Below are positions 1 to 64,000 of a stretch of 64,000 bases of DNA, one piece after another. The notes beneath the pieces are model-generated. The model was given only the letters and a program-made list of their open reading frames with translations, did no database searches and was not told the DNA's origin. The DNA comes from Synechococcus sp. PCC 6312 (GTDB lineage Bacteria > Cyanobacteriota > Cyanobacteriia > Thermosynechococcales > Thermosynechococcaceae): NCBI RefSeq assembly GCF_000316685.1, contig NC_019680.1, positions 3,171,407 through 3,235,406 of the forward strand, given 5' to 3'. A program made the position numbers and the translations under genes. Position 1 is the first letter of the stretch. Each line of letters starts with the position of its first letter.

Positions 1-532
1 GATACCAGGCCACGGCCTGCGCAAACTCACTGGCACTGACATTTAAAACCGCATGATCAACCCCTAATAATTGGGGCGCAGTCGGTACGTGTTGGGCTTC
101 TGGTAACAGTCCAGGGTATTCAGGATGACCGGCCGCATCCCCCCAGCGTTGAATTAAACTATGGCGTAGGTCGCCCCAGCCCCGAACCACCCCCCAGGCC
201 CAGCCACCGGATGCCGTTATTTTGGTTTTTAGAGGGCTGAGAATGGCAGACTCAGGGATAGTTTTTAATTGCGCCCCGACATCTGTGACCCGAAAGGCAA
301 CATCCACAACCCCATCTGGATGATTCTGGAAGTGGCTCATGAGGAGGGGTTCAGCCTCCCTGGGGGAGTTGCAGGGGTAGGTTATGAGGATTGAGAACGC
401 ATCCCGTCCCCAGAGTAGGGTTTCTTGCCCAGGCCTGGCCCAAGTTCCACAAACCTGAAGTCCGAGTTGTTGAGCAAAATGGTACGACTGCGCCCGACTC
501 CTCAAATAAAAATGCACATGATCGAAATCCAT
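1..532 (-). CDS. 4-hydroxyphenylpyruvate dioxygenase-like protein (VOC family), 3' part outside the window
   Basis: Reading from an ATG at 532 towards the left edge gives about 177 codons without a stop; the rest lies outside the window. It starts MDFDHVHFYLR and shows two glyoxalase/bleomycin-resistance (VOC) repeats: an N-terminal one, then GVDHAVLNV near residue 158, where HPPD enzymes carry the first iron-binding His, followed by AVAWY. HPPD converts 4-hydroxyphenylpyruvate to homogentisate, the tocopherol precursor in cyanobacteria. The CofE-like gene lies 95 bases upstream on the same strand, so cotranscription is possible. The remaining iron ligands are off the edge, so another VOC dioxygenase is not excluded. 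Confidence 0.75.
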   Translation of the reverse strand, partial: MDFDHVHFYLRSRAQSYHFAQQLGLQVCGTWARPGQETLLWGRDAFSILITYPCNSPREAEPLLMSHFQNHPDGVVDVAFRVTDVGAQLKTIPESAILSPLKTKITASGGWAWGVVRGWGDLRHSLIQRWGDAAGHPEYPGLLPEAQHVPTAPQLLGVDHAVLNVSASEFAQAVAWY

Positions 533-627
533 TGCGACCTAATTGGAGCCTCTGATAATTTCTCCCAGCCCTGTTTTAGGATAATGAACTTGCGTAGGCT
601 TTAACCGATACAAGCTCCATGGGCAGG

Positions 628-1884
628 CTAAAGTTGCGCTTCCGAGGCGGTGGGCCGTAACAACACGACTGGGGTTTGTTCATCAGCATTTCCGGCTGGA
701 TTGGAACGCAAGGCTGATTGTAAAAATTCCTCCGATGCCCCGCTAGTTTTGGCCAGTACCTTTACCCGCTGCAAATCATTGACATCCACAATCGCCGCGT
801 CTAGTCCGGTTTCCGCTTTAATTTGCTCAACTACGGCCTGGGGATGAGCGGGGCCAAGGACAATAAATTGGTCGTAGGGAGGCAACGTTCCGGTCACATC
901 ATCAATCAGGCGGGCCTGGTCTCCAGCTAACTGATAAAAACCGCCCGCATGGCCAAAGACCTTGGCAATGGAGCCACCTAAGAAGGCGAATAAGACTCTG
1001 GTTGGGCCCACCACTTCGACTAAAGCTTGCATTCCACAGGCCGAGGCCAAACTAGAGGTGGGCAAGAAAAACTGACAGACCCGCCGGGCCACCCAACCGG
1101 GTTTTAACTGGGCCGGATCAAACCAGCGACTTTGCATGATCGCCACCGGAGTTTCGCCAATGGTGACAATATCTCCGGCCTGGGCGTGGGGCATGACATA
1201 GCGTTTGACAATTTCAGTTGGGTTATCCAGAGGGGTGAGTAAATGGGTATGAATTGGTAAAACATCCCCTTGGGCTACGGGCCGCCAGTTCCGGGAAACC
1301 TCACTACTGGGAAAGGCTAAGGGAATCACATCATGGTGGGTGCGCTCTTCCCGACCGTGGGGGCCATAGACCACATAGTGAACTTTCACCCAGGCCGCTG
1401 TCAGAGCTGTGAGGTCAGGGCCCGTAATATCGAGGGTGAGTTGGGCTTGGGTTTGTTTTTTGGATTTGACAATATAGGCAAACCAGTAGCCATCGGGACG
1501 GGCTTCGGCATCGGGATGGTTGGGGGTAACGGTGATCACAGACCTGATGTCTTGGAGGCTGCCCCCGGACAAAAGCAGAACCGTGGCCTGGAGATCCGTC
1601 ACCATAACCTCAATGCCCGCCGAGGGGTTACTCAGGCCAATTTCCCCCGTGAGCTTGTAATAATGGGGTTCATAAATTTCTAACTGCCAAGTAGTCGGAA
1701 TAATTTCCAAGGGGTTAGCGGCCCGCGTCCGATACTTCCATTCCAGGCCGAGGGCAATCAAAATTGCAACTACCCCAATGACCAGTAAGGCAATCCCCAA
1801 TCCAGTCCACATTCCTAAAAGCTCCCCAACAATTCCCAACTCACCTCTATCAAACCATCTAACGGCAATGGCCTCATCACTCAT
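628..1884 (-). CDS. Membrane-anchored protein with CofE-like (F420-0:gamma-glutamyl ligase-type) domain
   Basis: A 418-residue protein with one membrane helix at about residues 25-48 followed by a large soluble part. I recognise it as the conserved cyanobacterial family usually annotated as F420-0:gamma-glutamyl ligase: the C-terminal half carries GDIVTIGETPVAIMQ, CGMQALVEVVGPTRVLFAFLGG (shown here only to mark the region, near residues 245-320) and VCYG-less nucleotide-binding-like loops typical of CofE. CofE proper adds glutamates to F420-0 and is soluble; the membrane anchor and N-terminal domain make that reaction doubtful here. The start is ATG at 1884, with a divergent Uma2 relic 54 bases away. 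Function unknown; family assignment moderate. Confidence 0.6.
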   Translation of the reverse strand: MSDEAIAVRWFDRGELGIVGELLGMWTGLGIALLVIGVVAILIALGLEWKYRTRAANPLEIIPTTWQLEIYEPHYYKLTGEIGLSNPSAGIEVMVTDLQATVLLLSGGSLQDIRSVITVTPNHPDAEARPDGYWFAYIVKSKKQTQAQLTLDITGPDLTALTAAWVKVHYVVYGPHGREERTHHDVIPLAFPSSEVSRNWRPVAQGDVLPIHTHLLTPLDNPTEIVKRYVMPHAQAGDIVTIGETPVAIMQSRWFDPAQLKPGWVARRVCQFFLPTSSLASACGMQALVEVVGPTRVLFAFLGGSIAKVFGHAGGFYQLAGDQARLIDDVTGTLPPYDQFIVLGPAHPQAVVEQIKAETGLDAAIVDVNDLQRVKVLAKTSGASEEFLQSALRSNPAGNADEQTPVVLLRPTASEAQL

Positions 1885-1938
1885 GCACAGGCGAGACAGG
1901 CAATAGAATAAAAATTAAGTCCAACCTAGGGGCCGCTG

Positions 1939-2259
1939 ATGACCGTTTCTACCCCAGCCGAAATTATTTATCCCGACAGTGATGGACAACCAATGGCTGA
2001 CAATCCGGACGATAATGTCCTCCAAGGCTGGCAACGAGGAGACTCGACCCTTCGGCCAATTCCGAGCAGCCACGCTTGGCAGAGTCCCTTACTGAAGATT
2101 CGGTTTGTGATCAGGCCAGACACCCTAGGGGTCCATTTTCCCGCTGGGCAACGGTTTCTCCAGACTGTCGAACTGCCCCAGGCCTTGGAATCTGAACATC
2201 TCCGGGCTGAATGACTTGCGGCAAAACGGCAGGCATTGGGGACTGATCCGGAATTATAA
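1939..2259 (+). pseudogene. Uma2-family nuclease relic with internal deletion and late stop
   Basis: The frame opens with the N-terminal signature of cyanobacterial Uma2 proteins (AEIIYPDSDGQPMADN) and jumps straight into their C-terminal part (PDDNVLQGWQRG, then SPLLKIRF and GQRFLQTVELPQALE). About 100 or more central residues, including the PD-(D/E)XK-like catalytic core, are missing although the frame is kept across the join. A TGA at 2212 stops translation at 91 codons; the same frame continues LAAKRQALGTDPEL to a TAA at 2257, which matches the usual Uma2 ending (LAxKLRxLGIDPxx), so the TGA looks like a CGA-to-TGA change. Uma2 genes are abundant and often decaying in cyanobacteria. Confidence 0.7.
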
Positions 2260-2401
2260 CCCCCTAACTTTGCTCCCTGAGCCTGGCCAGATTGGCACGG
2301 ATAGTTATAAACATTTGTAAACATTGCCGCTACACTAATGAGAGACTAAAATTTCTGGCAGCGGCCCTTAACTGCCTGCCGCCCTTTGTGGAATTCGCCC
2401 T

Positions 2402-3337
2402 ATGAAGCCCCTCGTAATTGCTGAACGGATTTGCCTGATCACCCATGTCCTCTCAATGACCTTTGGCCTGGCGGGTTTGCTCTTAGTTGTCCCCCATCCC
2501 GAATTTATTTTGTCCTTACCGAGTTGGGGACAGCAGCTTTTTCAACTGAGTATGGGCACAGGGGGAGTGGTTTACATTGTTTTTGGGGCAGCAGCCGTGG
2601 CCCTGCACGCCTATCGACATTTTGGGGCCAGTAAACTCTGGAGCTTTTTAATTCCAGCCGTGGCCATTTCCCTGAGTAGTGAACTCTTAGGCACTAGCAC
2701 TGGTTTTCCCTTTGGTCACTATGCCTATCTCAGTGGCCTGGGCTATAAGATTGCGGGCTTAGTCCCCTTTACGATTCCCTTGTCGTGGTTTTATATGGGC
2801 CTAGCCACCTTTGTCCTCGCCTACTCTGGTCTCATTTCGAGGCCCCTAATGCGAGGGAAATTGGCTGGGGTATTGGCGACAATTGGGACAGTTGGATTAG
2901 CGGCGGTACTCCTCACGGCCTGGGACTTTGTTTTAGACCCAGCCATGAGCCAAACCTCTATCCCCTTCTGGCAGTTTCAAGAGGTCGGAGCTTTTTTTGG
3001 GATGCCCTATCGCAATATCTTGGGCTGGACGGGCACTGGAGCCGTGTTTATGGCTGTGGGGATGTTTTTTTGGCGCTCGAAGCCGATCATCATTACCCAG
3101 GCCCAGTTGATGCTTCCCCTCATTGTTTACCTCGTTAACTTTGCGTTTGGGGCGGTCATTACCCTAACATCTCTGGATCAGCGATTTATTATTCCTGCTG
3201 TTATTGGCTTGGTCGTGGGTGTTCTGCCAGTGATGGCCTTGTGGGCTAAGGCTCCCTTAGTTAGTTCTGCGCCAGTTCCGTCAGGTTCCTTAAACGAATC
3301 TACCCCCAGCTTACCTGTGACCCTGGCCTCTAAATAA
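2402..3337 (+). CDS. cruF: Carotenoid 1',2'-hydratase CruF
   Basis: A 311-residue multi-pass membrane protein of the DUF422/CruF family. CruF hydrates the 1',2' double bond of gamma-carotene in the route to myxol and myxoxanthophyll. About eight hydrophobic segments can be seen; conserved stretches include SSELLGTSTGFPFGHYAY near residue 97, a charged AWDFVLDPAMSQ near 176, and PYRNILGWTGTG near 205. The ATG follows an untranslated stretch of some 140 bases after the Uma2 relic. CruG follows 21 bases downstream, the arrangement known from other cyanobacteria, so the two are probably cotranscribed. Confidence 0.9.
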   Translation: MKPLVIAERICLITHVLSMTFGLAGLLLVVPHPEFILSLPSWGQQLFQLSMGTGGVVYIVFGAAAVALHAYRHFGASKLWSFLIPAVAISLSSELLGTSTGFPFGHYAYLSGLGYKIAGLVPFTIPLSWFYMGLATFVLAYSGLISRPLMRGKLAGVLATIGTVGLAAVLLTAWDFVLDPAMSQTSIPFWQFQEVGAFFGMPYRNILGWTGTGAVFMAVGMFFWRSKPIIITQAQLMLPLIVYLVNFAFGAVITLTSLDQRFIIPAVIGLVVGVLPVMALWAKAPLVSSAPVPSGSLNESTPSLPVTLASK

Positions 3338-3358
3338 CACTTAGATTTTGTTAAACCA

Positions 3359-4552
3359 TTGCCCAACCCCAACTTACTAAATTTACTCACCCCAGGCCTG
3401 GTTGTGGTCTTACTCCTCCAGGTACCTGCTTTTTTTATTCTTGTGGCGCGCCTATTACCAGGAATCCGCCGCCCAGCCCCGCTCAAGCCCGCATTATCCC
3501 AACCCGAAGATTTAGCCCAAGTTAGTATTGTTGTCCCCACCCTAAATGAGGCATTACGTCTTGGCCCTTGTTTAAATGGCTTAAGTCGCCAGAGTTATGA
3601 AGTCCGCGAAATTTTGGTGGTGGACAGTTACTCCCAAGATGGCACTGATGCGGTGGTCAAAGCAGCCCAAGCCAAGGATCCTCGCATCAGACTCAAGCAT
3701 GATCCCCCCTTACCCGCTGATTGGGTGGGACGGCCCTGGGCCTTGCATAACGGCTATTTGCTCAGTAGTCCTGATTCTGAATGGATTTTAGGGATTGATG
3801 CTGATATTCGTCCCCAGGCCGGGTTAGTTGCGAGTTTAGTTCAAACTGCCAGAGCTGAAAACCTAGATGTCATCGGCCTATCACCGCGCTTTATCCTCAA
3901 ATATCCTGGGGAATGGTGGTTGCAGCCGGCCCTGTTGATGACCCTAATTTATCGCTTTGGGGCCGGAGCTAAGGTAGAAACCCAGCCAGAGCGGGCCCTC
4001 ACCAATGGGCAATGTTTACTAATTCGGCGGTCACTTTTGGACAAAATTAAGGGCTATACCTGCGCCCAACAGTCCTTTTGTGATGATGTCAGTCTTGTGC
4101 GGGAATGTGTCATGAAAGGGGCCAGAGTTGGATTTCGGGATGGGAAAAACTTAATTCAAGTGCGGATGTATGAGGGCCTGGGGGAAACCTGGCAAGAGTG
4201 GGGCCGTTCGCTGGACTTAAAGGATGCAACCCCAAGAGGGCAAGTTTGGGGGGATATTTGGTTTTTGACAGCGGTACAGGGCCTCCCCTTAATTTTGAGC
4301 CTAGCGGGCCTGGGACTAAAACTAGGTGGGGTTGAATGGTTCACCTTGGATATTCTCTTAGCCCTGAATCTGGGGCTGCTGGCGATGCGTTGGGGAATGG
4401 TTGCTGCGGTTTCCGGTTCCTATCTTCCCGGCCCCGGCCAGTGGTTGTTGTGGTTATCTCCTGTAGCAGATTCCTTAGCAGTCTCGCGAATTGTCCAATC
4501 TTCAATGCAACAACCCAAATCCTGGCGTGGCCGCAGTTATCACAGCTTTTGA
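3359..4552 (+). CDS. cruG: Carotenoid glycosyltransferase CruG (family 2)
   Basis: A 397-residue GT2 glycosyltransferase with an N-terminal membrane helix, a GT-A domain and C-terminal membrane helices (about 300-365). SIVVPTLNEALRLGPCL near residue 58 begins the nucleotide-sugar fold, GIDADIRP near 144 supplies the DxD metal site, and QSFCDDVSLVRE near 239 resembles the acceptor-side ED motif. CruG glycosylates the 2' hydroxyl of myxol-type carotenoids. Its position immediately after cruF supports this over a generic hopanoid or cell-wall transferase. The start is TTG at 3359; no ATG lies in frame before the first conserved segment. Confidence 0.88.
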   Translation: MPNPNLLNLLTPGLVVVLLLQVPAFFILVARLLPGIRRPAPLKPALSQPEDLAQVSIVVPTLNEALRLGPCLNGLSRQSYEVREILVVDSYSQDGTDAVVKAAQAKDPRIRLKHDPPLPADWVGRPWALHNGYLLSSPDSEWILGIDADIRPQAGLVASLVQTARAENLDVIGLSPRFILKYPGEWWLQPALLMTLIYRFGAGAKVETQPERALTNGQCLLIRRSLLDKIKGYTCAQQSFCDDVSLVRECVMKGARVGFRDGKNLIQVRMYEGLGETWQEWGRSLDLKDATPRGQVWGDIWFLTAVQGLPLILSLAGLGLKLGGVEWFTLDILLALNLGLLAMRWGMVAAVSGSYLPGPGQWLLWLSPVADSLAVSRIVQSSMQQPKSWRGRSYHSF

Positions 4553-4565
4553 TAAGTATGCTGTA

Positions 4566-5846
4566 TCAGATCGGGGAAGCCTCCCTTAACAACTGACGGC
4601 GGAGCTTATCCAGTGCAGCCCGACTACTGAGGGAACGAATCCAATCACGGCCACGTTGGGGACTAAACCGATACTCAAAGGTTTCGAGAAAATTCTGCGG
4701 CCCCGCCAGGCCAATAAACACCAAACCCACAGGCTTAAGTTCTGACCCGCCCCCTGGCCCAGCAATCCCGGTAATACTCAAGGCCCAATCACTACCGAGA
4801 AGTTGCTTGCTCCCTTGGGCCATTTGGCCAGCCACAATAGCACTGACAGCCCCTGCTTGTTCTAGGGCATCGGCATCCACACCCAGAACATTGACTTTAA
4901 TCGGATTGGCATAGGAGATAACTCCACCCAGAAAATAGGTCGAACTCCCTGGAATGGCAGTTAACATCGCCCCTAGGCCTCCACCGGTACAAGACTCGGC
5001 AATCCCCAAGGTTTGATGATGCGCTAACAAAAGTTGTCCCACGACCTTAGCCAGGGTATCCTGATCGGCTCCATAACAATCCAGGCCCGTAATCTGGAGA
5101 ATCTCTGTGGCCACGGGGGCAATGATTGCTTCGGCTTCAGCTTGAGATTTCGCTTTGGTGGTAATCCGTAAACGCGCTTCTCCCTCCCCAGCGTAGGGGG
5201 CAACGGTGGGGTTATCCAGCCCAATTTGGGATGCCACCTTCTCCGCTAAGACCGATTCCGGGATGCCCCAAAACCGTAAGACCCGACTGTAGATCATCTC
5301 TTCTCCCCACCCCTGGGCCTGGAGAAAGGGCACGGCGGTTTGTTGCCACATGGCTTTCATTTCCGAGGGTACGCCGGGAAAGGTCATTAAGGTTAAACCC
5401 AGCCGGGGTTGCCAGATTAGGCCAGGAGCCGTCCCCGTTGGATTGGGGAGAATCTCAGCCCCCATGGGCAAAAGTGCTTGTTTACGATTACTTGGGCTAT
5501 AACCACCCCGCTGGGCGAATTTCTGGTCTAAATCGGCAATAATTTCGGGGCGTTCAATCAGGGGTGTTTCAAAAAAATCGGCGATGGTTTCTGCCGTTAA
5601 GTCATCTGGGGTCGGCCCCAATCCCCCGGTAAAAATCAACAATCGCGCCCGTTCACAGGCAATGGCAATGGCTTGTTTAATCCGCGTTGGGTTATCGCCA
5701 ACTACAGTTTGATAGTAGTGGGGGATCCCCAAGCGGGCCAATTCAGCGGCAAGATAATTGGCATTGGTATTGACCACTTCCCCTAAAAGCAGTTCTGTGC
5801 CAATACAGATAATTTCCGCACTTTGCTGCCAGCCCAATGCAGTCAT
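4566..5846 (-). CDS. cinA: CinA-like protein: MoaB/Mog-like domain plus nicotinamide-nucleotide amidase domain
   Basis: Two domains: an N-terminal MoaB/Mog-like fold (AEIICIGTELLLGEVVNTNAN at the start, FTGGLGPTPDDLTAE near residue 73) and a C-terminal CinA/PncC domain (IAESCTGGGLGAMLT near 287, SITGIAGPGGGS near 360). The family hydrolyses ADP-ribose and/or deamidates NMN in pyridine nucleotide salvage. I place the start at the ATG at 5846, not further upstream, because it forms an ATGA overlap with the stop of the WecA-like gene, which implies translational coupling, and because the family begins here. About 426 residues, normal length. Converges with cruG across 13 bases. Confidence 0.92.
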   Translation of the reverse strand: MTALGWQQSAEIICIGTELLLGEVVNTNANYLAAELARLGIPHYYQTVVGDNPTRIKQAIAIACERARLLIFTGGLGPTPDDLTAETIADFFETPLIERPEIIADLDQKFAQRGGYSPSNRKQALLPMGAEILPNPTGTAPGLIWQPRLGLTLMTFPGVPSEMKAMWQQTAVPFLQAQGWGEEMIYSRVLRFWGIPESVLAEKVASQIGLDNPTVAPYAGEGEARLRITTKAKSQAEAEAIIAPVATEILQITGLDCYGADQDTLAKVVGQLLLAHHQTLGIAESCTGGGLGAMLTAIPGSSTYFLGGVISYANPIKVNVLGVDADALEQAGAVSAIVAGQMAQGSKQLLGSDWALSITGIAGPGGGSELKPVGLVFIGLAGPQNFLETFEYRFSPQRGRDWIRSLSSRAALDKLRRQLLREASPI

Positions 5847-6889
5847 TCGTCCCCCAGACCCCTTGTGCGTTGCCAAACCATCCAAATTGCATAAATCATT
5901 AACATTGAAGCCCCAATGGCATACCCCCAACCACTGGGAATTCCGGCAAAGCCCAAGGCTAAGCTCCCTACCCAGAGGGTTAAGGCATAAATAAACAGAA
6001 CAGTCCCCCGCTGGGATAGACCTGCTTTTAAGAGCCGATGGTGTAGATGACGTTTATCGGGCTGAAAAGGAGAAAGCCCTCGCCGTAGTCGTTCAATGAC
6101 CACCGTGGAGGTATCAATAATCGGCACTGCCAGGATTAAAAAGGGCAAAGCCACCGCCACCGTTGTCACCCCCTTCACCAGGCCAATCACGCCAATTCCC
6201 GCCAGGGTAAAGCCCATAAAGTAGGCTCCACCATCCCCCATAAAAATCTTGGCAGGATTAAAGTTATACCGCAGAAAACCCAAAGCCCCTCCCGCCAAGG
6301 CCGCCGCTAACAGGCCCGCTGCTGGTTGATTCAGAAATACGCTCACAAACAGCATTACCGCCGCCGCAATGGCCGCTACCCCCGCCGCCAGGCCATCTAA
6401 GCCATCGATAAAATTCATCGCGTTGGTCATACCCACTAGCCAGATGGTCGTCAGGGGTAAACTTAAGGCCCCTAAAGCAACCGTGCCTAAAAATGGCATT
6501 GAAAAGTTTTCAATTCGCACCCCCACGGCCCAAACCAAGCTGGCCGCTATGAATTGAGCCACTAGCCGAACTAAGGCGGGTAAGGTGAAGAGGTCGTCCG
6601 CCAGGCCAATGAGGAAAAAGACAATTCCCCCAACCGTTACCCCCCAAATTCGGTATTCCTCCGAGGTCGGCAGCCAACCAAACCCCCCGGCATTCCAAAC
6701 CAAGAGGAGCGCGACGAGGTTCCCCAGAAAAATGGCCACCCCCCCTAAGCGCACCATTGGCTGGGCATGGACTTTGCGAGCATTCGGTTTATCTACACAG
6801 CCAATTTTTAATCCCAAGGTTTGCACAAAAGGCGTCACCCAGAGAACCACCAGGCAAGCGGCAATAAAAGCAATCAGGTGATAGGGCAT
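5843..6889 (-). CDS. WecA/MraY-family undecaprenyl-phosphate sugar-1-phosphate transferase
   Basis: A 348-residue polytopic enzyme with about ten membrane helices. Family signatures: KVHAQPMVRLGG near residue 39, LIGLADDLF near 92 (Asp-Asp), NAMNFIDGLDGLAAG near 156 and FNPAKIFMGDGGAYFMGF near 211. These proteins move GlcNAc-1-phosphate or a similar sugar from its UDP carrier to undecaprenyl phosphate, the first step in O-antigen, wall polymer or exopolysaccharide synthesis. The MraY-specific His-rich loop is not obvious (only RHLHHRLLKAG near 281), which favours the WecA/TagO branch. It overlaps cinA by 4 bases. The sugar cannot be told from sequence. Confidence 0.88.
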   Translation of the reverse strand: MPYHLIAFIAACLVVLWVTPFVQTLGLKIGCVDKPNARKVHAQPMVRLGGVAIFLGNLVALLLVWNAGGFGWLPTSEEYRIWGVTVGGIVFFLIGLADDLFTLPALVRLVAQFIAASLVWAVGVRIENFSMPFLGTVALGALSLPLTTIWLVGMTNAMNFIDGLDGLAAGVAAIAAAVMLFVSVFLNQPAAGLLAAALAGGALGFLRYNFNPAKIFMGDGGAYFMGFTLAGIGVIGLVKGVTTVAVALPFLILAVPIIDTSTVVIERLRRGLSPFQPDKRHLHHRLLKAGLSQRGTVLFIYALTLWVGSLALGFAGIPSGWGYAIGASMLMIYAIWMVWQRTRGLGDE

Positions 6890-6942
6890 CCGATTCAGAG
6901 GCTTGAGAGCGGATTAAGACGGTCGGTAGCAGTAAACACCTC

Positions 6943-8226
6943 TTAGGCTAACACTGGTTGTGGTTTCGACAAGTGGGGATAGAGGGGAAATTTACTACAA
7001 AGTTGGGCTACCCGGTCGCGACAGGCCTGGGCAATGGTTTTGTCCTCAGGGTGTTGTAAACGATCCGCAATAATTTCGGCAATTTCCCGGAATTCAATTT
7101 CGGTCATCCCCCTGGTAGTCAAGGCCGGTGAACCCAAGCGTAAGCCACTGGTAACAAAGGGTGAGGCTGGATCAAAGGGAATTGTGTTTTTGTTCGTCGT
7201 GATGTTGATCTCAGCCATCAGTTGATCCGCGACTTTTCCGGTTAACCCGACCGAGCGCAAATCAATTAACAATAGGTGATTATCTGTACCCCCAGAGACA
7301 ATGCGTAAGTTGCGGGCTTGTAAACCACTGGCCAGGGCCTGGGCATTACGGATCACTTGGGCAGAATAGGCTTTGAAATCGGGTTTGAGGGCTTCCCCAA
7401 AGGTGACGGCTTTTGCGGCAATAACGTGCTCGAGGGGGCCCCCTTGGCTGCCCGGAAACACGGCCTTATCAAATTTTTTCCCCAGTTCCGCATCTTGAGT
7501 CAAAATTAACCCGCCCCTTGGCCCGCGCAGGGTTTTGTGGGTGGTAGTAGTGACGACATCGCAAATTGGCACCGGATTGGGGTGATGTCCAGAGGCCACC
7601 AGGCCAGCAATGTGGGCCATATCTGCCAAGAGGTAAGCTCCCACTTCATCGGCAATGGCCCGGAATTTTTCAAAGGGAATGACCCGAGGATAGGCCGAAT
7701 AGCCGCAAATAATCAGCTTGGGTTTGTGCTCCAGGGCTAGACTGCGAATTTGGTCAAAATCCAATTGCTCAGTTTCAGGACTCACCCCGTACTGGACAAC
7801 TTTGAACCATTTCCCAGAGACATTGACCGGAGAGCCGTGGGTTAAATGTCCGCCGTGGGATAAGTCCATGCCCAAGATGGTATCCCCAGGGTTAAGGAGG
7901 GCCAAAAAGACGGCAAAGTTGGCCTGGGCCCCGGAGTGGGGTTGGACGTTGGCATGGGTTGCCCCGAACAGTTCCTTCGCCCGCTCGATGGCCAACTGCT
8001 CAACTTGATCGATATAGTCACAACCGCCGTAATAGCGTTTTTCCGGCAATCCTTCGGCATATTTATTGGTTAACACTGAGCCTTGGGCGGCCATGACGGC
8101 GGCAGAGGTAAAGTTTTCGCTGGCAATCAATTCCAAGTGGTTTTGTTGGCGGTGGAGTTCCCGATCCAAAATTGCCGTAACCGCTGGATCTGAAGCAAGG
8201 AGGTAATCCCAATTAGTTTTGGTCAC
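6943..8226 (-). CDS. glyA: Serine hydroxymethyltransferase
   Basis: A complete 427-residue PLP enzyme that interconverts serine and glycine with tetrahydrofolate, supplying one-carbon units and acting in photorespiratory glycine use. Visible motifs: [23 protein letters not shown] near residue 36-58, PHSGAQAN near 95, and the PLP lysine in [13 protein letters not shown] near 227-239. The start is GTG at 8226. It lies 53 bases upstream of the WecA-like gene on the same strand and is divergent from the permease gene, with a 153-base shared control region in which I see no known glycine riboswitch pattern. Confidence 0.97.
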
Positions 8227-8379
8227 AGAGTTATCCTAGTCTAATAGTCTTACAGGAGAGCAAGGGAGAGGGGCAATCACCAGAGCAAGTTATCCGTGGG
8301 ATTATCCCAATAACTCTGCCAGGTTTTTAACCAGATCTTATATCATTTCCGCAAGACATAGTATTTAGGAATCAAAAAA

Positions 8380-9333
8380 TTGCTCTTAGAGACCTACGGC
8401 TTTTTATTCGTTTCGATGACCTTAGGGGCGTTACTGGGCTTATCCCTTTATTTCCCGCTCATGGCAGGGCAGTTATCTTTAGCCAGTCCTGGCTTTTATG
8501 CGTTGGGGGGCTATATTGCGGCAATTTTTTCAACCCGCCTCCTGCCAAGTTCTGGGGGGCTGTATCCACTGGGTTGGGTGGGTTTAGAACTGCTTATCGG
8601 TGGTCTAATGTGTGGGGGCCTGGGAATTATCATTGGGATGCCGACTTTACGGTTACGAGGAATTTATCTAGCCATTGCCACTATTGCCTTTGTGGAAGTC
8701 CTGCGGATTTTGGCCTTGGGCCTGGAGATTACGGGTGGGGCGGTGGGGATTTTCGGCATTCCACAACCCTTTCAAACCCCGATTGAATATCTTTGGTTGA
8801 CATTGCCCCTACTGGTCTTAAGCATGGTCTTTCTCTATCGCCTGGAAAAAATTCGTCCCGGCCGGGCGTTGATTGCGATTCGGGCCGATGAATTAGCCGC
8901 CAGTACTGTGGGAATTAACCCAACCTATTACAAGGTTTTAGCCTTTACCCTGGGGGCAATCTTGGCTGGCCTGGTGGGGGTCATCAGTGCCCATTTCCTT
9001 AATACTTGGAATGCCAGACAGGGGACATTTGATGCTGGGGTGATTTATTTAACGGCCGTTCTCATTGGCGGCAATCGCACCTTTCTTGGCCCCGTGATTG
9101 GGGGCATGATCTTCACAGCCTTACCAGAAGTATTACGGGGCTTAGCAGGCATTCCCGGACTACCTTTATGGTTGCAGCAACTCCTCCAAGAGGGACGATT
9201 AATGATTTTTGGGCTGTTGATCGTCTTGGGCACTATCTTTTTTCCCCGGGGCCTGGTGGTGTCAGAACTTGGGCAAACTTTACGCAAAAAGCTTTTCAAA
9301 TTTGTGGACTCTGCCAAGACTCAGTGGCCCTAA
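8380..9333 (+). CDS. Branched-chain/neutral amino acid-type ABC transporter permease (LivM/NatD-like)
   Basis: A 317-residue permease of the LivM group: SLASPGFYALGGYIAA near residue 33, PTLRLRGIYLAIATIAFVE near 87, GRALIAIRADELAASTVGIN near 166 (the cytoplasmic coupling loop that contacts the ATPase) and a C-terminal hydrophobic block. About nine membrane segments. Such permeases import branched-chain or neutral amino acids or urea; the substrate cannot be told. No binding protein, second permease or ATPase gene is adjacent, so partners must be elsewhere, as for the dispersed nat genes of cyanobacteria. The start is TTG at 8380, preceded by AGGA about ten bases upstream. Its stop codon overlaps that of the convergent amylase gene. 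Confidence 0.82.
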   Translation: MLLETYGFLFVSMTLGALLGLSLYFPLMAGQLSLASPGFYALGGYIAAIFSTRLLPSSGGLYPLGWVGLELLIGGLMCGGLGIIIGMPTLRLRGIYLAIATIAFVEVLRILALGLEITGGAVGIFGIPQPFQTPIEYLWLTLPLLVLSMVFLYRLEKIRPGRALIAIRADELAASTVGINPTYYKVLAFTLGAILAGLVGVISAHFLNTWNARQGTFDAGVIYLTAVLIGGNRTFLGPVIGGMIFTALPEVLRGLAGIPGLPLWLQQLLQEGRLMIFGLLIVLGTIFFPRGLVVSELGQTLRKKLFKFVDSAKTQWP

Positions 9334-10805
9334 ACCTGGCCAAATTCAAAGAGGTGATAGCCCCAGGCCGGGATATCCAGATACAAACCTCTTTGGCGTA
9401 GCTCATCTCCCTGGCGTTCATAACCAGCGGCACTCAGTTGATCCTGCAACCACCACGACTCACCCGCTAGCTCTGGCCAAGGTAAATCCACATAACACTG
9501 GCTGGCATAGGGGGCATAATTGACCACAACCAGTAACCAATTTTTCTCATCCGTCCAGGCCCAGGCCAAGAAATTAGCCCAACTGCCATTCTCTGACCAG
9601 GCCGGACGACAGGTTAAAAATTCCCATGTCCCCGTTCTGAGGATGTTCTGTTGCAATACCGTTAGGAGTTGTTGATAAAAGGCTTCGATACTGGCATTTA
9701 CCGGGGTCTGGGGTTGACGACCGAGGTGGGGCGAGATGCGATGGGGATAACCTTGTAATTGGCCATCATAAAAAAATCGGAGTCCAGGAGTTAAATAGGT
9801 AATGATCGCTGCTGCTTGGTGAACTTCAAAGGAAAACGTCACCGCCGCCCGCTGTTCATCATGGTTTTCTAAAAACCGCACCGCTTGGTTATGGAATTTT
9901 ACTTCTCTGGATAAATGCTCACGCACGGGGGCAACTTGGTGGGAACGAAGCCGATCATAGAGTTGTTTATCGTAGGTGTAATCAAAACCAGCCTCATGGA
10001 GCCGCCACTCCAAATCCCAATAAACTTCTGCCAAAAAACAAAATCCGGGTTGGGCGGCCTGTACCTTGGCAATGGCCTCTGGCCAAAAGGATTGGGCTGC
10101 CCTTCCCCAGGTGAGCGCAAAGACATCCGGCAAGACCAGCATCGCCACATCACAGCGCACCCCATCACACAAAGCTGAGATTTTTACCAATTCCTCAGTC
10201 ATGGCCGCCACCAGGCCTGGTTCAGTGTAATTGAGTTGTAAAGTATCAGGCCAGTCAGCAAAGTAAGGATCTCGTCCATAGGCATAAATTCCACCCCCTG
10301 AGGCATCAGGTAAACGGTAATAGTTTTTGGGTTGGTTCGCTAAATCTGATTCTGTGCCGGAAATAAAGTATTCAGGATGGGTTTGTAGCCACGGGTGATC
10401 CAGGCCCGTATGATTGGGGACAAAATCCAGCATCAGTTTTAGGCCGCGATCATTCAGGCGTTGACGAAAGCGTTGGAGGGCCACATTTCCACCCAATTTG
10501 GGCGCAACGTCATAGGCCTGGATCGCAAACCCAGAACCACAAATATCCTCCGTCTCCAAATCCGGTAACACCGCTTGAAATTCTGATTGCCAGGCCGGGA
10601 AAGCGCGGGAAACCTCCTGACTGGTTGGACTCGTTTGCCAAACACTTAAACACCACAGCCAATTAAAACCCGCTTTAGCCCAGGTATCGAGGAGATAATC
10701 AGGAACATGATCTAAGGTTGCTGGACATCCCAGGTCCTGACTCAAGGCCTGGAGCCAAACGCGGGTGTTAATTTGATAAAGGGACGGGTAGTAGGGTCGC
10801 GACAT
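9330..10805 (-). CDS. GH13 alpha-amylase family glycosidase
   Basis: A cytoplasmic GH13 enzyme of about 491 residues. All four conserved regions are present: DFVPNHTGLDHP (region I), DGVRCDVAML with the nucleophile Asp (region II), FLAEVYWD with the acid/base Glu (region III) and FLENHDEQR with the transition-state Asp (region IV). It probably cleaves or rearranges alpha-1,4 glucans in glycogen turnover. I start it at the ATG at 10805 (MSRPYYPSLYQINTRVWL); the frame stays open further upstream, but that part is AT-rich and unlike the family. No secretion signal. Together with the GH57 enzyme at 14.7 kb it points to glycogen metabolism. Exact specificity unknown. Confidence 0.88.
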   Translation of the reverse strand: MSRPYYPSLYQINTRVWLQALSQDLGCPATLDHVPDYLLDTWAKAGFNWLWCLSVWQTSPTSQEVSRAFPAWQSEFQAVLPDLETEDICGSGFAIQAYDVAPKLGGNVALQRFRQRLNDRGLKLMLDFVPNHTGLDHPWLQTHPEYFISGTESDLANQPKNYYRLPDASGGGIYAYGRDPYFADWPDTLQLNYTEPGLVAAMTEELVKISALCDGVRCDVAMLVLPDVFALTWGRAAQSFWPEAIAKVQAAQPGFCFLAEVYWDLEWRLHEAGFDYTYDKQLYDRLRSHQVAPVREHLSREVKFHNQAVRFLENHDEQRAAVTFSFEVHQAAAIITYLTPGLRFFYDGQLQGYPHRISPHLGRQPQTPVNASIEAFYQQLLTVLQQNILRTGTWEFLTCRPAWSENGSWANFLAWAWTDEKNWLLVVVNYAPYASQCYVDLPWPELAGESWWLQDQLSAAGYERQGDELRQRGLYLDIPAWGYHLFEFGQV

Positions 10806-11463
10806 CAAGGGTAGAAAAATATGATACTCACAGTATAAATTATGCTTAAAAACTAATAGAAACCTAATGCCGATTAAGACCAACACATTAAAAAACTTAA
10901 TATATTTACTATTTATGACCAACTGTTAAGATTAATATTGTTTGTATTTGCGTTCATCTGATTGAATCCTAAATTCACGATCTAATACAAGCATAAACTT
11001 TTGCTTGACAAGAAAAATTGGCATGAAATTGATATTTACTAGACAAATTTAATTAATTAAAATATTTAATCTAAACTAGTTGATCTTGATCCTAATAGAA
11101 ATGAGAATCTCCATCTCTTCTACTTTGACAGTCTTCAAAGGTTTTGACGGACAACCCATAGGAATGTGAGGAGGACTCAGAATATCTAGCTGACTCAATT
11201 AATATATTCATGGGTTATAACATTCATAGATTTCAAAAAACTTGCCTATAAATAGATTAAGTAGAAAGAGAACTAATTTGCATAAGCTAGATCTATCTAA
11301 CCCTGGTTTTCTATTTAACCCTAAGGTTGTTAAAGACTTTTATGGTTCATGATCATCATGAATGAGATAAAGTAATGACCCACCTGCCTTAATGTTACGG
11401 ATTTAGAATTGGATCATGGCAAGCTAAAGAGCCTCTTCCCGGAGCAGGCTTTCTAAAGTTTTT
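10806..11463. other. Long AT-rich intergenic region with no recognisable gene
   Basis: About 660 bases, clearly richer in A+T than the rest of the window, between the divergent amylase and DMT exporter genes. I found no convincing coding frame, tRNA or known RNA. It has AT-rich tracts around 11045-11085, a Shine-Dalgarno-like purine run at 11167-11173 with no start behind it, and a perfect interrupted palindrome at 11346-11362. It may hold both promoters plus remnants of transferred DNA. Confidence 0.5.
11346..11362. promoter_or_regulatory. Perfect 8+1+8 dyad, candidate operator
   Basis: TTCATGAT, one base, then ATCATGAA: exact 8-base arms about 100 bases before the start of the DMT exporter gene. 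The shape and length suit a dimeric helix-turn-helix regulator. No matching regulator gene is nearby and I cannot name the protein. Confidence 0.35.
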
Positions 11464-12495
11464 ATGAATCAAAACAGCTTGGGTAACGCGATAAAGTTAA
11501 TTTGGTCATCTATGAATCAAGCTTTTTGGCTAGGGCAAGTAGCAGCATTGAGTAGCGCGGCTCTATGGGCGGCTGCTTCTGTAGGCTATCGGTATTTAGG
11601 GCAGACAATTCCCGCCCTAGGCTTAAACTTGGCTAAGGGTCTGGTTGCCTTAGGGTTAATTTTGCTAACGGTTTTCTGGTTGCCAATTTTCCCAATCCAT
11701 GAGTCGCCCCGATCCGTTGGCTTATTGCTGGGTAGTGGCTTCTTAGGCATTGGCCTGGGGGATACGGCTTATTTTATTGCGTTGAAGGAGTTAGGAGCCA
11801 GAATCACGCTGTTATTGGGTACACTTTCGCCATTAATGACGCTGTTATTAGCGTTTTGGTTTTTGGGTGAAACAATTCCCCATTTAACTGCGGTTGGCAC
11901 AATCATTACACTGGTCGGAATTACGGTTGTGATTGGTGAACGAACTGCGCCCATTTCTATCGAGTCTTGCCCCAGTTCTCCGGTATCGAGATTAGGCCTA
12001 TTAGCTGTAATGGGTTCTAATATTGCCCAGGCCGGGGGAGTTGCGTTGGCGCGGGTTGCGTTTTTAGAAACCGAATTTGATCCCCTCTATGCCGCCCTAT
12101 TACGGATTTTGGCTGGGGTGATTTTCCTGGTGGCATTAGGAGGATTTCAAGGAAAGCTAGGGGATTGGTTACAGGGATTTTGGCAACTCAAAAGATCATT
12201 TGTTAAAGGGCGTGAGCCTTCTCCAACCATCTCAGGCTATGAGTTAAATATTAAGGCCTGTTTGATTTTAGTCCTGGCAGCCTTGGCAGGTACTTACTTG
12301 GGTATTTGGTTACAGCAAATCTCCCTAAAATTTGTTTCAGCAGGTATTGCCCAAACCCTGAGTTCCACAAGCCCTTTATTTATTTTGCTATTGGCTCCCT
12401 TCCTCAAGGAACCCGTTACATTGCGAGCAGGCCTGGGGGCTACCTTAGCAGTTGGCGGCATTGCCCTAGTATTTCTTACACCAACGTTGACATAG
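11464..12495 (+). CDS. EamA/DMT-family transporter
   Basis: A 343-residue inner-membrane protein with two EamA repeats, about ten membrane helices in all. The first repeat carries LLGTLSPLMTLLLAFWFLGE near residue 118, the second FVSAGIAQTLSSTSPLFILL near 288 followed by FLKEP; these paired P-and-E/KE motifs are typical of drug/metabolite transporters. It probably exports an amino acid or other small metabolite; substrate unknown. Two starts are possible, ATG at 11464 and ATG at 11512, each followed by the same MNQ beginning; neither has a strong ribosome site. The family usually starts close to the second. Lies downstream of the dyad at 11346. Confidence 0.85.
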   Translation: MNQNSLGNAIKLIWSSMNQAFWLGQVAALSSAALWAAASVGYRYLGQTIPALGLNLAKGLVALGLILLTVFWLPIFPIHESPRSVGLLLGSGFLGIGLGDTAYFIALKELGARITLLLGTLSPLMTLLLAFWFLGETIPHLTAVGTIITLVGITVVIGERTAPISIESCPSSPVSRLGLLAVMGSNIAQAGGVALARVAFLETEFDPLYAALLRILAGVIFLVALGGFQGKLGDWLQGFWQLKRSFVKGREPSPTISGYELNIKACLILVLAALAGTYLGIWLQQISLKFVSAGIAQTLSSTSPLFILLLAPFLKEPVTLRAGLGATLAVGGIALVFLTPTLT

Positions 12496-12545
12496 TTCGA
12501 AATCAAGAAAGAAAGCATAGCAACTTATCTATAACAGCACAAAAG

Positions 12546-12935
12546 CTATTGCCGACTATCTTCGATGCAATGAAATGGTAAGGCCTTCCATTCTTGCCAT
12601 GTCAGCTTTTCTTCATTCATTATTGTTAGCTCTGTTTCAAAATTCTTTAACATTTCAAGATTATTACCCGAATCATTTAATAGTTTATTGCTACTTTTGA
12701 TTAAAGCAATTTGACTTGAATTAAGATTCGAAGACTTATGTGATGAATTACCTAATATAGATAATAGGGGAAACAAAAGATAGGTGGGATCAAAGGTATT
12801 AAGGGCAATGAAGTTTTTTTCTCCTGCTGATACTTGAGGTGAATAAACAGAAGCTTCTAAGATCATTAAATGTCCATATCCTCCGTCATAGGGTCTAAAC
12901 CAAGCTGGAACAGTGAAGGGAGCGTAATGAATACT
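12546..12935 (-). pseudogene. 3' part of an unknown gene split by the IS630-type element
   Basis: From 12935 leftwards the frame reads SIHYAPFTVPAWFRPYDGG and on to a stop at 12546, 129 codons. No start codon is needed: the frame joins directly to the interrupted gene whose 5' part begins at 14562. Removing the element and one TA copy gives ...KREIKDIV-SIHYAPF... without a shift, so the original protein was about 371 residues. This C-terminal portion has YDGGYGHLMILEAS and later a mixed alpha segment; I do not recognise a family. An internal ATG near 12866 could still allow a 106-residue product. Confidence 0.7.
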
Positions 12936-12958
12936 TATATAGTAATTACAAATAAGTC

Positions 12959-13438
12959 TTAGAGATTGCGGTTGGCATAGTCTCGAATAATGTCATCAAT
13001 GGCGGTGTCTGGCGTTGCATACTGTCTTCGTTTCTTCAAGGCAGCAAAATCGTGCTCAATCTTGTTAAAGTCTGGCGAGTATTTGGGTAGGAAGAGCACC
13101 TGATGCGCGCATTGGTGGGCAATGTCTCGAATCACATTTTTCCGGTGAATCGGGGCATTGTCTAAAATCAACACGGACGGGACTTGGAGGGTCGGTAATA
13201 CCCACTCAGACAGCCATTTCTCAAAACATCCGGCATCAACGCTTCCCTCAACTACCATGGGGGCTAATAGAGCATCTTTGCATCTGGCCATGAGTAGATT
13301 TTCCCGTTTTTCTCGTTTTCCGGTTCTGTCTGCAAAAAGCTTGGTGCCTCGTTGGGCCCACCCCCAGGGTTGAGAGACTCGGTTGTCAAAGCCACTTTCA
13401 TCGATGTAAACGAGATGTCTCGACCCCTGTCGCTTCAC
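12959..13438 (-). CDS. IS630-type transposase, C-terminal DDE part (second frame)
   Basis: Carries the catalytic DDE triad: first Asp in VYIDESGF, second in LILDNAPIHR, Glu in PKYSPDFNKIEHDF. A GTG at 13438 could start a 159-residue product, but the frame is open back to the eight-A run at 13505-13512 (QQKYRERNPQERQVYLKQ...), so it is the continuation of the upstream frame. Joining the two needs a +1 shift (or loss of one A) at that run. Either slippage makes the full transposase or the element is dead by one base. Confidence 0.85.
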   Translation of the reverse strand: MKRQGSRHLVYIDESGFDNRVSQPWGWAQRGTKLFADRTGKREKRENLLMARCKDALLAPMVVEGSVDAGCFEKWLSEWVLPTLQVPSVLILDNAPIHRKNVIRDIAHQCAHQVLFLPKYSPDFNKIEHDFAALKKRRQYATPDTAIDDIIRDYANRNL

Positions 13439-13805
13439 AATCTCCTGTAACTGCTTGAGATAGACTTGACGTTCCTGAGGATTGCGTTCTCGATACTTTT
13501 GCTGTTTTTTTTCGGGTAATTTTCATCTGCTTCAGGGCATACCAAATGGCGTGAATGTTCACCCCGAAATGGGCTGCTCGGTCACAGAGGCGGGCATTGG
13601 GGTGGTCTTTAACGTGCTGTTCTAGAACCGCCCAATCGAGCTTGCGCTGACGACGTTTGACAACGGTGGGACGTAAATCCTCTCGGTTCAACCAGTTATA
13701 GACCGTTGCCGGACACACCTGAAACCGACGAGATGCCTCTGCTTTGCTGCCACCCTCTTTTACAAAGGTCACGACTCGGGTGCGCAAATCCATGCTGTAC
13801 GGCAT
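13398..13805 (-). CDS. IS630-type transposase, N-terminal DNA-binding part (first frame)
   Basis: 135 codons from ATG at 13805. MPYSMDLRTRVVTFVKEGGS and KAEASRRFQVCPATVYNWLN form the first helix-turn-helix, VLEQHVKDHPNARLCDRAAHFG a second one, the usual paired HTH that binds the inverted repeats. The last 35 codons after ITRKK are out of the transposase frame and probably not native. It overlaps the DDE frame by 41 bases, and the switch point is the A run at residue 99-101. Faces the same way as the gene it interrupts. Confidence 0.85.
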   Translation of the reverse strand: MPYSMDLRTRVVTFVKEGGSKAEASRRFQVCPATVYNWLNREDLRPTVVKRRQRKLDWAVLEQHVKDHPNARLCDRAAHFGVNIHAIWYALKQMKITRKKTAKVSRTQSSGTSSLSQAVTGDCEATGVETSRLHR

Positions 13806-13818
13806 TGACTTTTCATCT

Positions 13819-14562
13819 TTACTTCTTAATTGAAAGTACTATATCTTTGATCTCTCTCTTTTCTAAATTAGCTTTGACCTTTGATACATATACTTCCATT
13901 AATTGACAAGTGTGATGATCGTCATGAATTGTTGTAATCTGTTTAATAATTCTCTGAGCAGCTTCTGTTTCATCTAATTCTAAATAGGCAATAGATTGTG
14001 ACAAGCTAGACAATAGGTAAAAATTCGCATATTCTGTGGCGATTTCTATTTTAGGAGCATCTTGAAAATAACTAAAAAACAGTTGCCTTGCTTCTCCTAA
14101 ACGATCTACAACCCGATAGAGTAAAGCCTCTCGATTTTTATCATGCTTCATATTTAAGGCTAATTGTAGTTGCTCTATGGCATGAAGAAAGTTTGCTCGG
14201 CTCTGGGCATCTAACTTATGGTGAATTTGATCAACTTTGGCTTCAATATTGTCTAACTTATCTGACATCTGCTCTAATTTATCGAGAATTTTATCTAGCT
14301 TTTTATCCATTGCACCTAATTTAGCTAGAACCATTGCAAAACCGGCAATAGAAACAGCCACGTTGAGAAGACTAGCGACTGATCCAAGAGTTGATAAATT
14401 TGATAAGGCCTGGGAGATTTGCGCCGGCCCTTCTTTGAGTAACCTAACTATCCGCTGGGTTCCTACCTCCCGAATAACGCCACCTTTCCGAATATATTGA
14501 CCAGCGTCCAGGCCTGCCTGTATGTCTTCAGGGATGAATAGATTTGTATTAATGCTAGGCAT
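13819..14562 (-). pseudogene. 5' part of an unknown coiled-coil gene interrupted by the IS630-type element
   Basis: 247 codons from ATG at 14562; the last five codons (LSIKK) and the stop come from the insertion sequence, so native sequence ends at Val242 (13837). Visible parts: FIPEDIQAGLDAGQYIRKGGVIRE near residue 8-31, a Gly/Ala/Leu-rich hydrophobic stretch at about 58-82, a heptad coiled coil at about 84-120 (KKLDKILDKLEQMSDKLD), then a helical domain to 240. I have a memory of similar unnamed proteins in cyanobacteria that share the GGVIR region, but no assigned function. No signal peptide. The truncated protein may still be made. Confidence 0.65.
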
Positions 14563-14569
14563 AAGCTAT

Positions 14570-14592
14570 CTGAAAGATTTGAATGCTTTCAG
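14570..14592. promoter_or_regulatory. 7-base inverted repeat just before the disrupted coiled-coil gene
   Basis: CTGAAAG, nine bases, CTTTCAG, eight bases before the ATG at 14562. It could be an operator, or a hairpin that covers the ribosome site of the transcript. No U run follows on either strand, so it is unlikely to be a terminator. Confidence 0.3.
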
Positions 14593-14671
14593 TATAACTA
14601 CTAATTTCCTGAGCTACAGAGACATTTTGCTCTCAGTCAATAAAAGCAAACTAGCCCTATCCATATCCCCC

Positions 14672-16261
14672 TTACAGTGGACGATAAACGCGATAGTTAA
14701 TGCTTGGGAAAATGTTATCAATCGCCTCAACTTTTTCCAGCCAGCCGGCATCAATCTTTTCCGCCCGAATTTCATCATGAAGTTTATGGAACCGGGTTAA
14801 GTGAGAGCGAGTTCGCCGCACCGCATAGGGCACCATGGTTCCAGTCCGCATAATGAACGCCCAGTCAGAGGATTGAGCTAAGAGGAGTTCCCGCGCCGCC
14901 TGATTTAAGGCTCGCCAACTCAGTTCATCCCAGGCCTCGACTTTGGCCAATTCAATCATCCGTTCTGCAGCCTTATGGAGGTGGGGGTAAATCCAGGTAT
15001 TGGTCTCATTCAGCCAATATTCATGGAAGCCTTTATACCCCCAACTGGATTGAGAGGGGCGACAAACCTGCTGCGTTGGGTGGGCTTTGAGGTAGTCTGC
15101 CAAGTGGGTCATCGCAAAGGTATCTTGATCAAACCAAGATTTGCGGAAGAGGAAATCTAGGAACCAGGGCCCCTCATACCACCAGTGACCGTAGAGTTCC
15201 GCATCGTAAGGAGAAACCACAATCGGTGGCCGCTGCATCATCTGGGCCAAGTGGCGGACTTGTTGCCCCCGATTAAACATAAAATTTTCAGCGTGTTCGG
15301 CCGCTTTTTCCTTAGCCCAGTAGGGATCGTAAAGGGCCTTATCACTGAGTCCCAGGCCTCGGCCAGTAATTTTGTGATATTTGATCCCGGTGTTTTTCCG
15401 TTGACCATTGGGCATGATATAGGGCTTGATGTACTCATATTCCGCTTCCCAGCCCAAATCCTTATAAAATTCCCGATATTCTGCCGCTCCCGGATAACCC
15501 ACCTCCGAAGACCAGACTTGTTGTGAAGATTCATGATCGCGACCAAAGGCTGCCACGCCTGTTTCGGTAAAGATGGGGGCATAGGTCCCAAAACGGGGCC
15601 GCGGGCGGGCATATAAAATCCCGTGACCATCAATCAGAAAATAGCGTAACCCCGCATCAGCTAACTGGCGTTCTACCCCCTCGTAATAGGCACATTCCGG
15701 TAACCAAATCCCCTTCGGCGACCGCCCAAAATTTTCCTCATAATGTTCACAGGCCACCTTGATTTGGGCCCAGACGGCCTGGGGATACATTTTCATTAAG
15801 GGGAAATAGCCGTGAGTCGCCCCGCAGGTAATAATTTCTAGGTTGTTGCTGTCTTGGAATTGCTTGAAGGCTTTAACTAAATCCCGCCCGTAGTCTTCCC
15901 AGGTATTCCGTACCCGATTAAATTCTTGAACATAATGCTCGGCTAAGTAACGAATATGCCCGTTGTAATGATTCCGTTCAACTTCTAACTCCGCTAACTC
16001 TTCTAACTGGGCCAGATGGGCATCATAGCGATCTTGGAGTAATTCATCCCGCAACATAGAAACCAAGGGCGGTGTCATACTCATAGTGATCTTAAAGTCC
16101 ACTCCATCCCGCTTCAGCCCCTCAAACATCCACAAGAGCGGGATATAGGTTTCCGTAATCGCCTCAAATAGCCACTCTTCCTCTAAGACGTAATCACTTT
16201 CGGGGTGACGGACAAAGGGTAAATGGGCATGGAGGACAAGGGCAAGGTAGCCAATAGACAT
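14672..16261 (-). CDS. GH57 1,4-alpha-glucan branching enzyme
   Basis: 529 residues, full length for the GH57/DUF1957 branching enzymes. Starts MSIGYLALVLHAHLPFVRHPE (His pair of region 1). The nucleophile Glu is in WLPECAYYEG near residue 183, the acid/base Asp in VVSPYDAELYGHWWYEGP near 350, and TWEDYGRDL and ITCGATHGYFP lie between. It makes alpha-1,6 branches in glycogen, in parallel with or in place of the GH13 GlgB. ATG at 16261. The gap to the RNase D-like gene is a 314-base divergent control region. Cytoplasmic; no signal peptide. Confidence 0.9.
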   Translation of the reverse strand: MSIGYLALVLHAHLPFVRHPESDYVLEEEWLFEAITETYIPLLWMFEGLKRDGVDFKITMSMTPPLVSMLRDELLQDRYDAHLAQLEELAELEVERNHYNGHIRYLAEHYVQEFNRVRNTWEDYGRDLVKAFKQFQDSNNLEIITCGATHGYFPLMKMYPQAVWAQIKVACEHYEENFGRSPKGIWLPECAYYEGVERQLADAGLRYFLIDGHGILYARPRPRFGTYAPIFTETGVAAFGRDHESSQQVWSSEVGYPGAAEYREFYKDLGWEAEYEYIKPYIMPNGQRKNTGIKYHKITGRGLGLSDKALYDPYWAKEKAAEHAENFMFNRGQQVRHLAQMMQRPPIVVSPYDAELYGHWWYEGPWFLDFLFRKSWFDQDTFAMTHLADYLKAHPTQQVCRPSQSSWGYKGFHEYWLNETNTWIYPHLHKAAERMIELAKVEAWDELSWRALNQAARELLLAQSSDWAFIMRTGTMVPYAVRRTRSHLTRFHKLHDEIRAEKIDAGWLEKVEAIDNIFPSINYRVYRPL

Positions 16262-16578
16262 AGGGGTCTTACTTTTGGATGAGGGGCGGTCAAGCAGAGG
16301 AGAATTGAAGGGTAGATTCTTTAAGCATTGCCAAGAAATTTAAGGCTCAGAACCTAGCCAGCTTTCCCCTCATCTTAGGCGGAAACGTCCATCTCTTATC
16401 GGTTGTGCCCCTAAATCTCCCCAGGCCTGAAGGGATAATCACATTCTGTAAACAGAGAGTTTCAAAATGCAGAATTTCTTAACTTCTATTTATTTCTATT
16501 CATGATTTCCAGTTTTCCTACCTCAAGATTTATCTATAAAAGTTAGGTCGGTTTTCAGCTAACGTTGCTGTATATTTG
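16262..16578. other. Divergent intergenic region, no gene seen
   Basis: About 315 bases between the GH57 and RNase D-like genes. It contains one CCAGGCCTG copy near 16419, an ATTCTG...CAGAAT inverted repeat at about 16443-16477, and TATAAAA-like tracts near 16535 that could serve the rightward promoter. No coding frame or known RNA seen. Confidence 0.4.
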
Positions 16579-17211
16579 ATGGATATGGATTTTCCCTTCA
16601 CTATTTTCAATCAAGATTTATCCCAGGCCAGCTTTGAGCAATTCCGCCAGGCCGACCGTTTAGCCATTGACACAGAAACAATGGGGTTAAAGCCCAGTCG
16701 CGATCGGTTATGCCTCGTGCAAATTTGCGATCCCCAAGGGGAAGTGGCAGTGATTCGGATTGACCGGGGACAAACTCAAGCCCCCCTCTTAAAACACCTG
16801 CTCGAAGCCCCTGACAGTACAAAAGTGTTCCATTTTGCTCGCTTTGATCTGGGGATTTTGCAGCATCAACTAGGGATTAGGGTCGCGCCAATTTTCTGCA
16901 CCAAAATTGCGAGCAAACTGGCCCGTACCTATAGCCCTCGCCACGGATTGAAAGAAGTGGTTTTAGAACTCACGGGAGTTGAATTAGACAAAAGCTCTCA
17001 GAGTTCCGATTGGGGTAATGCGGCAAATTTATCCGAATCCCAACTCCGTTATGCCGCTAATGATGTCCGCTATCTCCTCTCGGCCCAGGCCCAACTTCAG
17101 GCCATGCTCGCGCGGGAATGCCGTTGGAGTCTGGCCCAGGCCTGTTTTACCGCCTTACCCACCATCATCGAATTGGATTTAGCGGGTTTTGAGAATATCT
17201 TTGAACATTAA
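16579..17211 (+). CDS. RNase D-like 3'-5' exonuclease (DEDDy)
   Basis: About 210 residues comprising only the exonuclease domain; the HRDC domains of E. coli RNase D are absent. DEDDy residues: Asp and Glu in LAIDTETMGL near residue 28, Asp in FHFARFDLGIL near 88, Tyr and Asp in YAANDVRYLLSA near 156. Likely trims tRNA or other RNA 3' ends. Candidate starts are TTG at 16576, ATG at 16579 and ATG at 16585; I choose 16579 as the first ATG, with little to decide between them. Short single-domain forms like this are usual in cyanobacteria. Confidence 0.88.
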   Translation: MDMDFPFTIFNQDLSQASFEQFRQADRLAIDTETMGLKPSRDRLCLVQICDPQGEVAVIRIDRGQTQAPLLKHLLEAPDSTKVFHFARFDLGILQHQLGIRVAPIFCTKIASKLARTYSPRHGLKEVVLELTGVELDKSSQSSDWGNAANLSESQLRYAANDVRYLLSAQAQLQAMLARECRWSLAQACFTALPTIIELDLAGFENIFEH

Positions 17212-17516
17212 TGCAGGAATGCTCGGCTTGGGGTCGGCCGATCAGCCTGGGACTACGATAATTTTTAGTTGTCCTATCCATTGAAAATATCTATTGGCAA
17301 TTAAACAATCATTTGCTTAAACCTATGCATTACGCCCTAGGATACTGAATACAGCGATAGTGTCATTCGGCAGCACAGCGGCAAAACACCCGGTCACTTT
17401 CCGTAAACTGCTCCTGACTCCGACTCATCAACGTCTGTCAACCCCTTAAGTTTAAGCACTTCTCTGTCCATTCAGAGGGGCTTAGCGCGACCACAATGCT
17501 GTGAGGAGAACACACA
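17212..17516. other. Upstream region of the SLH porin gene
   Basis: About 305 bases. It probably holds the porin promoter and a long 5' leader; a TTGCTT and TAGGATACT pair near 17311-17346 is a possible sigma70-type promoter. A strong purine stretch (GTGAGGAGAA, 17501-17510) just before the ATG is a clear ribosome site. Nothing else recognised. Confidence 0.4.
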
Positions 17517-19394
17517 ATGGATCAAATCAATCCCCTAAGGGCCTGTAGTCTGCTCTTGATGAGTGGCAGTAGCCTTGTTTGGACAGGCCAGGCCTGGGCT
17601 GAATCGGCCCTACCCAACCCACCGCGTCAATCGGTGACCTTAACGACAATTGAGAGTCTAGCCCCCAATAGCAGCAGTATTCCCGCTCCTGTTGCACCAT
17701 TACCTATAGCCAATCCAACTCAAGCCGACCTGCAAGCTCTGGGGCAGGTCACCTCTGTCTCCCAGCTCGCCGATGTGCAACCCACAGACTGGGCCTACCA
17801 GGCTTTAGCCTCTCTTGTGGAAAAATACGGCTGTATTGCTGGCTATCCCGATGGCACATTTCGGGGGAATCGGGCCGCAACTCGCTTTGAACTGGCCGCC
17901 GCCCTCAACGCCTGCTTAGATGTGGTCAGTGATCGGTTTGCCACCAAAGAAGATTTAGCAGCAGTCCGCCGTCTTCAGCAGGAATTTGCCACCGAACTCG
18001 CAACAATTCGCGGTCGCGTAGATAATGCTGAAGCCCGCATTGCCGCCTTGGAAGCCACCCAATTTTCCACCACAACTAAGCTCCAGGGTGAAGCGATCTT
18101 GGGTTTTGAAGCGGCTGGGGGAGGAAATCCAACCGGAAGTCAGCCCAATCCCATTGCGGTCTATCGCACCCGGCTGAACCTGGTTACCAGTTTTACGGGC
18201 CAAGATATGTTGATTACAGGCTTACAGGCCTTTAACTTCCAAGGCGCATTACTGGGCGGGGGCAGTGTCCAAAACACCCTATTTCCGGGTACGGTGCTCA
18301 ATTCTGGGAGTACGAATCTTGGCTTTCAACCCCAATTTGCTGGCATTGACCCGAACAATTTGGCGAATAGTGGTGCTTATGGGCCAAATAGCCTCAACCT
18401 ATATAAGTTGTTGTATATCTTTCCAGTTGTTAAATCCTTTACCAGCTTTGCCTTTGTTAAAGCCGAGACCACCGATGCCTTTCCGCAAATTATTCCCTGG
18501 GCCGGTGAGGGGCAAGGAGCTTTATCACGGTTTGCTGGGGTCAATCCCATTGTCCGCCTCACCACAGGTACATCTGGAATTGGTGTTCCCAGTGGTTTAG
18601 GGTTCATTTGGAATCCGAATAGCAAGGTTAACTTAACCGCTCTTTATGGAGTTGCGGGGGCTGCTAATCCAGGCCTGGTACCAACGGCTTTAGATGGCAG
18701 TGCGGGGACACCGCTGGGTTCTGGATTCTTTCCCAGTAACCAAAATAGTTTTATCGCGGCGGCCCAGGCCACCTTTAGCCCCCTCAAAACCCTAGACTTA
18801 GCCCTTAACTTTTCCTACTCACAACATGCAATTAATGTGTTGGGGACAGGCTTATCTTCCGGTGGGCTTTTGGGCTATGGGGGAGATGTGTTTTCAGTCC
18901 CCGGCCTACCCTATGGGGCGATTGGCAACTTAGCCCAGCGGGTGCAGATTTTTGGCGTGGGTGGAACTGGCACCTATCGAGTCACCCCCAACATTGCCCT
19001 GTCTGGTTATGCGGCGGGGATTTTTGTGAACACGATTGGCGGGACGAATACCTTAGCGGGGGGTGGGGCCCTACCCAGTCCAACCGCTGGGGCAGTTTAT
19101 ACCAGCTTTATGGGGGGTGTCCAATTTAGTGATGCCATTTTTGAGGGCAATACAGCGGCCCTAATCATCGGTCAGCCTCTCTATCTGGAATCCACCAGTG
19201 GAATTGCCAGTAGCCCGAATATTCCGGGGGTGTTTAGCCGGGCCCGCCCATTCCAGGTAGAAGCCTACTATCGCTTTCGGATTACTGACAACATTAGTGT
19301 CACCCCAGGAGCCTTTGTGATTTTTAACCCAGAGTTTAATAGCCTGAACGAAACTACCGCCGTTGGCCTAATTCGCTCCACCTTTACGTTCTAG
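17517..19394 (+). CDS. SLH-domain outer membrane porin (OprB/SomA type)
   Basis: 625 residues: signal peptide (residues 1-28, ending QAWA-E), an SLH domain at about 80-140 (VSQLADVQPTDWAYQALASL, GYPDGTFRGNRAATRFELAA) that binds peptidoglycan, a coiled coil at about 145-180, then an OprB-type beta barrel ending in Phe (RSTFTF), the signal read by the outer membrane insertase. Cyanobacterial members are the main outer membrane porins, and some are implicated in iron or small-solute uptake. Strong ribosome site, so probably highly expressed. The exact solute cannot be told. Confidence 0.93.
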   Translation: MDQINPLRACSLLLMSGSSLVWTGQAWAESALPNPPRQSVTLTTIESLAPNSSSIPAPVAPLPIANPTQADLQALGQVTSVSQLADVQPTDWAYQALASLVEKYGCIAGYPDGTFRGNRAATRFELAAALNACLDVVSDRFATKEDLAAVRRLQQEFATELATIRGRVDNAEARIAALEATQFSTTTKLQGEAILGFEAAGGGNPTGSQPNPIAVYRTRLNLVTSFTGQDMLITGLQAFNFQGALLGGGSVQNTLFPGTVLNSGSTNLGFQPQFAGIDPNNLANSGAYGPNSLNLYKLLYIFPVVKSFTSFAFVKAETTDAFPQIIPWAGEGQGALSRFAGVNPIVRLTTGTSGIGVPSGLGFIWNPNSKVNLTALYGVAGAANPGLVPTALDGSAGTPLGSGFFPSNQNSFIAAAQATFSPLKTLDLALNFSYSQHAINVLGTGLSSGGLLGYGGDVFSVPGLPYGAIGNLAQRVQIFGVGGTGTYRVTPNIALSGYAAGIFVNTIGGTNTLAGGGALPSPTAGAVYTSFMGGVQFSDAIFEGNTAALIIGQPLYLESTSGIASSPNIPGVFSRARPFQVEAYYRFRITDNISVTPGAFVIFNPEFNSLNETTAVGLIRSTFTF

Positions 19395-19437
19395 GGGGCG
19401 GATTGAAGCCCTGGCAGCCTTACTGGGGATGAGCGGG

Positions 19438-19956
19438 CTAATCAAAGTAAAACAAAGTGACTACCTTATGCTGTTCCTCGGCAAACTCACAGGCCTGGAG
19501 CAGCGTATGGCTGTCATGAAAGGCAAAGCAAATCAGTTGTTGGCAACGACTAATAATTTCTTGGTTACAGAGCGCACTGGCTTCAGCGAGAGGAAGGTGA
19601 TCGTTTTCTGGTTTCTCGACTAGGTGCATGACCTTATCCAACTGTTGCCGTGATTCGCGGGGTTGACGATCCATCCCTTGGGGTAAAACAACCGTGAGGA
19701 GATTGGGGTCTGCCCGCATGGCCCCCCGAATGACAGCCGCATTTGTCCCCATTGCTCCTGAGGTCATCAAGCGGTTTCCCGCTAAAACCATGGCATAACT
19801 CATCATTTCGATTAGGTGTTGATGGGTAATGGGAACATGGCGAGAACCGAGTAAGGCAATGCGTTTGGGCCCTGCTTGCTGGATTGTGGCTAATTCTTGG
19901 AGAAACTCATCAACACTGGGGCTATCAATAGCGGGAAGTCCGGTGGCCTGGGTCAA
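19438..19956 (-). CDS. DprA/LOG-like Rossmann protein (cyanobacterial DNA recombination-mediator protein A)
   Basis: 172 residues. IALLGSRHVPITHQHLIE near residue 33 and LMTSGAMGTNAAVIRGAM near 63 are the glycine-rich motifs of the DprA/LOG Rossmann fold; VVLPQGMDRQP near 88 is the third strand and loop. The cyanobacterial form is short and lacks the extra domains of DprA, which loads RecA on incoming single-stranded DNA; whether it acts in DNA uptake here is unproven. Predicted start is TTG at 19956, as no in-frame ATG lies nearby. Convergent with the porin gene. Confidence 0.65.
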   Translation of the reverse strand: MTQATGLPAIDSPSVDEFLQELATIQQAGPKRIALLGSRHVPITHQHLIEMMSYAMVLAGNRLMTSGAMGTNAAVIRGAMRADPNLLTVVLPQGMDRQPRESRQQLDKVMHLVEKPENDHLPLAEASALCNQEIISRCQQLICFAFHDSHTLLQACEFAEEQHKVVTLFYFD

Positions 19957-20055
19957 GGCAGTGAACTCAATCTAGTAGAAGAACGCCGCTATTCTAACAT
20001 TTGCCTGGGACTGAGGGCGATCCCAATCCAGAGGAATTTGTTCCCGATATCTCCT

Positions 20056-20460
20056 TCAGGCTCCCTCTGGATGGAAGGGATAATGGACTTCAATGACAGT
20101 GTGAACATTGCCACGGGGGGAGTAATCCCCTTTGATCGTCATGGCTAAGGGGGCACAGGCTGCAACTAAATCATCCAGAATTTTATTTACCCCTTCCTCA
20201 TGGGAAATATATTGATCCCGGTAGCTGTTGATGTAAAGCTTGAGGGCCTTGAGTTCCAAAACCCGTTGATCTGGAGTGTAGGTGAGGTGAATAGTCGCGA
20301 AATCGGGATAGCCAGAAAAAGGGCATTTACAGGTAAACTCCGGCAGGGTGATGTTAATTTGATAGGGACGACCAGGCCTGGGGTTGGGAAAGGTGGTGAG
20401 TTGTCCTGCGAGAATTTCGCGCTCGCCTGTTTTCAAGTCGGCCTGGAGATTGCTGGTCAT
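20056..20460 (-). CDS. queF: NADPH-dependent 7-cyano-7-deazaguanine reductase QueF (type I)
   Basis: 134 residues, the short unimodular QueF. It reduces preQ0 to preQ1 in queuosine synthesis. Visible: the active-site Cys in FTCKCPFSGYPDFA near residue 39, the QueF motif ELKALKLYINSYRDQYISHE near 71, which holds the NADPH-binding residues, and SPRGNVHTVIEVHY near the end. ATG at 20460. A later enzyme of the pathway, QueG, is at 41.5 kb. Divergent from the LpxB-related gene by 106 bases. Confidence 0.95.
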   Translation of the reverse strand: MTSNLQADLKTGEREILAGQLTTFPNPRPGRPYQINITLPEFTCKCPFSGYPDFATIHLTYTPDQRVLELKALKLYINSYRDQYISHEEGVNKILDDLVAACAPLAMTIKGDYSPRGNVHTVIEVHYPFHPEGA

Positions 20461-20566
20461 TGGTTGTCCTAGAAAATGCTTACAAAAAAAGGGTCTAGTC
20501 TCTTTATCCTATCAATGCTGGTGAATCTGATTTTTAGACTGTCTCAGTTAGGGGAGGTCTGGCTCG

Positions 20567-21829
20567 GTGCGGTTGTTATGTATCAGTAATGGTCACGGGG
20601 AAGATCAAATTGGGGCCCGGATTCTGGAGGCATTACAGAAACTCGCCCCTGAGATTGAAACCACAGCTTTGCCCATTGTTGGCCTGGGAACCGCGTACCA
20701 AAACCTGGGGATTGCAATTGCTGGGCCAGTTGAGGTCATGCCTTCGGGGGGATTTATTTATCAAGATGGACGACAGTTATGGCGGGATCTACGGGCGGGT
20801 CTATTAGGACTGTTGGGTAAACAAGTTAGAGCCATCCAGGCCTGGGAGTCCGAAAACCAATCCTTAAAGACGCGGGGCATAATTCTAGCAGTGGGCGATA
20901 TTGTTCCCTTGGGCCTGGCCGGGTTGAGTAGGAGTGACTATGGGTTTGTGGGTACGGCTAAATCTGAATATTACATCCGAGACGAAACCGGAAAACTTCT
21001 CTCCCATCGTTGGGGTCTGGGCTGGGCCGGCAGTGATTATTTACCTTGGGAGCAATGGTTGATGGCCCGACCGGGTTGTGTCGCGGTGTTTGCGCGGGAT
21101 GAACTCACGCATCAGGTCTTAACTGGACTAGGAATTCGCTCCTTTAACTGCGGCAATCCGATGATGGATGAATTACCCTCGCCCGCTGCCCCCCGTGAAT
21201 CCTATCCCCAGGCCCTGACCATCACCCTCTTGCCGGGTTCGCGTCCCCCAGAGGCCTATCAGAATTGGCAGCGAATTTTGGCGGCTATTCAGCAGTTCCC
21301 CAGTTATCAGCCAAATTGTTTATTTTTAGCGGCCATCAGTCCAGGCCTGGAGTTAGCGGAGATATTAAACCCATTGGTAAGCTTTGGCTGGAAAAAAATA
21401 GCCCGACCGGCCTGGTTAAAGATCGGAGATTCAGCAGCCTTAACATTCCAGCAAAACCAGGGTTATTTAGTCCTCACCCAGCAGGCCTATAGTGATTGTT
21501 TGCATCTGGGAGATCTGGCCATTGCCCAGGCCGGGACAGCCACGGAACAATGTGTTGGCCTGGGAAAACCCGTGATCACCTTTCCGGGACAAGGGCCGCA
21601 ATTTACCCCCCTGTTTGCCCGCTGCCAGGCCCGCCTTTTAGGCATATCTGTACACCTAGTCGAAAATCCAACCGCCGTTATGCCGAAAATTATCGAGTTA
21701 AGAAACGATCACCCCCGCCTCGACCTTATCCGTCAGAATGGCCAACAACGCATGGGACAACCTGGAGCCGCCCAAAACATTGCCAACAGGATCTGTCAAC
21801 TGCTCAACCCAAACCGAGATGGGATTTGA
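20567..21829 (+). CDS. Lipid-A-disaccharide synthase-related protein (cyanobacterial)
   Basis: 420 residues, GT-B-like. Starts LLCISNGHGEDQIGARIL; later AVGDIVPLGLAG near residue 110, TITLLPGSRPPEAYQN near 221, and the donor-site region AGTATEQCVGLGKPVITFPG near 324, as in LpxB and MurG folds. It belongs to the LpxB-related family found in cyanobacteria and plastids, whose reaction is not established; true LpxB makes the lipid A disaccharide. GTG start at 20567, with SD-like GGGGAGG at about 20552. Ends 21 bases before the convergent guaA stop. Confidence 0.82.
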   Translation: MRLLCISNGHGEDQIGARILEALQKLAPEIETTALPIVGLGTAYQNLGIAIAGPVEVMPSGGFIYQDGRQLWRDLRAGLLGLLGKQVRAIQAWESENQSLKTRGIILAVGDIVPLGLAGLSRSDYGFVGTAKSEYYIRDETGKLLSHRWGLGWAGSDYLPWEQWLMARPGCVAVFARDELTHQVLTGLGIRSFNCGNPMMDELPSPAAPRESYPQALTITLLPGSRPPEAYQNWQRILAAIQQFPSYQPNCLFLAAISPGLELAEILNPLVSFGWKKIARPAWLKIGDSAALTFQQNQGYLVLTQQAYSDCLHLGDLAIAQAGTATEQCVGLGKPVITFPGQGPQFTPLFARCQARLLGISVHLVENPTAVMPKIIELRNDHPRLDLIRQNGQQRMGQPGAAQNIANRICQLLNPNRDGI

Positions 21830-21850
21830 TGGAGCCGACTTTACCCCGAT

Positions 21851-23485
21851 CTATTCCCATTCAATCGTTCCTGGTGGCTTCGAGGTAATGTCATACACAA
21901 CCCGATTCACCCCTGGGACTTCATTGACAATCCGATTGGAGATCGTTTCCAGTAATTCATAAGGCACCCGTGACCAGTCCGCTGTCATCCCATCTTCACT
22001 GGAGACTAAACGCAAGACAATCGGATAGGCATAGGTTCGTTGATCCCCCATCACCCCCACGGAACGAACCGGTAACAGTACCGCAAAGGCCTGCCAGAGA
22101 TCATGGTAGGTTTCCGAGCGATTAATTTCTTGTCGAACAATTAGATCCGCATCCCGCAAAATATCCAACCGCTCTGGGGTAATCTCGCCAATAATCCGAA
22201 TGGCTAAACCGGGGCCTGGGAACGGATGCCGCCGGACAATTTCATCGGGTAAACCCAACGACCGACCCACTTCCCGCACTTCATCCTTAAAGAGTTTCCG
22301 TAAGGGTTCAACCAACTTAAACCGCAGATTTGGGGGTAAGCCGCCGACATTGTGATGACTCTTAATTTTAACGGCTACCCGTTCCCCAGTCTTGGGATCA
22401 ATATTGGTATTGGCCGACTCAATCACATCAGGATAAAGCGTCCCTTGGGCTAAATAGTCAAACGGCCCCAGGCGATTAGACTCTTCCTCAAATACTTGGA
22501 TAAATTCATGACCAATCCGGCGGCGTTTTTCTTCGGGATCCGTAACTCCCACGACTTGGGCTAAAAACCGTTCCCTGGCATTAACATAGACCACCGGAAT
22601 ATGAAACTGCTCTTGAAAGAGTTTAACTAAACGCTCCGGCTCATATTTGCGCATGAAGCCCTGGTCAATAAACATACAGGTGAGTTGGTCCCCGATGGCT
22701 CGATGGAGTAAAAAGGCCAATGTGGACGAATCAACTCCCCCGGAGAGGGCCAGCAAAACCCGTTTATCCCCCACTTTGGCTCGGACTTCCCGAATGGCTT
22801 CATCCACAAAGGCCGCCGTTGTCCAAGTCGGTTCACAGCCACAAATGTGATAGACAAAGTTGCGAATCAGGGCCTGGCCACCGATGGAATGGACTACTTC
22901 TGGATGAAATTGCACCCCATAAAACTGACGCTGATCATCGGCAATGGCCGCACAGGGAGTATTGGTTGTATGGGCGAGAGTCTTGAAGCCACCGGGTAGT
23001 TGTGTCACCGAATCCCCATGACTCATCCACATGGTTGCGGTGTTTTCAACATTCGTGAGGAGGTCTGTGGGGTCGTCAATCAGGAGAGAGGCTTTACCAT
23101 ATTCGCCGCGACTGGCCCGTTCAACTTCTCCCCCCAACTGCTTGACCATCAACTGCATCCCATAGCAGACTCCAAGCACTGGAATTCCTAACTCCCAGAT
23201 TTCTGGGTCGCAAGCTGGGGCCTGGTCATCATAGACGGAGTTGGGGCCACCAGAGAGAATAATTCCCTTAGGCGCTATTTGCCGGAGTTGGGCCGCCGTA
23301 GTCCGATAGGAAACCACTTCTGAATAGACGCTTGTTTCCCGGATCCGCCGCGCAATCAATTCCGAATATTGGGATCCAAAATCGAGGATGACAATCATCT
23401 GCCGATTCAGAGCCTCGAGCATGGTACTGGTGTCGAGGGGAGCCGGAGTGGTTGTGGTCAGTTCGGTGGTAGTAGGCTGGCTCAA
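21851..23485 (-). CDS. guaA: GMP synthase (glutamine-hydrolysing)
   Basis: Converts XMP to GMP. N-terminal class I amidotransferase with Cys in GVCYGMQLM and His in [13 protein letters not shown] pyrophosphatase loop [18 protein letters not shown]-terminal dimerisation domain ending GTIEWE. The frame is open to 23521. I prefer a TTG at 23485 because AAAGGA lies at a good distance before it; an ATG at 23422 ([16 protein letters not shown]) would give 523 residues, close to E. coli length, and is a fair alternative. Cyanobacterial homologues do carry variable N-terminal tails. Confidence 0.95.
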
Positions 23486-23707
23486 GGGAAGATTCCTTTG
23501 GGATAAACGATGCCATAGCAAGGGGCTAAGGTCATACAGGTATGCTTACTAGCTTAGGAGATCTCCCTGGTAGTTCGCATCCAGAGGCAGCCAGCCTAAT
23601 CCTTCAATTTGCTCCCCACAGCCTTGCCAACTCAGGCCCCGACTCTTCCCCTTCACAATTGCGAGGTTAGCAACAGGGAGTCCCCGTCCGATTAGTTAAC
23701 AACTCCG

Positions 23708-24325
23708 TTAATGGGCGGGAACTGGCACTTGCAGATCACTGTCAGATTGATGGTTATCATTGCCATTGCGGGGTTGAATGACTCCGTAGCCGCCATGATT
23801 ACGCTCATAAATGACATTGATCTCGCCTGTTTCAGCATTACGGAAGACGTAAAAATCATGGTCAACCATTTCCAATTGCTCCAGGGCTGCCTCAACCGTC
23901 ATCGCTGGCATGGCAAAGTATTTCACCCGAACAACTTCCTGGGGCAATTCTGGAGCGCGATCCCCCAACAGGTCTGGAACTAACTTGGGATTTTCAATTT
24001 CTGGGACTTCGTGAGTGCGGGACTTATCTTGGCGTTTTTCTTTCAGCTTCCGTAACTTTCGGTACACTTTGTCGGCGACCAAATCTACACTGGCATAGAG
24101 GTTATCGCTGCTCTCTTCTGCCCGGATAATTGAGCCGTTGACATAGATCGTCACTTCCGCGGTTTGATTCGTGGTAATCCGCGGGTTGCGCGCAACTGAA
24201 AGGTGGACATCAATTTCTTGGGTAATATTTTGAAAGTGGCCTGCGGCCCGTTCTAACTTCTGTTCGACATAACTGCGGATGGCATCTGTGATATCAATGT
24301 TTTTACCGTGGATCACAAGTTGCAT
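23708..24325 (-). CDS. lrtA: Ribosome hibernation promoting factor, long form (LrtA)
   Basis: 205 residues: N-terminal S30AE/YfiA domain ([20 protein letters not shown], then [18 protein letters not shown] near residue 82-99) that binds the 30S decoding site, a linker, and the C-terminal dimerisation domain ([22 protein letters not shown] near 131, [21 protein letters not shown] near 161) that pairs ribosomes into 100S dimers. In cyanobacteria this is lrtA, the light-repressed transcript, with a long leader that affects mRNA stability; the 130 bases shared with lipB could hold such a leader. ATG at 24325 with GGAGG just before it. Confidence 0.95.
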
Positions 24326-24457
24326 AAAGGTTGCCTCCGTTCCTGACCGATACGATCACCGTAACACTTTCGTATTGGGGATAACATTACTTTTGGGGCG
24401 AGTTAACGATATTTTGCTTTCCGTGACAATTCTTTGCTCTGAAACTGGATGTAACTC

Positions 24458-25183
24458 TTGACAGCACTTTCTCATCCACCCCACAATCGCAACCCCTGCT
24501 ATCTCTACCAGGCCCCCCTGATCCCCTACTCCCAGGCCTGGACTGTTCAAAAACAGTTAGTTGCCGCCCGACACACCCACCCAGCCCTCCCTGATGCATT
24601 AATTCTCTGCCAACATCCCCCCGTCTATACCCTCGGACAAGGGGCCACCTTGGAGCATCTGAATTTTGATCCCCAATCTCCCCCAGCCCCCTTATATCGA
24701 ATCGAGCGCGGCGGTGAAGTCACCCATCATTGCCCCGGCCAGGTGATTCTCTACCCAATTCTGAATTTACGGCGTTATCAGATGGATCTGCATTGGTATT
24801 TACGACAACTCGAAGAAATTGTCATGCAAGCCCTGGCTCCGTTTGAGATTTGGGGAGAACGCTGGCCGGGGATGACGGGAGTTTGGGTCGAGGGATACAA
24901 AGTGGCGGCCATTGGGATTAAAGTCAGTCGTTGGATCACGATGCATGGCCTGGCGGTGAATGTCACGGCTGATTTATCTGGGTTCCAGGCCATTGTTCCC
25001 TGCGGAATTAGCCAATATCCGGTCGGAAATGTGACGCAATTTGTCCCAGAGATCACTATTGATCAGTTTCAAGCCGCTCTCCTTCAGGCCACAGCCGCTC
25101 TCTTTCGGTTCAGATTTCAGCCCCAACCCTGGCCCCAAACAGACTGCGATCACGTTAACCTGAGTTGCCAAAATAAAACGTAA
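24458..25183 (+). CDS. lipB: Octanoyltransferase LipB
   Basis: 241 residues. Moves octanoyl from acyl carrier protein to lipoyl domains of pyruvate dehydrogenase and the glycine cleavage H protein. Visible: RGGEVTHHCPGQVILYPIL near residue 88, the lysine loop GYKVAAIGIKVSRWITMHG near 146, and the active Cys in IVPCGISQYPVG near 183. The start is TTG at 24458; the N-terminal residues before CYLYQ are not conserved, so a later start is not excluded. Divergent from lrtA. Confidence 0.92.
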   Translation: MTALSHPPHNRNPCYLYQAPLIPYSQAWTVQKQLVAARHTHPALPDALILCQHPPVYTLGQGATLEHLNFDPQSPPAPLYRIERGGEVTHHCPGQVILYPILNLRRYQMDLHWYLRQLEEIVMQALAPFEIWGERWPGMTGVWVEGYKVAAIGIKVSRWITMHGLAVNVTADLSGFQAIVPCGISQYPVGNVTQFVPEITIDQFQAALLQATAALFRFRFQPQPWPQTDCDHVNLSCQNKT

Positions 25184-25569
25184 CAAAATTCTAAAACGAG
25201 CAAACCCAGGCCTGGTAAAGACTTCAAAGACGAGAGCAATTTTTATAGGCTAAGTCCCATAAATTTAAGGATCATTTCACAAGATTTAAGGTAAGAATCG
25301 GCAACTTTCGGGGCAGAATCAAAGTCTAAAGAAGCGTAGGCCACATTTTTGTCCGTGAAATCCCCTTATAACACTTAGGTAAATTCCCTTTCCTTGCAAC
25401 TTCACATCCGCTCGGTACGGTAATACCGCCATCAACCCACCCCCTGCTACCCCAAGTCGTCAGGTATCCTACACATATAAACTCATACTGACTTCGAGAT
25501 AAATTGCCCCCCTGAGCTTGGCTTGCTCTCTAAAAGTTTTTTCCTTGTCCCTATACCCCCGGACTCCCT
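25184..25569. other. Upstream region of the sigma factor gene
   Basis: About 385 bases. Includes a CCAGGCCTGG at about 25206, an interrupted near-palindrome GGTACGGTAATACC near 25416, and a run of pyrimidines before the ATG at 25570, where no good ribosome site is visible. The reverse strand has a short open frame (25243-25344) with plausible residue use. Probably a long regulated leader for a stress-type sigma factor. Confidence 0.4.
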
Positions 25570-26547
25570 ATGACAAAGACAACTAGCACCCCCCCCTCCT
25601 TACCGCTGAATACTGATATGGTGCGCACCTACCTCCATGAAATTGGCCGTGTGCCGTTGTTAACCCATGAGCAAGAAATCATCCTCGGCAAACAAGTCCA
25701 ACAACTAATGCGGCTCCGAGATCTGGAAGAAACCCTGACGACCGAATTGGGGCGTGAACCTACCCTGGCAGAACTGGCCACCGTCGCGGAAATGCCCCCA
25801 GAGAAACTCAACTTGGCTTTACGCAAAGGGCAACGGGCCAAACAAAAAATGATTGAGGCTAACTTACGGTTGGTGGTTTCGGTGGCCAAAAAGTACCAGA
25901 AACGGAATCTGGAGCTTTTAGATCTAATTCAAGAAGGAACCCTTGGCCTGGAGCGGGGCGTGGAAAAATTTGATCCGACTCGGGGTTATAAGTTCTCAAC
26001 CTATGCCTATTGGTGGATTCGCCAGGCCATTACGCGGGCCATTGCCCAACAAGCCCGAACGATTCGGCTACCGATTCACATCACCGAAAAGCTGAACAAG
26101 ATCAAACGGACGCAGCGGGAATTGTCCCAAGGGTTAGGTCGCAGTGCCACCCCGGCCGAAATTGCCCAGGCCCTAGAGTTAGAACCGGCTCAAATTCGGG
26201 AATATCTAACCTTGTCACGGCAACCCATTTCCTTAGATCTCCGAGTTGGGGATAACCAAGACACTGAATTGGGAGAACTCTTGGAAGACGAAGGCCCCTC
26301 ACCGGAGCAATTCACCGCCGGAGAAGCCCTCCGAGACGATATGCACCATTGGTTAGCGGAACTCTCACCCCAACAACGGCAGGTCTTAAGTTTGCGCTAT
26401 GGCCTTTCCGATGGGCAGGAGCTTTCTTTGGCCAAGGTCGGGGAACAACTCAGCCTTAGTCGCGAACGGGTGCGCCAATTAGAACGGCAAGCTTTGGATC
26501 ATCTGCGGCGGCGGCGGCATCAAATGCGGGAATACCTGGCCAGCTAG
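25570..26547 (+). CDS. Group 2-type sigma70 factor of RNA polymerase
   Basis: 325 residues. Region 1.2 ([20 protein letters not shown]), region 2 ([20 protein letters not shown], then [19 protein letters not shown] for -10 recognition and melting), region 3 ([18 protein letters not shown]) and region 4 with [20 protein letters not shown] for -35 contact. Region 1.1 is missing, which with the near-identity of regions 2.4 and 4.2 to primary sigma marks a group 2 factor (SigB/C/D/E type). These are non-essential and used in stress, light or nutrient change. I cannot say which of the four. Confidence 0.93.
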
Positions 26548-26558
26548 GGTTGGTGTTG

Positions 26559-27068
26559 ATGTCTATCACGGCGGAAACGTGGATCACAGGCCTGGGCCTG
26601 GAACCCCATCCAGAAGGGGGCTATTTTCGGGAAACCTATCGCGCAACGGGGATTATTCCAGGCCAGGCCTTACCGCCTAATTTTGCTGGTGGAGATCGTA
26701 ATTATGGAACCGCCATTTACTTCTTGCTCCAGTCGGGACAGTTTTCAGCCTTACACCGCATCCAAGCCGATGAAGTGTGGCATTTTTACGCGGGATCAGG
26801 ATTAACCGTGGTGGTAATTTCCCCAGAAGGAGAGCGGACTGATTTACATTTAGGCGCGGATATAGATCAAGGGCAACAGTTCCAGGCCTGGGTTCCAGCG
26901 GGGGCTTGGTTTGGGGCCTATGTGAATGAACCGGAGAGTTATAGCTTGGTGGGTTGTACGGTTGCACCCGGATTTGATTTTCGCGATTTCGAGATGGGTG
27001 AGCGGAACAAATTACTAGCCGCATTTCCCCACCATCAAGACCTGATTACTTGCCTGACTCACCCCTAA
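26559..27068 (+). CDS. Cupin_5 (DUF985) family protein
   Basis: About 169 residues forming one cupin barrel: LEPHPEGGYFRETYRA near residue 15, AIYFLLQSGQFSALHRIQADE near 54-74, EVWHFYAGS near 74, and VPAGAWFGAYV near 117. The His and Glu of the second and third motifs could bind a metal. The family has no settled role. Its nearest start to the sigma gene is ATG at 26559; TTG/GTG codons at 26550-26556 are also in frame. Only 11 bases after the sigma factor stop, so possibly cotranscribed. Confidence 0.82.
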   Translation: MSITAETWITGLGLEPHPEGGYFRETYRATGIIPGQALPPNFAGGDRNYGTAIYFLLQSGQFSALHRIQADEVWHFYAGSGLTVVVISPEGERTDLHLGADIDQGQQFQAWVPAGAWFGAYVNEPESYSLVGCTVAPGFDFRDFEMGERNKLLAAFPHHQDLITCLTHP

Positions 27069-27113
27069 GCCAATCGAAAATCTTGCTCAAGAGATAATTG
27101 ATTGACTGGAGAA

Positions 27114-28118
27114 TTACTGATGCCCTAAGGCCAAACCTACAACCAACATTCCCAAAACTAAAAAGGGTTGGGCACTGGCCTGGTATTTAACATCGTTCTT
27201 GAGGGGATCACGGAGGAAGTACATATCCTGAAAAGTAATTTGGGGAATAATCAGCAAGATCAAAATAACGGCATAGAGGTTTTGTTGAATACTGATCAGA
27301 TAGCCCGCAATGCCAGCTTGAAAAATATCAATCATCAACACACAAATCCAAGCCGCAGTCCCAATCCCAAACATCACAGGCAAGGAGGCCAACCCTAGTT
27401 TCTGATCCCCTTCGACACTCTTAAAGTCATTGACAATCGCGATCCCCAGGCCAGCCAGACTATAAAACAAGGTCAAGACAATCAGGGTCGGGTTTAATTC
27501 CCCAAACAGAGCATGACCTGCCCACCAGGGTAAGGCAATGTAACTCGCACCTAAGGCATAATTTCCTAGCCAACCATTTTTCTTTAGTTTTAGGGGAGGG
27601 GCTGAGTAAATATAGGCTAAAAATCCCCCCAACAATGCCGTTAAGGTGACTGGAAATTGTCCATGACCTGCCCACACATCCAGCAAAACCGCCAAACTCA
27701 GACCCGCCACCACCAGGATAATAATTTGCGCTTTGACCTGCCCCAAAGAAATAGCCCCAGAGGGAATTGGGCGATAGGGTTCATTAATTGCGTCAATGTC
27801 GCGGTCGTAGTAGTCATTTAGGGTTTGGGTATAGCCGGCCATTAACGGCCCCGACAGGAGCATACAGGTAGCTGCTTTTAAGACATCCTCCACACTCCAG
27901 GTAAACCCACCGGAAGAGGCTGCTCCACAAACCACCCCCCAAATCAAGGGGATCCAGGTGATTGGCTTCATCAGTTGGAGGCGAATTTTCCAAAGGTTGG
28001 TTTCCCCGGCCTGGGCCCCTTTCATACCTAAAAGTTGACGGGCGGCCGCAGTCGGATCGTCTGAGGTCGAAGCCGGTGAGGGTTCAGGGGTAACGGGCGG
28101 GATTCCAGGTTCTGACAT
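27114..28118 (-). CDS. chlG: Chlorophyll synthase ChlG
   Basis: 334 residues, UbiA superfamily membrane prenyltransferase that esterifies chlorophyllide a with geranylgeranyl or phytyl diphosphate, the last step of chlorophyll synthesis. Signature TLNDYYDRDIDAINEPYRPI near residue 99 holds the first Asp-rich motif for diphosphate-Mg; the second is IVNDFKSVEGDQKLG near 228. About eight to nine helices follow a soluble tail of some 45 residues. KPITWIPLIWGVVCGAASSG near 51 is the first helix. ATG at 28118. Convergent with the cupin gene. Confidence 0.97.
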   Translation of the reverse strand: MSEPGIPPVTPEPSPASTSDDPTAAARQLLGMKGAQAGETNLWKIRLQLMKPITWIPLIWGVVCGAASSGGFTWSVEDVLKAATCMLLSGPLMAGYTQTLNDYYDRDIDAINEPYRPIPSGAISLGQVKAQIIILVVAGLSLAVLLDVWAGHGQFPVTLTALLGGFLAYIYSAPPLKLKKNGWLGNYALGASYIALPWWAGHALFGELNPTLIVLTLFYSLAGLGIAIVNDFKSVEGDQKLGLASLPVMFGIGTAAWICVLMIDIFQAGIAGYLISIQQNLYAVILILLIIPQITFQDMYFLRDPLKNDVKYQASAQPFLVLGMLVVGLALGHQ

Positions 28119-28237
28119 ATTGGCGGATGGATGGGGGTGTGGGGGTAGTCCTTCCCATAATTTACATGGCGGATGCTCTATTGGGACGAGAAATTCCCCA
28201 TCTTGGCCCAGATTTATCTATCACCCTCCCCTCATGC

Positions 28238-29089
28238 TTAGGGATTGCAATAGGGGCATTGTCCGGGATCCGCAACTTCCAGGCCCAATGGGTACAACCG
28301 GGACTCTTGAAAATGGCACTGTTGACAGCGATAAATCCCCACTCTTGGTAATGGAGTCGGTAAACTACACCAACTACAGGGCAGGCCGGGTTGAGTTTCT
28401 TTTAGGGTAAAACCAGGAAGTTCACAGCGCGGGCAAGGACTTTGAATGGCTGTTAAAAGATTTTGGGTGGCCTGGGCAATGACCTGCATTCGGGTGGGGT
28501 TAAACATGGCTCGCATATCTGTTTCCAGGTGAACCGTTCCAGTTTGGGAGTAGTTCAGAGCGTCTTGCAGGGTTGTCTCTAAAGCTTCCACAGTGGTGAT
28601 TCCTTTCCAGATTGGATCGCCTGGTGCGGGCTGGGCCTGGGGCATCACAATTAGTCCGTGGGTAGGAAAGCCAACTTTTTCAGCAAAGGCCAAGGCGGAC
28701 TCAAAGGTAGAAACCGACTGATGAGCAAAATTGGTGTCAACAGACCAAACTTCTCCGATTAATTCCAGATGATTAGCTCGATCAATCAGGATCACCAGTT
28801 CATGGTTGGCTGGCAGCATGGGCATCTGGGGATGGGGGCCAAAACTGCCTTCACTGGCTAGGGCTAAATCACCACCGGCCTGGCTAAGGGCTAATTCAGC
28901 TTTTTGGCGGGCTGTTGTCAGGGGAGACGATTGGCGCGGCTTTTCCCGACTAAAGGTTCCCAAGCAATCCGAGTCAAATTCCGGTGACACAGTAAGGGTG
29001 ATCCCCGCCTCAGCTAAAATAGGCCCAATAACTTGTTCTTTCTGGTGTTTGGTTCCTAACACTGCAACCCGGCCAGCAAAAAAAGACAT
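28238..29089 (-). CDS. Uncharacterised protein with C-terminal zinc ribbons (DUF6671-like)
   Basis: 283 residues. The N-terminal 200 residues have an alpha/beta pattern (GRVAVLGTKHQKEQVIGPIL at the start, ALASEGSFGPHPQMPMLPAN near 77) and the last 70 contain four Cys pairs: CPRC, CSWC, CQQC and CPYC, enough for two zinc ribbons. I believe it belongs to the DUF6671 family, on memory of the GSFGPHP region. No known reaction. It lies 119 bases upstream of... the chlG start region on the same strand's downstream side, being followed by the chlG promoter gap rather than coupled to it. Confidence 0.55.
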   Translation of the reverse strand: MSFFAGRVAVLGTKHQKEQVIGPILAEAGITLTVSPEFDSDCLGTFSREKPRQSSPLTTARQKAELALSQAGGDLALASEGSFGPHPQMPMLPANHELVILIDRANHLELIGEVWSVDTNFAHQSVSTFESALAFAEKVGFPTHGLIVMPQAQPAPGDPIWKGITTVEALETTLQDALNYSQTGTVHLETDMRAMFNPTRMQVIAQATQNLLTAIQSPCPRCELPGFTLKETQPGLPCSWCSLPTPLPRVGIYRCQQCHFQESRLYPLGLEVADPGQCPYCNP

Positions 29090-29284
29090 AAATCTCTGGG
29101 AGTTAAGAGCAACGATCTAGACCTAAACCCTTCTTTGTCAGGGATAGGCCTGTACTTAAGGATAAATCCAAGCTTTTGTGGACATCCGCCGATCAATTAA
29201 ATCCATCCTCAATTATTCTTCCCTAAAGGTTGACAAAAGCGGCCCAAGTTTGAAATGATAAACGATGCTTAATCAATAGTTCAT

Positions 29285-29356
29285 GCGGGTATAGCTCAGT
29301 GGTAGAGCGCAACCTTGCCAAGGTTGATGTCGCGCGTTCGAATCGCGTTACCCGCT
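29285..29356 (+). tRNA. tRNA-Gly (GCC anticodon)
   Basis: 72 bases fold as a full cloverleaf: acceptor GCGGGTA/TACCCGC, D arm GCTC...GAGC, anticodon stem CAACC/GGTTG around TTGCCAA (anticodon GCC), T arm GCGCG/CGCGT with loop TTCGAAT. One discriminator T follows and no CCA is encoded. It is the only tRNA seen. It stands alone between the DUF6671-like gene and the ClC gene. Confidence 0.97.
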
Positions 29357-29508
29357 TTATATCGCCAATCCTTTGATAGTATCTTTAGTTAAAAATTAGT
29401 CACTGTCTGCTTAGAACTCTAATCTTGGCCTCTTTAGTTGCTGGCAATAGGTATGTACCTGAGCTAGAAAGTCTGCTATTTCTAAAAGAAAACTTGGCGA
29501 CTATCCCT

Positions 29509-30780
29509 ATGACTGAGCAGTGCAAGGAACCAAAAGCCCTCCCTTATCCGAAATTATTGCTCTATGCAGCTGGGGTGGGCCTTGTCGGTGGATTCCTGGC
29601 AACTTTATTTTATTTAGCGATGAAACTGGGGTTCTCACTGTTATGGAATGAATTACCTGGGCGGGCGATTTTGCCAAACTGGGATCAACTTCGTTATCGA
29701 GTCTGGATCATTACCGGAATTGGCGGCTTACTGGTGGGACTAATTGTTAAATATTTGGGGGCGGCTGGGGGGCTAGCGGGGGCGGTCAAAGAACTTCATA
29801 AATATGGCAAATTAGATTACACAAAACTTCCGGGTACAGCATTGGCTTCTTGGCTATCTTTGACCGTCGGAAGTAGTGCTGGGCCAGAAAGTCCTCTAAT
29901 TGACATTAATGGGGGGGTGGGGAGTTGGATTGCTGACCGCCTTAAACTATCTACTCGAGATGCCCGGATTCTCACCTTTTGTGGCATGGGTGCAGGCATG
30001 GGTGTCTTCTTCTCAGCCCCCTTGGGAGCAGCCCTCTTTGTTTTAGAAATTCCCCATCGGCGGGGCCTGGAGTTTTTTGAAGCAATTATTCCTACCTTAA
30101 TGTCCGCTTTCATGGGTTTTGCCGTTTTTCGTTGTGCTACAGGTGTAACCTTTGGAGGCATTTACAGTTTTCCACCCTATGAACAATTGCGTCCTATAGA
30201 CATTGGCTCGGCCGTACTTTTAGGCGTGGTTGGGGCTGGAGTTGGTTTACTATTTTTGGGAATTGATATTGTCGTCCAACGCTTGGTCTATCCGTTACGC
30301 AAGCGCCCTTTATTACTTATTACCTTAGGGGGATTAGCCTTTGGTCTGATTGCGATGGCTTTTCCGATTACCCTGTTCTATGGTGAGGCCCAAATCCAAG
30401 AAATTCTTGATACGGGGATGCGCTATAGTTCTTGGCTTTTGTTTTTAATTGCAATCATGAAGATGCTGGCCTTGAGCTTATCCCTACAGTCTGGGTTTAA
30501 GGGTGGAGTTGTCTTTCCAGTTTTTTTTGTCGGGGCCTGCGTGGGCATGGGGGTACATCAACTAATACCGGGAATTCCTCTGTCCGTAGCCCTAGTTTGC
30601 ATGATGGCGGCGATTGGAGTGTCAATCGTAAATGCTCCCATGAGTATGATCATGATCTTGAGCACCATTTCCCACACCAGTATTACCCCCCTGATTACAA
30701 CTGCAACTCTCACTAGTTTCATTCTGACTCAGGAGTTTTCTATTGTCCCGACTCAACAGTGCCGTCAAGATTTGAACTAG
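29509..30780 (+). CDS. ClC-type voltage-gated chloride channel/antiporter
   Basis: About 423 residues with some ten to twelve membrane segments. GSSAGPESPLIDINGG near residue 123 is the region of the family's G(R/K)EGP gating-glutamate motif; the Glu is kept but the surroundings differ. MGAGMGVFFSAPLGAALFVLE near 162 and GFKGGVVFPVFFVGACVGMG near 325 (GxFxP-like) also fit. No CBS domains. The ion-coupling mode is not clear. The frame is open from a TTG at 29425; I choose ATG at 29509 (MTEQCKEP) as the first ATG before the first helix, without a strong ribosome site. Confidence 0.85.
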   Translation: MTEQCKEPKALPYPKLLLYAAGVGLVGGFLATLFYLAMKLGFSLLWNELPGRAILPNWDQLRYRVWIITGIGGLLVGLIVKYLGAAGGLAGAVKELHKYGKLDYTKLPGTALASWLSLTVGSSAGPESPLIDINGGVGSWIADRLKLSTRDARILTFCGMGAGMGVFFSAPLGAALFVLEIPHRRGLEFFEAIIPTLMSAFMGFAVFRCATGVTFGGIYSFPPYEQLRPIDIGSAVLLGVVGAGVGLLFLGIDIVVQRLVYPLRKRPLLLITLGGLAFGLIAMAFPITLFYGEAQIQEILDTGMRYSSWLLFLIAIMKMLALSLSLQSGFKGGVVFPVFFVGACVGMGVHQLIPGIPLSVALVCMMAAIGVSIVNAPMSMIMILSTISHTSITPLITTATLTSFILTQEFSIVPTQQCRQDLN

Positions 30781-30798
30781 TAGGAGGGTTGCGCATCC

Positions 30799-31278
30799 CT
30801 AAGGACACTCATCAGGAACGGCACTACCACCACTAGTGGGGGAAACCTTTAGGACTGTGGCAGTGGTCGTTGCGAGAAGAGCCGATGTATTAGCATTAGC
30901 ACAGCCTGTAAACGCTGAGAGACCAGCCTCCTTAGGAGTGACCTTATATTCTCCCAAAATAGATGTATTTTCCGTAATGGCAAAGAGGTACTGCGGGGTC
31001 TCGCTAGGGACATTAATTTCTAGTAGAGCCATACTTGGGGCAAAGGTTGCATTGCTTAAGCGGTAGGTTTGTTGAGCGCGGTTAACGGCTCCAATATTAC
31101 TCTGGGCTTGACTTTCTTTGGCTCGGTTAGACATGGATAGCATGGAAGGTAAGGCAATGGCTGCTAAAATTCCGATAATAATTACCACTGTTAAGAGTTC
31201 AATCAAAGTAAAACCCGTCTCGGAATTTAAATAACTTCGCAATAGAATAGTTTTAAGCTGTAGATATGAAGATTTCAT
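30799..31278 (-). CDS. Type IV pilin (PilA-like prepilin)
   Basis: About 159 residues. A leader of roughly 21 residues ends in ETG, cut by prepilin peptidase before FTLIELLTVVIIIGILAAIA, the N-methylated hydrophobic stalk with the conserved Glu5. The globular head ends with a Cys pair (FTGCANANTS and VPDECP), the usual disulfide of the D-region. It could be a major pilin for motility and DNA uptake or a minor one. I start at the ATG at 31278; an upstream in-frame ATG at 31323 has a non-pilin-like leader. No other pil gene is adjacent. Confidence 0.88.
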   Translation of the reverse strand: MKSSYLQLKTILLRSYLNSETGFTLIELLTVVIIIGILAAIALPSMLSMSNRAKESQAQSNIGAVNRAQQTYRLSNATFAPSMALLEINVPSETPQYLFAITENTSILGEYKVTPKEAGLSAFTGCANANTSALLATTTATVLKVSPTSGGSAVPDECP

Positions 31279-31389
31279 TCCTAAGTCCCCCGACGATGAC
31301 TTTATAGTTCCCCATCGTTGCAATAAAATTTCACTATGCTCTCAGCTTGGTCTTGAACTCATTTCTGAGTAGGTGGGTAGGGATTTTTT

Positions 31390-32568
31390 GTGAAACTGTC
31401 TGAGCTACGTCACCAGGCCAGCAAAGGAGATTTAGGAGCAATTACCCTACTTTTGAACCAAGCCCTAAGTCACAAAGGAATTAAGGTTAGTCCAACTCTA
31501 AATTCGACCATTACTCCCCCTAGTCTCATCTTAACTCTCCAGGCAGACGTTCCCCCAGAGGCCAGTAGTAGCTTGACGTTGATTGGTCGAGAGTTGTTGG
31601 CCTGGCCGAACCTACCTATGAACACTTTGGTGATGCGGGCAATCCATCCAGGCCAGGCAGAGGAGATTTGGGATTATCACTGGGATTTAAGAGAGCCGGA
31701 AGCCTTAACCAATTTAGCCAAATCAGGCCAGCCCAGGCCCAAAATCTTGCCATCCCAATCATCATTGGTTCCCCAGGCCCAGTTAGACCCCCCACCGACT
31801 GCAGCAGTTGGGATCCCAATTCAACGGTTAGATGCCCAGGCCTGGAAAAGTATCGGCATTGGCGCAGTCTTGGCATTAATTCTGATTACTTTGCCATTTT
31901 TAACCGTTCTGTTTACTCCTTTAATTACCCTCGTTCATGAGCTAGGCCATGCCGCCTGTGGTTGGGTCTTTGGCTATCCGGCCATTCCATCCTTTGACTT
32001 TATCTATGGGGGTGGAATTACGATTCATGGGAGTCGCTGGTCATTGTTGCTCTGGGCTATTTATGGGGGGTTGGGGTATCTGGCCTGGTTGTATCGTCAC
32101 AATCGCTTGACCCTGATTTGCCTGGGAATCTTTACGATGCTTTACACAGTGTCGGCCTTCAGTCCAATTCACCAAGCTCTGTTCGTGGCGATGGGACATG
32201 GCTTTGAATTGTTGTTTGCGGGCATTTTTTTATATCGAGCTTTGAGTGGCTTTGGCTGCCGATATCCCCTAGAGCGACCGCTGTATGCAATGGCTGGCCT
32301 CTTTATTATCTTCTATGATTTGCGATTTGCCTGGCGATTAATCTTTGATCCGATTGAGCAGGCCGTTTATCGAGAGGGAAAGGGTGGCTTGCTAGACCAT
32401 GATTTTATCCGATTATCCCAAGAATTTTTTCAGGTTGATTTAGCCATTGTGGTGGGTTTATTTTGGTGGCTCGTTCTTTTAACACCCGTGTTTATTGTTT
32501 GGCTCTATCGTTACCGTCAATTAATGCGGTTTGCCTTTGTACGTCTTTTTTTAGTCAGATCTGATTGA
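31390..32568 (+). CDS. Membrane protein with HELGH metalloprotease motif (M50-like), function unknown
   Basis: 392 residues. The N-terminal ~100 residues form a soluble domain (ELRHQASKGDLGAITLLLNQ, ending IWDYHWDL) that I believe also fronts other cyanobacterial proteins. A Pro/Gln-rich linker follows, then six or more membrane helices from residue 157. ITLVHELGHAACGWVFGYP near 178 places HExxH at the end of a helix, as in site-2-type M50 proteases. I see no clear LDG motif; LLDHDF near 336 is a possible third-ligand site. GTG start at 31390. Divergent from the pilin gene by about 110 bases. Confidence 0.55.
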   Translation: MKLSELRHQASKGDLGAITLLLNQALSHKGIKVSPTLNSTITPPSLILTLQADVPPEASSSLTLIGRELLAWPNLPMNTLVMRAIHPGQAEEIWDYHWDLREPEALTNLAKSGQPRPKILPSQSSLVPQAQLDPPPTAAVGIPIQRLDAQAWKSIGIGAVLALILITLPFLTVLFTPLITLVHELGHAACGWVFGYPAIPSFDFIYGGGITIHGSRWSLLLWAIYGGLGYLAWLYRHNRLTLICLGIFTMLYTVSAFSPIHQALFVAMGHGFELLFAGIFLYRALSGFGCRYPLERPLYAMAGLFIIFYDLRFAWRLIFDPIEQAVYREGKGGLLDHDFIRLSQEFFQVDLAIVVGLFWWLVLLTPVFIVWLYRYRQLMRFAFVRLFLVRSD

Positions 32569-32668
32569 TAACGATTGTCGTTTCTAAATTTTTATCAGTC
32601 AAAATAGTCTGGGTGACGCTATACTAATCAGTCTCTAGTCAATCTTAAATGAGTCGAATGATCTTAAC

Positions 32669-33793
32669 GTGAACGATTATTTTGCAACTGTAGCTCGGGG
32701 ATTAGAAACCTTGGCCGCTCAGGAGTTGGAGCAATTAGGAGCCGACCATGTTCAACCTGGCTTCTGTGGGGTATCATTTACAGGAGATCGGAAGTTACTC
32801 TACCGGGTTAATATCTGGGCCAGAATTCCCTTCCGGATTTTGGTTAAACTCTATGAATTTCCCTGTCAAGATGCAGATGAACTTTTTCAGGGGATCCAAA
32901 AAATTGATTGGTCAGACTATCTCACGCCCGATTTGACCTTGGCTGTTAAGGCCACTGGCAAAAGTGCACGCCTGAACCATAGCCATTTCACCGCAATCCA
33001 GGCCAAGACCGCCATTGTCAAACAGCAGCAAGCTCACTTTAATGATCGCTCCGATGTGGATGCCAAATCACCGGATGTCCAGGTAAGTATCCATATTGAA
33101 GCGGATATTTGTACCGTTAGCCTCGATAGTTCCGGGGAAAGTTTGCATCGACGGGGCTATAGACCAGCAGTGGGAGCCGCACCCCTAAAAGAGTCTTTAG
33201 CCGCAGCCTTAATTCAACTGTCTGAATGGCAACCTGAGCAGATGTTTTATGATCCCTTGTGTGGTTCAGGAACCTTACCTTTGGAGGCCTGTCTCCGAGC
33301 CTTAAACATCGCCCCAGGCCTGTATCGGGAAAAATTTGCCTTTGAAACTTGGCTGGATGCTGACATTCCTCTATTAGAACGACTGATTCGTGAGGCAGAA
33401 GCAAGTCAAAAAGATCGTTTAGTCGCACCAATTTGGGGAAGTGATGAAGATCAAGCGGTGATTCACCAGGCCCAAGCCAATGCTACCCAAGCAGAAATTG
33501 CTAATTATGTTTATTTTTCTGTCACTGAACTAGAAGATGTCGCCCCGCCCATAGATAGTGGTGTTGTCTTTTGTAATCCGCCCTATGGTGAACGGTTGGG
33601 GCAAGATATTGATTTAGGCGCGTTTTATCAACGATTAGGCCATGTTCTTAAGTCCCGATTTAAGGGGTGGACGGCGTTTATCTTGAGTGGAAATAAAGAG
33701 TTATCTCAGTCCATTGGCTTAAAGTCGGCTCAACGCTTTGCGGTCTACAATGGAACAATCCCTTGTCAGTTACTAAAATATGAGTTGTATTGA
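32669..33793 (+). CDS. THUMP-domain class I RNA methyltransferase (RlmL/YcbY N-type)
   Basis: 374 residues. N-terminal ferredoxin-like/THUMP RNA-binding part (MNDYFATVARGLETLAAQEL; LTLAVKATGKSARLNHSHFT near residue 89), then a Rossmann methyltransferase: MFYDPLCGSGTLPLEACL near 191 binds S-adenosylmethionine and VVFCNPPYGERLG near 296 is the catalytic NPPY motif of N-methyltransferases. The E. coli relative methylates G2445 of 23S rRNA; this is the short form without the RlmK half. GTG start at 32669. Confidence 0.9.
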   Translation: MNDYFATVARGLETLAAQELEQLGADHVQPGFCGVSFTGDRKLLYRVNIWARIPFRILVKLYEFPCQDADELFQGIQKIDWSDYLTPDLTLAVKATGKSARLNHSHFTAIQAKTAIVKQQQAHFNDRSDVDAKSPDVQVSIHIEADICTVSLDSSGESLHRRGYRPAVGAAPLKESLAAALIQLSEWQPEQMFYDPLCGSGTLPLEACLRALNIAPGLYREKFAFETWLDADIPLLERLIREAEASQKDRLVAPIWGSDEDQAVIHQAQANATQAEIANYVYFSVTELEDVAPPIDSGVVFCNPPYGERLGQDIDLGAFYQRLGHVLKSRFKGWTAFILSGNKELSQSIGLKSAQRFAVYNGTIPCQLLKYELY

Positions 33794-33834
33794 GTGAAAG
33801 TGCTTCTAATTTTATTGGGTTGTGTAATTTCAAG

Positions 33835-34146
33835 CTATTTATGAATCACCTGTTGAATAGCTTGTTCTAATTGAACTTTTTCGAGGCTAGTAATCACAAA
33901 CACCTCTTGGACAGACGTTCCTTTACGAGCGATTAGTTTGAATCCACCTAGAATGGGCACAGAAACCCTTAACGTTAATTGAGGTGAACGCCCTCCACCT
34001 GGGCTAATGACGGCGGGAGTCAGGGTGGTAATTCCATCCATGGTTGCTAATCGCTCTAGAGTGGCAATTAAACCTTCAATATGGGTGGAGTGGTTGAGGA
34101 CAACTCGGCCTTTGGGAGGGGGAGGCTTTTTACGTCCGGGTGCCAT
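33835..34146 (-). CDS. DUF2103 family protein
   Basis: About 103 residues, small and basic at the N-terminus (APGRKKPPPPKGRVVLNHST), then a compact alpha/beta domain with GGGRSPQLTLRVSVPI and GFKLIARKGTSVQEVFVIT. I recognise it as the DUF2103 family of cyanobacteria and some archaea; no function is known. I take the ATG at 34146, where the conserved basic tail begins, rather than further upstream inside the DUF3082 gene. It follows the DUF3082 gene by 4 bases, so the two form an operon. Confidence 0.75.
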   Translation of the reverse strand: MAPGRKKPPPPKGRVVLNHSTHIEGLIATLERLATMDGITTLTPAVISPGGGRSPQLTLRVSVPILGGFKLIARKGTSVQEVFVITSLEKVQLEQAIQQVIHK

Positions 34147-34150
34147 TACC

Positions 34151-34453
34151 TTAATCCTGGGAATCTTGGGGGGAAATAGATTTTGGCTGCAACAAGAGTT
34201 GAATTCCCAGGCCAATCAATCCCAAGGCGGCTAGGGCAAATATCCCCGTGGCCATGGTTGAGAGACCTACCACTAGAGTGCGAATTGCCACCGAGAGACT
34301 TTGGGCAATTTGGCTTTGGGTATGCAAGGGATGGGTAGCAAAACTGGAGGCAATGGCCTGGGTGAGACGGTAAAGCAAAATACCCAACGTTCCAGCCACT
34401 AAGGCTCCAGTTAGACAGCGCAGGGGAGTCGTTGTTTCAGTCGGGCTGGCCAT
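34151..34453 (-). CDS. DUF3082 family membrane protein
   Basis: About 100 residues with two membrane helices (CLTGALVAGTLGILLYRLT near residue 13 and a second at about 60-90, ending in ALIGLGIQLLL-like sequence). Matches the small cyanobacterial DUF3082 family. Start ATG at 34453 (MASPTETTTPLR); an ATG five codons earlier is possible. First gene of a two-gene unit with DUF2103 and divergent from the SbcC-like gene by about 100 bases. No function known. Confidence 0.7.
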   Translation of the reverse strand: MASPTETTTPLRCLTGALVAGTLGILLYRLTQAIASSFATHPLHTQSQIAQSLSVAIRTLVVGLSTMATGIFALAALGLIGLGIQLLLQPKSISPQDSQD

Positions 34454-34554
34454 CACAAACCTGGGCAAAGGTTTCTAGCTTACAATAACTTACTATGAAA
34501 AGTATTCCTACCCTAGCATTCCCAGGCCAGTTTTAGGCTCATCCCTTGCCTCTA

Positions 34555-37296
34555 ATGGAAATTACCTCAGTCGTTCTCAAAAATTTTAAGATTCACCAAG
34601 ATCAACGCTTTGAGTTTCGGCCAGGAATCAATGCCATTTGTGGTGAAAACGGAGCCGGTAAAACCAGCATTATTGAAGCCGTGGCCTGGGTGTTGTTTGA
34701 TTACAGTAGTTACAACAAGGCGGATCTAATTCGGAATGGAACGAAGAGTGCCCAGGCCTGGGTCAATTTTATTTCTAGCTATGACGAGCGGCCCTATCGG
34801 ATTCAACGCTGTACCACCAAAGGCTATGAAATTTATGATCCACAACTGCAGCAAAACCTTGGCTTAAAAAATAGGGAGGATATTGCTCGCTGGCTTCGGC
34901 AACAATTGGGGATCACAGGGGATCTTGCCCTGAGCAACTTATTTTCGGAAATGATTGGCATTCCCCAAGGCACATTTACCGCTGACTTTTTGAAAAATCC
35001 AGAAGGACGTAAAAAAGTCTTTGACCCAATTTTACGAGTGGATGATTATAAAAATGCCTATCAAAAGGCTCTTGATCTCGAAAAGTATAGCCAGGCCCAG
35101 TTACAACGCAGCCAGCAACAGTTGGCCCTCTATGAACAACAATTAGCGGATTGGGACAGCCTCAAACAACAAGCCCAGGCCTTACAGGAAATAACGACTG
35201 CCCAAGAGCAGCAACTCACCCAATTGACCCAACATCGGCAAAGCCTAGAAAGCCAAGCTCAACAACTCCAAACCCAGGCCACACGTCTGCGAACCCTCAC
35301 CCAAGACTATCAATATCTGCAACTAGAACTGGCTAATATCCAAACCCAACTCCAGCAGCAAAACGGCCAAGTTACCGCCGCCGAAGCCGCCCAACACCTC
35401 TGCAAAAAACACCTCCCGGCTTACCAGGCCTGCCTTGAACTGAGCGCAACCTTGCAAACCCTAGAGCAACAACTCCAAGACCGGCCCCAACTAGAACAAC
35501 AAGCCCACCAGATCCAGGCCCAACAGCAGCAAGCCACCATCCAACTCAGCCAACTGGAACTACAACTCAGCCAACTCACGGCGGCCCAGACTCAAATTGC
35601 AGTGTTAGAACCGCTCCTGCCTCAGCAACAAACCCTAGAAGCTAACTTACAGGCCATTCAACTGGAACTCACCACACTCCAACAAGCCGAAGCGGACTAC
35701 CAAGAACTATCAGCCACCCAGGCCAAAATCCAAAACACCTTAGCCACCTTAGACCAAGAAATTACCGCCTTAGAAGCCTTGAGAGTCATCGTGACTAGAC
35801 TGCCTGAGCTTGAGGCCCATTCCCAACAACTCAACCAGCACCAACAAGAACGGAAACTGAGTCAAACGGTTCTGAATCAGTTAACCACCCTAGCTACCTT
35901 TGCCCAAACCCAACGGGTCGAACTGGAAGAGCTGAACACCACCGCCCAAGCCTATCTCCAGGCCTGGCCCGACTCATTACTGGGGAAAAGCATTGTTGAA
36001 CAAGCTCTCAGCCAAGGCCTCAGCCAATTCCAAGACCTTGATCATCAACTCCAGGAACTCACCGGCGGATTTCGAGCCCAATCAGACTCTGCCAGCGTGG
36101 AAGATGCTTTAGCCCAGATTCAAGCCCAACTCCACACAGCCCGCCAAGCCCAACTCCAATTGGCCACTCTCCCCGGCAAACAAGAACAACAGTGCCATTA
36201 TCAAGCCCAACTCGCCGCCCTGGACAACCAACTGCGAAAAATCCAAGCCCGTCTAGCCCAACTCCCCGACCTGGAAAGCCAAGCCCAAGTTTTAAGGGAA
36301 GAACTAGATGGCCTGGGAAACCCCCGCGCCCAAATCAAGCATCTGCAACAATCCTTAGGAGCAAAACCCCAATTAGAACAGGCCTACGAGCAGCAACAGG
36401 CCATGATTGCGGATTTTCAAGATCAATCTAACAAACTGGCCACTGCCCTAAACCGCTTAAACCAACTCGAACAACAACGACAAACCTATCAACAGCAGTA
36501 TCAGCTCCATCAACCCGGCTCACAAATTTATTTACAGCACCTCAACCTGGCCCAACAGGTGACAGTCCTCCAAAGCCAACTCGAAGATATCCAGTCTCAG
36601 CAGACCCAACTATCTGAAAAGGCCGCCGTTTTGAACCAGGAACTAACCCAGGCCCAGGCCACCTATGATCCGACTGAACTGGACAGGATCACTCGTGAAA
36701 TTAACCAGGCCGAGAGCCAAATCAATCAACTTTTAGGCAGCTTACCCCTGCAACAGACCCAGCTCACCCAACTGCAAACTGAACTAGCCGCCCGCTCTGC
36801 TATCTATGATCGTTGGCAAGAACAACAAACCGAGTCCGACCGCCAAATCCAGATTGATCAATTTATTCAAACCAGTCGGCAAATTTTTAATCAAAGTGGG
36901 CCGCGCATCACCCAATACTACATGAGCAGCATTGTCCAAGTGGCGGATCAGTTATTTCGAGAATTACTCAATCGCCCTGATGTCGCCCTGGCCTGGACAG
37001 AAGACTATGAAATTCGCGTCCAAGAAGAAGGACATTGGCGCGGCTTCAAGAGTTTATCCGGTGGGGAGCAAATGTGTGGGGCCCTGGCGATTCGCTTGGC
37101 TTTGCTGAAGGTTTTAGTGGAAATTGATATTGCCTTTTTTGATGAGCCAACAACCAATATGGATACCCAGCGCCGCTCTCAACTGGCAACGGCCTTAGGT
37201 AACCTGAGAAGTTTTCATCAACTCTTTGTGATTAGTCATGATGATGCCTTTGAGCAGATGACGGAAAATATTATTCGGGTCAGCCGTTCTAGTTAG
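34555..37296 (+). CDS. SbcC/Rad50-like SMC-family ATPase with glutamine-rich coiled coil
   Basis: 913 residues. Walker A in GENGAGKTSIIEAVAWVLFD near residue 31, the FSEMIGIPQGTFTADFL segment near 124, long coiled coil at about 160-770, ABC signature SLSGGEQMCGALAIRLAL near 826 and Walker B IAFFDEPTTNMD near 853. Rad50/SbcC with the SbcD/Mre11 nuclease processes DNA ends and hairpins; no sbcD is adjacent. The coil is exceptionally rich in Gln in place of Glu/Lys, and I see no CxxC zinc hook at its middle. TTG at 34546 is in frame; ATG at 34555 fits the family start. Confidence 0.85.
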   Translation: MEITSVVLKNFKIHQDQRFEFRPGINAICGENGAGKTSIIEAVAWVLFDYSSYNKADLIRNGTKSAQAWVNFISSYDERPYRIQRCTTKGYEIYDPQLQQNLGLKNREDIARWLRQQLGITGDLALSNLFSEMIGIPQGTFTADFLKNPEGRKKVFDPILRVDDYKNAYQKALDLEKYSQAQLQRSQQQLALYEQQLADWDSLKQQAQALQEITTAQEQQLTQLTQHRQSLESQAQQLQTQATRLRTLTQDYQYLQLELANIQTQLQQQNGQVTAAEAAQHLCKKHLPAYQACLELSATLQTLEQQLQDRPQLEQQAHQIQAQQQQATIQLSQLELQLSQLTAAQTQIAVLEPLLPQQQTLEANLQAIQLELTTLQQAEADYQELSATQAKIQNTLATLDQEITALEALRVIVTRLPELEAHSQQLNQHQQERKLSQTVLNQLTTLATFAQTQRVELEELNTTAQAYLQAWPDSLLGKSIVEQALSQGLSQFQDLDHQLQELTGGFRAQSDSASVEDALAQIQAQLHTARQAQLQLATLPGKQEQQCHYQAQLAALDNQLRKIQARLAQLPDLESQAQVLREELDGLGNPRAQIKHLQQSLGAKPQLEQAYEQQQAMIADFQDQSNKLATALNRLNQLEQQRQTYQQQYQLHQPGSQIYLQHLNLAQQVTVLQSQLEDIQSQQTQLSEKAAVLNQELTQAQATYDPTELDRITREINQAESQINQLLGSLPLQQTQLTQLQTELAARSAIYDRWQEQQTESDRQIQIDQFIQTSRQIFNQSGPRITQYYMSSIVQVADQLFRELLNRPDVALAWTEDYEIRVQEEGHWRGFKSLSGGEQMCGALAIRLALLKVLVEIDIAFFDEPTTNMDTQRRSQLATALGNLRSFHQLFVISHDDAFEQMTENIIRVSRSS

Positions 37297-37331
37297 TGAA
37301 GATTTGTGAATGGGTTAGCTCATCTGCGGCT

Positions 37332-39464
37332 TCAAGGAGCAATCAAAAAGGTGTAAAGACTAAACAATACTAATAATCCAAAAATCGCCGTAGCCCAATA
37401 GGGTGCGCGTCCCCAAAAGACCAGGCCTGGACTCCCCAAACAACGAGCCTGTTCAACATCAATCCAGGGAACTTCGCTACGCCGCCACCACCCCTGCACC
37501 TCAATTTGGCGATCTCCCCAGGCCCCAAACGGACTTCTCCACAGATGGCTGAATGGCCCCCACCACCCCAAAGCCCGCAGTTGCCAAAGCCCGACTTCTG
37601 TTTCTAGCCACAGCCCTTGGCCTAAGCCATGCTCTAAACCCCGCATCCGTAATAACCGCCCCGTCAACTTTAGCGGCACACTATCTAAGGGCAAAGCAAT
37701 GGGGCTTTCAATCAGGGGTTTTAGTAACTGGGGATCAGTAACAGGCGTGGTAATTTCTGGATAATAGGCGTTAATCCGTAACAAAATTCCCAGGCCCAGC
37801 CCCAAACTTCCCCAACCCCAGAGCATGAGATTCAAATTGGCAAACCACCAAAACTTAATTCCAATTGCCCCGGTGCGTAAGGCAAACTCTCCCCCCCGCC
37901 ACACCAAAATGGCTAGAAATAATCCCAGGAATAAGCCCCAAACTGGAGTTAACTGTCGCCAAAATTGCCGTTGTCCTGTCCAGGCTTGGGACTGCTCACC
38001 AAACTCAAATTGGGGTTTTAATTGCCACTTTTGGGCGTAGATACTCAGGGCCTGGAGCCGGATACCCAAAAAGCGATGAGAGTGAAACAAGCTAAACCAA
38101 TCTTTAAGGGGATTTTGCCGCTCCCAGGCCGTCAGCTTGACCCAATCTCGCGACTGGGGTGGAAACTGGAGACTCCCATAGGTGATCGCCGCAGCGGCAT
38201 GAACGGGAAAAACCAAGCTCAACGACTCAAATAGGGGTGAAACCTCTCTTGTCTGATACACCACCTCTGCCATGGCCTGACTGAGATGAATCAGGGCCTG
38301 GCTTAAGCCATTGGGATGGCCTGTAAAGGCGGCCGTCGCCCGATCTGTGAAGTAGAACCGAACCCGCGCGGCTGGAGCAATGATTTTTTCCAAAAGCCAG
38401 ACCAGGCCATAGGCCAAGGCCGTTGTGACACAGCCGCAGCCATAAATAAGCCGATTTAAGAATATTAGCCCCGCATCAACTTGACGGTCTTGGTGCTGAC
38501 GGTTAAGGCATTCCAAGCGGTGGGCAAAATAGTTCCCACATTGGGCAGTGGTTTGATAAAGCTCATAGATGAGTTGCCGCACAAAAACCATTGGCCCCAG
38601 CAACAGATTATAGCCTCGCCGGAGTTGGATGATTTCAGCACTGATGAGGATGGCAATTTCATCGGCGGCCAAAGCCGTTAGTAGCCCCTGACTGATCACC
38701 ACCCAACGCCGCAAGTGTCCAAAACTAAAAATTAAGGGAACAGCAGTGGGTAAAAACCCTAGTTGCGGCTTCGGCTGAAACCCAGACCAGGCCCAGCGGC
38801 CCCAAAACTTGATACTTTCTGGGCTGTAGGTATTTAAGGTAATTAAATCCAATGGCTTGAGTGAGAACTTCCAACGCAGGAGTTGTACCCAGGCCCAGGG
38901 ATAACCGACCCCAATCACTAGGGCCAAAACCCCCGTCAAAAACCAGGCCATAGCCCAGGCCCAGGCATCGAGACTATACCAAGCACTGAAAAAGTTGATG
39001 AGTGGCTGAACAATGATGATCCGATTCAACCAGGCCCCGCCCATCCACAAAACCCCTAAACAGGCCATCTGCGTCACCCAGAGTCGCCAGGGAGAAACTT
39101 GCCGCAACACTTGTCCAGAAATAGCCCGTTCCAAGATTGGGGTTGGAGCCAGAACTGTGGGAAGAGCTAGGGATTGGGAGAGTTCCGCTTTGCGCTGGAG
39201 AATCGGGCGGGCTTTTTCGACCCAATCGCGCACCTTGGCCTGGGGCAGTTCTGCCAAGTGATCACAGAGGGCCAAGGCCTGAGGAAATTCACCAACCGCC
39301 GCATAGGCCTGGATGAGATGGAGTTGCGCTGTCACCCCCCAAGACGTGGAGCCATATTGCTTTTTAATCGCTTCTAAGGCGGCAATGGCGATGGGATAAT
39401 CCTGGCGATTGAGGGCCGCTAAGGCAGCAACTAAACGCGGCTCTAGTTGATAGTCATCGAGCAT
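37332..39464 (-). CDS. TPR plus M48-like membrane protein without the catalytic HExxH
   Basis: About 710 residues. N-terminal TPR-like helices (residues 1-90: LNRQDYPIAIAALEAIKKQY), two membrane helices at about 130-200, then a region matching M48 (HtpX-like) proteases of cyanobacteria: GLLTALAADEIAILISAEIIQL near 270 sits where LAADELxAILAHELGH is expected, but both His are gone (SAEIIQ). YFTDRATAAFTGHPNGLSQAL near 380 matches the M48 third-ligand region. The C-terminal half has further helices and an OB-like soluble part. Probably an inactive protease-derived scaffold. ATG at 39464 chosen as the family's MLDxYQLEPRL start; ATG at 39488 also possible. Confidence 0.7.
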   Translation of the reverse strand: MLDDYQLEPRLVAALAALNRQDYPIAIAALEAIKKQYGSTSWGVTAQLHLIQAYAAVGEFPQALALCDHLAELPQAKVRDWVEKARPILQRKAELSQSLALPTVLAPTPILERAISGQVLRQVSPWRLWVTQMACLGVLWMGGAWLNRIIIVQPLINFFSAWYSLDAWAWAMAWFLTGVLALVIGVGYPWAWVQLLRWKFSLKPLDLITLNTYSPESIKFWGRWAWSGFQPKPQLGFLPTAVPLIFSFGHLRRWVVISQGLLTALAADEIAILISAEIIQLRRGYNLLLGPMVFVRQLIYELYQTTAQCGNYFAHRLECLNRQHQDRQVDAGLIFLNRLIYGCGCVTTALAYGLVWLLEKIIAPAARVRFYFTDRATAAFTGHPNGLSQALIHLSQAMAEVVYQTREVSPLFESLSLVFPVHAAAAITYGSLQFPPQSRDWVKLTAWERQNPLKDWFSLFHSHRFLGIRLQALSIYAQKWQLKPQFEFGEQSQAWTGQRQFWRQLTPVWGLFLGLFLAILVWRGGEFALRTGAIGIKFWWFANLNLMLWGWGSLGLGLGILLRINAYYPEITTPVTDPQLLKPLIESPIALPLDSVPLKLTGRLLRMRGLEHGLGQGLWLETEVGLWQLRALGWWGPFSHLWRSPFGAWGDRQIEVQGWWRRSEVPWIDVEQARCLGSPGLVFWGRAPYWATAIFGLLVLFSLYTFLIAP

Positions 39465-39911
39465 AGTCAGGGACGGAAGGTGATTCAATCTCCAGACTAG
39501 GCGATTCTCTCCCAGTTTTTCTGCTGCGGTCCCAGTTGGTGATCAATGTTTATCAGGTTTTCCCCAGTCAGGCTGAATTGGGCTGTGGACGCTGATGATG
39601 TGACGGGGGTAGTGGCACGTCCGAAAAATTCCTGAAAAAATGCCTAAAAATCAGAAAGGACATCGACGACTTTCCGTGTTTCGTCTCGATGCCCTGACTG
39701 GTTCGCTCCTCACATTAATAAATGTACCAGATAATCTCCATTCCGTCACATCTCTTCCTAAAGATTTACCAAACTGAATATGTCCTGATTGCATCCCCCG
39801 GTCTCGCGCCAGTAGGCTAAACCTATCCCAATATTTCCCGGCCCCGCCGCGGAACAGATCGGATCAAACCCCAGAGACTATAGACTTCAGAGTGTTCAGA
39901 TATCCAATGCC
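39465..39911. other. Divergent intergenic region with two possible RNA hairpins
   Basis: About 445 bases between the M48-like and antiporter genes. On the + strand CATCGA-C-GAC (39661-39670) can pair with GTCTCGATG (39683-39691), and 15 bases on CTGGT...ACCAG encloses ACATT-AATA-AATGT, with GCTCCTCAC exposed on one side of it. This lies 180-250 bases before the antiporter ATG. No coding frame stands out. The structures could be a leader element or a small RNA. Confidence 0.35.
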
Positions 39912-41540
39912 ATGATTCCTTTGCCGCTGCTGTCTAACTTAATGCCACCCCTGACGAGTCCGCCAGCCACGGGTATCGAATTGGTCAACATCTATGGCCT
40001 GGTACAAACCTTTATTATTTTGCTCTTGGTGGCAACTGGCGTGGCCTTGGTCAGTCGGCGGCTGGGCTTTCCCTATGTCATTGGTCTAGTGGTAGCTGGG
40101 CTATTGATTCCCAAACCAACCTTACCCAGCAACGTTGGCCTGAATCCTGAGTTGGTATTAAACCTCTTTTTACCGATTCTGATTTTTGAAGCGGCCCTGA
40201 ATACCGATGCCAGTCGCTTGAAACGCAATTTACTCCCCATTGGCCTGTTGGCGGGGCCGGGAACCATTGTGGCGGCCCTAATTACCGGGGGTCTGTTTAA
40301 GGTTGCCTTTGACTGGCCTTGGATTCCAACCCTCGCCGCGGCGGTGATTTTAACCATTACCGATACGGTTTCTGTCATTGCGGCCTTTCGGGTTGTACCA
40401 GTCCCACCCCGCTTATCTACCATTGTGGAAGGGGAGAGTTTATTTAATGACGCGGTCGCTTTAGTCCTGTTAAGCCTGATTACAACAGTTCACGAACAAG
40501 GAACATTTACACCGCTTTTGGGGCTGAAGCAATTCCTGATTGCCTTTCCAGGGGGCATCCTCTTGGGCCTGGGCTTGGGGTATCTCTGCATCGGCCTGTT
40601 CCGGCAATTGGAAGATCCCCTGAGTAGCCTATTGTTGACCGTTGCTGTCGCATTGGGAACTTTTCAGGTGGGCACAGGGCTAGGGGTTTCTGGGGCGATT
40701 GCGGTAGTGACGGCTGGCCTGGTGATTGGCAACTGGGGCCTGGAGCATGAAAGCACGACGGCTCAATCGAAACTTACTCTCTTTAGCTTTTGGGAGTACG
40801 CAGCATTTGGGGTAAATACCTTTATCTTTCTCCTGTTGGGCATTGAAGTTGACCCCAAGTTTGTGATTGCGGCTGTGCCGATTGCCCTGCTGGTGATTGT
40901 CATGTATCAGATTGGGCGGGCGGCCGTGGTTTACCCATTTTTGTATGTGTTGCGCTGGTTTGATCGCCCGATCCCGATTCGTTGGCAGAATATTCTCATG
41001 ATTGGGAATGTCAAAGGGTCATTATCAATGGCGATGGCCTTGAGTTTGCCCCGCTCAATGCCCTTTCGAACAGAAGTCATTACCTTAGTCTTTGGCACGG
41101 TGCTGGTTTCTTTGATTGCCCAAGGCCTGAGTTTACCTTGGTTTGTCCGTAAGATGAAGGTGGCCCAGCGGTCAGAATCTGGACTGCAAATCCAGACCCT
41201 GCAACTGAATTTAATGACAGCTAAGGCGGCCCAAAACCAACTCAAAGACTTACTCCAGGCCGGTGGGTTACCCCAACCTTTACACGATGATCTTTGGAAC
41301 CAATACCAGGCCAAGATTTTAGCGGCTGAATCCGAACTCCAATCGATCTATAACGCTGACATCCAATTTCCGGATGATCTGGGTCAACGGCTCTATCAAA
41401 ACCGACTCCAGCGGCAATTGATTTTGGCCCAAAAAAGTGCAGTGACCCATGGTTTAAGGCAGGGATTACTCTCCCAAGAAGTGGCTGAACCCTATTTACA
41501 GGAACTGAATCGCCAATTTATGGCCCTGAGTGATGACTAG
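39912..41540 (+). CDS. CPA1-family Na+/H+ antiporter (NhaP/NhaS type)
   Basis: 542 residues: about twelve membrane helices (residues 25-415) and a soluble, largely helical tail of some 120 residues. [12 protein letters not shown] near residue 152 and [15 protein letters not shown] near 174 carry the Asp and Asn-Asp residues that bind and move the cation in CPA1 exchangers; [15 protein letters not shown] near 366 is also conserved. It expels sodium (or takes part in potassium and pH balance) in exchange for protons at the plasma or thylakoid membrane. Its stop overlaps the start of queG, so the two are cotranscribed. Confidence 0.9.
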
Positions 41541-42528
41541 CCCAAATTCTCAACCTGAGTCCATCACCTCTGCCACCGTGAAACACCAGGCCCAGGCCCT
41601 AGGTTTTCATCGAGTTGGGATCAGTAACGTAGCCCAAGCCGTAGAGAATCCTGATTCCCCCGTCACGCTTCAAAAACAACGCCTCCAGGCCTGGCTAGAA
41701 CAGGGATATGCCGCCGACATGGCCTGGATGGGAAATCCTAAACGCCAAGATATTTTCCAGGTGATGCCAGGGGTGATATCCATTATTTCCCTAGGTTTAA
41801 ACTACTACACCCCCCATCGCCATTCGGACAATCCCCAACAGGGCAAAATTTCCCGCTATGCCTGGGGGCGCGACTATCACCGAGTTTTAGGGAAACGCTT
41901 AAAGGCTCTCTGTCAGTGGTTAACCGCCCAAAACCCCCAAGTTGAAACCAAGTTTTATGTGGATACGGGGCCCATTTCCGACAAGGCCTGGGCTGAACAA
42001 GGGGGCCTGGGTTGGGTGGGTAAACACAGTAACCTCATTAGTCGGCAATATGGTTCTTGGTTGTTTCTCGGTGAAATTTTAACCAATCTTGACCTGGAAC
42101 CCGATCAGCCCCACGGGAATTACTGCGGCAGTTGTACCCGTTGCCTAGAGGCTTGTCCCACCCAGGCCATTGTTAGTCCTTATACTGTTGATGCCAACCG
42201 CTGTATTGCTTACCACACCATTGAAAATCGCCAGGCCCAGTTACCAGAATTGATTTCCCAAAACTTACAGGGATGGGTGGCAGGCTGTGATATTTGCCAA
42301 GATGTATGTCCCTGGAACCAACGCTTTGCCCAGGCCACGGATATTCCTGATTTTGAGCCTCGCCCCGATCTATTAGCCCCTCCGTTAACGGAACTCGCCA
42401 CCTTAACCGAGCCAGATTGGGAGCAGAAATTTACCGCCTCAGCCCTGCGCCGGATCAAGCCCGCCCAATGGAGACGTAATGCCCAGGCCAATTTGGATCG
42501 GCTCAATCCCCAACCGCAACAGGATTAA
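41533..42528 (+). CDS. queG: Epoxyqueuosine reductase QueG
   Basis: 331 residues. Reduces epoxyqueuosine to queuosine in tRNA, using cobalamin and two [4Fe-4S] clusters. Seen: [19 protein letters not shown] near residue 115, [20 protein letters not shown] near 140-160 with the catalytic Asp, and the cluster motifs [12 protein letters not shown] near 196 and CDICQDVCP near 253. The start is ATG at 41533 (GTG at 41530 is also possible), overlapping the antiporter stop by 8 bases. Queuosine and sodium export have no obvious link, so the coupling may only reflect compaction. Confidence 0.95.
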
Positions 42529-42571
42529 AATTTGCCCAGATAAGAACATCCCCAATCCAACCGAAGGGAAC

Positions 42572-42748
42572 ATGATTGCCACAACGCAACAAGTTTGGAC
42601 ATTTGAAAATGAGACCCGCCTGGCCTGGATGATCCACCCGGATGAACGCTATGTTTTGGTTTATCACGGCCCCGACCCCGATCAGTTTTTACGAATTGGG
42701 GATAGTTTAGACGGGGAGGAGGTTGGGCCTGGGATTTTTAATTTATAG
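42572..42748 (+). pseudogene. Second Uma2-family relic (N-terminal tip fused to truncated C-terminus)
   Basis: 58 codons from ATG at 42572, with GAAGGGA as ribosome site. TRLAWMIHPDERYVLVYHGP and DSLDGEEVGPG match the C-terminal strand pair and DxLDGGxVLPGF turn of Uma2 proteins, while the first seven residues (MIATTQQ) look like a Uma2 N-terminus. The catalytic core is missing and the usual LPV...LF end is lost. Like the relic at 1939 it is an internal deletion. It may still make a short peptide. A second possibility is a genuine small protein that keeps only this fold. Confidence 0.5.
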
Positions 42749-42885
42749 CGGTAACATATACAACCTGTGCTCTTGCATAACTTCTCAAGTTTCTACGCTA
42801 TGCTTAACGGATAACTGCCCTGCCGATAGTCAACAGCACCAGTTAACCCCTGTTAAACAACGGTTTCTACCTGGGTCAAAACTTT

Positions 42886-43617
42886 ATGGCCACCTCCTTT
42901 GCCGATACAGCTATTGCGGTTTTAATTGACTTAGCTGAACGGGGAGAAATTGATCCCTGGGATGTACAAGTGGTGGATGTGTTTGACCGTTGTCTCCAAG
43001 AACTAGCCACCGGCCATTATCAAGATTTACACCACTCGGGACAGGCGTTTCTGTATGCCGCAATCCTGATTTTATTGAAGTCGGATAGTTTACTGGGCCT
43101 GGAGCAAGCGGAACCGACTTTGGATTTCGAGGAAGCCGCCGATGAACACTTGGTCTTGCCTGGTTTACCTGTGCAGTTAGAACGTCATCTCCAACGCCGG
43201 CCGGTGGCCCCACCCCCCCAACGTCGCCGTGTCACTTTAGCAGAATTAATTGACCATCTCAAAACCATGGCCGTTGAAGTTGAAAAACGGACGGTCAATC
43301 GGCCGCCACGTCCCACCCCAGTCCGCAGACGACCCAGCAATATTAAAGCCATTACCCAACTGGCCCACCAAGAAAATCTGACGGAAATGGCCCATGAGGT
43401 TGAAGCTCTCTTACAGAACCAAGGCCTGGGAGAGGAATGGTTAGATTTAGAAGCCCTACTGACCCTCAAAAATGATCGGGTGGGTGTATTTTGGGCCTTG
43501 TTATTTCTTTCTTCCCAATCCAAGGTTGAACTAGACCAGGCCGAGTTTTACCAAGACCTCCGGATCAGAATTTATCAAGCCGATTTACTCCCTAGCCCCG
43601 TAGTTGCCTCTGCCTAA
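42886..43617 (+). CDS. scpA: Segregation and condensation protein A
   Basis: 243 residues. ScpA is the kleisin that bridges SMC heads and binds ScpB in chromosome condensation. The N-terminal SMC-binding part has IAVLIDLAERGEIDPWDVQV and FLYAAILILLKSDSLLGLE near residue 50; the C-terminal winged helix is at about 190-240 (VGVFWALLFLSSQSKVELDQ). The middle is a basic, Pro-rich linker (RPPRPTPVRRRPS near 139). Neither scpB nor smc is adjacent. The ATG at 42886 leaves a 137-base gap after the Uma2 relic. Confidence 0.9.
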   Translation: MATSFADTAIAVLIDLAERGEIDPWDVQVVDVFDRCLQELATGHYQDLHHSGQAFLYAAILILLKSDSLLGLEQAEPTLDFEEAADEHLVLPGLPVQLERHLQRRPVAPPPQRRRVTLAELIDHLKTMAVEVEKRTVNRPPRPTPVRRRPSNIKAITQLAHQENLTEMAHEVEALLQNQGLGEEWLDLEALLTLKNDRVGVFWALLFLSSQSKVELDQAEFYQDLRIRIYQADLLPSPVVASA

Positions 43618-43623
43618 TCAGCA

Positions 43624-44454
43624 TTAAGCCCTTTGAAGCATGGCACAGAGTTGCTGATGATACTGTCCGTTACTGGCGAGGTAGCCCCCGGCCTGGTTAA
43701 CATCTCCTTGGTTATAGGTCAATAAGCTTTGATCAAAACGGGTTAGTTTACCCCCAGCTTCTGTCAAAATCAACTCCGGCCCGGCCAGATCCCAATCCTT
43801 GGGAGAGGTGCGACTGGGCAACATGAAATATACATCCGCGTCCTGTTCCGCAATTGCCGCTATTTTGCAGCCAATACTCCCCATTTTTTGACGTGAGGGT
43901 TGCGGCATCTGCTTCAGAAATGCTTCCAGTTCTGGGGTGGCATGACTGCGGCTGGTCAAAATGCGTAAATCTTCCCAGGCCCGCGCTTGATCCACGACCA
44001 ACCGATAGGGGGGGGCCGTCCCAGTCATCCGATAACTGCCTTCCCCGACTTGAGCTAGATAAACCGTATCCCGGCCCGGCCAGGCCACGGCGGCTAAAAT
44101 TGGGCGACCTTGATGCACCAAGGCAATGTGGGTAGCATATTCTCCAGTCCGTTGAATAAAGTCTTTAGTTCCGTCCAGAGGATCAATAACCCAAACATAG
44201 GGTTGCGGGAGTGGGGGGCCAGGTTGATGGGTTTCTTCCGTCAGGTAGCCAAATTCTTGATCACCACAGGCATCTCGCAAACGGTTGAGAATCAATTCAT
44301 CCACGGCCTGGTCTGCCAGCGTCACGGGAGAAAGATCCGCATGGGCCTGGATTTGCCAACGGGCCGGGTTTTCCTCGTACTCTTTCAAGACATCGGCAGC
44401 GGCCCAGGCCAGTTCAATCACTAAGTCTCTATAGGATTCTAAGGACAGGGACAT
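43624..44454 (-). CDS. 3'(2'),5'-bisphosphate nucleotidase / inositol monophosphatase family (CysQ-like)
   Basis: 276 residues. The metal and phosphate site is explicit: EETH near residue 74, VWVIDPLDGTKDFIQRTGEY near 87 (DPxDGT motif) and PKDWDLAGPELILTEAGG near 220. CysQ-type enzymes remove the 3' phosphate from PAP, made during sulfate assimilation; inositol phosphatases of the same fold are the alternative. The KDF following DGT favours the CysQ branch over IMPase (which has TNF). ATG at 44454. It is 21 bases downstream of the M20 gene. Confidence 0.85.
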   Translation of the reverse strand: MSLSLESYRDLVIELAWAAADVLKEYEENPARWQIQAHADLSPVTLADQAVDELILNRLRDACGDQEFGYLTEETHQPGPPLPQPYVWVIDPLDGTKDFIQRTGEYATHIALVHQGRPILAAVAWPGRDTVYLAQVGEGSYRMTGTAPPYRLVVDQARAWEDLRILTSRSHATPELEAFLKQMPQPSRQKMGSIGCKIAAIAEQDADVYFMLPSRTSPKDWDLAGPELILTEAGGKLTRFDQSLLTYNQGDVNQAGGYLASNGQYHQQLCAMLQRA

Positions 44455-44475
44455 GATCGAGCCTCAGGGAAAAGA

Positions 44476-45657
44476 TTAGTAGGCGATTTGCCAATACTTC
44501 CAGGCCGCGTGAGCTAAAGTCAAGACACCGACTGTAATGGCCCGTTCATCCACATCAAACTGGGGGTGGTGCAGGGGATAATTGGGCCGATCTGCAAAAC
44601 CAACCCCTAAGCGAAACATGGCCCCAGGAGCTTGATCTAAATAGAGGGAAAAGTCTTCTGCACCCAGGGACGGTTCGGGGAGAGTATGGACATTTTCTTT
44701 GCCAATCACTTCTTGGGCTGCTTCCTGTAACAGTTGGGTCAGTTGAGGCGCATTACAAACCGAAGGGACTCTCCGGTGATAATCCAATTGATAGGTTGCG
44801 CCATAGGCCTGACAGGTGTGGGCCACAATTTGCTCAATCCAGGCCGGGAGAGCTTGGCTGGTTTCAGGATGGAGGGAGCGGACTGTGCCTTGCAACATGA
44901 CTTGATCCGCAATCACATTAGGGGCCCGACCGCCAGAAATTTGACCAATGGTGAGCACAACTGGGCGCAGGGGATTTTGGGTACGGCTGATGGCCTGTTG
45001 CAAATTCGTAATCACTTGGGCCGCAATCCAAATTGCATCAATGGCTTCGTGGGGGCGCGCGCCGTGGCCAGATTCCCCCATAATTTGAATTTCTAAATCA
45101 TCGGCGGCAGCAGTCAAGGCCCCATAACGTACCGCAATTTCTCCGGCCGGAATGGACGGAAAAACGTGGAGAGAAAGAATCGAACTCACCTGTTGCATTG
45201 CACCTGCCCCAATCATCCAGGCCGCGCCTTGGGCAATCTCTTCAGCGGGTTGAAAAATAAATCGCAGTTTCCCAGGTAGATGATCCTGGAGTTGGGCCAA
45301 AACCATTGCCGTTCCTAGGCCCACCGTTGTATGAACATCATGGCCACAGGCGTGCATCACCCCTGGTCGTTGGGAGGCAAAGTCAAGATTGGTGCGCTCA
45401 TGAATCGGTAAGGCATCCAAATCCGTCCGAATCGCCAAAACCCGCTCATCTTGTCCATTGCCAGGAATCTCCCCCATCACCCCCACCCCTGCCGGGCCTG
45501 GTAAGAGTTGCACCCCCGCCGAAGACAAAACACCGGCTACATAGGCTGAAGTTTGGGTTTCCTGGCCGCTCAGTTCTGGATGGCTGTGGAGATGACGGCG
45601 AATTTCTAATAAGCGGGGCTGAAGGGTTTCTGCTAAATGTTTAATCTGGGGCAACAT
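44476..45657 (-). CDS. M20-family amidohydrolase (N-acyl amino acid / IAA-amino acid hydrolase type)
   Basis: 393 residues with two domains. Metal site: CGHDVHTTVGLG near residue 106 (with MHAC before it), FQPAEEIAQGAAWMIGAG near 139 and the C-terminal HHPQFDVDERAI near 362. The dimerisation domain is at about 180-290 (GESGHGARPHEAIDA). Family members cleave N-acyl amino acids, hippurate or N-acetyl-diaminopimelate; substrate unknown. ATG at 45657. It probably shares a transcript with the CysQ-like gene downstream. Confidence 0.88.
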   Translation of the reverse strand: MLPQIKHLAETLQPRLLEIRRHLHSHPELSGQETQTSAYVAGVLSSAGVQLLPGPAGVGVMGEIPGNGQDERVLAIRTDLDALPIHERTNLDFASQRPGVMHACGHDVHTTVGLGTAMVLAQLQDHLPGKLRFIFQPAEEIAQGAAWMIGAGAMQQVSSILSLHVFPSIPAGEIAVRYGALTAAADDLEIQIMGESGHGARPHEAIDAIWIAAQVITNLQQAISRTQNPLRPVVLTIGQISGGRAPNVIADQVMLQGTVRSLHPETSQALPAWIEQIVAHTCQAYGATYQLDYHRRVPSVCNAPQLTQLLQEAAQEVIGKENVHTLPEPSLGAEDFSLYLDQAPGAMFRLGVGFADRPNYPLHHPQFDVDERAITVGVLTLAHAAWKYWQIAY

Positions 45658-46014
45658 AGGGAAGGTAAAACAAACTGTTAGAATGAAAGCGATATAACCT
45701 TATAGTAACGCTGATTTATTTCTAAGACATCAGATAATTTCACCGCTAAATGTGTTTGATTGATAAATATCAATTTTTGGTTGTCAGTCAATCTTGACTA
45801 CGCCGCCTTAGATTATCTGATGAACCCTACCCATAACTGTTATCTCTGCTCAGGTCTGGCCCCTATTGCGGGGAATCTGGCCTACCCATCACAAGAGGTT
45901 ACAGATACGGTCGTTGCCATAACTGTTATCCATTCCCTTAGGGAGTTAACCCGATCACTAGGATTGTTTCTGCCCTCTGATTGATTATCTAAATTTTCAG
46001 GTTAAGTATTACTT
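45658..46014. other. Divergent intergenic region with a 14-base direct repeat
   Basis: About 355 bases between the M20 and NYN genes. CCATAACTGTTATC occurs at 45831-45844 and again at 45917-45930, 86 bases apart. Short open frames here have no protein-like features. The repeats may be protein sites or a trace of duplication. Confidence 0.4.
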
Positions 46015-46560
46015 ATGTTATCTGTGATTAACCGTTTATCTATCTTTGTTGATGGCAATAATATGTTTTACGCCCAACAAAAGAATGGCTGGTTCTTTGA
46101 TCCCCGGCGAGTTTTGAACTATTTTACTCGAGATCCCGCCACTCACTTAGTTAATGCCTTCTGGTACACCGGCCTTAAAGATGTCCAAGATCAACGCTCA
46201 TTTCGGGATGCTCTGATCAACTTGGGTTATACGGTGCGGACAAAAATGCTGAAAGAGTTCTATGATGATCAGCAACATAAATTCTCTCAAAAAGCAAATC
46301 TAGATATTGAAATTGTCATTGATATGTTTAACACCGTGGATCAGTATGATCGGGTGATTTTATTTAGTGGGGATGGGGATTTTGAGCGGGCCATTGAACT
46401 CCTACGCTCTAAAAATACCCACATTACGGTGGTTTCGACGGAGGGGATGATTGCGCGTGAACTCCGAAATGCCACAGATCGCTATTTAGACTTGAATGAT
46501 TTACGCCCAGAGATTGAGAAGATCGATAAGTCGGAACTAATCTTAGAAAAAACCGCTTAA
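46015..46560 (+). CDS. NYN-domain protein (LabA/DUF88 family)
   Basis: 181 residues. PIN-like NYN nuclease fold: SIFVDGNNMFYAQQ near residue 9 (first acidic residue), LDIEIVIDMFN near 96, VILFSGDGDFERAIELLRSK near 114 and the closing RELRNATDRYLDLNDL near 147. The three acidic positions of the active site are kept, so RNase activity is plausible. LabA of Synechococcus elongatus acts in circadian feedback, but the family has other members and I cannot tell which this is. ATG at 46015. Confidence 0.88.
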   Translation: MLSVINRLSIFVDGNNMFYAQQKNGWFFDPRRVLNYFTRDPATHLVNAFWYTGLKDVQDQRSFRDALINLGYTVRTKMLKEFYDDQQHKFSQKANLDIEIVIDMFNTVDQYDRVILFSGDGDFERAIELLRSKNTHITVVSTEGMIARELRNATDRYLDLNDLRPEIEKIDKSELILEKTA

Positions 46561-46682
46561 CTCTTGTCGGAATTGTGCTGACAGCCTATTTTGGGTTTAA
46601 TGTACACAGGAACAGTCTCGACCCACTCTACAATAAACGCTTCCACCAATTAAGTGACACTATTAGATGAGAAATAGGCTGT

Positions 46683-47207
46683 ATGCCCACGGACTATGTT
46701 TTGCCCTCGACCCTGTTTTTAACCCTCTTGCTTTTAATGGGTCTGGTTTTCTTTCTACGGGCCTCAACAAAGAACCGGACTGAAGTCAAACGCCTGCCTG
46801 CTCCTGGGGAACCTGCCTCTCTGTTGACTCAAATTCAAAACCATCTGACAGGACGAGCCTATCGGATTATTGCGGTTAGTCCTGAACAAGAGCAGATTAC
46901 TTTTGAGGGGTTGGTGAGTGCCAGTCTGGGGTTAGCCATTTTTCTCACCCTGTTGGCAGCCCTTGGCTTGGGGAGTCTAGGCCTGGTTTTAGGAATGGTT
47001 TGGCCACCGTTACAGGGCTGGGGCCTGGGCCTGGTCATTTTTGCACCTCTGGCAACTATTTTTTATTGGCGCGGTGCGCAACGTTTGGAAACTGTGACTG
47101 TCCAACTGGAACGCCCCCAGAGTGAACCCGGCCCGACAGCGATTACAATTACTGCCCATCGGGATGAACTCCTTGCCCTTGAGGCGGCCTTAAATCCTAA
47201 AGATTAG
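46683..47207 (+). CDS. CCB2/CCB4-like protein (cofactor assembly of complex C, subunit B)
   Basis: 174 residues: one N-terminal helix (residues 8-26), a soluble loop with YRIIAVSPEQEQITFEGLVS near 59, two helices at about 80-125, then a soluble C-terminus. It resembles the cyanobacterial family related to CCB2/CCB4, which in plastids attach heme c-i to cytochrome b6 of the b6f complex. The assignment is from memory of the N-terminal and EGLVxxS regions, and no b6f gene is nearby. ATG at 46683. Confidence 0.55.
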   Translation: MPTDYVLPSTLFLTLLLLMGLVFFLRASTKNRTEVKRLPAPGEPASLLTQIQNHLTGRAYRIIAVSPEQEQITFEGLVSASLGLAIFLTLLAALGLGSLGLVLGMVWPPLQGWGLGLVIFAPLATIFYWRGAQRLETVTVQLERPQSEPGPTAITITAHRDELLALEAALNPKD

Positions 47208-47246
47208 TTTGGCCGGGGCCTATTAATTCGCCAGGCCCAGTGAAGT

Positions 47247-48452
47247 TCAGGTGTTGCGGACTTGTTGAGACCAAACTCGGGTCGGTAAACCCCAAACATA
47301 GATGAAGCCCTCGGCCGCTTTGTGATCAAATTGATCGTCCGCACCATAGGTGGCCAAGTCTGGAGTATAGAGTGAATAATCAGATTTACGCCCCACAGTC
47401 GTGGCCTGGCCCTTAAAGAGTTTTATCCGCACAGTTCCGGTGACTCGCGCCTGGGTTTGGGCAATAAAAGCATCCAGAGCTTGCTTGAGGGGACTGTACC
47501 AGAGGCCGTTATAAACCAGGCGGCTATAGGTTTCCTCCAGGCCCCGTTTATACTGACTAACATCTGCGGTAAGGGTCAAGCTTTCCAAATCCCGGTGGGC
47601 AGCAATTAAAACCAGCAAAGCCGGAGCTTCATAAATTTCCCGAGACTTAATACCGACTAAGCGGTTTTCGATCATGTCAATCCGCCCAACTCCATGAATC
47701 CCAGCCCGCTCATTGAGTAATTCCACCAAGCGAACGGGGTCATAACGGGTGTCATTAATGGAAACAGGTATCCCCTGTTCAAAGCCAATTTCTAGATATT
47801 CGGGAGAATTTGGGGTGTTGTCCACGGCCTGGGTGAGGAGATAGATCTCTTCCAATGGCTCTGTCCAGGGATCTTCTAAGGGGCCGGCTTCAATACTCCG
47901 GCCGAGCAAGTTGCGGTCAATGCTATAGGGAGATTTTTTCTTGACTGGAGAAGGAATGCCATATTGTTCCCCATAGGCAATGGTTTCTTCCCGACTCATC
48001 CCCCATTCACGGGCTGGGGCCAGTACTTTTAGATCCGGATTTAAGGCGGCAATGGAGACATCAAAGCGGACTTGGTCATTCCCTTTTCCGGTACAACCAT
48101 GGGCAACGGCATCGGCTCCATAGTCTGCAGCTGCATCAACTAACAGTTTGGCAATTAAGGGCCTGGCCAGGGCGGTCGAGAGGGGATAACGGTTTTCATA
48201 GAGGGCATTGGCCTGGATGGAGGGAAACGCATAGTTGCGAATGAAACTATCTTGGGCATTAATCACCAAGGACTGGGCAGCCCCAGAGTCGAGGGCCTTT
48301 TTGCGCACAGGCTCAAGCTCATCGCCCTGCCCTAAGTCAGCCGCAAGAGTAATGACTTCTTCCACGCCCCACTCATGCTTGAGGTAGGGAATACAGACCG
48401 AGGTATCAACCCCACCGGAATAAGCAAGAACAACTTTTTTTGCGCGACCCAT
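47247..48452 (-). CDS. argG: Argininosuccinate synthase
   Basis: 401 residues, complete. Joins citrulline and aspartate with ATP in arginine synthesis. The PP-loop [20 protein letters not shown] is at the start; [13 protein letters not shown] near residue 118 and the citrulline-binding [15 protein letters not shown] near 177 follow. C-terminal dimerisation helix ends [12 protein letters not shown] at 48452. The upstream SPOR-like gene ends about 200 bases before it. Confidence 0.97.
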
Positions 48453-48658
48453 GTTTCACCCTATACCCAATGACTCATCCCCACTATTATCAGCACAATG
48501 TTTAGATTCCGCATGGGGCCTGGCTTGATTTTTCAGGATTTCCTAAGATTTCCAGGCCCACAGCAGCAGGATATTTTTGAGGAGTTCCGCGTGGAAGGTG
48601 CTTTTGATCCAGTCCCACTTTGAGACCAAATGGGTCATGGGCTGACTTGATGCCAGGC

Positions 48659-50134
48659 TTAGGGTTGGGGAGGGCGGACTTGGGCTTTAATGCCTTGCTC
48701 AGCCAATCTGTTAACCAAGGTTTGGGCGGAAAGGGCATCTTCAAAAGCCGCAAACTGGATTCTCACACCCTCTGGAAATTGAACTAAATAGGCATTGGCA
48801 ATTCCTTGGCGCGCCTGAGATAACTCTTGGGGAGCTTGGTAGGGGGCAACAACATAGAAAAATGATTTTTCACCCATCGGGGCCGCTATGGGTTCAACCG
48901 CTGGCCTGGCCGCACCTTGAGCGGGAGTGGGGCGTGACGTTACCGGGGCTGGGGCTGAAGTGGCCGCTGGTGCAGGGCTTGGAGGCACAGTCGTGGTTGT
49001 TGAGGCCTGGGTTGGCAGCACCTGATCGACTGGGGAAGGAACAGCGGCACTTGGGCTAGGGGAGATTGGGCTGATGGGTGGGAGGACATCAGGGTCTACC
49101 AGGCCTGGGGTTGGGTTCATGGGATCGACCTGATTCGCCACAGGAGTGGGTTCTGAGCGCACTTGCCACCAGATGTACCCCATCGCCCCTGCCGTTGTCA
49201 CCAGGCCAGCTAAAACTAAGCCAATGGTTAAGCCACGGGTCAAATAGGAGGGAGACGTGGCCGGGGTGGGGTTGTCCAGTTGCGGAATATTTTCCAGCAG
49301 TGCCGCAGCGGAATCAAAGTAGGTGTTAGGGCCATCTAATTGCTTTACGGTTGGGCTACTTAGAGGGGTAGCAGGGGAGCGGGCGGGCAGTTCCGGGTCA
49401 TCAGCTTCAGGGATTGGGGCACTTGCAGCAGTTTCCAGAATATCTGAGTCAAAGGGCTGAAAATCCCCCAGGTCAAACCAGACTTCATCCACACTCGGCT
49501 CGATGACTGGGGTCTCGGCGGACGTTGGCCTGGGCTCGGGAATTTGGGGTGAGTCGGAGGGTTTAGGCAGCGTTGGGACTGCGGAAAAGGCATCCTCTTC
49601 TGTAGGTTCCGGGAAGGGTCCAGGGGGCAAGTCTTCCACCGTGATGGCGGCAGGGGTAACGGGATCCGGGGCTTCCTTGGGAAAAATAGGGGCAAACCAG
49701 GCCTGGAGTGGTGTGATCTCAGATTCAGCCTCTTGGGGGGCAGGGCGGGGGCGATCTTCCAATTCAGCTAGGAGTTCCGTGATCGATTCCGGGGCTAGTT
49801 CTGGGGATTCTCCAGGCAGTGTCGGCTCTGTGATTTGCTTGAAAGTGGGGACACTGGTGGTCAGAACGGCTGCGACAGGTTCCGGGACAGGTGGAGTTTC
49901 GGCCACGGGGGGGAGTTGGGACTGGGTCGGTGTCGGGGATGAATCGGCGGGGGAGATCACCTGGCTAGACTTGACTGTGGGAATAGCCGCGGCCGGAAAC
50001 GGGGAAAGGCTTTGGACTAAGCGGTGACAGCGATATTGGGTTAACTCGGCCTCAAGACTTAGGTTCAAACAAGCAACGGCGGCTTTTAAGCGGGCCTGGA
50101 CTTCGGAGGGGGAGGCGGGAGTGGTCACGGTCAT
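48659..50134 (-). CDS. Pro-rich single-pass protein with C-terminal SPOR-like domain
   Basis: About 491 residues. The first 45 residues hold a small helical part with two Cys; residues 60-310 are acidic, Pro/Thr/Ser-rich and probably disordered; one membrane helix lies near 320-345 (GLTIGLVLAGLVTTAGAMGY); a second Pro-rich stretch follows; and the last 75 residues (FFYVVAPYQAPQELSQAR, IQFAAFEDALSAQTLVNRLA) resemble a SPOR repeat, which binds denuded peptidoglycan. Hence likely an envelope protein facing the periplasm. ATG at 50134 chosen over one 10 codons upstream, with weak support. Confidence 0.6.
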   Translation of the reverse strand: MTVTTPASPSEVQARLKAAVACLNLSLEAELTQYRCHRLVQSLSPFPAAAIPTVKSSQVISPADSSPTPTQSQLPPVAETPPVPEPVAAVLTTSVPTFKQITEPTLPGESPELAPESITELLAELEDRPRPAPQEAESEITPLQAWFAPIFPKEAPDPVTPAAITVEDLPPGPFPEPTEEDAFSAVPTLPKPSDSPQIPEPRPTSAETPVIEPSVDEVWFDLGDFQPFDSDILETAASAPIPEADDPELPARSPATPLSSPTVKQLDGPNTYFDSAAALLENIPQLDNPTPATSPSYLTRGLTIGLVLAGLVTTAGAMGYIWWQVRSEPTPVANQVDPMNPTPGLVDPDVLPPISPISPSPSAAVPSPVDQVLPTQASTTTTVPPSPAPAATSAPAPVTSRPTPAQGAARPAVEPIAAPMGEKSFFYVVAPYQAPQELSQARQGIANAYLVQFPEGVRIQFAAFEDALSAQTLVNRLAEQGIKAQVRPPQP

Positions 50135-50260
50135 GGGTGCTGCCCTAATTTTTCTAAAAGACAATTCTGTAAAATGGCCTGTGGACTAAATCTCAGAAAT
50201 TGGATGACCCCAGGGGCCTAGCAATTACTCGAAAAGTAGTTACCATGAACACGATTGTTT

Positions 50261-50587
50261 ATGCAGAAAGTGCCAGACACTTTGCCGAGTTGGCCTGTGA
50301 CATTTCTTAAAGAGGTTGGTGTGAGTCGGCGGCGAAATTTACCAGAAACCACAGCCTATGTGCGGATTACTCAGCATTCCTGGACGTTGGGGCAGATGAC
50401 TGGGGAAGTTTTGGCGAGTCAATATACCTGGCATTTTCACTGGCGGTTTAAGGACAAAGCCCTGGATATTACCCCAGCCTTGGGGCGGGCCCTAATTAAA
50501 GAACCCTTAAGCCGTTTTTTAGAGCAAAAAGACTACCAACTGGAACCTGGGGGGGACTATACCTTTACGGTGCGGGCTAAGTTTTAG
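50261..50587 (+). CDS. DUF3146 family protein
   Basis: About 108 residues. RRRNLPETTAYVRITQHSW near residue 24, YTWHFHWRFKDKALDI near 56 and the ending YQLEPGGDYTFTVRAKF identify the cyanobacterial DUF3146 family. Beta-rich, with no signal peptide or membrane helix. Role unknown. ATG at 50261 is the first ATG; a TTG two codons earlier is in frame. Lies alone between the divergent SPOR-like gene and dapB. Confidence 0.75.
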   Translation: MQKVPDTLPSWPVTFLKEVGVSRRRNLPETTAYVRITQHSWTLGQMTGEVLASQYTWHFHWRFKDKALDITPALGRALIKEPLSRFLEQKDYQLEPGGDYTFTVRAKF

Positions 50588-50755
50588 GCCTATGGCTATT
50601 CAACAGCTTTTATATTCCCCGATGGCCCCAGGCCCCTGATAGGATCAATCTAGAGAAAAGGGTCGAGAAAATATTAAGTTTGCTTTTGAAGAGAAGGTTG
50701 CCTTTGCTTCCAGGCCCGACCATCGTGAAACTCTTAAATTTAGGACTGAGTTGCT

Positions 50756-51565
50756 ATGCCCATTCCGGTAATTGTTGTTGGTGCGCTGGGGAAGATGGGG
50801 CGCGAAGTGGTTAAAACGATTCAGCAAACCCCGGATGTGGAGCTTTATGGCGTCGTTGATCGAACCGGGCAGGGGGAGGATATTGGCAGTCTCATTGGCC
50901 TGGGAACCCTAGAGGTTGTGATCAGCCCAACCTTGCAAGAGCTTTGTGTCGCCGCCGCCCAAGAAAAACAGCCCGTAGTCATGGTGGACTTTACCCATCC
51001 CGATGCGGTTTATGAAAATGTGCGGATGGCCATTGCCTATGGGGTTTATCCAGTGGTCGGAACAACCGGCCTCAGTCCAGCCCAGTTACAGGATCTCTCA
51101 GATTTTGCTGACAAAGCCGAGATGGGAGTTTTGATCATTCCGAACTTTTCTATTGGGATGGTCTTACTCCAGCAGGCGGCGATCCAAGCCTCGCAATATT
51201 TTGACCATGTGGAAATCATTGAACTGCATCACAACCAAAAAGCCGATGCCCCCAGTGGGACTGCTCTCCAAACGGCCCAAATGCTCAGCGAACTCGGGAA
51301 AACCTTTAACCCTGCCCAAGTTGTCGAAACTGAACATCTACCCGGAGCCAGGGGAGCCACCGCCGCTGAAAATATCCATATCCACAGTATTCGTCTGCCC
51401 GGATTAATTGCCCATCAAGAGGTGATTTTTGGCGCAACCGGACAAATTTATGCCCTCCGCCATGACACCAGTGATCGGGCCTGCTATATGCCTGGTGTGG
51501 TCTTAGCCATTCGCAAAGTTACCCAACTTAAACGGCTGATTGTGGGCCTGGAAAAAATTCTCTAG
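50756..51565 (+). CDS. dapB: 4-hydroxy-tetrahydrodipicolinate reductase
   Basis: 269 residues. NAD(P)H-dependent step of lysine and diaminopimelate synthesis. [16 protein letters not shown] near residue 7 is the nucleotide-binding loop, [14 protein letters not shown] near 78 and VGTTGLSP near 102 line the cofactor, and [19 protein letters not shown] near 153 holds the catalytic His and Lys. ATG at 50756. Gene alone, same strand as clpP 115 bases on. Confidence 0.97.
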
Positions 51566-51680
51566 GTTTGCTCGCCCCTGGGTCTTTTTCAGTTCTAAGC
51601 ATCGTCTCTTCCTTGGGGGCTAACTCTCGGATTGGAGCAACAGGTTAAGATAAAGGAAGTCTAGCCCCCAGGAGCCTCCT

Positions 51681-52277
51681 ATGCCAATTGGTGTACCGAA
51701 AGTCCCCTACCGGATGCCCGGTGAACCTTACACCCAATGGATTGACATTTACAACCGCCTCTATCGGGAACGGATTATTTTTTTGGGGCGGGATGTCGAT
51801 GATGAAATTGCGAACCAAATTGTGGCGGTAATGCTTTACCTTGACTCAGAAGACCCAGGCAAAGACATCATGCTCTACATCAATTCCCCTGGGGGATCGG
51901 TCACGGCTGGAATGGCGATTTATGACACGATGCAGCATATCAAATCCGATGTAGTGACCATCTGCGTTGGCCTGGCCGCTTCGATGGGTTCTTTTCTCTT
52001 GGCAGCAGGCACAAAGGGTAAACGCCTCGCTCTGCCTCACTCCCGGATTATGATCCATCAACCCTCCGGTGGCACTCGTGGACAAGCAACAGATATTGAA
52101 ATTGAAGCGCGGGAAATTCTGCGGATTCGTCGCCAACTGAATAATCTCTATGTCCATCACACGGGGCAAGTGCTTGAAAAAATTGAAAAAGATATGGATC
52201 GGGATTATTTTATGTCGGCCCAAGAAGCCAAAGACTATGGCCTGATTGATCGGGTCATTGAAGACCGGCCTGCTTAA
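51681..52277 (+). CDS. clpP: ATP-dependent Clp protease proteolytic subunit
   Basis: 198 residues. Catalytic Ser in [14 protein letters not shown] near residue 97 and His in [14 protein letters not shown] near 117; the Asp is expected near 168 ([15 protein letters not shown]). The oxyanion loop is [10 protein letters not shown] near 67. It is an active ClpP, not the ClpR variant, which lacks the triad. Cyanobacteria have several clpP genes that form mixed rings with ClpR; here no clpR or clpX is adjacent, which argues against the clpP3-clpR pair. Clear ribosome site AGGAG at about 51671. Confidence 0.95.
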
Positions 52278-52284
52278 TCATCAG

Positions 52285-52476
52285 CTAATTTTTACTAATT
52301 CTCATAACCTCTGAATGCAGTTCCTCGTAGTGTTCCTCATAAATTAGGGTGTGCATGGCTGCCAGTTCTGGTTGGGTCTTACCCCAGGCCAAGTTCTTAA
52401 ATTCTGTCCAGGCCAGAATCAAGCGATTCAAAATTACGGTTGGATTATCAAGACGAGCTTCAATTTCCTTGATTGG
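52285..52476 (-). pseudogene. 63-codon open stretch without start, in frame after the DUF305 stop
   Basis: Directly after the TAA of the DUF305 gene the same frame runs on for 63 codons (PIKEIEARLDNPTVILNRLI, then AWTEFKNLAWGKTQPELAA and HTLIYEEHYEELHSE) to a TAG at 52285. Residue use is protein-like and helical, with two copies of the CCAGGCC half-site, but no ATG or GTG start precedes the first half. It may be the tail of a decayed gene, or a small gene that begins at a TTG near 52430. I do not recognise it. Confidence 0.35.
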
Positions 52477-53118
52477 TTAATGATGATGCATTGAACCAGA
52501 ATTTTTTGCTGTACCAAACCATTGATTGAGCCAGGCCTGCATTTGGTTGATTTCAATCGACTGGGTAGTAATGACAGATCTTGCGAACGCGCCGACAGGT
52601 TGATGTTTCACCAGGCCCTTGTTTAATAACTGCTCAGACATCATCACTGCGCCGTGGTGGTGCATAATCATATCTTCTAAAAAAGTTTGATCGAGGGCAT
52701 CTCCCTGTAACCGGGTTAAATCTCGCATCATCGGCACATAATTGACTTCCGGTTTTGCTTGGGGATACCCGTCTTTTAACCAGGCCTGGAGTTGTAAAAT
52801 TTCTGCTGATTGAACATCAATAATGGCCTGGGCAAAGGCGCGCATTTCTGGACGTGGACTGCGATTGAAGATCAGGGTGGCAGTTTCAACCGCTTCTTGA
52901 TGGTGGGGGATCATTTCCGCAATGTAATGTTCTTCACTCGTAACCATCATCATGTGGCCACCGTGAGACATGGGAGTTCGGGAATGTCCCATTGCCAATA
53001 GGGATTCCGGCTGTGCTTGGAGGCCTTGGTGGTTAAACGGCCACCCAAAAATCCCCCCACCCCAAACAGCGGCCGCAACTCCTAGAGTAATGAGCCGTTT
53101 TGGGTTGCTAATTAACAT
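52477..53118 (-). CDS. DUF305 family secreted His/Met-rich protein
   Basis: 213 residues. Signal peptide at 1-36 (LITLGVAAAVWGGGIFGWPF, then QGLQA), a Met/His-rich stretch (MSHGGHMMM), then two DUF305 helical repeats with MIPHHQEAVETATLIF near residue 69 and MIMHHHGAVMMSEQLL near 151, and a HHH end. The paired His and Met would bind copper or another soft metal in the periplasm; DUF305 proteins are often found near copper-handling genes. None is seen nearby here. ATG at 53118. Confidence 0.82.
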   Translation of the reverse strand: MLISNPKRLITLGVAAAVWGGGIFGWPFNHQGLQAQPESLLAMGHSRTPMSHGGHMMMVTSEEHYIAEMIPHHQEAVETATLIFNRSPRPEMRAFAQAIIDVQSAEILQLQAWLKDGYPQAKPEVNYVPMMRDLTRLQGDALDQTFLEDMIMHHHGAVMMSEQLLNKGLVKHQPVGAFARSVITTQSIEINQMQAWLNQWFGTAKNSGSMHHH

Positions 53119-53285
53119 GATAATTACCCCCTGATTTAATTTAATTATAGCAATACCCCCTGCTTAGAGTTTTAACCCAATAGGTGATAGGTTCAGGGTC
53201 AATCTGGGCAATAGTTTTTATAAAACATCCAAGACTTTAGGCCTATAAAATATAAAGCAAGCCCCTATACAGAGTTTGTCAGGCC

Positions 53286-53591
53286 ATGTCTCCCCTCCAA
53301 CAACTCGAAGCCTATTCCCAGCAGCATCCCCAAGAAGTCTTACTCGTCAGTGCCCGCTGGCTGGATGGGGCTAACAGGGAGCAGGAAGATTGTGTGATGG
53401 TCTTTAAGGGGTTTTCCAGTTCCCTGATGCACTCGACGGCGGTGGATCCCGATTTACCTGTTTTACCAACCCAGGCCGAAATCCTGACCATTGATCGCCT
53501 TGCTAGCCCTTACCATCCCGACCAACCCCAATATCTAGAGCAAAATCTCACCTGGGAGGGGTTTGTTGCTCAATATCTCAATATTGGATAG
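53286..53591 (+). CDS. Conserved cyanobacterial small protein (DUF7734-like)
   Basis: 101 residues, soluble. LEAYSQQHPQEVLLVSARWL at the start, VMVFKGFSSSLMHSTA near residue 37 and DRLASPYHPDQPQYLEQNLTW near the end. I believe it is a small family shared by cyanobacteria and plants; no function is known. ATG at 53286. It is 49 bases before the diguanylate cyclase gene on the same strand, so the two may be cotranscribed. Confidence 0.6.
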   Translation: MSPLQQLEAYSQQHPQEVLLVSARWLDGANREQEDCVMVFKGFSSSLMHSTAVDPDLPVLPTQAEILTIDRLASPYHPDQPQYLEQNLTWEGFVAQYLNIG

Positions 53592-53640
53592 GCGTCGAGC
53601 GGATATAGTAGCTTAGGAATATCTGGGCCTGGAGGATGAT

Positions 53641-55239
53641 GTGTTGCGATCTTCTGCCGACCATACCCCTGAGACTATCCTCCCGCCCCATGAGGTCACT
53701 TATCAGGCCCAAGTCCAGCGATTACATACTCTCTTGGCGGAGATGAGTCATGAAGTTGTCCCCGATGGGCAACGACAAGCAGCCCAAAAGCTGGCCACAG
53801 AATTAGGCTTGACCCTGGGGGGCCTGGGCTTCACCGATGCAACCCAACTGGCCTGGATGATTGCCCAACGCCTCACCGAAACCCTGACCTTCACGCCCCA
53901 GACCCTAAAAGAACTCAATCGTTGGGGGGGCAAGCTTAAAGAATTAACCAGCCCTGCCCCGGATGCGCCCCCGGATCAACCTGAGATTTTATTAATAGAT
54001 GACGATTCGGATTTAGCCCAGGCCTTGGGACGAGATGCCCAGCACTGGGAAATGCAACTGGTTACGGTCACAACCTGGACAGCGGGCCTGGCTTATCTTG
54101 CGGATCATCGGCCCAGTTTAGTGGTGATTAATCCCCATCTGGCCCCCGACAGCCAAGCCAATTCTCAACTACTTTCCCGCCTATCCCAGGCCAGTCCGGC
54201 AATTCCGACCATTTTATTCACCGATGAAGACAGTTGGCGGGCCCGTTTAGCGGCAATTCGCTTGGGGAGTCGGGTCAGTTTGGCAAAGCCTGTCAGTGCG
54301 GATCAAGTTTGGCAGGCCATCAGTGATCTCCTCCATCGCAAAGAGAACACCCAGGCCCATGTTTTGATTGTGGATGATGATCCGGTCGCAATTACAGTTC
54401 TGAAACGGGTGCTTGCCCCTTGGGGCCTGGAAATCACGGCGGTTCAGGATCCCCAGAAGTTTTGGCAGACCCTTGAAAGTATCATTCCCGATCTCGTCAT
54501 TTTAGATGTGCAAATGCCGGGGATTAACGGGATTGAACTGTGTCAGATGGTGCGTTCAGATCCCCGCTGGGGCCGCTTGCCCATTGTTTTTTTTACCGCC
54601 AGTACCGAACCGGATTTAGTCACCCGTTTATTTGCTGCTGGGGCCGATGATTTTGTCAGTAAGCCGATTATTGGCCCCGAACTGGTGACGCGGATTTTGA
54701 ATCGCCTGGAACGAACGCGGCTCCTACGCAGTTTGGCAGAAACCGATCCACTCACTGGAATTTTTAACCGCCGCAAAGCCCAGGAAATGCTAGAGAAGCT
54801 CATTAGCCTCGCCCAGACCCAGGCGCAACCCTTGTCTTTAGTGATGCTAGATTTGGATCACTTTAAGCAGGTGAATGATTCCTATGGCCACAGCAGCGGT
54901 GATCAGGTGTTGGTCGCAACCGCTCGTTTACTGCGCCAATCCCTCCGTCCAGAAGATGTGGTGGCCCGCTGGGGAGGCGAAGAGTTTTTAATTGGGATGT
55001 ATGGCCTGGGGCAAAGGGCCGCCGCCGCCCGGATGGGGTTTGTCCTCGAAAAGCTGCGAAAACGGCAATTTACCTCGGATCAGGGGGAGGCCTTTCAGGT
55101 CAGCTTTAGTGCCGGTGTAGCCGAATTTCCCCAACATGGCCAGGATTTAATGAGCCTCTACCGAACGGCCGATGAAACCCTCTACGCCGCCAAAGCCAAT
55201 GGTCGGAATCAAGTCTTAGCCGCCCAAGCATTACCCTAG
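53641..55239 (+). CDS. Two-receiver diguanylate cyclase (helical N-domain, REC, REC, GGDEF)
   Basis: 532 residues. Residues 1-100: helical, possibly Hpt-like but without an evident phosphorylatable His. REC1 at about 117-225 begins EILLIDDDSD, but its acceptor position reads VVINPHLAP, Asn in place of Asp. REC2 at about 240-355 is intact: VLIVDDDP, DLVILDVQMPG, and Lys in VSKP. GGDEF domain with active site ARWGGEEFLIG near 445 and an inhibitory I-site RPED five residues before it. So c-di-GMP synthesis controlled by phosphorylation of REC2 and by product. GTG start, with GGAGG at 53631-53635. Confidence 0.92.
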   Translation: MLRSSADHTPETILPPHEVTYQAQVQRLHTLLAEMSHEVVPDGQRQAAQKLATELGLTLGGLGFTDATQLAWMIAQRLTETLTFTPQTLKELNRWGGKLKELTSPAPDAPPDQPEILLIDDDSDLAQALGRDAQHWEMQLVTVTTWTAGLAYLADHRPSLVVINPHLAPDSQANSQLLSRLSQASPAIPTILFTDEDSWRARLAAIRLGSRVSLAKPVSADQVWQAISDLLHRKENTQAHVLIVDDDPVAITVLKRVLAPWGLEITAVQDPQKFWQTLESIIPDLVILDVQMPGINGIELCQMVRSDPRWGRLPIVFFTASTEPDLVTRLFAAGADDFVSKPIIGPELVTRILNRLERTRLLRSLAETDPLTGIFNRRKAQEMLEKLISLAQTQAQPLSLVMLDLDHFKQVNDSYGHSSGDQVLVATARLLRQSLRPEDVVARWGGEEFLIGMYGLGQRAAAARMGFVLEKLRKRQFTSDQGEAFQVSFSAGVAEFPQHGQDLMSLYRTADETLYAAKANGRNQVLAAQALP

Positions 55240-55349
55240 CCGCGGCCTGGTTTCCTGTAAAGGCTGGCTTAATGGTTCAATAGGTGGGGAGCGATGGTAC
55301 TTCCGGCCATTCCTGCCAAAAATCAGCCTATTTCCTAGCTGTCTAGCCA

Positions 55350-56993
55350 ATGCCCATCCCAGCCGAAAAACCATTTCGTTGGCAGCGGTCACAATCTTTA
55401 TTGTCCCGACAATGGCAAATCACCACCGCAATTTTAGGGCTACTAGTGCGTTGGGTTTGGGACTGGGCCTGGCATCGCGATTCTGCTCGACTGCGCCAAA
55501 AACGGGCCCGCCATCTGGTGCAAACCCTGCTGGATTTGGGGCCGACCTTTATTAAAATTGGTCAGTTTCTTTCAACACGGATAGATTTACTCCCTTGGGA
55601 ATATGTAGAAGCCCTGCGCGACCTCCAAGATCGGGTTCCTCCTTTTAATCCCCGCCAGGCCTTGGAGATTGTCACCCGTGAATTAGGCTACCCATTACCA
55701 GAACTCTATGCCGAATTTGTCACCGAACCCCTTGCCGCAGCCAGTTTAGGGCAAGTCCATCGGGCCACATTACACAGTGGTGAGGCTGTCGTTGTCAAAG
55801 TCCAGCGGCCCTATTTACAGCAACTTTTGTCATTGGACTATCGAGTGATCGGGGCCTGGGTTAAGCTACTCGATCGGACAATCCCCACCAGCCGCCGTTA
55901 CGATTTACCTGCCATTTACGAAGAATTTTTTAGCATCCTCTTGCAAGAAATTGACTATATTCGGGAAGGACAAAATGCTGACCGCTTCCGCCAGAACTTC
56001 CAGGCCGAACCCCAAATCCGCGTGCCCAAAATCTACTGGACTTACACCACCAGTCGCGTCCTGACGATGGAATATTTACCTGGGATTCGCATTGACAACC
56101 CTGCCGCCCTCGCTGCCCACAGACTCAACCCCCAGGCCCTGAACCAACTGGGTATTTGCTGTTACCTGAAACAACTATTAATTGATGGCTTTTTCCATGC
56201 GGATCCCCACCCAGGTAACTTAGCCGTGACGACTACGGGAGACTTAATTTTTTATGACTACGGCATGATGACGGAAGTCCCGGCCCTGAACCAAGAACAA
56301 ATGGTGGCCACCTTTTTTGCCGTGCTCAAGAAAGACACCCAGCAAGTCATTGTCACCCTGACCCAGTTGGGATTAATTGAACCTGTCTCAGATATGTCCA
56401 CCGTGGAGCGGATCATGCAAGTGATTCTAACGGAATTTACAGAACGCCCTCTGGATGTGGAATTTTTTAGCCAGATGCGCCAAGACGTTTATCTACTTTT
56501 CCAACAACAGCCCTTCCGACTCCCCGCAAAGTTAACCTATATTCTTAAATCCCTCACTACCTTAGATGGCATTGCCCGGACTCTCGACGCGAACTATAAC
56601 CTCGTGGCCGCCGCCCAACCCTTTGTCAAACAATTAGCCCTGAGCACCAGGCCTGGACGCAGTTGGCGAACCCTAACCCAACAAACCCAAGACTTTATCC
56701 AACATCGGCTCAATCAACCCAGTCGCACCGAAATTCTCCTCCAAAACTTCCAGGCCCGGTTGGAGCGCGGTGAGATTAAAGTCCGGGTTAACGCCCCAGA
56801 AACGGAGATCATGCTGCGGCGAGTTTATCTGACCCTGCAATGTTTATTACTGACCTGTGTTGCGGGCTTCACCTTACTGGGGGGCATCTTACTACTCTTG
56901 GGACACTATTGGGGCGGGGCCATTTTTCTGTTTATGGTGACGGGGTTAGCGATCCTTGGCCTGGGACGATTGGCCTGGCGACTCTTATTTTAG
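55350..56993 (+). CDS. ABC1/UbiB/AarF-family kinase-like protein
   Basis: 547 residues. Family marks: GPTFIKIGQFLSTR near residue 67 (KxGQ), AAASLGQVHRATL near 130 (Ala-rich loop in place of the Gly loop), VVVKVQRP with the Lys near 150, DGFFHADPHPGNLAV near 284 and IFYDYGMMTE near 304 (DFG equivalent). Two C-terminal membrane helices at about 490-540. The family supports quinone or prenyl-lipid metabolism; several copies occur in cyanobacteria. ATG at 55350. Confidence 0.92.
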   Translation: MPIPAEKPFRWQRSQSLLSRQWQITTAILGLLVRWVWDWAWHRDSARLRQKRARHLVQTLLDLGPTFIKIGQFLSTRIDLLPWEYVEALRDLQDRVPPFNPRQALEIVTRELGYPLPELYAEFVTEPLAAASLGQVHRATLHSGEAVVVKVQRPYLQQLLSLDYRVIGAWVKLLDRTIPTSRRYDLPAIYEEFFSILLQEIDYIREGQNADRFRQNFQAEPQIRVPKIYWTYTTSRVLTMEYLPGIRIDNPAALAAHRLNPQALNQLGICCYLKQLLIDGFFHADPHPGNLAVTTTGDLIFYDYGMMTEVPALNQEQMVATFFAVLKKDTQQVIVTLTQLGLIEPVSDMSTVERIMQVILTEFTERPLDVEFFSQMRQDVYLLFQQQPFRLPAKLTYILKSLTTLDGIARTLDANYNLVAAAQPFVKQLALSTRPGRSWRTLTQQTQDFIQHRLNQPSRTEILLQNFQARLERGEIKVRVNAPETEIMLRRVYLTLQCLLLTCVAGFTLLGGILLLLGHYWGGAIFLFMVTGLAILGLGRLAWRLLF

Positions 56994-57087
56994 TTTTCCG
57001 ATTTTAAACCTGATTCCCGATAAATGTCCCTGAAGAGATGGTTTAAGATAAAGAGTCAATCAACCCTCGGCCTGGAAATTTTTCCCT

Positions 57088-59706
57088 ATGTCTTTTGTTG
57101 GCCTGCATATTCACAGTGACTATAGTTTGCTTGATGGAGCCAGTCAGTTGCCAGATCTCGTCAACCAGGCCATGGAATTGGGAATGCCCGCGGTCGCCTT
57201 GACGGATCATGGGGTGATGTATGGGGCGGTGGAACTGCTGAAACTGTGTCGGGGTAAAAATCTCAAGCCGATTATTGGCAACGAAATGTATGTGATCAAC
57301 GGGGATATTACCAAACAAGAACGACGGCCCCGATTTCATCAAGTTGTCTTAGCGAAAAATACTCAAGGCTATCGGAACCTGGCCAAATTAACGACTATTT
57401 CCCACTTAGAAGGGGTGCAAGGCAAAGGGATTTTTTCCCGGCCCTGTATCAACAAAGATTTATTAGAGCAATATCGGGAAGGTCTAATCGTTACCAGTGC
57501 TTGCTTAGGCGGTGAAATTCCCCAGGCCATCATGCACGGCAAACCTGATGTAGCGCGACGGGTGGCCAGTTGGTATCAAGAACGCTTTGGTGAAGATTTT
57601 TATTTAGAAATTCAGGATCACGGTTCTCCAGAGGATCGGGTCGTGAATGTGGAACTGGTAAAAATCAGCCAAGAACTGGGGATTAAAATTATCGCCACCA
57701 ACGACTCCCACTTTATTTCCTGTTATGACGTGGAAAGCCATGACGCGCTGCTTTGTATTCAAACGGGTAAGTTAATTACAGAAGATAAACGCTTACGGTA
57801 TAGCGGCACGGAATATCTCAAATCCGCCGCGGAAATGGCCCAATTATTTCAGGATCATTTAGAGCCGGACATTATCGAAACTGCCATTGCCAATACCTTA
57901 GAAGTGGCGGCCAAAATTGAACCCTACGATATTTTCCGAGAACCCCAAAGCCCAGCTTATCCCCTGCCCCCCGGCCATACCGCCGAAACCTATCTGGAAC
58001 AAGTCACCTGGGATGGCCTGCTCAAACGCTTTAATTTTGGCAATAGAGCCGACATCGAACCCCGCTATCGAGAGCGCTTGGAATACGAGTTAGAAATGCT
58101 TCAGAAAATGGGCTTTTCGACTTATTTTTTGGTGGTTTGGGACTATATCAAATATGCGCGGGACAATGGGATTCCCGTGGGGCCAGGCCGTGGATCCGCG
58201 GCAGGGTCATTAGTTGCCTATGCCTTGGGCATTACGAACATTGATCCGGTCCACCATGGCCTGTTGTTTGAGCGTTTCTTAAACCCAGAACGGAAGTCCA
58301 TGCCGGATATTGATACAGATTTTTGCATTGAACGCCGGGATGAAGTGATTCAATACGTCACCCAAAAATATGGCACGGAACGGGTGGCCCAAATCATTAC
58401 TTTTAACCGGATGACTTCTAAAGCGGTTCTGAAAGATGTGGCGCGGGTGTTGGATATTCCCTATGGGGAAGCCGACAAAATGGCCAAAATGATTCCGATT
58501 GTCCGGGGCAAACCGACCAAGCTGAAGGTGATGATTTCTGATGACACACCAGAGCCAGAATTTAAGAAAATCTATGAGACCGATGAACGGGTGCGTCACT
58601 GGCTAGATCTGGCCATGCGAATTGAAGGCACCAACAAAACCTATGGCGTCCATGCGGCAGGCGTGGTGATTGCCTCGGAACCCTTAGCTGAAATTGTCCC
58701 CCTTCAACGCAACAATGACGGAACCGTGATCACCCAATATTTCATGGAAGATTTGGAGTCGCTGGGCCTGCTAAAAATGGACTTTTTGGGTCTGCGAAAT
58801 TTGACCATGATCCAAAAAACCAAAGACCTCGTCCGCCAATTCCAAAACCACGAAATTGATGTGGACGCATTGCCCTTAGATGATCCCCAAACCTATGCCC
58901 TTCTGTCTCGGGGGGAATTAGAAGGGATTTTCCAACTGGAATCCTCAGGAATGCGGCAAATTGTCCGGGAGCTTAAGCCCTCCAACCTCGAAGATATTTC
59001 CTCAGTCCTCGCTCTCTATCGCCCAGGCCCCCTTGATGCCGGACTTGTCCCCAAATTTATCAATCGCAAACACGGGCGGGAACGGATTCAGTACGAACAC
59101 GACTTGCTCAAACCGATTCTCGATGAAACCTATGGGGTCTTAATTTTCCAAGAACAGATTATGAAAATGGCCCAGGACTTGGCGGGATATTCCTTAGGAC
59201 AGGCAGATTTGCTGCGGCGGGCGATGGGGAAAAAGAAAGTCTCGGAAATGCAGAAACACGAGCAGATGTTTGTGGATGGTTCGGCGAAAAATGGCGTGCC
59301 GGGAAAAACGGCCCAAGACTTATTCCAACAAATGGTCATGTTTGCGGAATATTGCCTCAGTGCCGATACGGAACTTTATACCGTTGAGTATGGCTGGCTT
59401 CCAATTGGACGGCTTGTGGAAGAACAGATTGAATGTCAGGTTCTCAGCGTCAATGCCCACGGCCATGTCTATAGTCAACCGATTGCCCAATGGCATCGCC
59501 GGGCCTGGCAGGAAGTCTTTGAGTATCAACTGGAGACTGGAGGCACGATTAAAGCCACCACCGATCACCAATTCCTCACGACCGATGGACAGATGTACCG
59601 AATTGAGGATATTTTTCAGCGAGGGTTAGATCTCTGGCAATTACCACCAGACCGCTTCAGTCCTTGGGAACTGACAACAGATCAACCTCAAGTCGTTAAG
59701 GTGTAG
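57088..59706 (+). CDS. dnaE: DNA polymerase III alpha subunit, N-terminal half, with split intein N-part
   Basis: 872 residues. N-extein of about 755: PHP domain ([20 protein letters not shown]), polymerase core with [18 protein letters not shown] near residue 372 and the catalytic Asp pair in [15 protein letters not shown] near 411, then ending MVMFAEY. Residue 756 is the Cys1 of the intein N-part, which fills the last 117 residues. The C-terminal half of DnaE, headed by intein-C, is expected in a separate gene far away; trans-splicing then makes the full polymerase. ATG at 57088. This arrangement is a cyanobacterial hallmark. Confidence 0.97.
59353..59703 (+). other. Split DnaE intein, N-terminal fragment
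   Basis: 117 residues from Cys1: block [20 protein letters not shown]; block [14 protein letters not shown], with the Thr and His (TxxH) that activate the N-terminal splice junction. Similar to the well-known split DnaE inteins of cyanobacteria over about 100 residues, with an extra tail of roughly 18 ([19 protein letters not shown]) that I do not recall in the short forms. No homing endonuclease domain. Confidence 0.95.
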
Positions 59707-59750
59707 GGGGTACTACATTTTACACATTTAAGATTAAAGATAGACATATT

Positions 59751-59786
59751 AAAGGCCGTTTCTCAGAGAGAGCCTTTCAGATTTTT
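59751..59786 (+). terminator. Probable rho-independent terminator after dnaE-N
   Basis: AAAGGC (59751-59756) pairs with GCCTTT (59772-59777), with TCTC/GAGA extending the stem imperfectly, followed by CAGATTTTTAT. It lies 45 bases after the dnaE stop. The U run is moderate. Confidence 0.5.
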
Positions 59787-60055
59787 ATAGCTCAAAACAA
59801 TCTGCGTAAGTTGATATGTCAAGCAACTGGTATGTGGGAAATTGCTTAACCCTTAAAAACCCCTGCCCAGGCCGGGTTAAGTTCATCCAATGGGGGGAAG
59901 TGAACCCTTAGAAAACAAGCTAGATTAAACATAGATTCAGTTATGTTGTTCGTTTCCAAAACCAAACTTATTTATAACTCTTGGCTAACGTCTTATTTGC
60001 AGTTCAATAACGCTCCCTCTACACTTAAAACCCCTAACCCCCACAAATAAATACT

Positions 60056-60685
60056 ATGTCTCGTCTGGTGCTTCGTACTTTGGGTTTGAGTATTCTTCTA
60101 GCTGGAGCCTTAGCCCCTCTTATTCTGGCCCAACCCCGTTCAACTCCCCTGCCCACTTCTGTCGCGGTGGCCACTCTTACCCCGGCCGAAGTCCAACAGC
60201 AGTTACAAATTCAACCAGAAACCGCTCAGGACTATTACAATCTTGGTTTAGTGGCCCAAGGACAGGGTGATTTTCCCCAGGCCATTGCCTACTTTACTCA
60301 AGCCATTACCCAACAGGGCCTGGCCGATTACTACTTTGCACGGGGATTAGCCCAGGCCGACCTAGGGGATCACCTGAAGGCCCTAGATGACTATAATCAG
60401 GCCATTGAACTTGATCCGAATTTTGCCAGTGCCTTCTATAACCGGGGGATGACCTACCTGGCCTTACAAAACCTTCCCGCTGCTGTCAATAACTTTGATC
60501 AGGCCATTGCCTTAGACCCGGAATTTGTGGCTGCCTACTATAGCCGGGGGATGGCCTATTTCGACATGGGCAAAATTGAACTGGCCCGCCAAGACTATAA
60601 CCGCTCCCTCAGCCTCAGCCCCACCATGTCCGCCGCCTACTACGACCAGGCCCCGCGACCCTTAACTGGGGGTGGGGATCAGTAG
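60056..60685 (+). CDS. Secreted TPR-repeat protein
   Basis: 209 residues. Signal peptide at 1-25 (LGLSILLAGALAPLILAQ), a short linker, then four TPR repeats from about residue 58: DYYNLGLVAQGQGDFPQAIA, YFARGLAQADLGDHLKALDD, AFYNRGMTYLALQNLPAAVN and AYYSRGMAYFDMGKIELARQ. A periplasmic scaffold for an unknown partner. ATG at 60056. The 350-base region before it contains the dnaE terminator and nothing else I recognise. Convergent with the DUF924 gene. Confidence 0.85.
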   Translation: MSRLVLRTLGLSILLAGALAPLILAQPRSTPLPTSVAVATLTPAEVQQQLQIQPETAQDYYNLGLVAQGQGDFPQAIAYFTQAITQQGLADYYFARGLAQADLGDHLKALDDYNQAIELDPNFASAFYNRGMTYLALQNLPAAVNNFDQAIALDPEFVAAYYSRGMAYFDMGKIELARQDYNRSLSLSPTMSAAYYDQAPRPLTGGGDQ

Positions 60686-60700
60686 TCCTGAGGAATTTAT

Positions 60701-61282
60701 TTAGAAATGAGACCCAGGCTCCTGGAGAAACCCTAATTCTTCAGGGGTACTTGGCCGGCCAAGAATTGGATTGCGGTGGGGAAAGCGACCAAAACGGGCA
60801 ATGACTTCCCAATGCCGATAGGCGTAGTGAATGGGATTTTCACTGTTTGGATCACCCCGTAATTGTGCCCAAAGTTGTAAGCTCATTTCTTGATCCGTCA
60901 GCATTTCGCTATGTTCAAACGGTAAATAGAAAAACCAGCGTTGGACAGGCAAAACTTGAGTGTCAAATCCTTGGGCAATAGCATTACGGGCAACAGCCAG
61001 GGCCAGGGGGTCAGTGGCAAAGGCTTGGGGGGTATTCCGAAACAGGTTCCGGGGGAATTGATCTAACACAATCGCTAGGGCCAAGCTGCTTAAGGGCGTG
61101 TTTTCCCAGGCCATGAGTTCATGCCGGGCCGCCTGTTGATAGACTGCTAAAAATCGCGTTGTTACTTCGAGATCAAAGGCAGCATCTTTGACAAACCAAA
61201 AGTCTTGGGGCTGACCATAGTCTGGGCTATCGGTTGGGCCAAACCAAAATTCCAAAATATCTCGAAAATCAGGTTGGCCCAT
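60701..61282 (-). CDS. DUF924 family protein
   Basis: 193 residues, mostly helical. Opening ILEFWFGPTDSPDYG, LAIVLDQFPRNLFRNTPQAF near residue 68, WFFYLPFEHSEMLTDQEMSL near 115 and FGRFPHRNPILGRPSTPEEL near 163 are the family's marks. It is an all-alpha TPR-like fold of unknown role. ATG at 61282. The spacing to the next gene upstream on this strand is about 70 bases. Confidence 0.9.
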   Translation of the reverse strand: MGQPDFRDILEFWFGPTDSPDYGQPQDFWFVKDAAFDLEVTTRFLAVYQQAARHELMAWENTPLSSLALAIVLDQFPRNLFRNTPQAFATDPLALAVARNAIAQGFDTQVLPVQRWFFYLPFEHSEMLTDQEMSLQLWAQLRGDPNSENPIHYAYRHWEVIARFGRFPHRNPILGRPSTPEELGFLQEPGSHF

Positions 61283-61353
61283 GATGGTAGCCTGTCGTAA
61301 TTGTGTTGTGTTCAGATTGCGTTGATCTCTGTGTTGATCTCTGTTCTAACCAC

Positions 61354-62568
61354 TTAAAAGGAATTTGACCGCCTGATTGGAGTCCCACAGGGATAGGTAG
61401 CCACAGTGGTATTGACAACTTCTTTGCGGGAAACCCCTAAGCTTGATTCCTCGGCCTGGGCTTGGCGGCGGACTAACTGGGCCTGGAGGTATTGGGCCTG
61501 GAGGGCGGCCATCAACTCATCTCGCCGATCATATAACCGTTTCAGGGCACGGGCTGGACATTGGTTGAGGGTGTAGGCGGTCAGGATCGGTAAGGCAATC
61601 GTGCTGTCGGTATAGCAAACCACCGTATCCCGTAACCCTTGCGGATCTACCTTGCCCCAACTGACGGCTTCACTGGGAACAGCCCCGGACAATCCCCCAG
61701 TATCGGGTCGTGCATCCGTAATTTGGATAAAGTAATCATGACCCCGCTCCTCCAGGCCCAGGACTTCATGGATTTGGGGTTGAGTTTGGAGCAGGAAGTT
61801 TTTGGGACTCCCCCCACCAATAATCAAGGCGGCACTCTGGCCTGGAACACCCGGAATCCCCGACTCCCGCGCAAAATAGGCCAAGGCGGCGGTTTCATTC
61901 ACATCAATGGCCGGGTCTAAAATCAACTGCGAGCCTTCCAATGCCAAAGCCGCCACATTCATGCCAATGGAACTATCCCCAGGGGAAGAGGTATAAATGG
62001 GCACGCCACATTCATAGGCTGTGGATAACAACGAGGTGTGGGGGCGATTCAGCTTAACTTCTACTTCCCGGACATATTGGCCCAAGAGATAATGAAATTC
62101 CGCTGTCCCCATCCGCCGTTGAAAAGGAGCCGAGCGCAACACTTGTCGAATAAAGGCATCGGTTTCCAGGAGCACGTCATAGTCAAAAATAATGTCATAG
62201 ATGCGAATTTGGCTCTCTTGACGCAGTTGGACATCATCCACAAACGGATGACTGGCGTATAAATCCATCCCCAAGGCGTAGTGAATGTCGTGATAGAGAT
62301 TGGCTCCGGTGCTGATGATGTAGTCCACAAAGCCGGCCCGCAACAGGGGTGCTAAGGCGGAAATCCCCAGGCCGGTCGGAGTCATGGCCCCAGACAAACT
62401 TAAGCCCACCGTCACACCGGGTTGAAAGACAGATTGGGTGAGTAACTGACAGGCTTCCCGTAACCGTCCAGAGTTGTAAGCGGTGAAATAGTTATTAATT
62501 AAATCCACAACACTCACGTCAGCACTAATGGGAGTTGGGGTAATCGGTTGTGTAAAAGTTTGAGACAT
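61354..62568 (-). CDS. Deoxyhypusine synthase-family protein (probable homospermidine synthase)
   Basis: 404 residues. Rossmann NAD-binding fold with [20 protein letters not shown] near residue 56, [15 protein letters not shown] near 85, [14 protein letters not shown] near 190 and [12 protein letters not shown] near 300, where the Lys forms the enamine with the aminobutyl group. Bacteria lack the eIF5A substrate of true DHS, and related bacterial enzymes act as homospermidine synthases, so a polyamine role is more likely. Start ATG at 62568 with GGAGG eight bases upstream; an in-frame ATG five codons earlier lacks such a site. Confidence 0.82.
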
Positions 62569-63023
62569 GAAAAAAACCTCCAAAGGAATCGAGAACCAGG
62601 CCTGTACCCTGAATTTTCCCGAACAACATTGAAATACAGTCCAACTAGAACGCTGTTACAATCAATTCTCGAAATACAACAGCAACTTAGAAGACTTAAT
62701 TGACTGAAAACCTAGCTTGGGCAATGGGCAGTCATCTGCTACCCCTGACCGACCCAGTTTGTTGAAAAACGCTCAAACAAACCCGTAGTTGCAGGCCGAT
62801 CAGGTGATACTGGGCCCCTCACAGCCATCTACCCAGGATAGGGTTGGGTCTGATAATCGCCGTTGTTGGAGGGCAACGGTTAAATCCCAGATCGTGAATC
62901 GGATGTATCCCATCAGAGTCAAATTCAAATTTTTCACTGCTTTGCCTAGACGTGACACAGATGCGATACCACTATGACATAAATAGACTAAGTTTTACTA
63001 AGGTTCGAGCCAGTCAGACGGAT
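62569..63023 (-). other. 455-base leader region before the DHS-family gene, with a hairpin
   Basis: Lies between the anti-sigma gene and the DHS-family gene, both on the - strand. GTTTGTT (62757-62763) and AACAAAC (62776-62782) form a strong 7-base stem without a U run; the ribosome site GGAGG lies at the 3' end. No protein-like frame. It could hold a terminator, promoter and leader for polyamine control, or an unlabelled small RNA. Confidence 0.35.
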
Positions 63024-63641
63024 TTAGGGTTGGGGGGAGGGACTCAAATCCAATGTCCGACGATCCAGGCCAGGTTCCGTCTGGGTAGAAACAGGAATCG
63101 CGACTGGGGGGCGATCTAAGGTCAGCATTAAGTTAGCCGTATTGTCCAAGTCTAAGTTATTTTGAGGTTGATAGAGATTACCGCTGGGAGTGGTTCTGAT
63201 GGCGGTTGGGGTCAAGTCGGCCGCTGCCGTTTCGTTTAAGGGGATGGGAGAGAGCAGGCCTGGAAAAATGCTGCTCAAGACTCCGACCAAAGCGGCTGCG
63301 GACACTGCACCAACCCCTGTCCAGGCCAAGAGGGTGCGGGGCCGATTTTGGGCTTTAGCAAGGACTTGATTGGCCAAGGTTTCCGCTGAAGTTGTCAGAG
63401 GACAAGGAGCCTGGTGCAAGCTCTGTTGTAGTTTCAGGAGGCGGTGGTAAAGATGCTGATAATCCGGTTCTGTGGCTAACCAGGCCTCGACTTGGGCCCG
63501 TTGGGCGGGTGTGACTTCCCCATCCAGGTAAGCACTGAGAAGTTCAAAGCGTTCTGCCTGGCTGCGGTCTGGGCTATTCGGCGGGGTGGATTTGGGGGAA
63601 AAGGGGGTCGGGCTGTCCATAGGGTTAGTGGGGGTAGGCAT
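63024..63641 (-). CDS. Membrane-anchored anti-sigma factor (partner of the adjacent ECF sigma)
   Basis: 205 residues. Residues 1-30 are Pro/Ser-rich; 30-75 form the anti-sigma domain (FELLSAYLDGEVTPAQRAQV, then WLATEPDYQHLYHRLLKLQQ) with no zinc His-Cys-Cys set; one membrane helix lies at about 105-125; the rest is a periplasmic tail. It follows the ECF sigma gene by 22 bases, the usual pairing in which the anti-sigma holds its sigma at the membrane. Start ATG at 63641, with a second ATG at codon 8 possible. Confidence 0.85.
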   Translation of the reverse strand: MPTPTNPMDSPTPFSPKSTPPNSPDRSQAERFELLSAYLDGEVTPAQRAQVEAWLATEPDYQHLYHRLLKLQQSLHQAPCPLTTSAETLANQVLAKAQNRPRTLLAWTGVGAVSAAALVGVLSSIFPGLLSPIPLNETAAADLTPTAIRTTPSGNLYQPQNNLDLDNTANLMLTLDRPPVAIPVSTQTEPGLDRRTLDLSPSPQP

Positions 63642-63663
63642 TAGGAGTTAGCGGGAGGGAAAA

Positions 63664-64000
63664 TTAAAAGTTTTGAGCATCCAGATGGGGCTGAAGTTGG
63701 ACTTGGAGGCGGGCGCGGGCGCGAGCAATGCGAGATTTGACCGTTCCAAGAGAGACTCCGGTAATGGCGGCAATTTCTTCATAGGCCAGGCCGTCAATTT
63801 CCCGTAAAACAATGGTTGTCCGAAAGGACTCTGGCAGATCTGCGATGGCCTGGTGGAGTTGGGCGTAAAACTCATCCGTAGAAAGAACATCATCGGGACT
63901 GGGGTCTGCCGCCGCAATTTCCCAATTCATTTCCCCATCAGAGGTGACTAAGGGAGCATCTAGGGACAAGGGGGCCTGGTGGCGTTTGCGCTTACGCAGT
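63664..64000 (-). CDS. sigG: ECF sigma factor (SigG-like), 5' part outside the window
   Basis: At least 111 codons to the right edge; the beginning is missing. Visible are the basic region RKRKRHQAPLSLDAPLV, the acidic linker and region 4: ADLPESFRTTIVLREIDGLA and YEEIAAITGVSLGTVKSRIA with RARARLQVQL. The LSLDAP and LREIDGLAYEEIA features are typical of cyanobacterial SigG, which responds to envelope and membrane stress. The anti-sigma gene follows directly. Region 2 lies outside the window. Confidence 0.88.
   Translation of the reverse strand, partial: LRKRKRHQAPLSLDAPLVTSDGEMNWEIAAADPSPDDVLSTDEFYAQLHQAIADLPESFRTTIVLREIDGLAYEEIAAITGVSLGTVKSRIARARARLQVQLQPHLDAQNF

Follow-up and report, generated by a model that had tools for sequence, protein, structure and literature searches.

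The window, by which we mean the whole 64,000-nucleotide stretch of DNA that was analysed, harbors on its minus strand a gene for a 710-residue membrane protein that is related to the M48 peptidases and has lost the metal ligands of the active site. The frame runs from an ATG at 39464 to a stop codon at 37332-37334, and a TTG at 39488, upstream of this ATG, is a possible alternative start. The original prediction had described an intact frame in which the flanking features of an M48 peptidase surround a zinc helix, SAEIIQL, that lacks both histidines, and this description is borne out. The 710 codons of 37332-39464 are uninterrupted, LAADEIAILI precedes and YFTDRATAAFTGHPNGL follows the former active site, and AEIIQ stands in the place of HExxH. 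The features of the protein are given below, where P denotes the clade of relatives to which it belongs and A a second group of the same architecture.

37332..39464, minus strand: M48-type pseudoprotease frame (P clade), 710 amino acids (open frame and relatives)
39168..39440, minus strand: N-terminal TPR-like helices, residues 9-99 (model, pLDDT mostly above 90, Z up to 12.5; Pfam under cut-off)
38865..39089, minus strand: two membrane helices preceding the M48 region, residues 126-200 (hydropathy, helices in the model)
38673..38771, minus strand: beta-hairpin beside the former active site, the edge-strand region of M48 enzymes, residues 232-264 (model, conservation)
38616..38669, minus strand: former zinc-binding helix, residues 266-283 (alignment)
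38625..38639, minus strand: AEIIQ replacing HExxH, residues 276-280 (sequence, alignment column states)
38250..38363, minus strand: lost third ligand (Phe370) and kept G(N/H)PNGL, residues 368-405 (alignment)
38052..38084, minus strand: HSHRFLGIRLQ, counterpart of the HtpX STHPxxxxRI segment (alignment with HtpX)
37764..37949, minus strand: two further membrane helices, residues 506-567 (model, hydropathy)
37413..37697, minus strand: C-terminal beta domain, residues 590-684, common to A and P (model)
37341..37406, minus strand: C-terminal membrane helix, residues 687-708 (model, hydropathy)

In an alignment with relatives that carry HELGH, the first histidine is replaced by alanine and the second by glutamine, while the glutamate between them is retained. 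The third ligand, a loss that the original prediction had missed, is also gone: the REYFADH of relatives with ligands reads VRFYFTDR in the window protein, where the glutamate has become Phe370 (38355-38357). The GNPNGL motif persists as GHPNGL. The ligand columns of the window protein are A-E-Q-F, with all three metal ligands absent, and both the HExxH motif and the third zinc-ligand glutamate of an active M48 peptidase are missing. With these ligands gone, proteolysis has very probably been lost as well.

Membership of the M48 family and predicted fold

The window protein is divergent, and on its own it gives no match to Pfam M48 at an E-value of 1. It matches the NCBIfam HtpX model at 3e-7, which is far under the cut-off of that model (29.9 bits against 341), and six other members of P or A that were scanned also fall under this equivalog cut-off. 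Within its family, PF01435 is matched by 38 of the 39 members of family alignment A4, at best with 2e-18, the exception being the window protein itself, and the profile of this alignment finds the HtpX structure 3cqb at 4.8e-8. Judged by these sequence profiles, the family is homologous to M48 and the relationship of the window protein to it is beyond chance. Near-full-length relatives of the window protein are found in G002 and in the genomes of genus g6.

The AlphaFold model of the window protein is confident (pLDDT 85.8, pTM 0.79) and starts with TPR-like helices and a pair of membrane helices, continues with an M48-like part, two long helices and a second membrane pair, and ends in the beta domain and one final membrane helix. 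Foldseek, queried with this model, put ZMPSTE24 and HtpX first, at probabilities of 0.85 and 1.00 but with E-values near 0.1, which is weak. The 50 matches listed by VIA-align for the whole model are all of the TPR type with no M48 chain among them, which says nothing against an M48 relationship since one domain, the TPR part, accounts for every one. An A-type protein was modelled as well (pLDDT 76.3), and its model aligns with ZMPSTE24 with a Z of 11.8 and an rmsd of 4.9 over 217 residues. The P fold is thus predicted to persist. A TPR region had also been foreseen, and the fold is indeed present in the model, in which residues 2-101 resemble TPR-type structures with Z up to 12.5; a long array is not, as the region spans only some 90 residues. 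All Pfam TPR models remain under cut-off on the window protein.

The C-terminal beta domain, residues 590-684, gives no Pfam match but contains a conserved G-W-x-R-R motif and is common to A and P. Among the Foldseek matches of the P model, lysyl-tRNA synthetase appears at ranks 39-50 with an E-value of about 1, a hint of an OB fold in this domain that is too weak to claim. As regards topology, the loop at residues 153-168 is without lysine or arginine, and the loop at residues 188-260 has four, near its ends.

Two groups of one architecture in the cyanobacteria

A search of 39 relatives, followed by alignment, gave two groups of one architecture, A and P. Group A carries YAHELGHIVHWDFAVMT and REYFADHFAAE, whereas group P has neither. 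In a larger alignment of 146 rows, from which sequences shorter than 480 amino acids and those identical over the last 250 residues had been dropped, the first histidine, the glutamate, the second histidine and the third-ligand glutamate are all present in 40 of 40 A rows. Among the 93 P rows, the first histidine is found in only 2, the glutamate in 76, the second histidine in 56 and the third-ligand glutamate in none, and the replacements at the lost ligand columns vary freely. The remaining 13 rows, termed Q, lie nearer to A on the tree and lack both histidines and the third glutamate in every case. Q consists of L136 together with rows of families f5 and f23; its zinc helix reads QALGR or YQLGR in L127, L128, L130-L132 and L152 (f5) and in L154-L159 (f23). 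Q groups mostly share their genomes with an active A type (17 of 20).

The tree was built from 119 of the 146 rows, near-copies having been dropped and the motif columns left out. On it, A forms one side of a branch (96*), another starred branch sets P, with 81 rows, apart from A and Q, and two changes suffice to explain the HExxH state over the whole tree. The loss of HExxH marks a clade of 81 rows across the cyanobacteria, which was the point to be checked. Close relatives that retain HExxH, which would have spoken for decay in a single strain, were not found: the lineage of the window is one clade (100*) of seven tree rows and none of them has the motif. The window protein is itself a long-branched row (0.93), and neither its ligands nor its place on the tree allow its inclusion in the A clade. 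The members of P are integral-membrane homologues of M48, of the HtpX/Ste24-like kind, and form a clade conserved in the cyanobacteria; we infer that its ligand loss predates the split of most cyanobacterial families.

The two P rows that do contain HExxH, L067 and L073, belong to genus g68 of another family and read YAHEVGH and YAHEIGH, with the third ligand missing. They are nested deep in P, where their nearest relative, L076, has NEVGH, and a back-change to histidine at one site would be the simplest account of their sequences. A second tree was rooted with HtpX, after seven long-branched P rows had been dropped and P and A had been thinned to 39 and 14 rows, respectively. The outgroup branch in this tree is long and weakly supported (60), which leaves the root poorly placed, and the test does not reject (p-AU 0.68) a topology with P and Q as one group, in which a single loss would account for both.

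The distribution of these proteins was scored in 146 cyanobacterial genomes, for P by profile score, with the tree used for low scorers and G096 assigned by score and genus alone, and for A by a profile score above 800 bits, with 40 A rows read. P is found in 94 genomes and A in 43, with both in 25 and P without A in 69. A without P occurs in 18, and 17 of these hold Q, such that 42 of the 43 A genomes also encode a P or Q protein without HExxH. P and A are both missing from the small genomes of family f2. In L229, from a Leptolyngbyaceae metagenome-assembled genome, P (5902-8436) and A (8501-11047) stand in tandem on one strand with 64 bases between them, and in G109 the two are about 14 kb apart on one contig. 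A-type proteins such as that of L229 (8501-11047) have 27-32% identity to P members.

The genome of the window contains P and no A-type sister; the A-type profile gives three matches in it, and those listed are pieces of the P gene. A check for an active paralogue in this genome had been suggested, and there are indeed three other M48 proteins with HExxH (L001, L002 and L003), canonical HtpX not being among them. All three are of other architecture, however, and P is thus without an active partner built like itself.

Nearly every genome with P has it as an open frame. Pairwise dN/dS among six close P copies of genus g6 is 0.16-0.32 in each of the 15 comparisons; these six are relatives with the same ligand loss, and the window copy lies outside the set. 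The suggestion of a maintained pseudoprotease is supported by the 81-row clade without HExxH, the open frames and these ratios, that is, by a clade-wide loss of the catalytic residues together with purifying selection in relatives. The P gene is in two open frames in two single relatives, L012 (G022) and L219, reflecting either decay or sequencing error, and one internal stop is found in the P match of G137, G054 and G066, among the matches listed.

When P is divided into 12 segments, with a mean conservation of 0.40, the best conserved is the hairpin beside the former active site (0.55), followed by the NPxxW..HP segment (0.51), the third-ligand/GNPNG segment (0.49) and the zinc helix (0.48), with the beta domain and the last helix both at 0.47. 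The lead of the hairpin is small, as the zinc helix and the third-ligand segment are still fairly conserved. The most conserved individual residues include His463 and Arg469 of the HSHRFLGIRLQ segment and G658, W659, R661, R662 and W667 of the beta domain. Relative to A, the M48 segments of P are relaxed, with P/A conservation ratios of 0.58-0.71, compared with 0.97 for the TPR region, 0.94 for TM5-6 and 0.88 for TM7, and any retained binding by the M48 part is for this reason suggestive only. As read from the alignment, the pattern fits a cleft that would be needed for shape or binding and not for catalysis.

Genes that neighbour P

At 80 P loci, the commonest neighbour is an RRM protein, encoded downstream and on the same strand in 51. 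RF3 (prfC) lies upstream on the same strand at 34 of the 80, in 23 cases within 300 bases, and the next families are found at 25, 14, 14 and 13 loci. Pfam confirms both RF3 and the RRM at locus L194. The motif PDPRWA, which is present in 50 of the 51 RRM neighbours, is described as a motif of Rbp3-type proteins (PMC9333190).

Because these 80 loci had been fetched by sequence patterns of P, the linkage test was repeated in the 146 genomes. Rbp3 could be placed in 91 of the 93 P genomes, the exceptions being G025 and G031 with weak matches only, and in 41 of the 43 A genomes (G101, with a weak match, and G096, with A and Rbp3 on different contigs, being left out). In 46 of the 91 genomes, from 15 of 22 families, P has the best Rbp3 match no more than 5 kb away; this is a lower bound, since many genomes that show no linkage are drafts in which P and rbp3 fall on separate contigs. 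For A the count is 0 of 41. In 45 of the 91, rbp3 follows downstream of P on the same strand, in most cases at a distance of 500-800 bases. Linkage is absent in the family of the window (f1, 0 of 11) and in f17 (0 of 6), and rare in f24 (3 of 15).

The spacing between P and rbp3, some 500-800 bases, recurs in many families, for example at L194:8530-9192, and the gap may hold a long rbp3 leader. Rfam at gathering thresholds gave no match in this gap at seven loci. Its sole match over the seven loci, at L256:4779-4831 in Planktothrix, is NsiR1 (nitrogen stress-induced RNA), upstream of P.

Rbp3/RbpG is an RNA-binding protein of thylakoid biogenesis: photosynthetic mRNAs are reported to be bound by Rbp3, and loss of its Anabaena homologue, RbpG, to disturb thylakoids and photosystem II repair (PMC11500504). 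Judging from gene order in Nostoc relatives, the P gene of Anabaena PCC 7120 is probably the one immediately before rbpG (all4377). The linkage of P with rbp3 and prfC suggests an involvement in co-translational thylakoid biogenesis.

Possible roles and known systems

The reading that we favor, and consider somewhat probable from the sequence comparisons, is that P is a conserved membrane pseudoprotease that binds without cutting, perhaps in thylakoid biogenesis. The loss of the ligands is common across the cyanobacteria, often in a gene beside rbp3, which is probably the mark of a conserved, non-cutting helper and not of a broken gene. Going by HtpX and the charge of the loops, the TPR, M48 and C-terminal beta domains would face the cytosol. 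The M48 cleft, made up of the edge-strand hairpin and the HSHPxxGxR segment, may still bind stretches of membrane proteins without cutting them, and P could then act as a holdase or adaptor in the biogenesis or quality control of membrane proteins, much as the BepA edge-strand has a chaperone-like role. From the gene order with rbp3 (and prfC) in other families, the process served would be co-translational thylakoid biogenesis. A narrower version, in which P would be the thylakoid-side partner of Rbp3/RbpG and its non-cutting cleft would hold nascent photosynthetic membrane proteins or mRNA-ribosome complexes, appears improbable.

Several other explanations have to be weighed against this one. 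The M48 part could be a structural relic and the membrane part a scaffold, the function being carried by the TPR region and the C-terminal beta domain. This we hold to be unlikely, though less so than the other alternatives: the TPR region, TM5-6 and TM7 are indeed nearly as conserved as in A, whereas the M48 segments of P are relaxed, and the beta domain contributes five of the residues listed above as most conserved, but absolute conservation is highest within the M48 part, in the hairpin and the NPxxW..HP segment. Next in probability, and also unlikely, is a role of P as a regulator or competitor of its active A-type sister, or as its partner in mixed complexes. Inactive subunits within a protease complex are familiar from the ClpR proteins of ClpP rings, P and A share one architecture, both occur in 25 of the 146 genomes, in tandem in L229 and about 14 kb apart in G109, and nearly every A genome encodes some P or Q protein without HExxH. 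However, 69 of the 94 P genomes, including that of the window, have no A. Within the family of the window, moreover, P (g1, g3 and g6) and A (g8, g11 and part of g4) were seen in separate genera among the genomes covered. In relatives of genus g11 under the completeness filter, A is present and P was not found, so that A does not depend on P. In genomes with both, P may regulate its active sister, but this cannot serve as a general role, and the original proposal, of a protein that binds the substrates of an active paralogue or competes with it, is accordingly not supported as a general explanation.

Gene order is the source of a further proposal, doubtful in our estimation, in which P would be a membrane anchor or receptor for photosynthetic mRNAs bound by Rbp3/RbpG, or for their ribosomes. 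In its favor are the position of rbp3, which is the next gene downstream of P on its strand in about half of the P genomes and is near A in none, the PDPRWA motif of the RRM neighbours and RF3 upstream. The usual gap before rbp3, however, makes a single transcript doubtful, and the family of the window has no rbp3 link at all. It is very improbable that P has remained a protease by using different ligands. The glutamate and the second histidine do persist in many P rows and two rows have HExxH, yet the first histidine is missing in 91 of 93 and the third glutamate in all 93, the replacements are free, and the window copy has neither histidine nor the third glutamate. Finally, the window protein has diverged enough to miss Pfam M48, as might a gene in decay, but single-strain decay or sequencing error has a negligible probability and was rejected: the same loss is seen in all rows of its lineage and in nearly the whole clade, the frame is open, and relatives with the same loss have dN/dS ratios of 0.16-0.32.

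Pseudoproteases are a known kind of protein. A search of the literature on cyanobacterial M48 pseudoproteases, all4378, and prfC with rbp3 gave nothing on the P family among the matches listed, and the main text of a 2024 review of metallopeptidase pseudoenzymes (PMC11266112) does not mention M48, HtpX or Ste24. The cyanobacteria-wide inactive M48 branch and its linkage with rbp3 were not found among the literature matches listed, and the linkage is new here. The organisation of thylakoid protein targeting is described as poorly understood (PMC11500504), and P, a conserved and uncharacterised membrane protein whose gene neighbours rbp3 in 15 families, offers itself as a candidate for this question.

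Among known proteins, cyanobacterial HtpX (L299, L300, L302 and L303) has the same order of motifs as P: an NAFATG hairpin, the HExxH helix, a membrane hairpin, REFxAD..TGNPxAL and STHPxxxxRI. HtpX is, however, only some 290 amino acids long and has all of the ligands, whereas P lacks the ligands and adds the TPR and C-terminal beta domains. Ste24/ZMPSTE24, the top Foldseek match of the P model, shares the membrane M48 fold but is an active enzyme, and the likeness is of fold only, with a weak E-value for P. The A-type M48-TPR proteins resemble P over the full length of the architecture, at 27-32% identity, and differ in that their four catalytic columns are intact in 40 of 40 rows. BepA of E. 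coli also combines M48 with TPR, but is periplasmic and proteolytically active; its edge-strand is reported to have a role in proteolysis as well as in a chaperone-like function (PMC8423444), and by its position in the M48 fold the hairpin of P may be the counterpart of this strand. The closest parallels for the loss of activity are FtsHi and EGY3 of plastid membranes, metalloprotease homologues that are likewise retained without activity (PMC11266112; PMC9355673). These belong to other families, namely FtsH (M41, AAA) and the site-2 proteases, and with P, M48 would join the metalloprotease families that have a conserved inactive branch.
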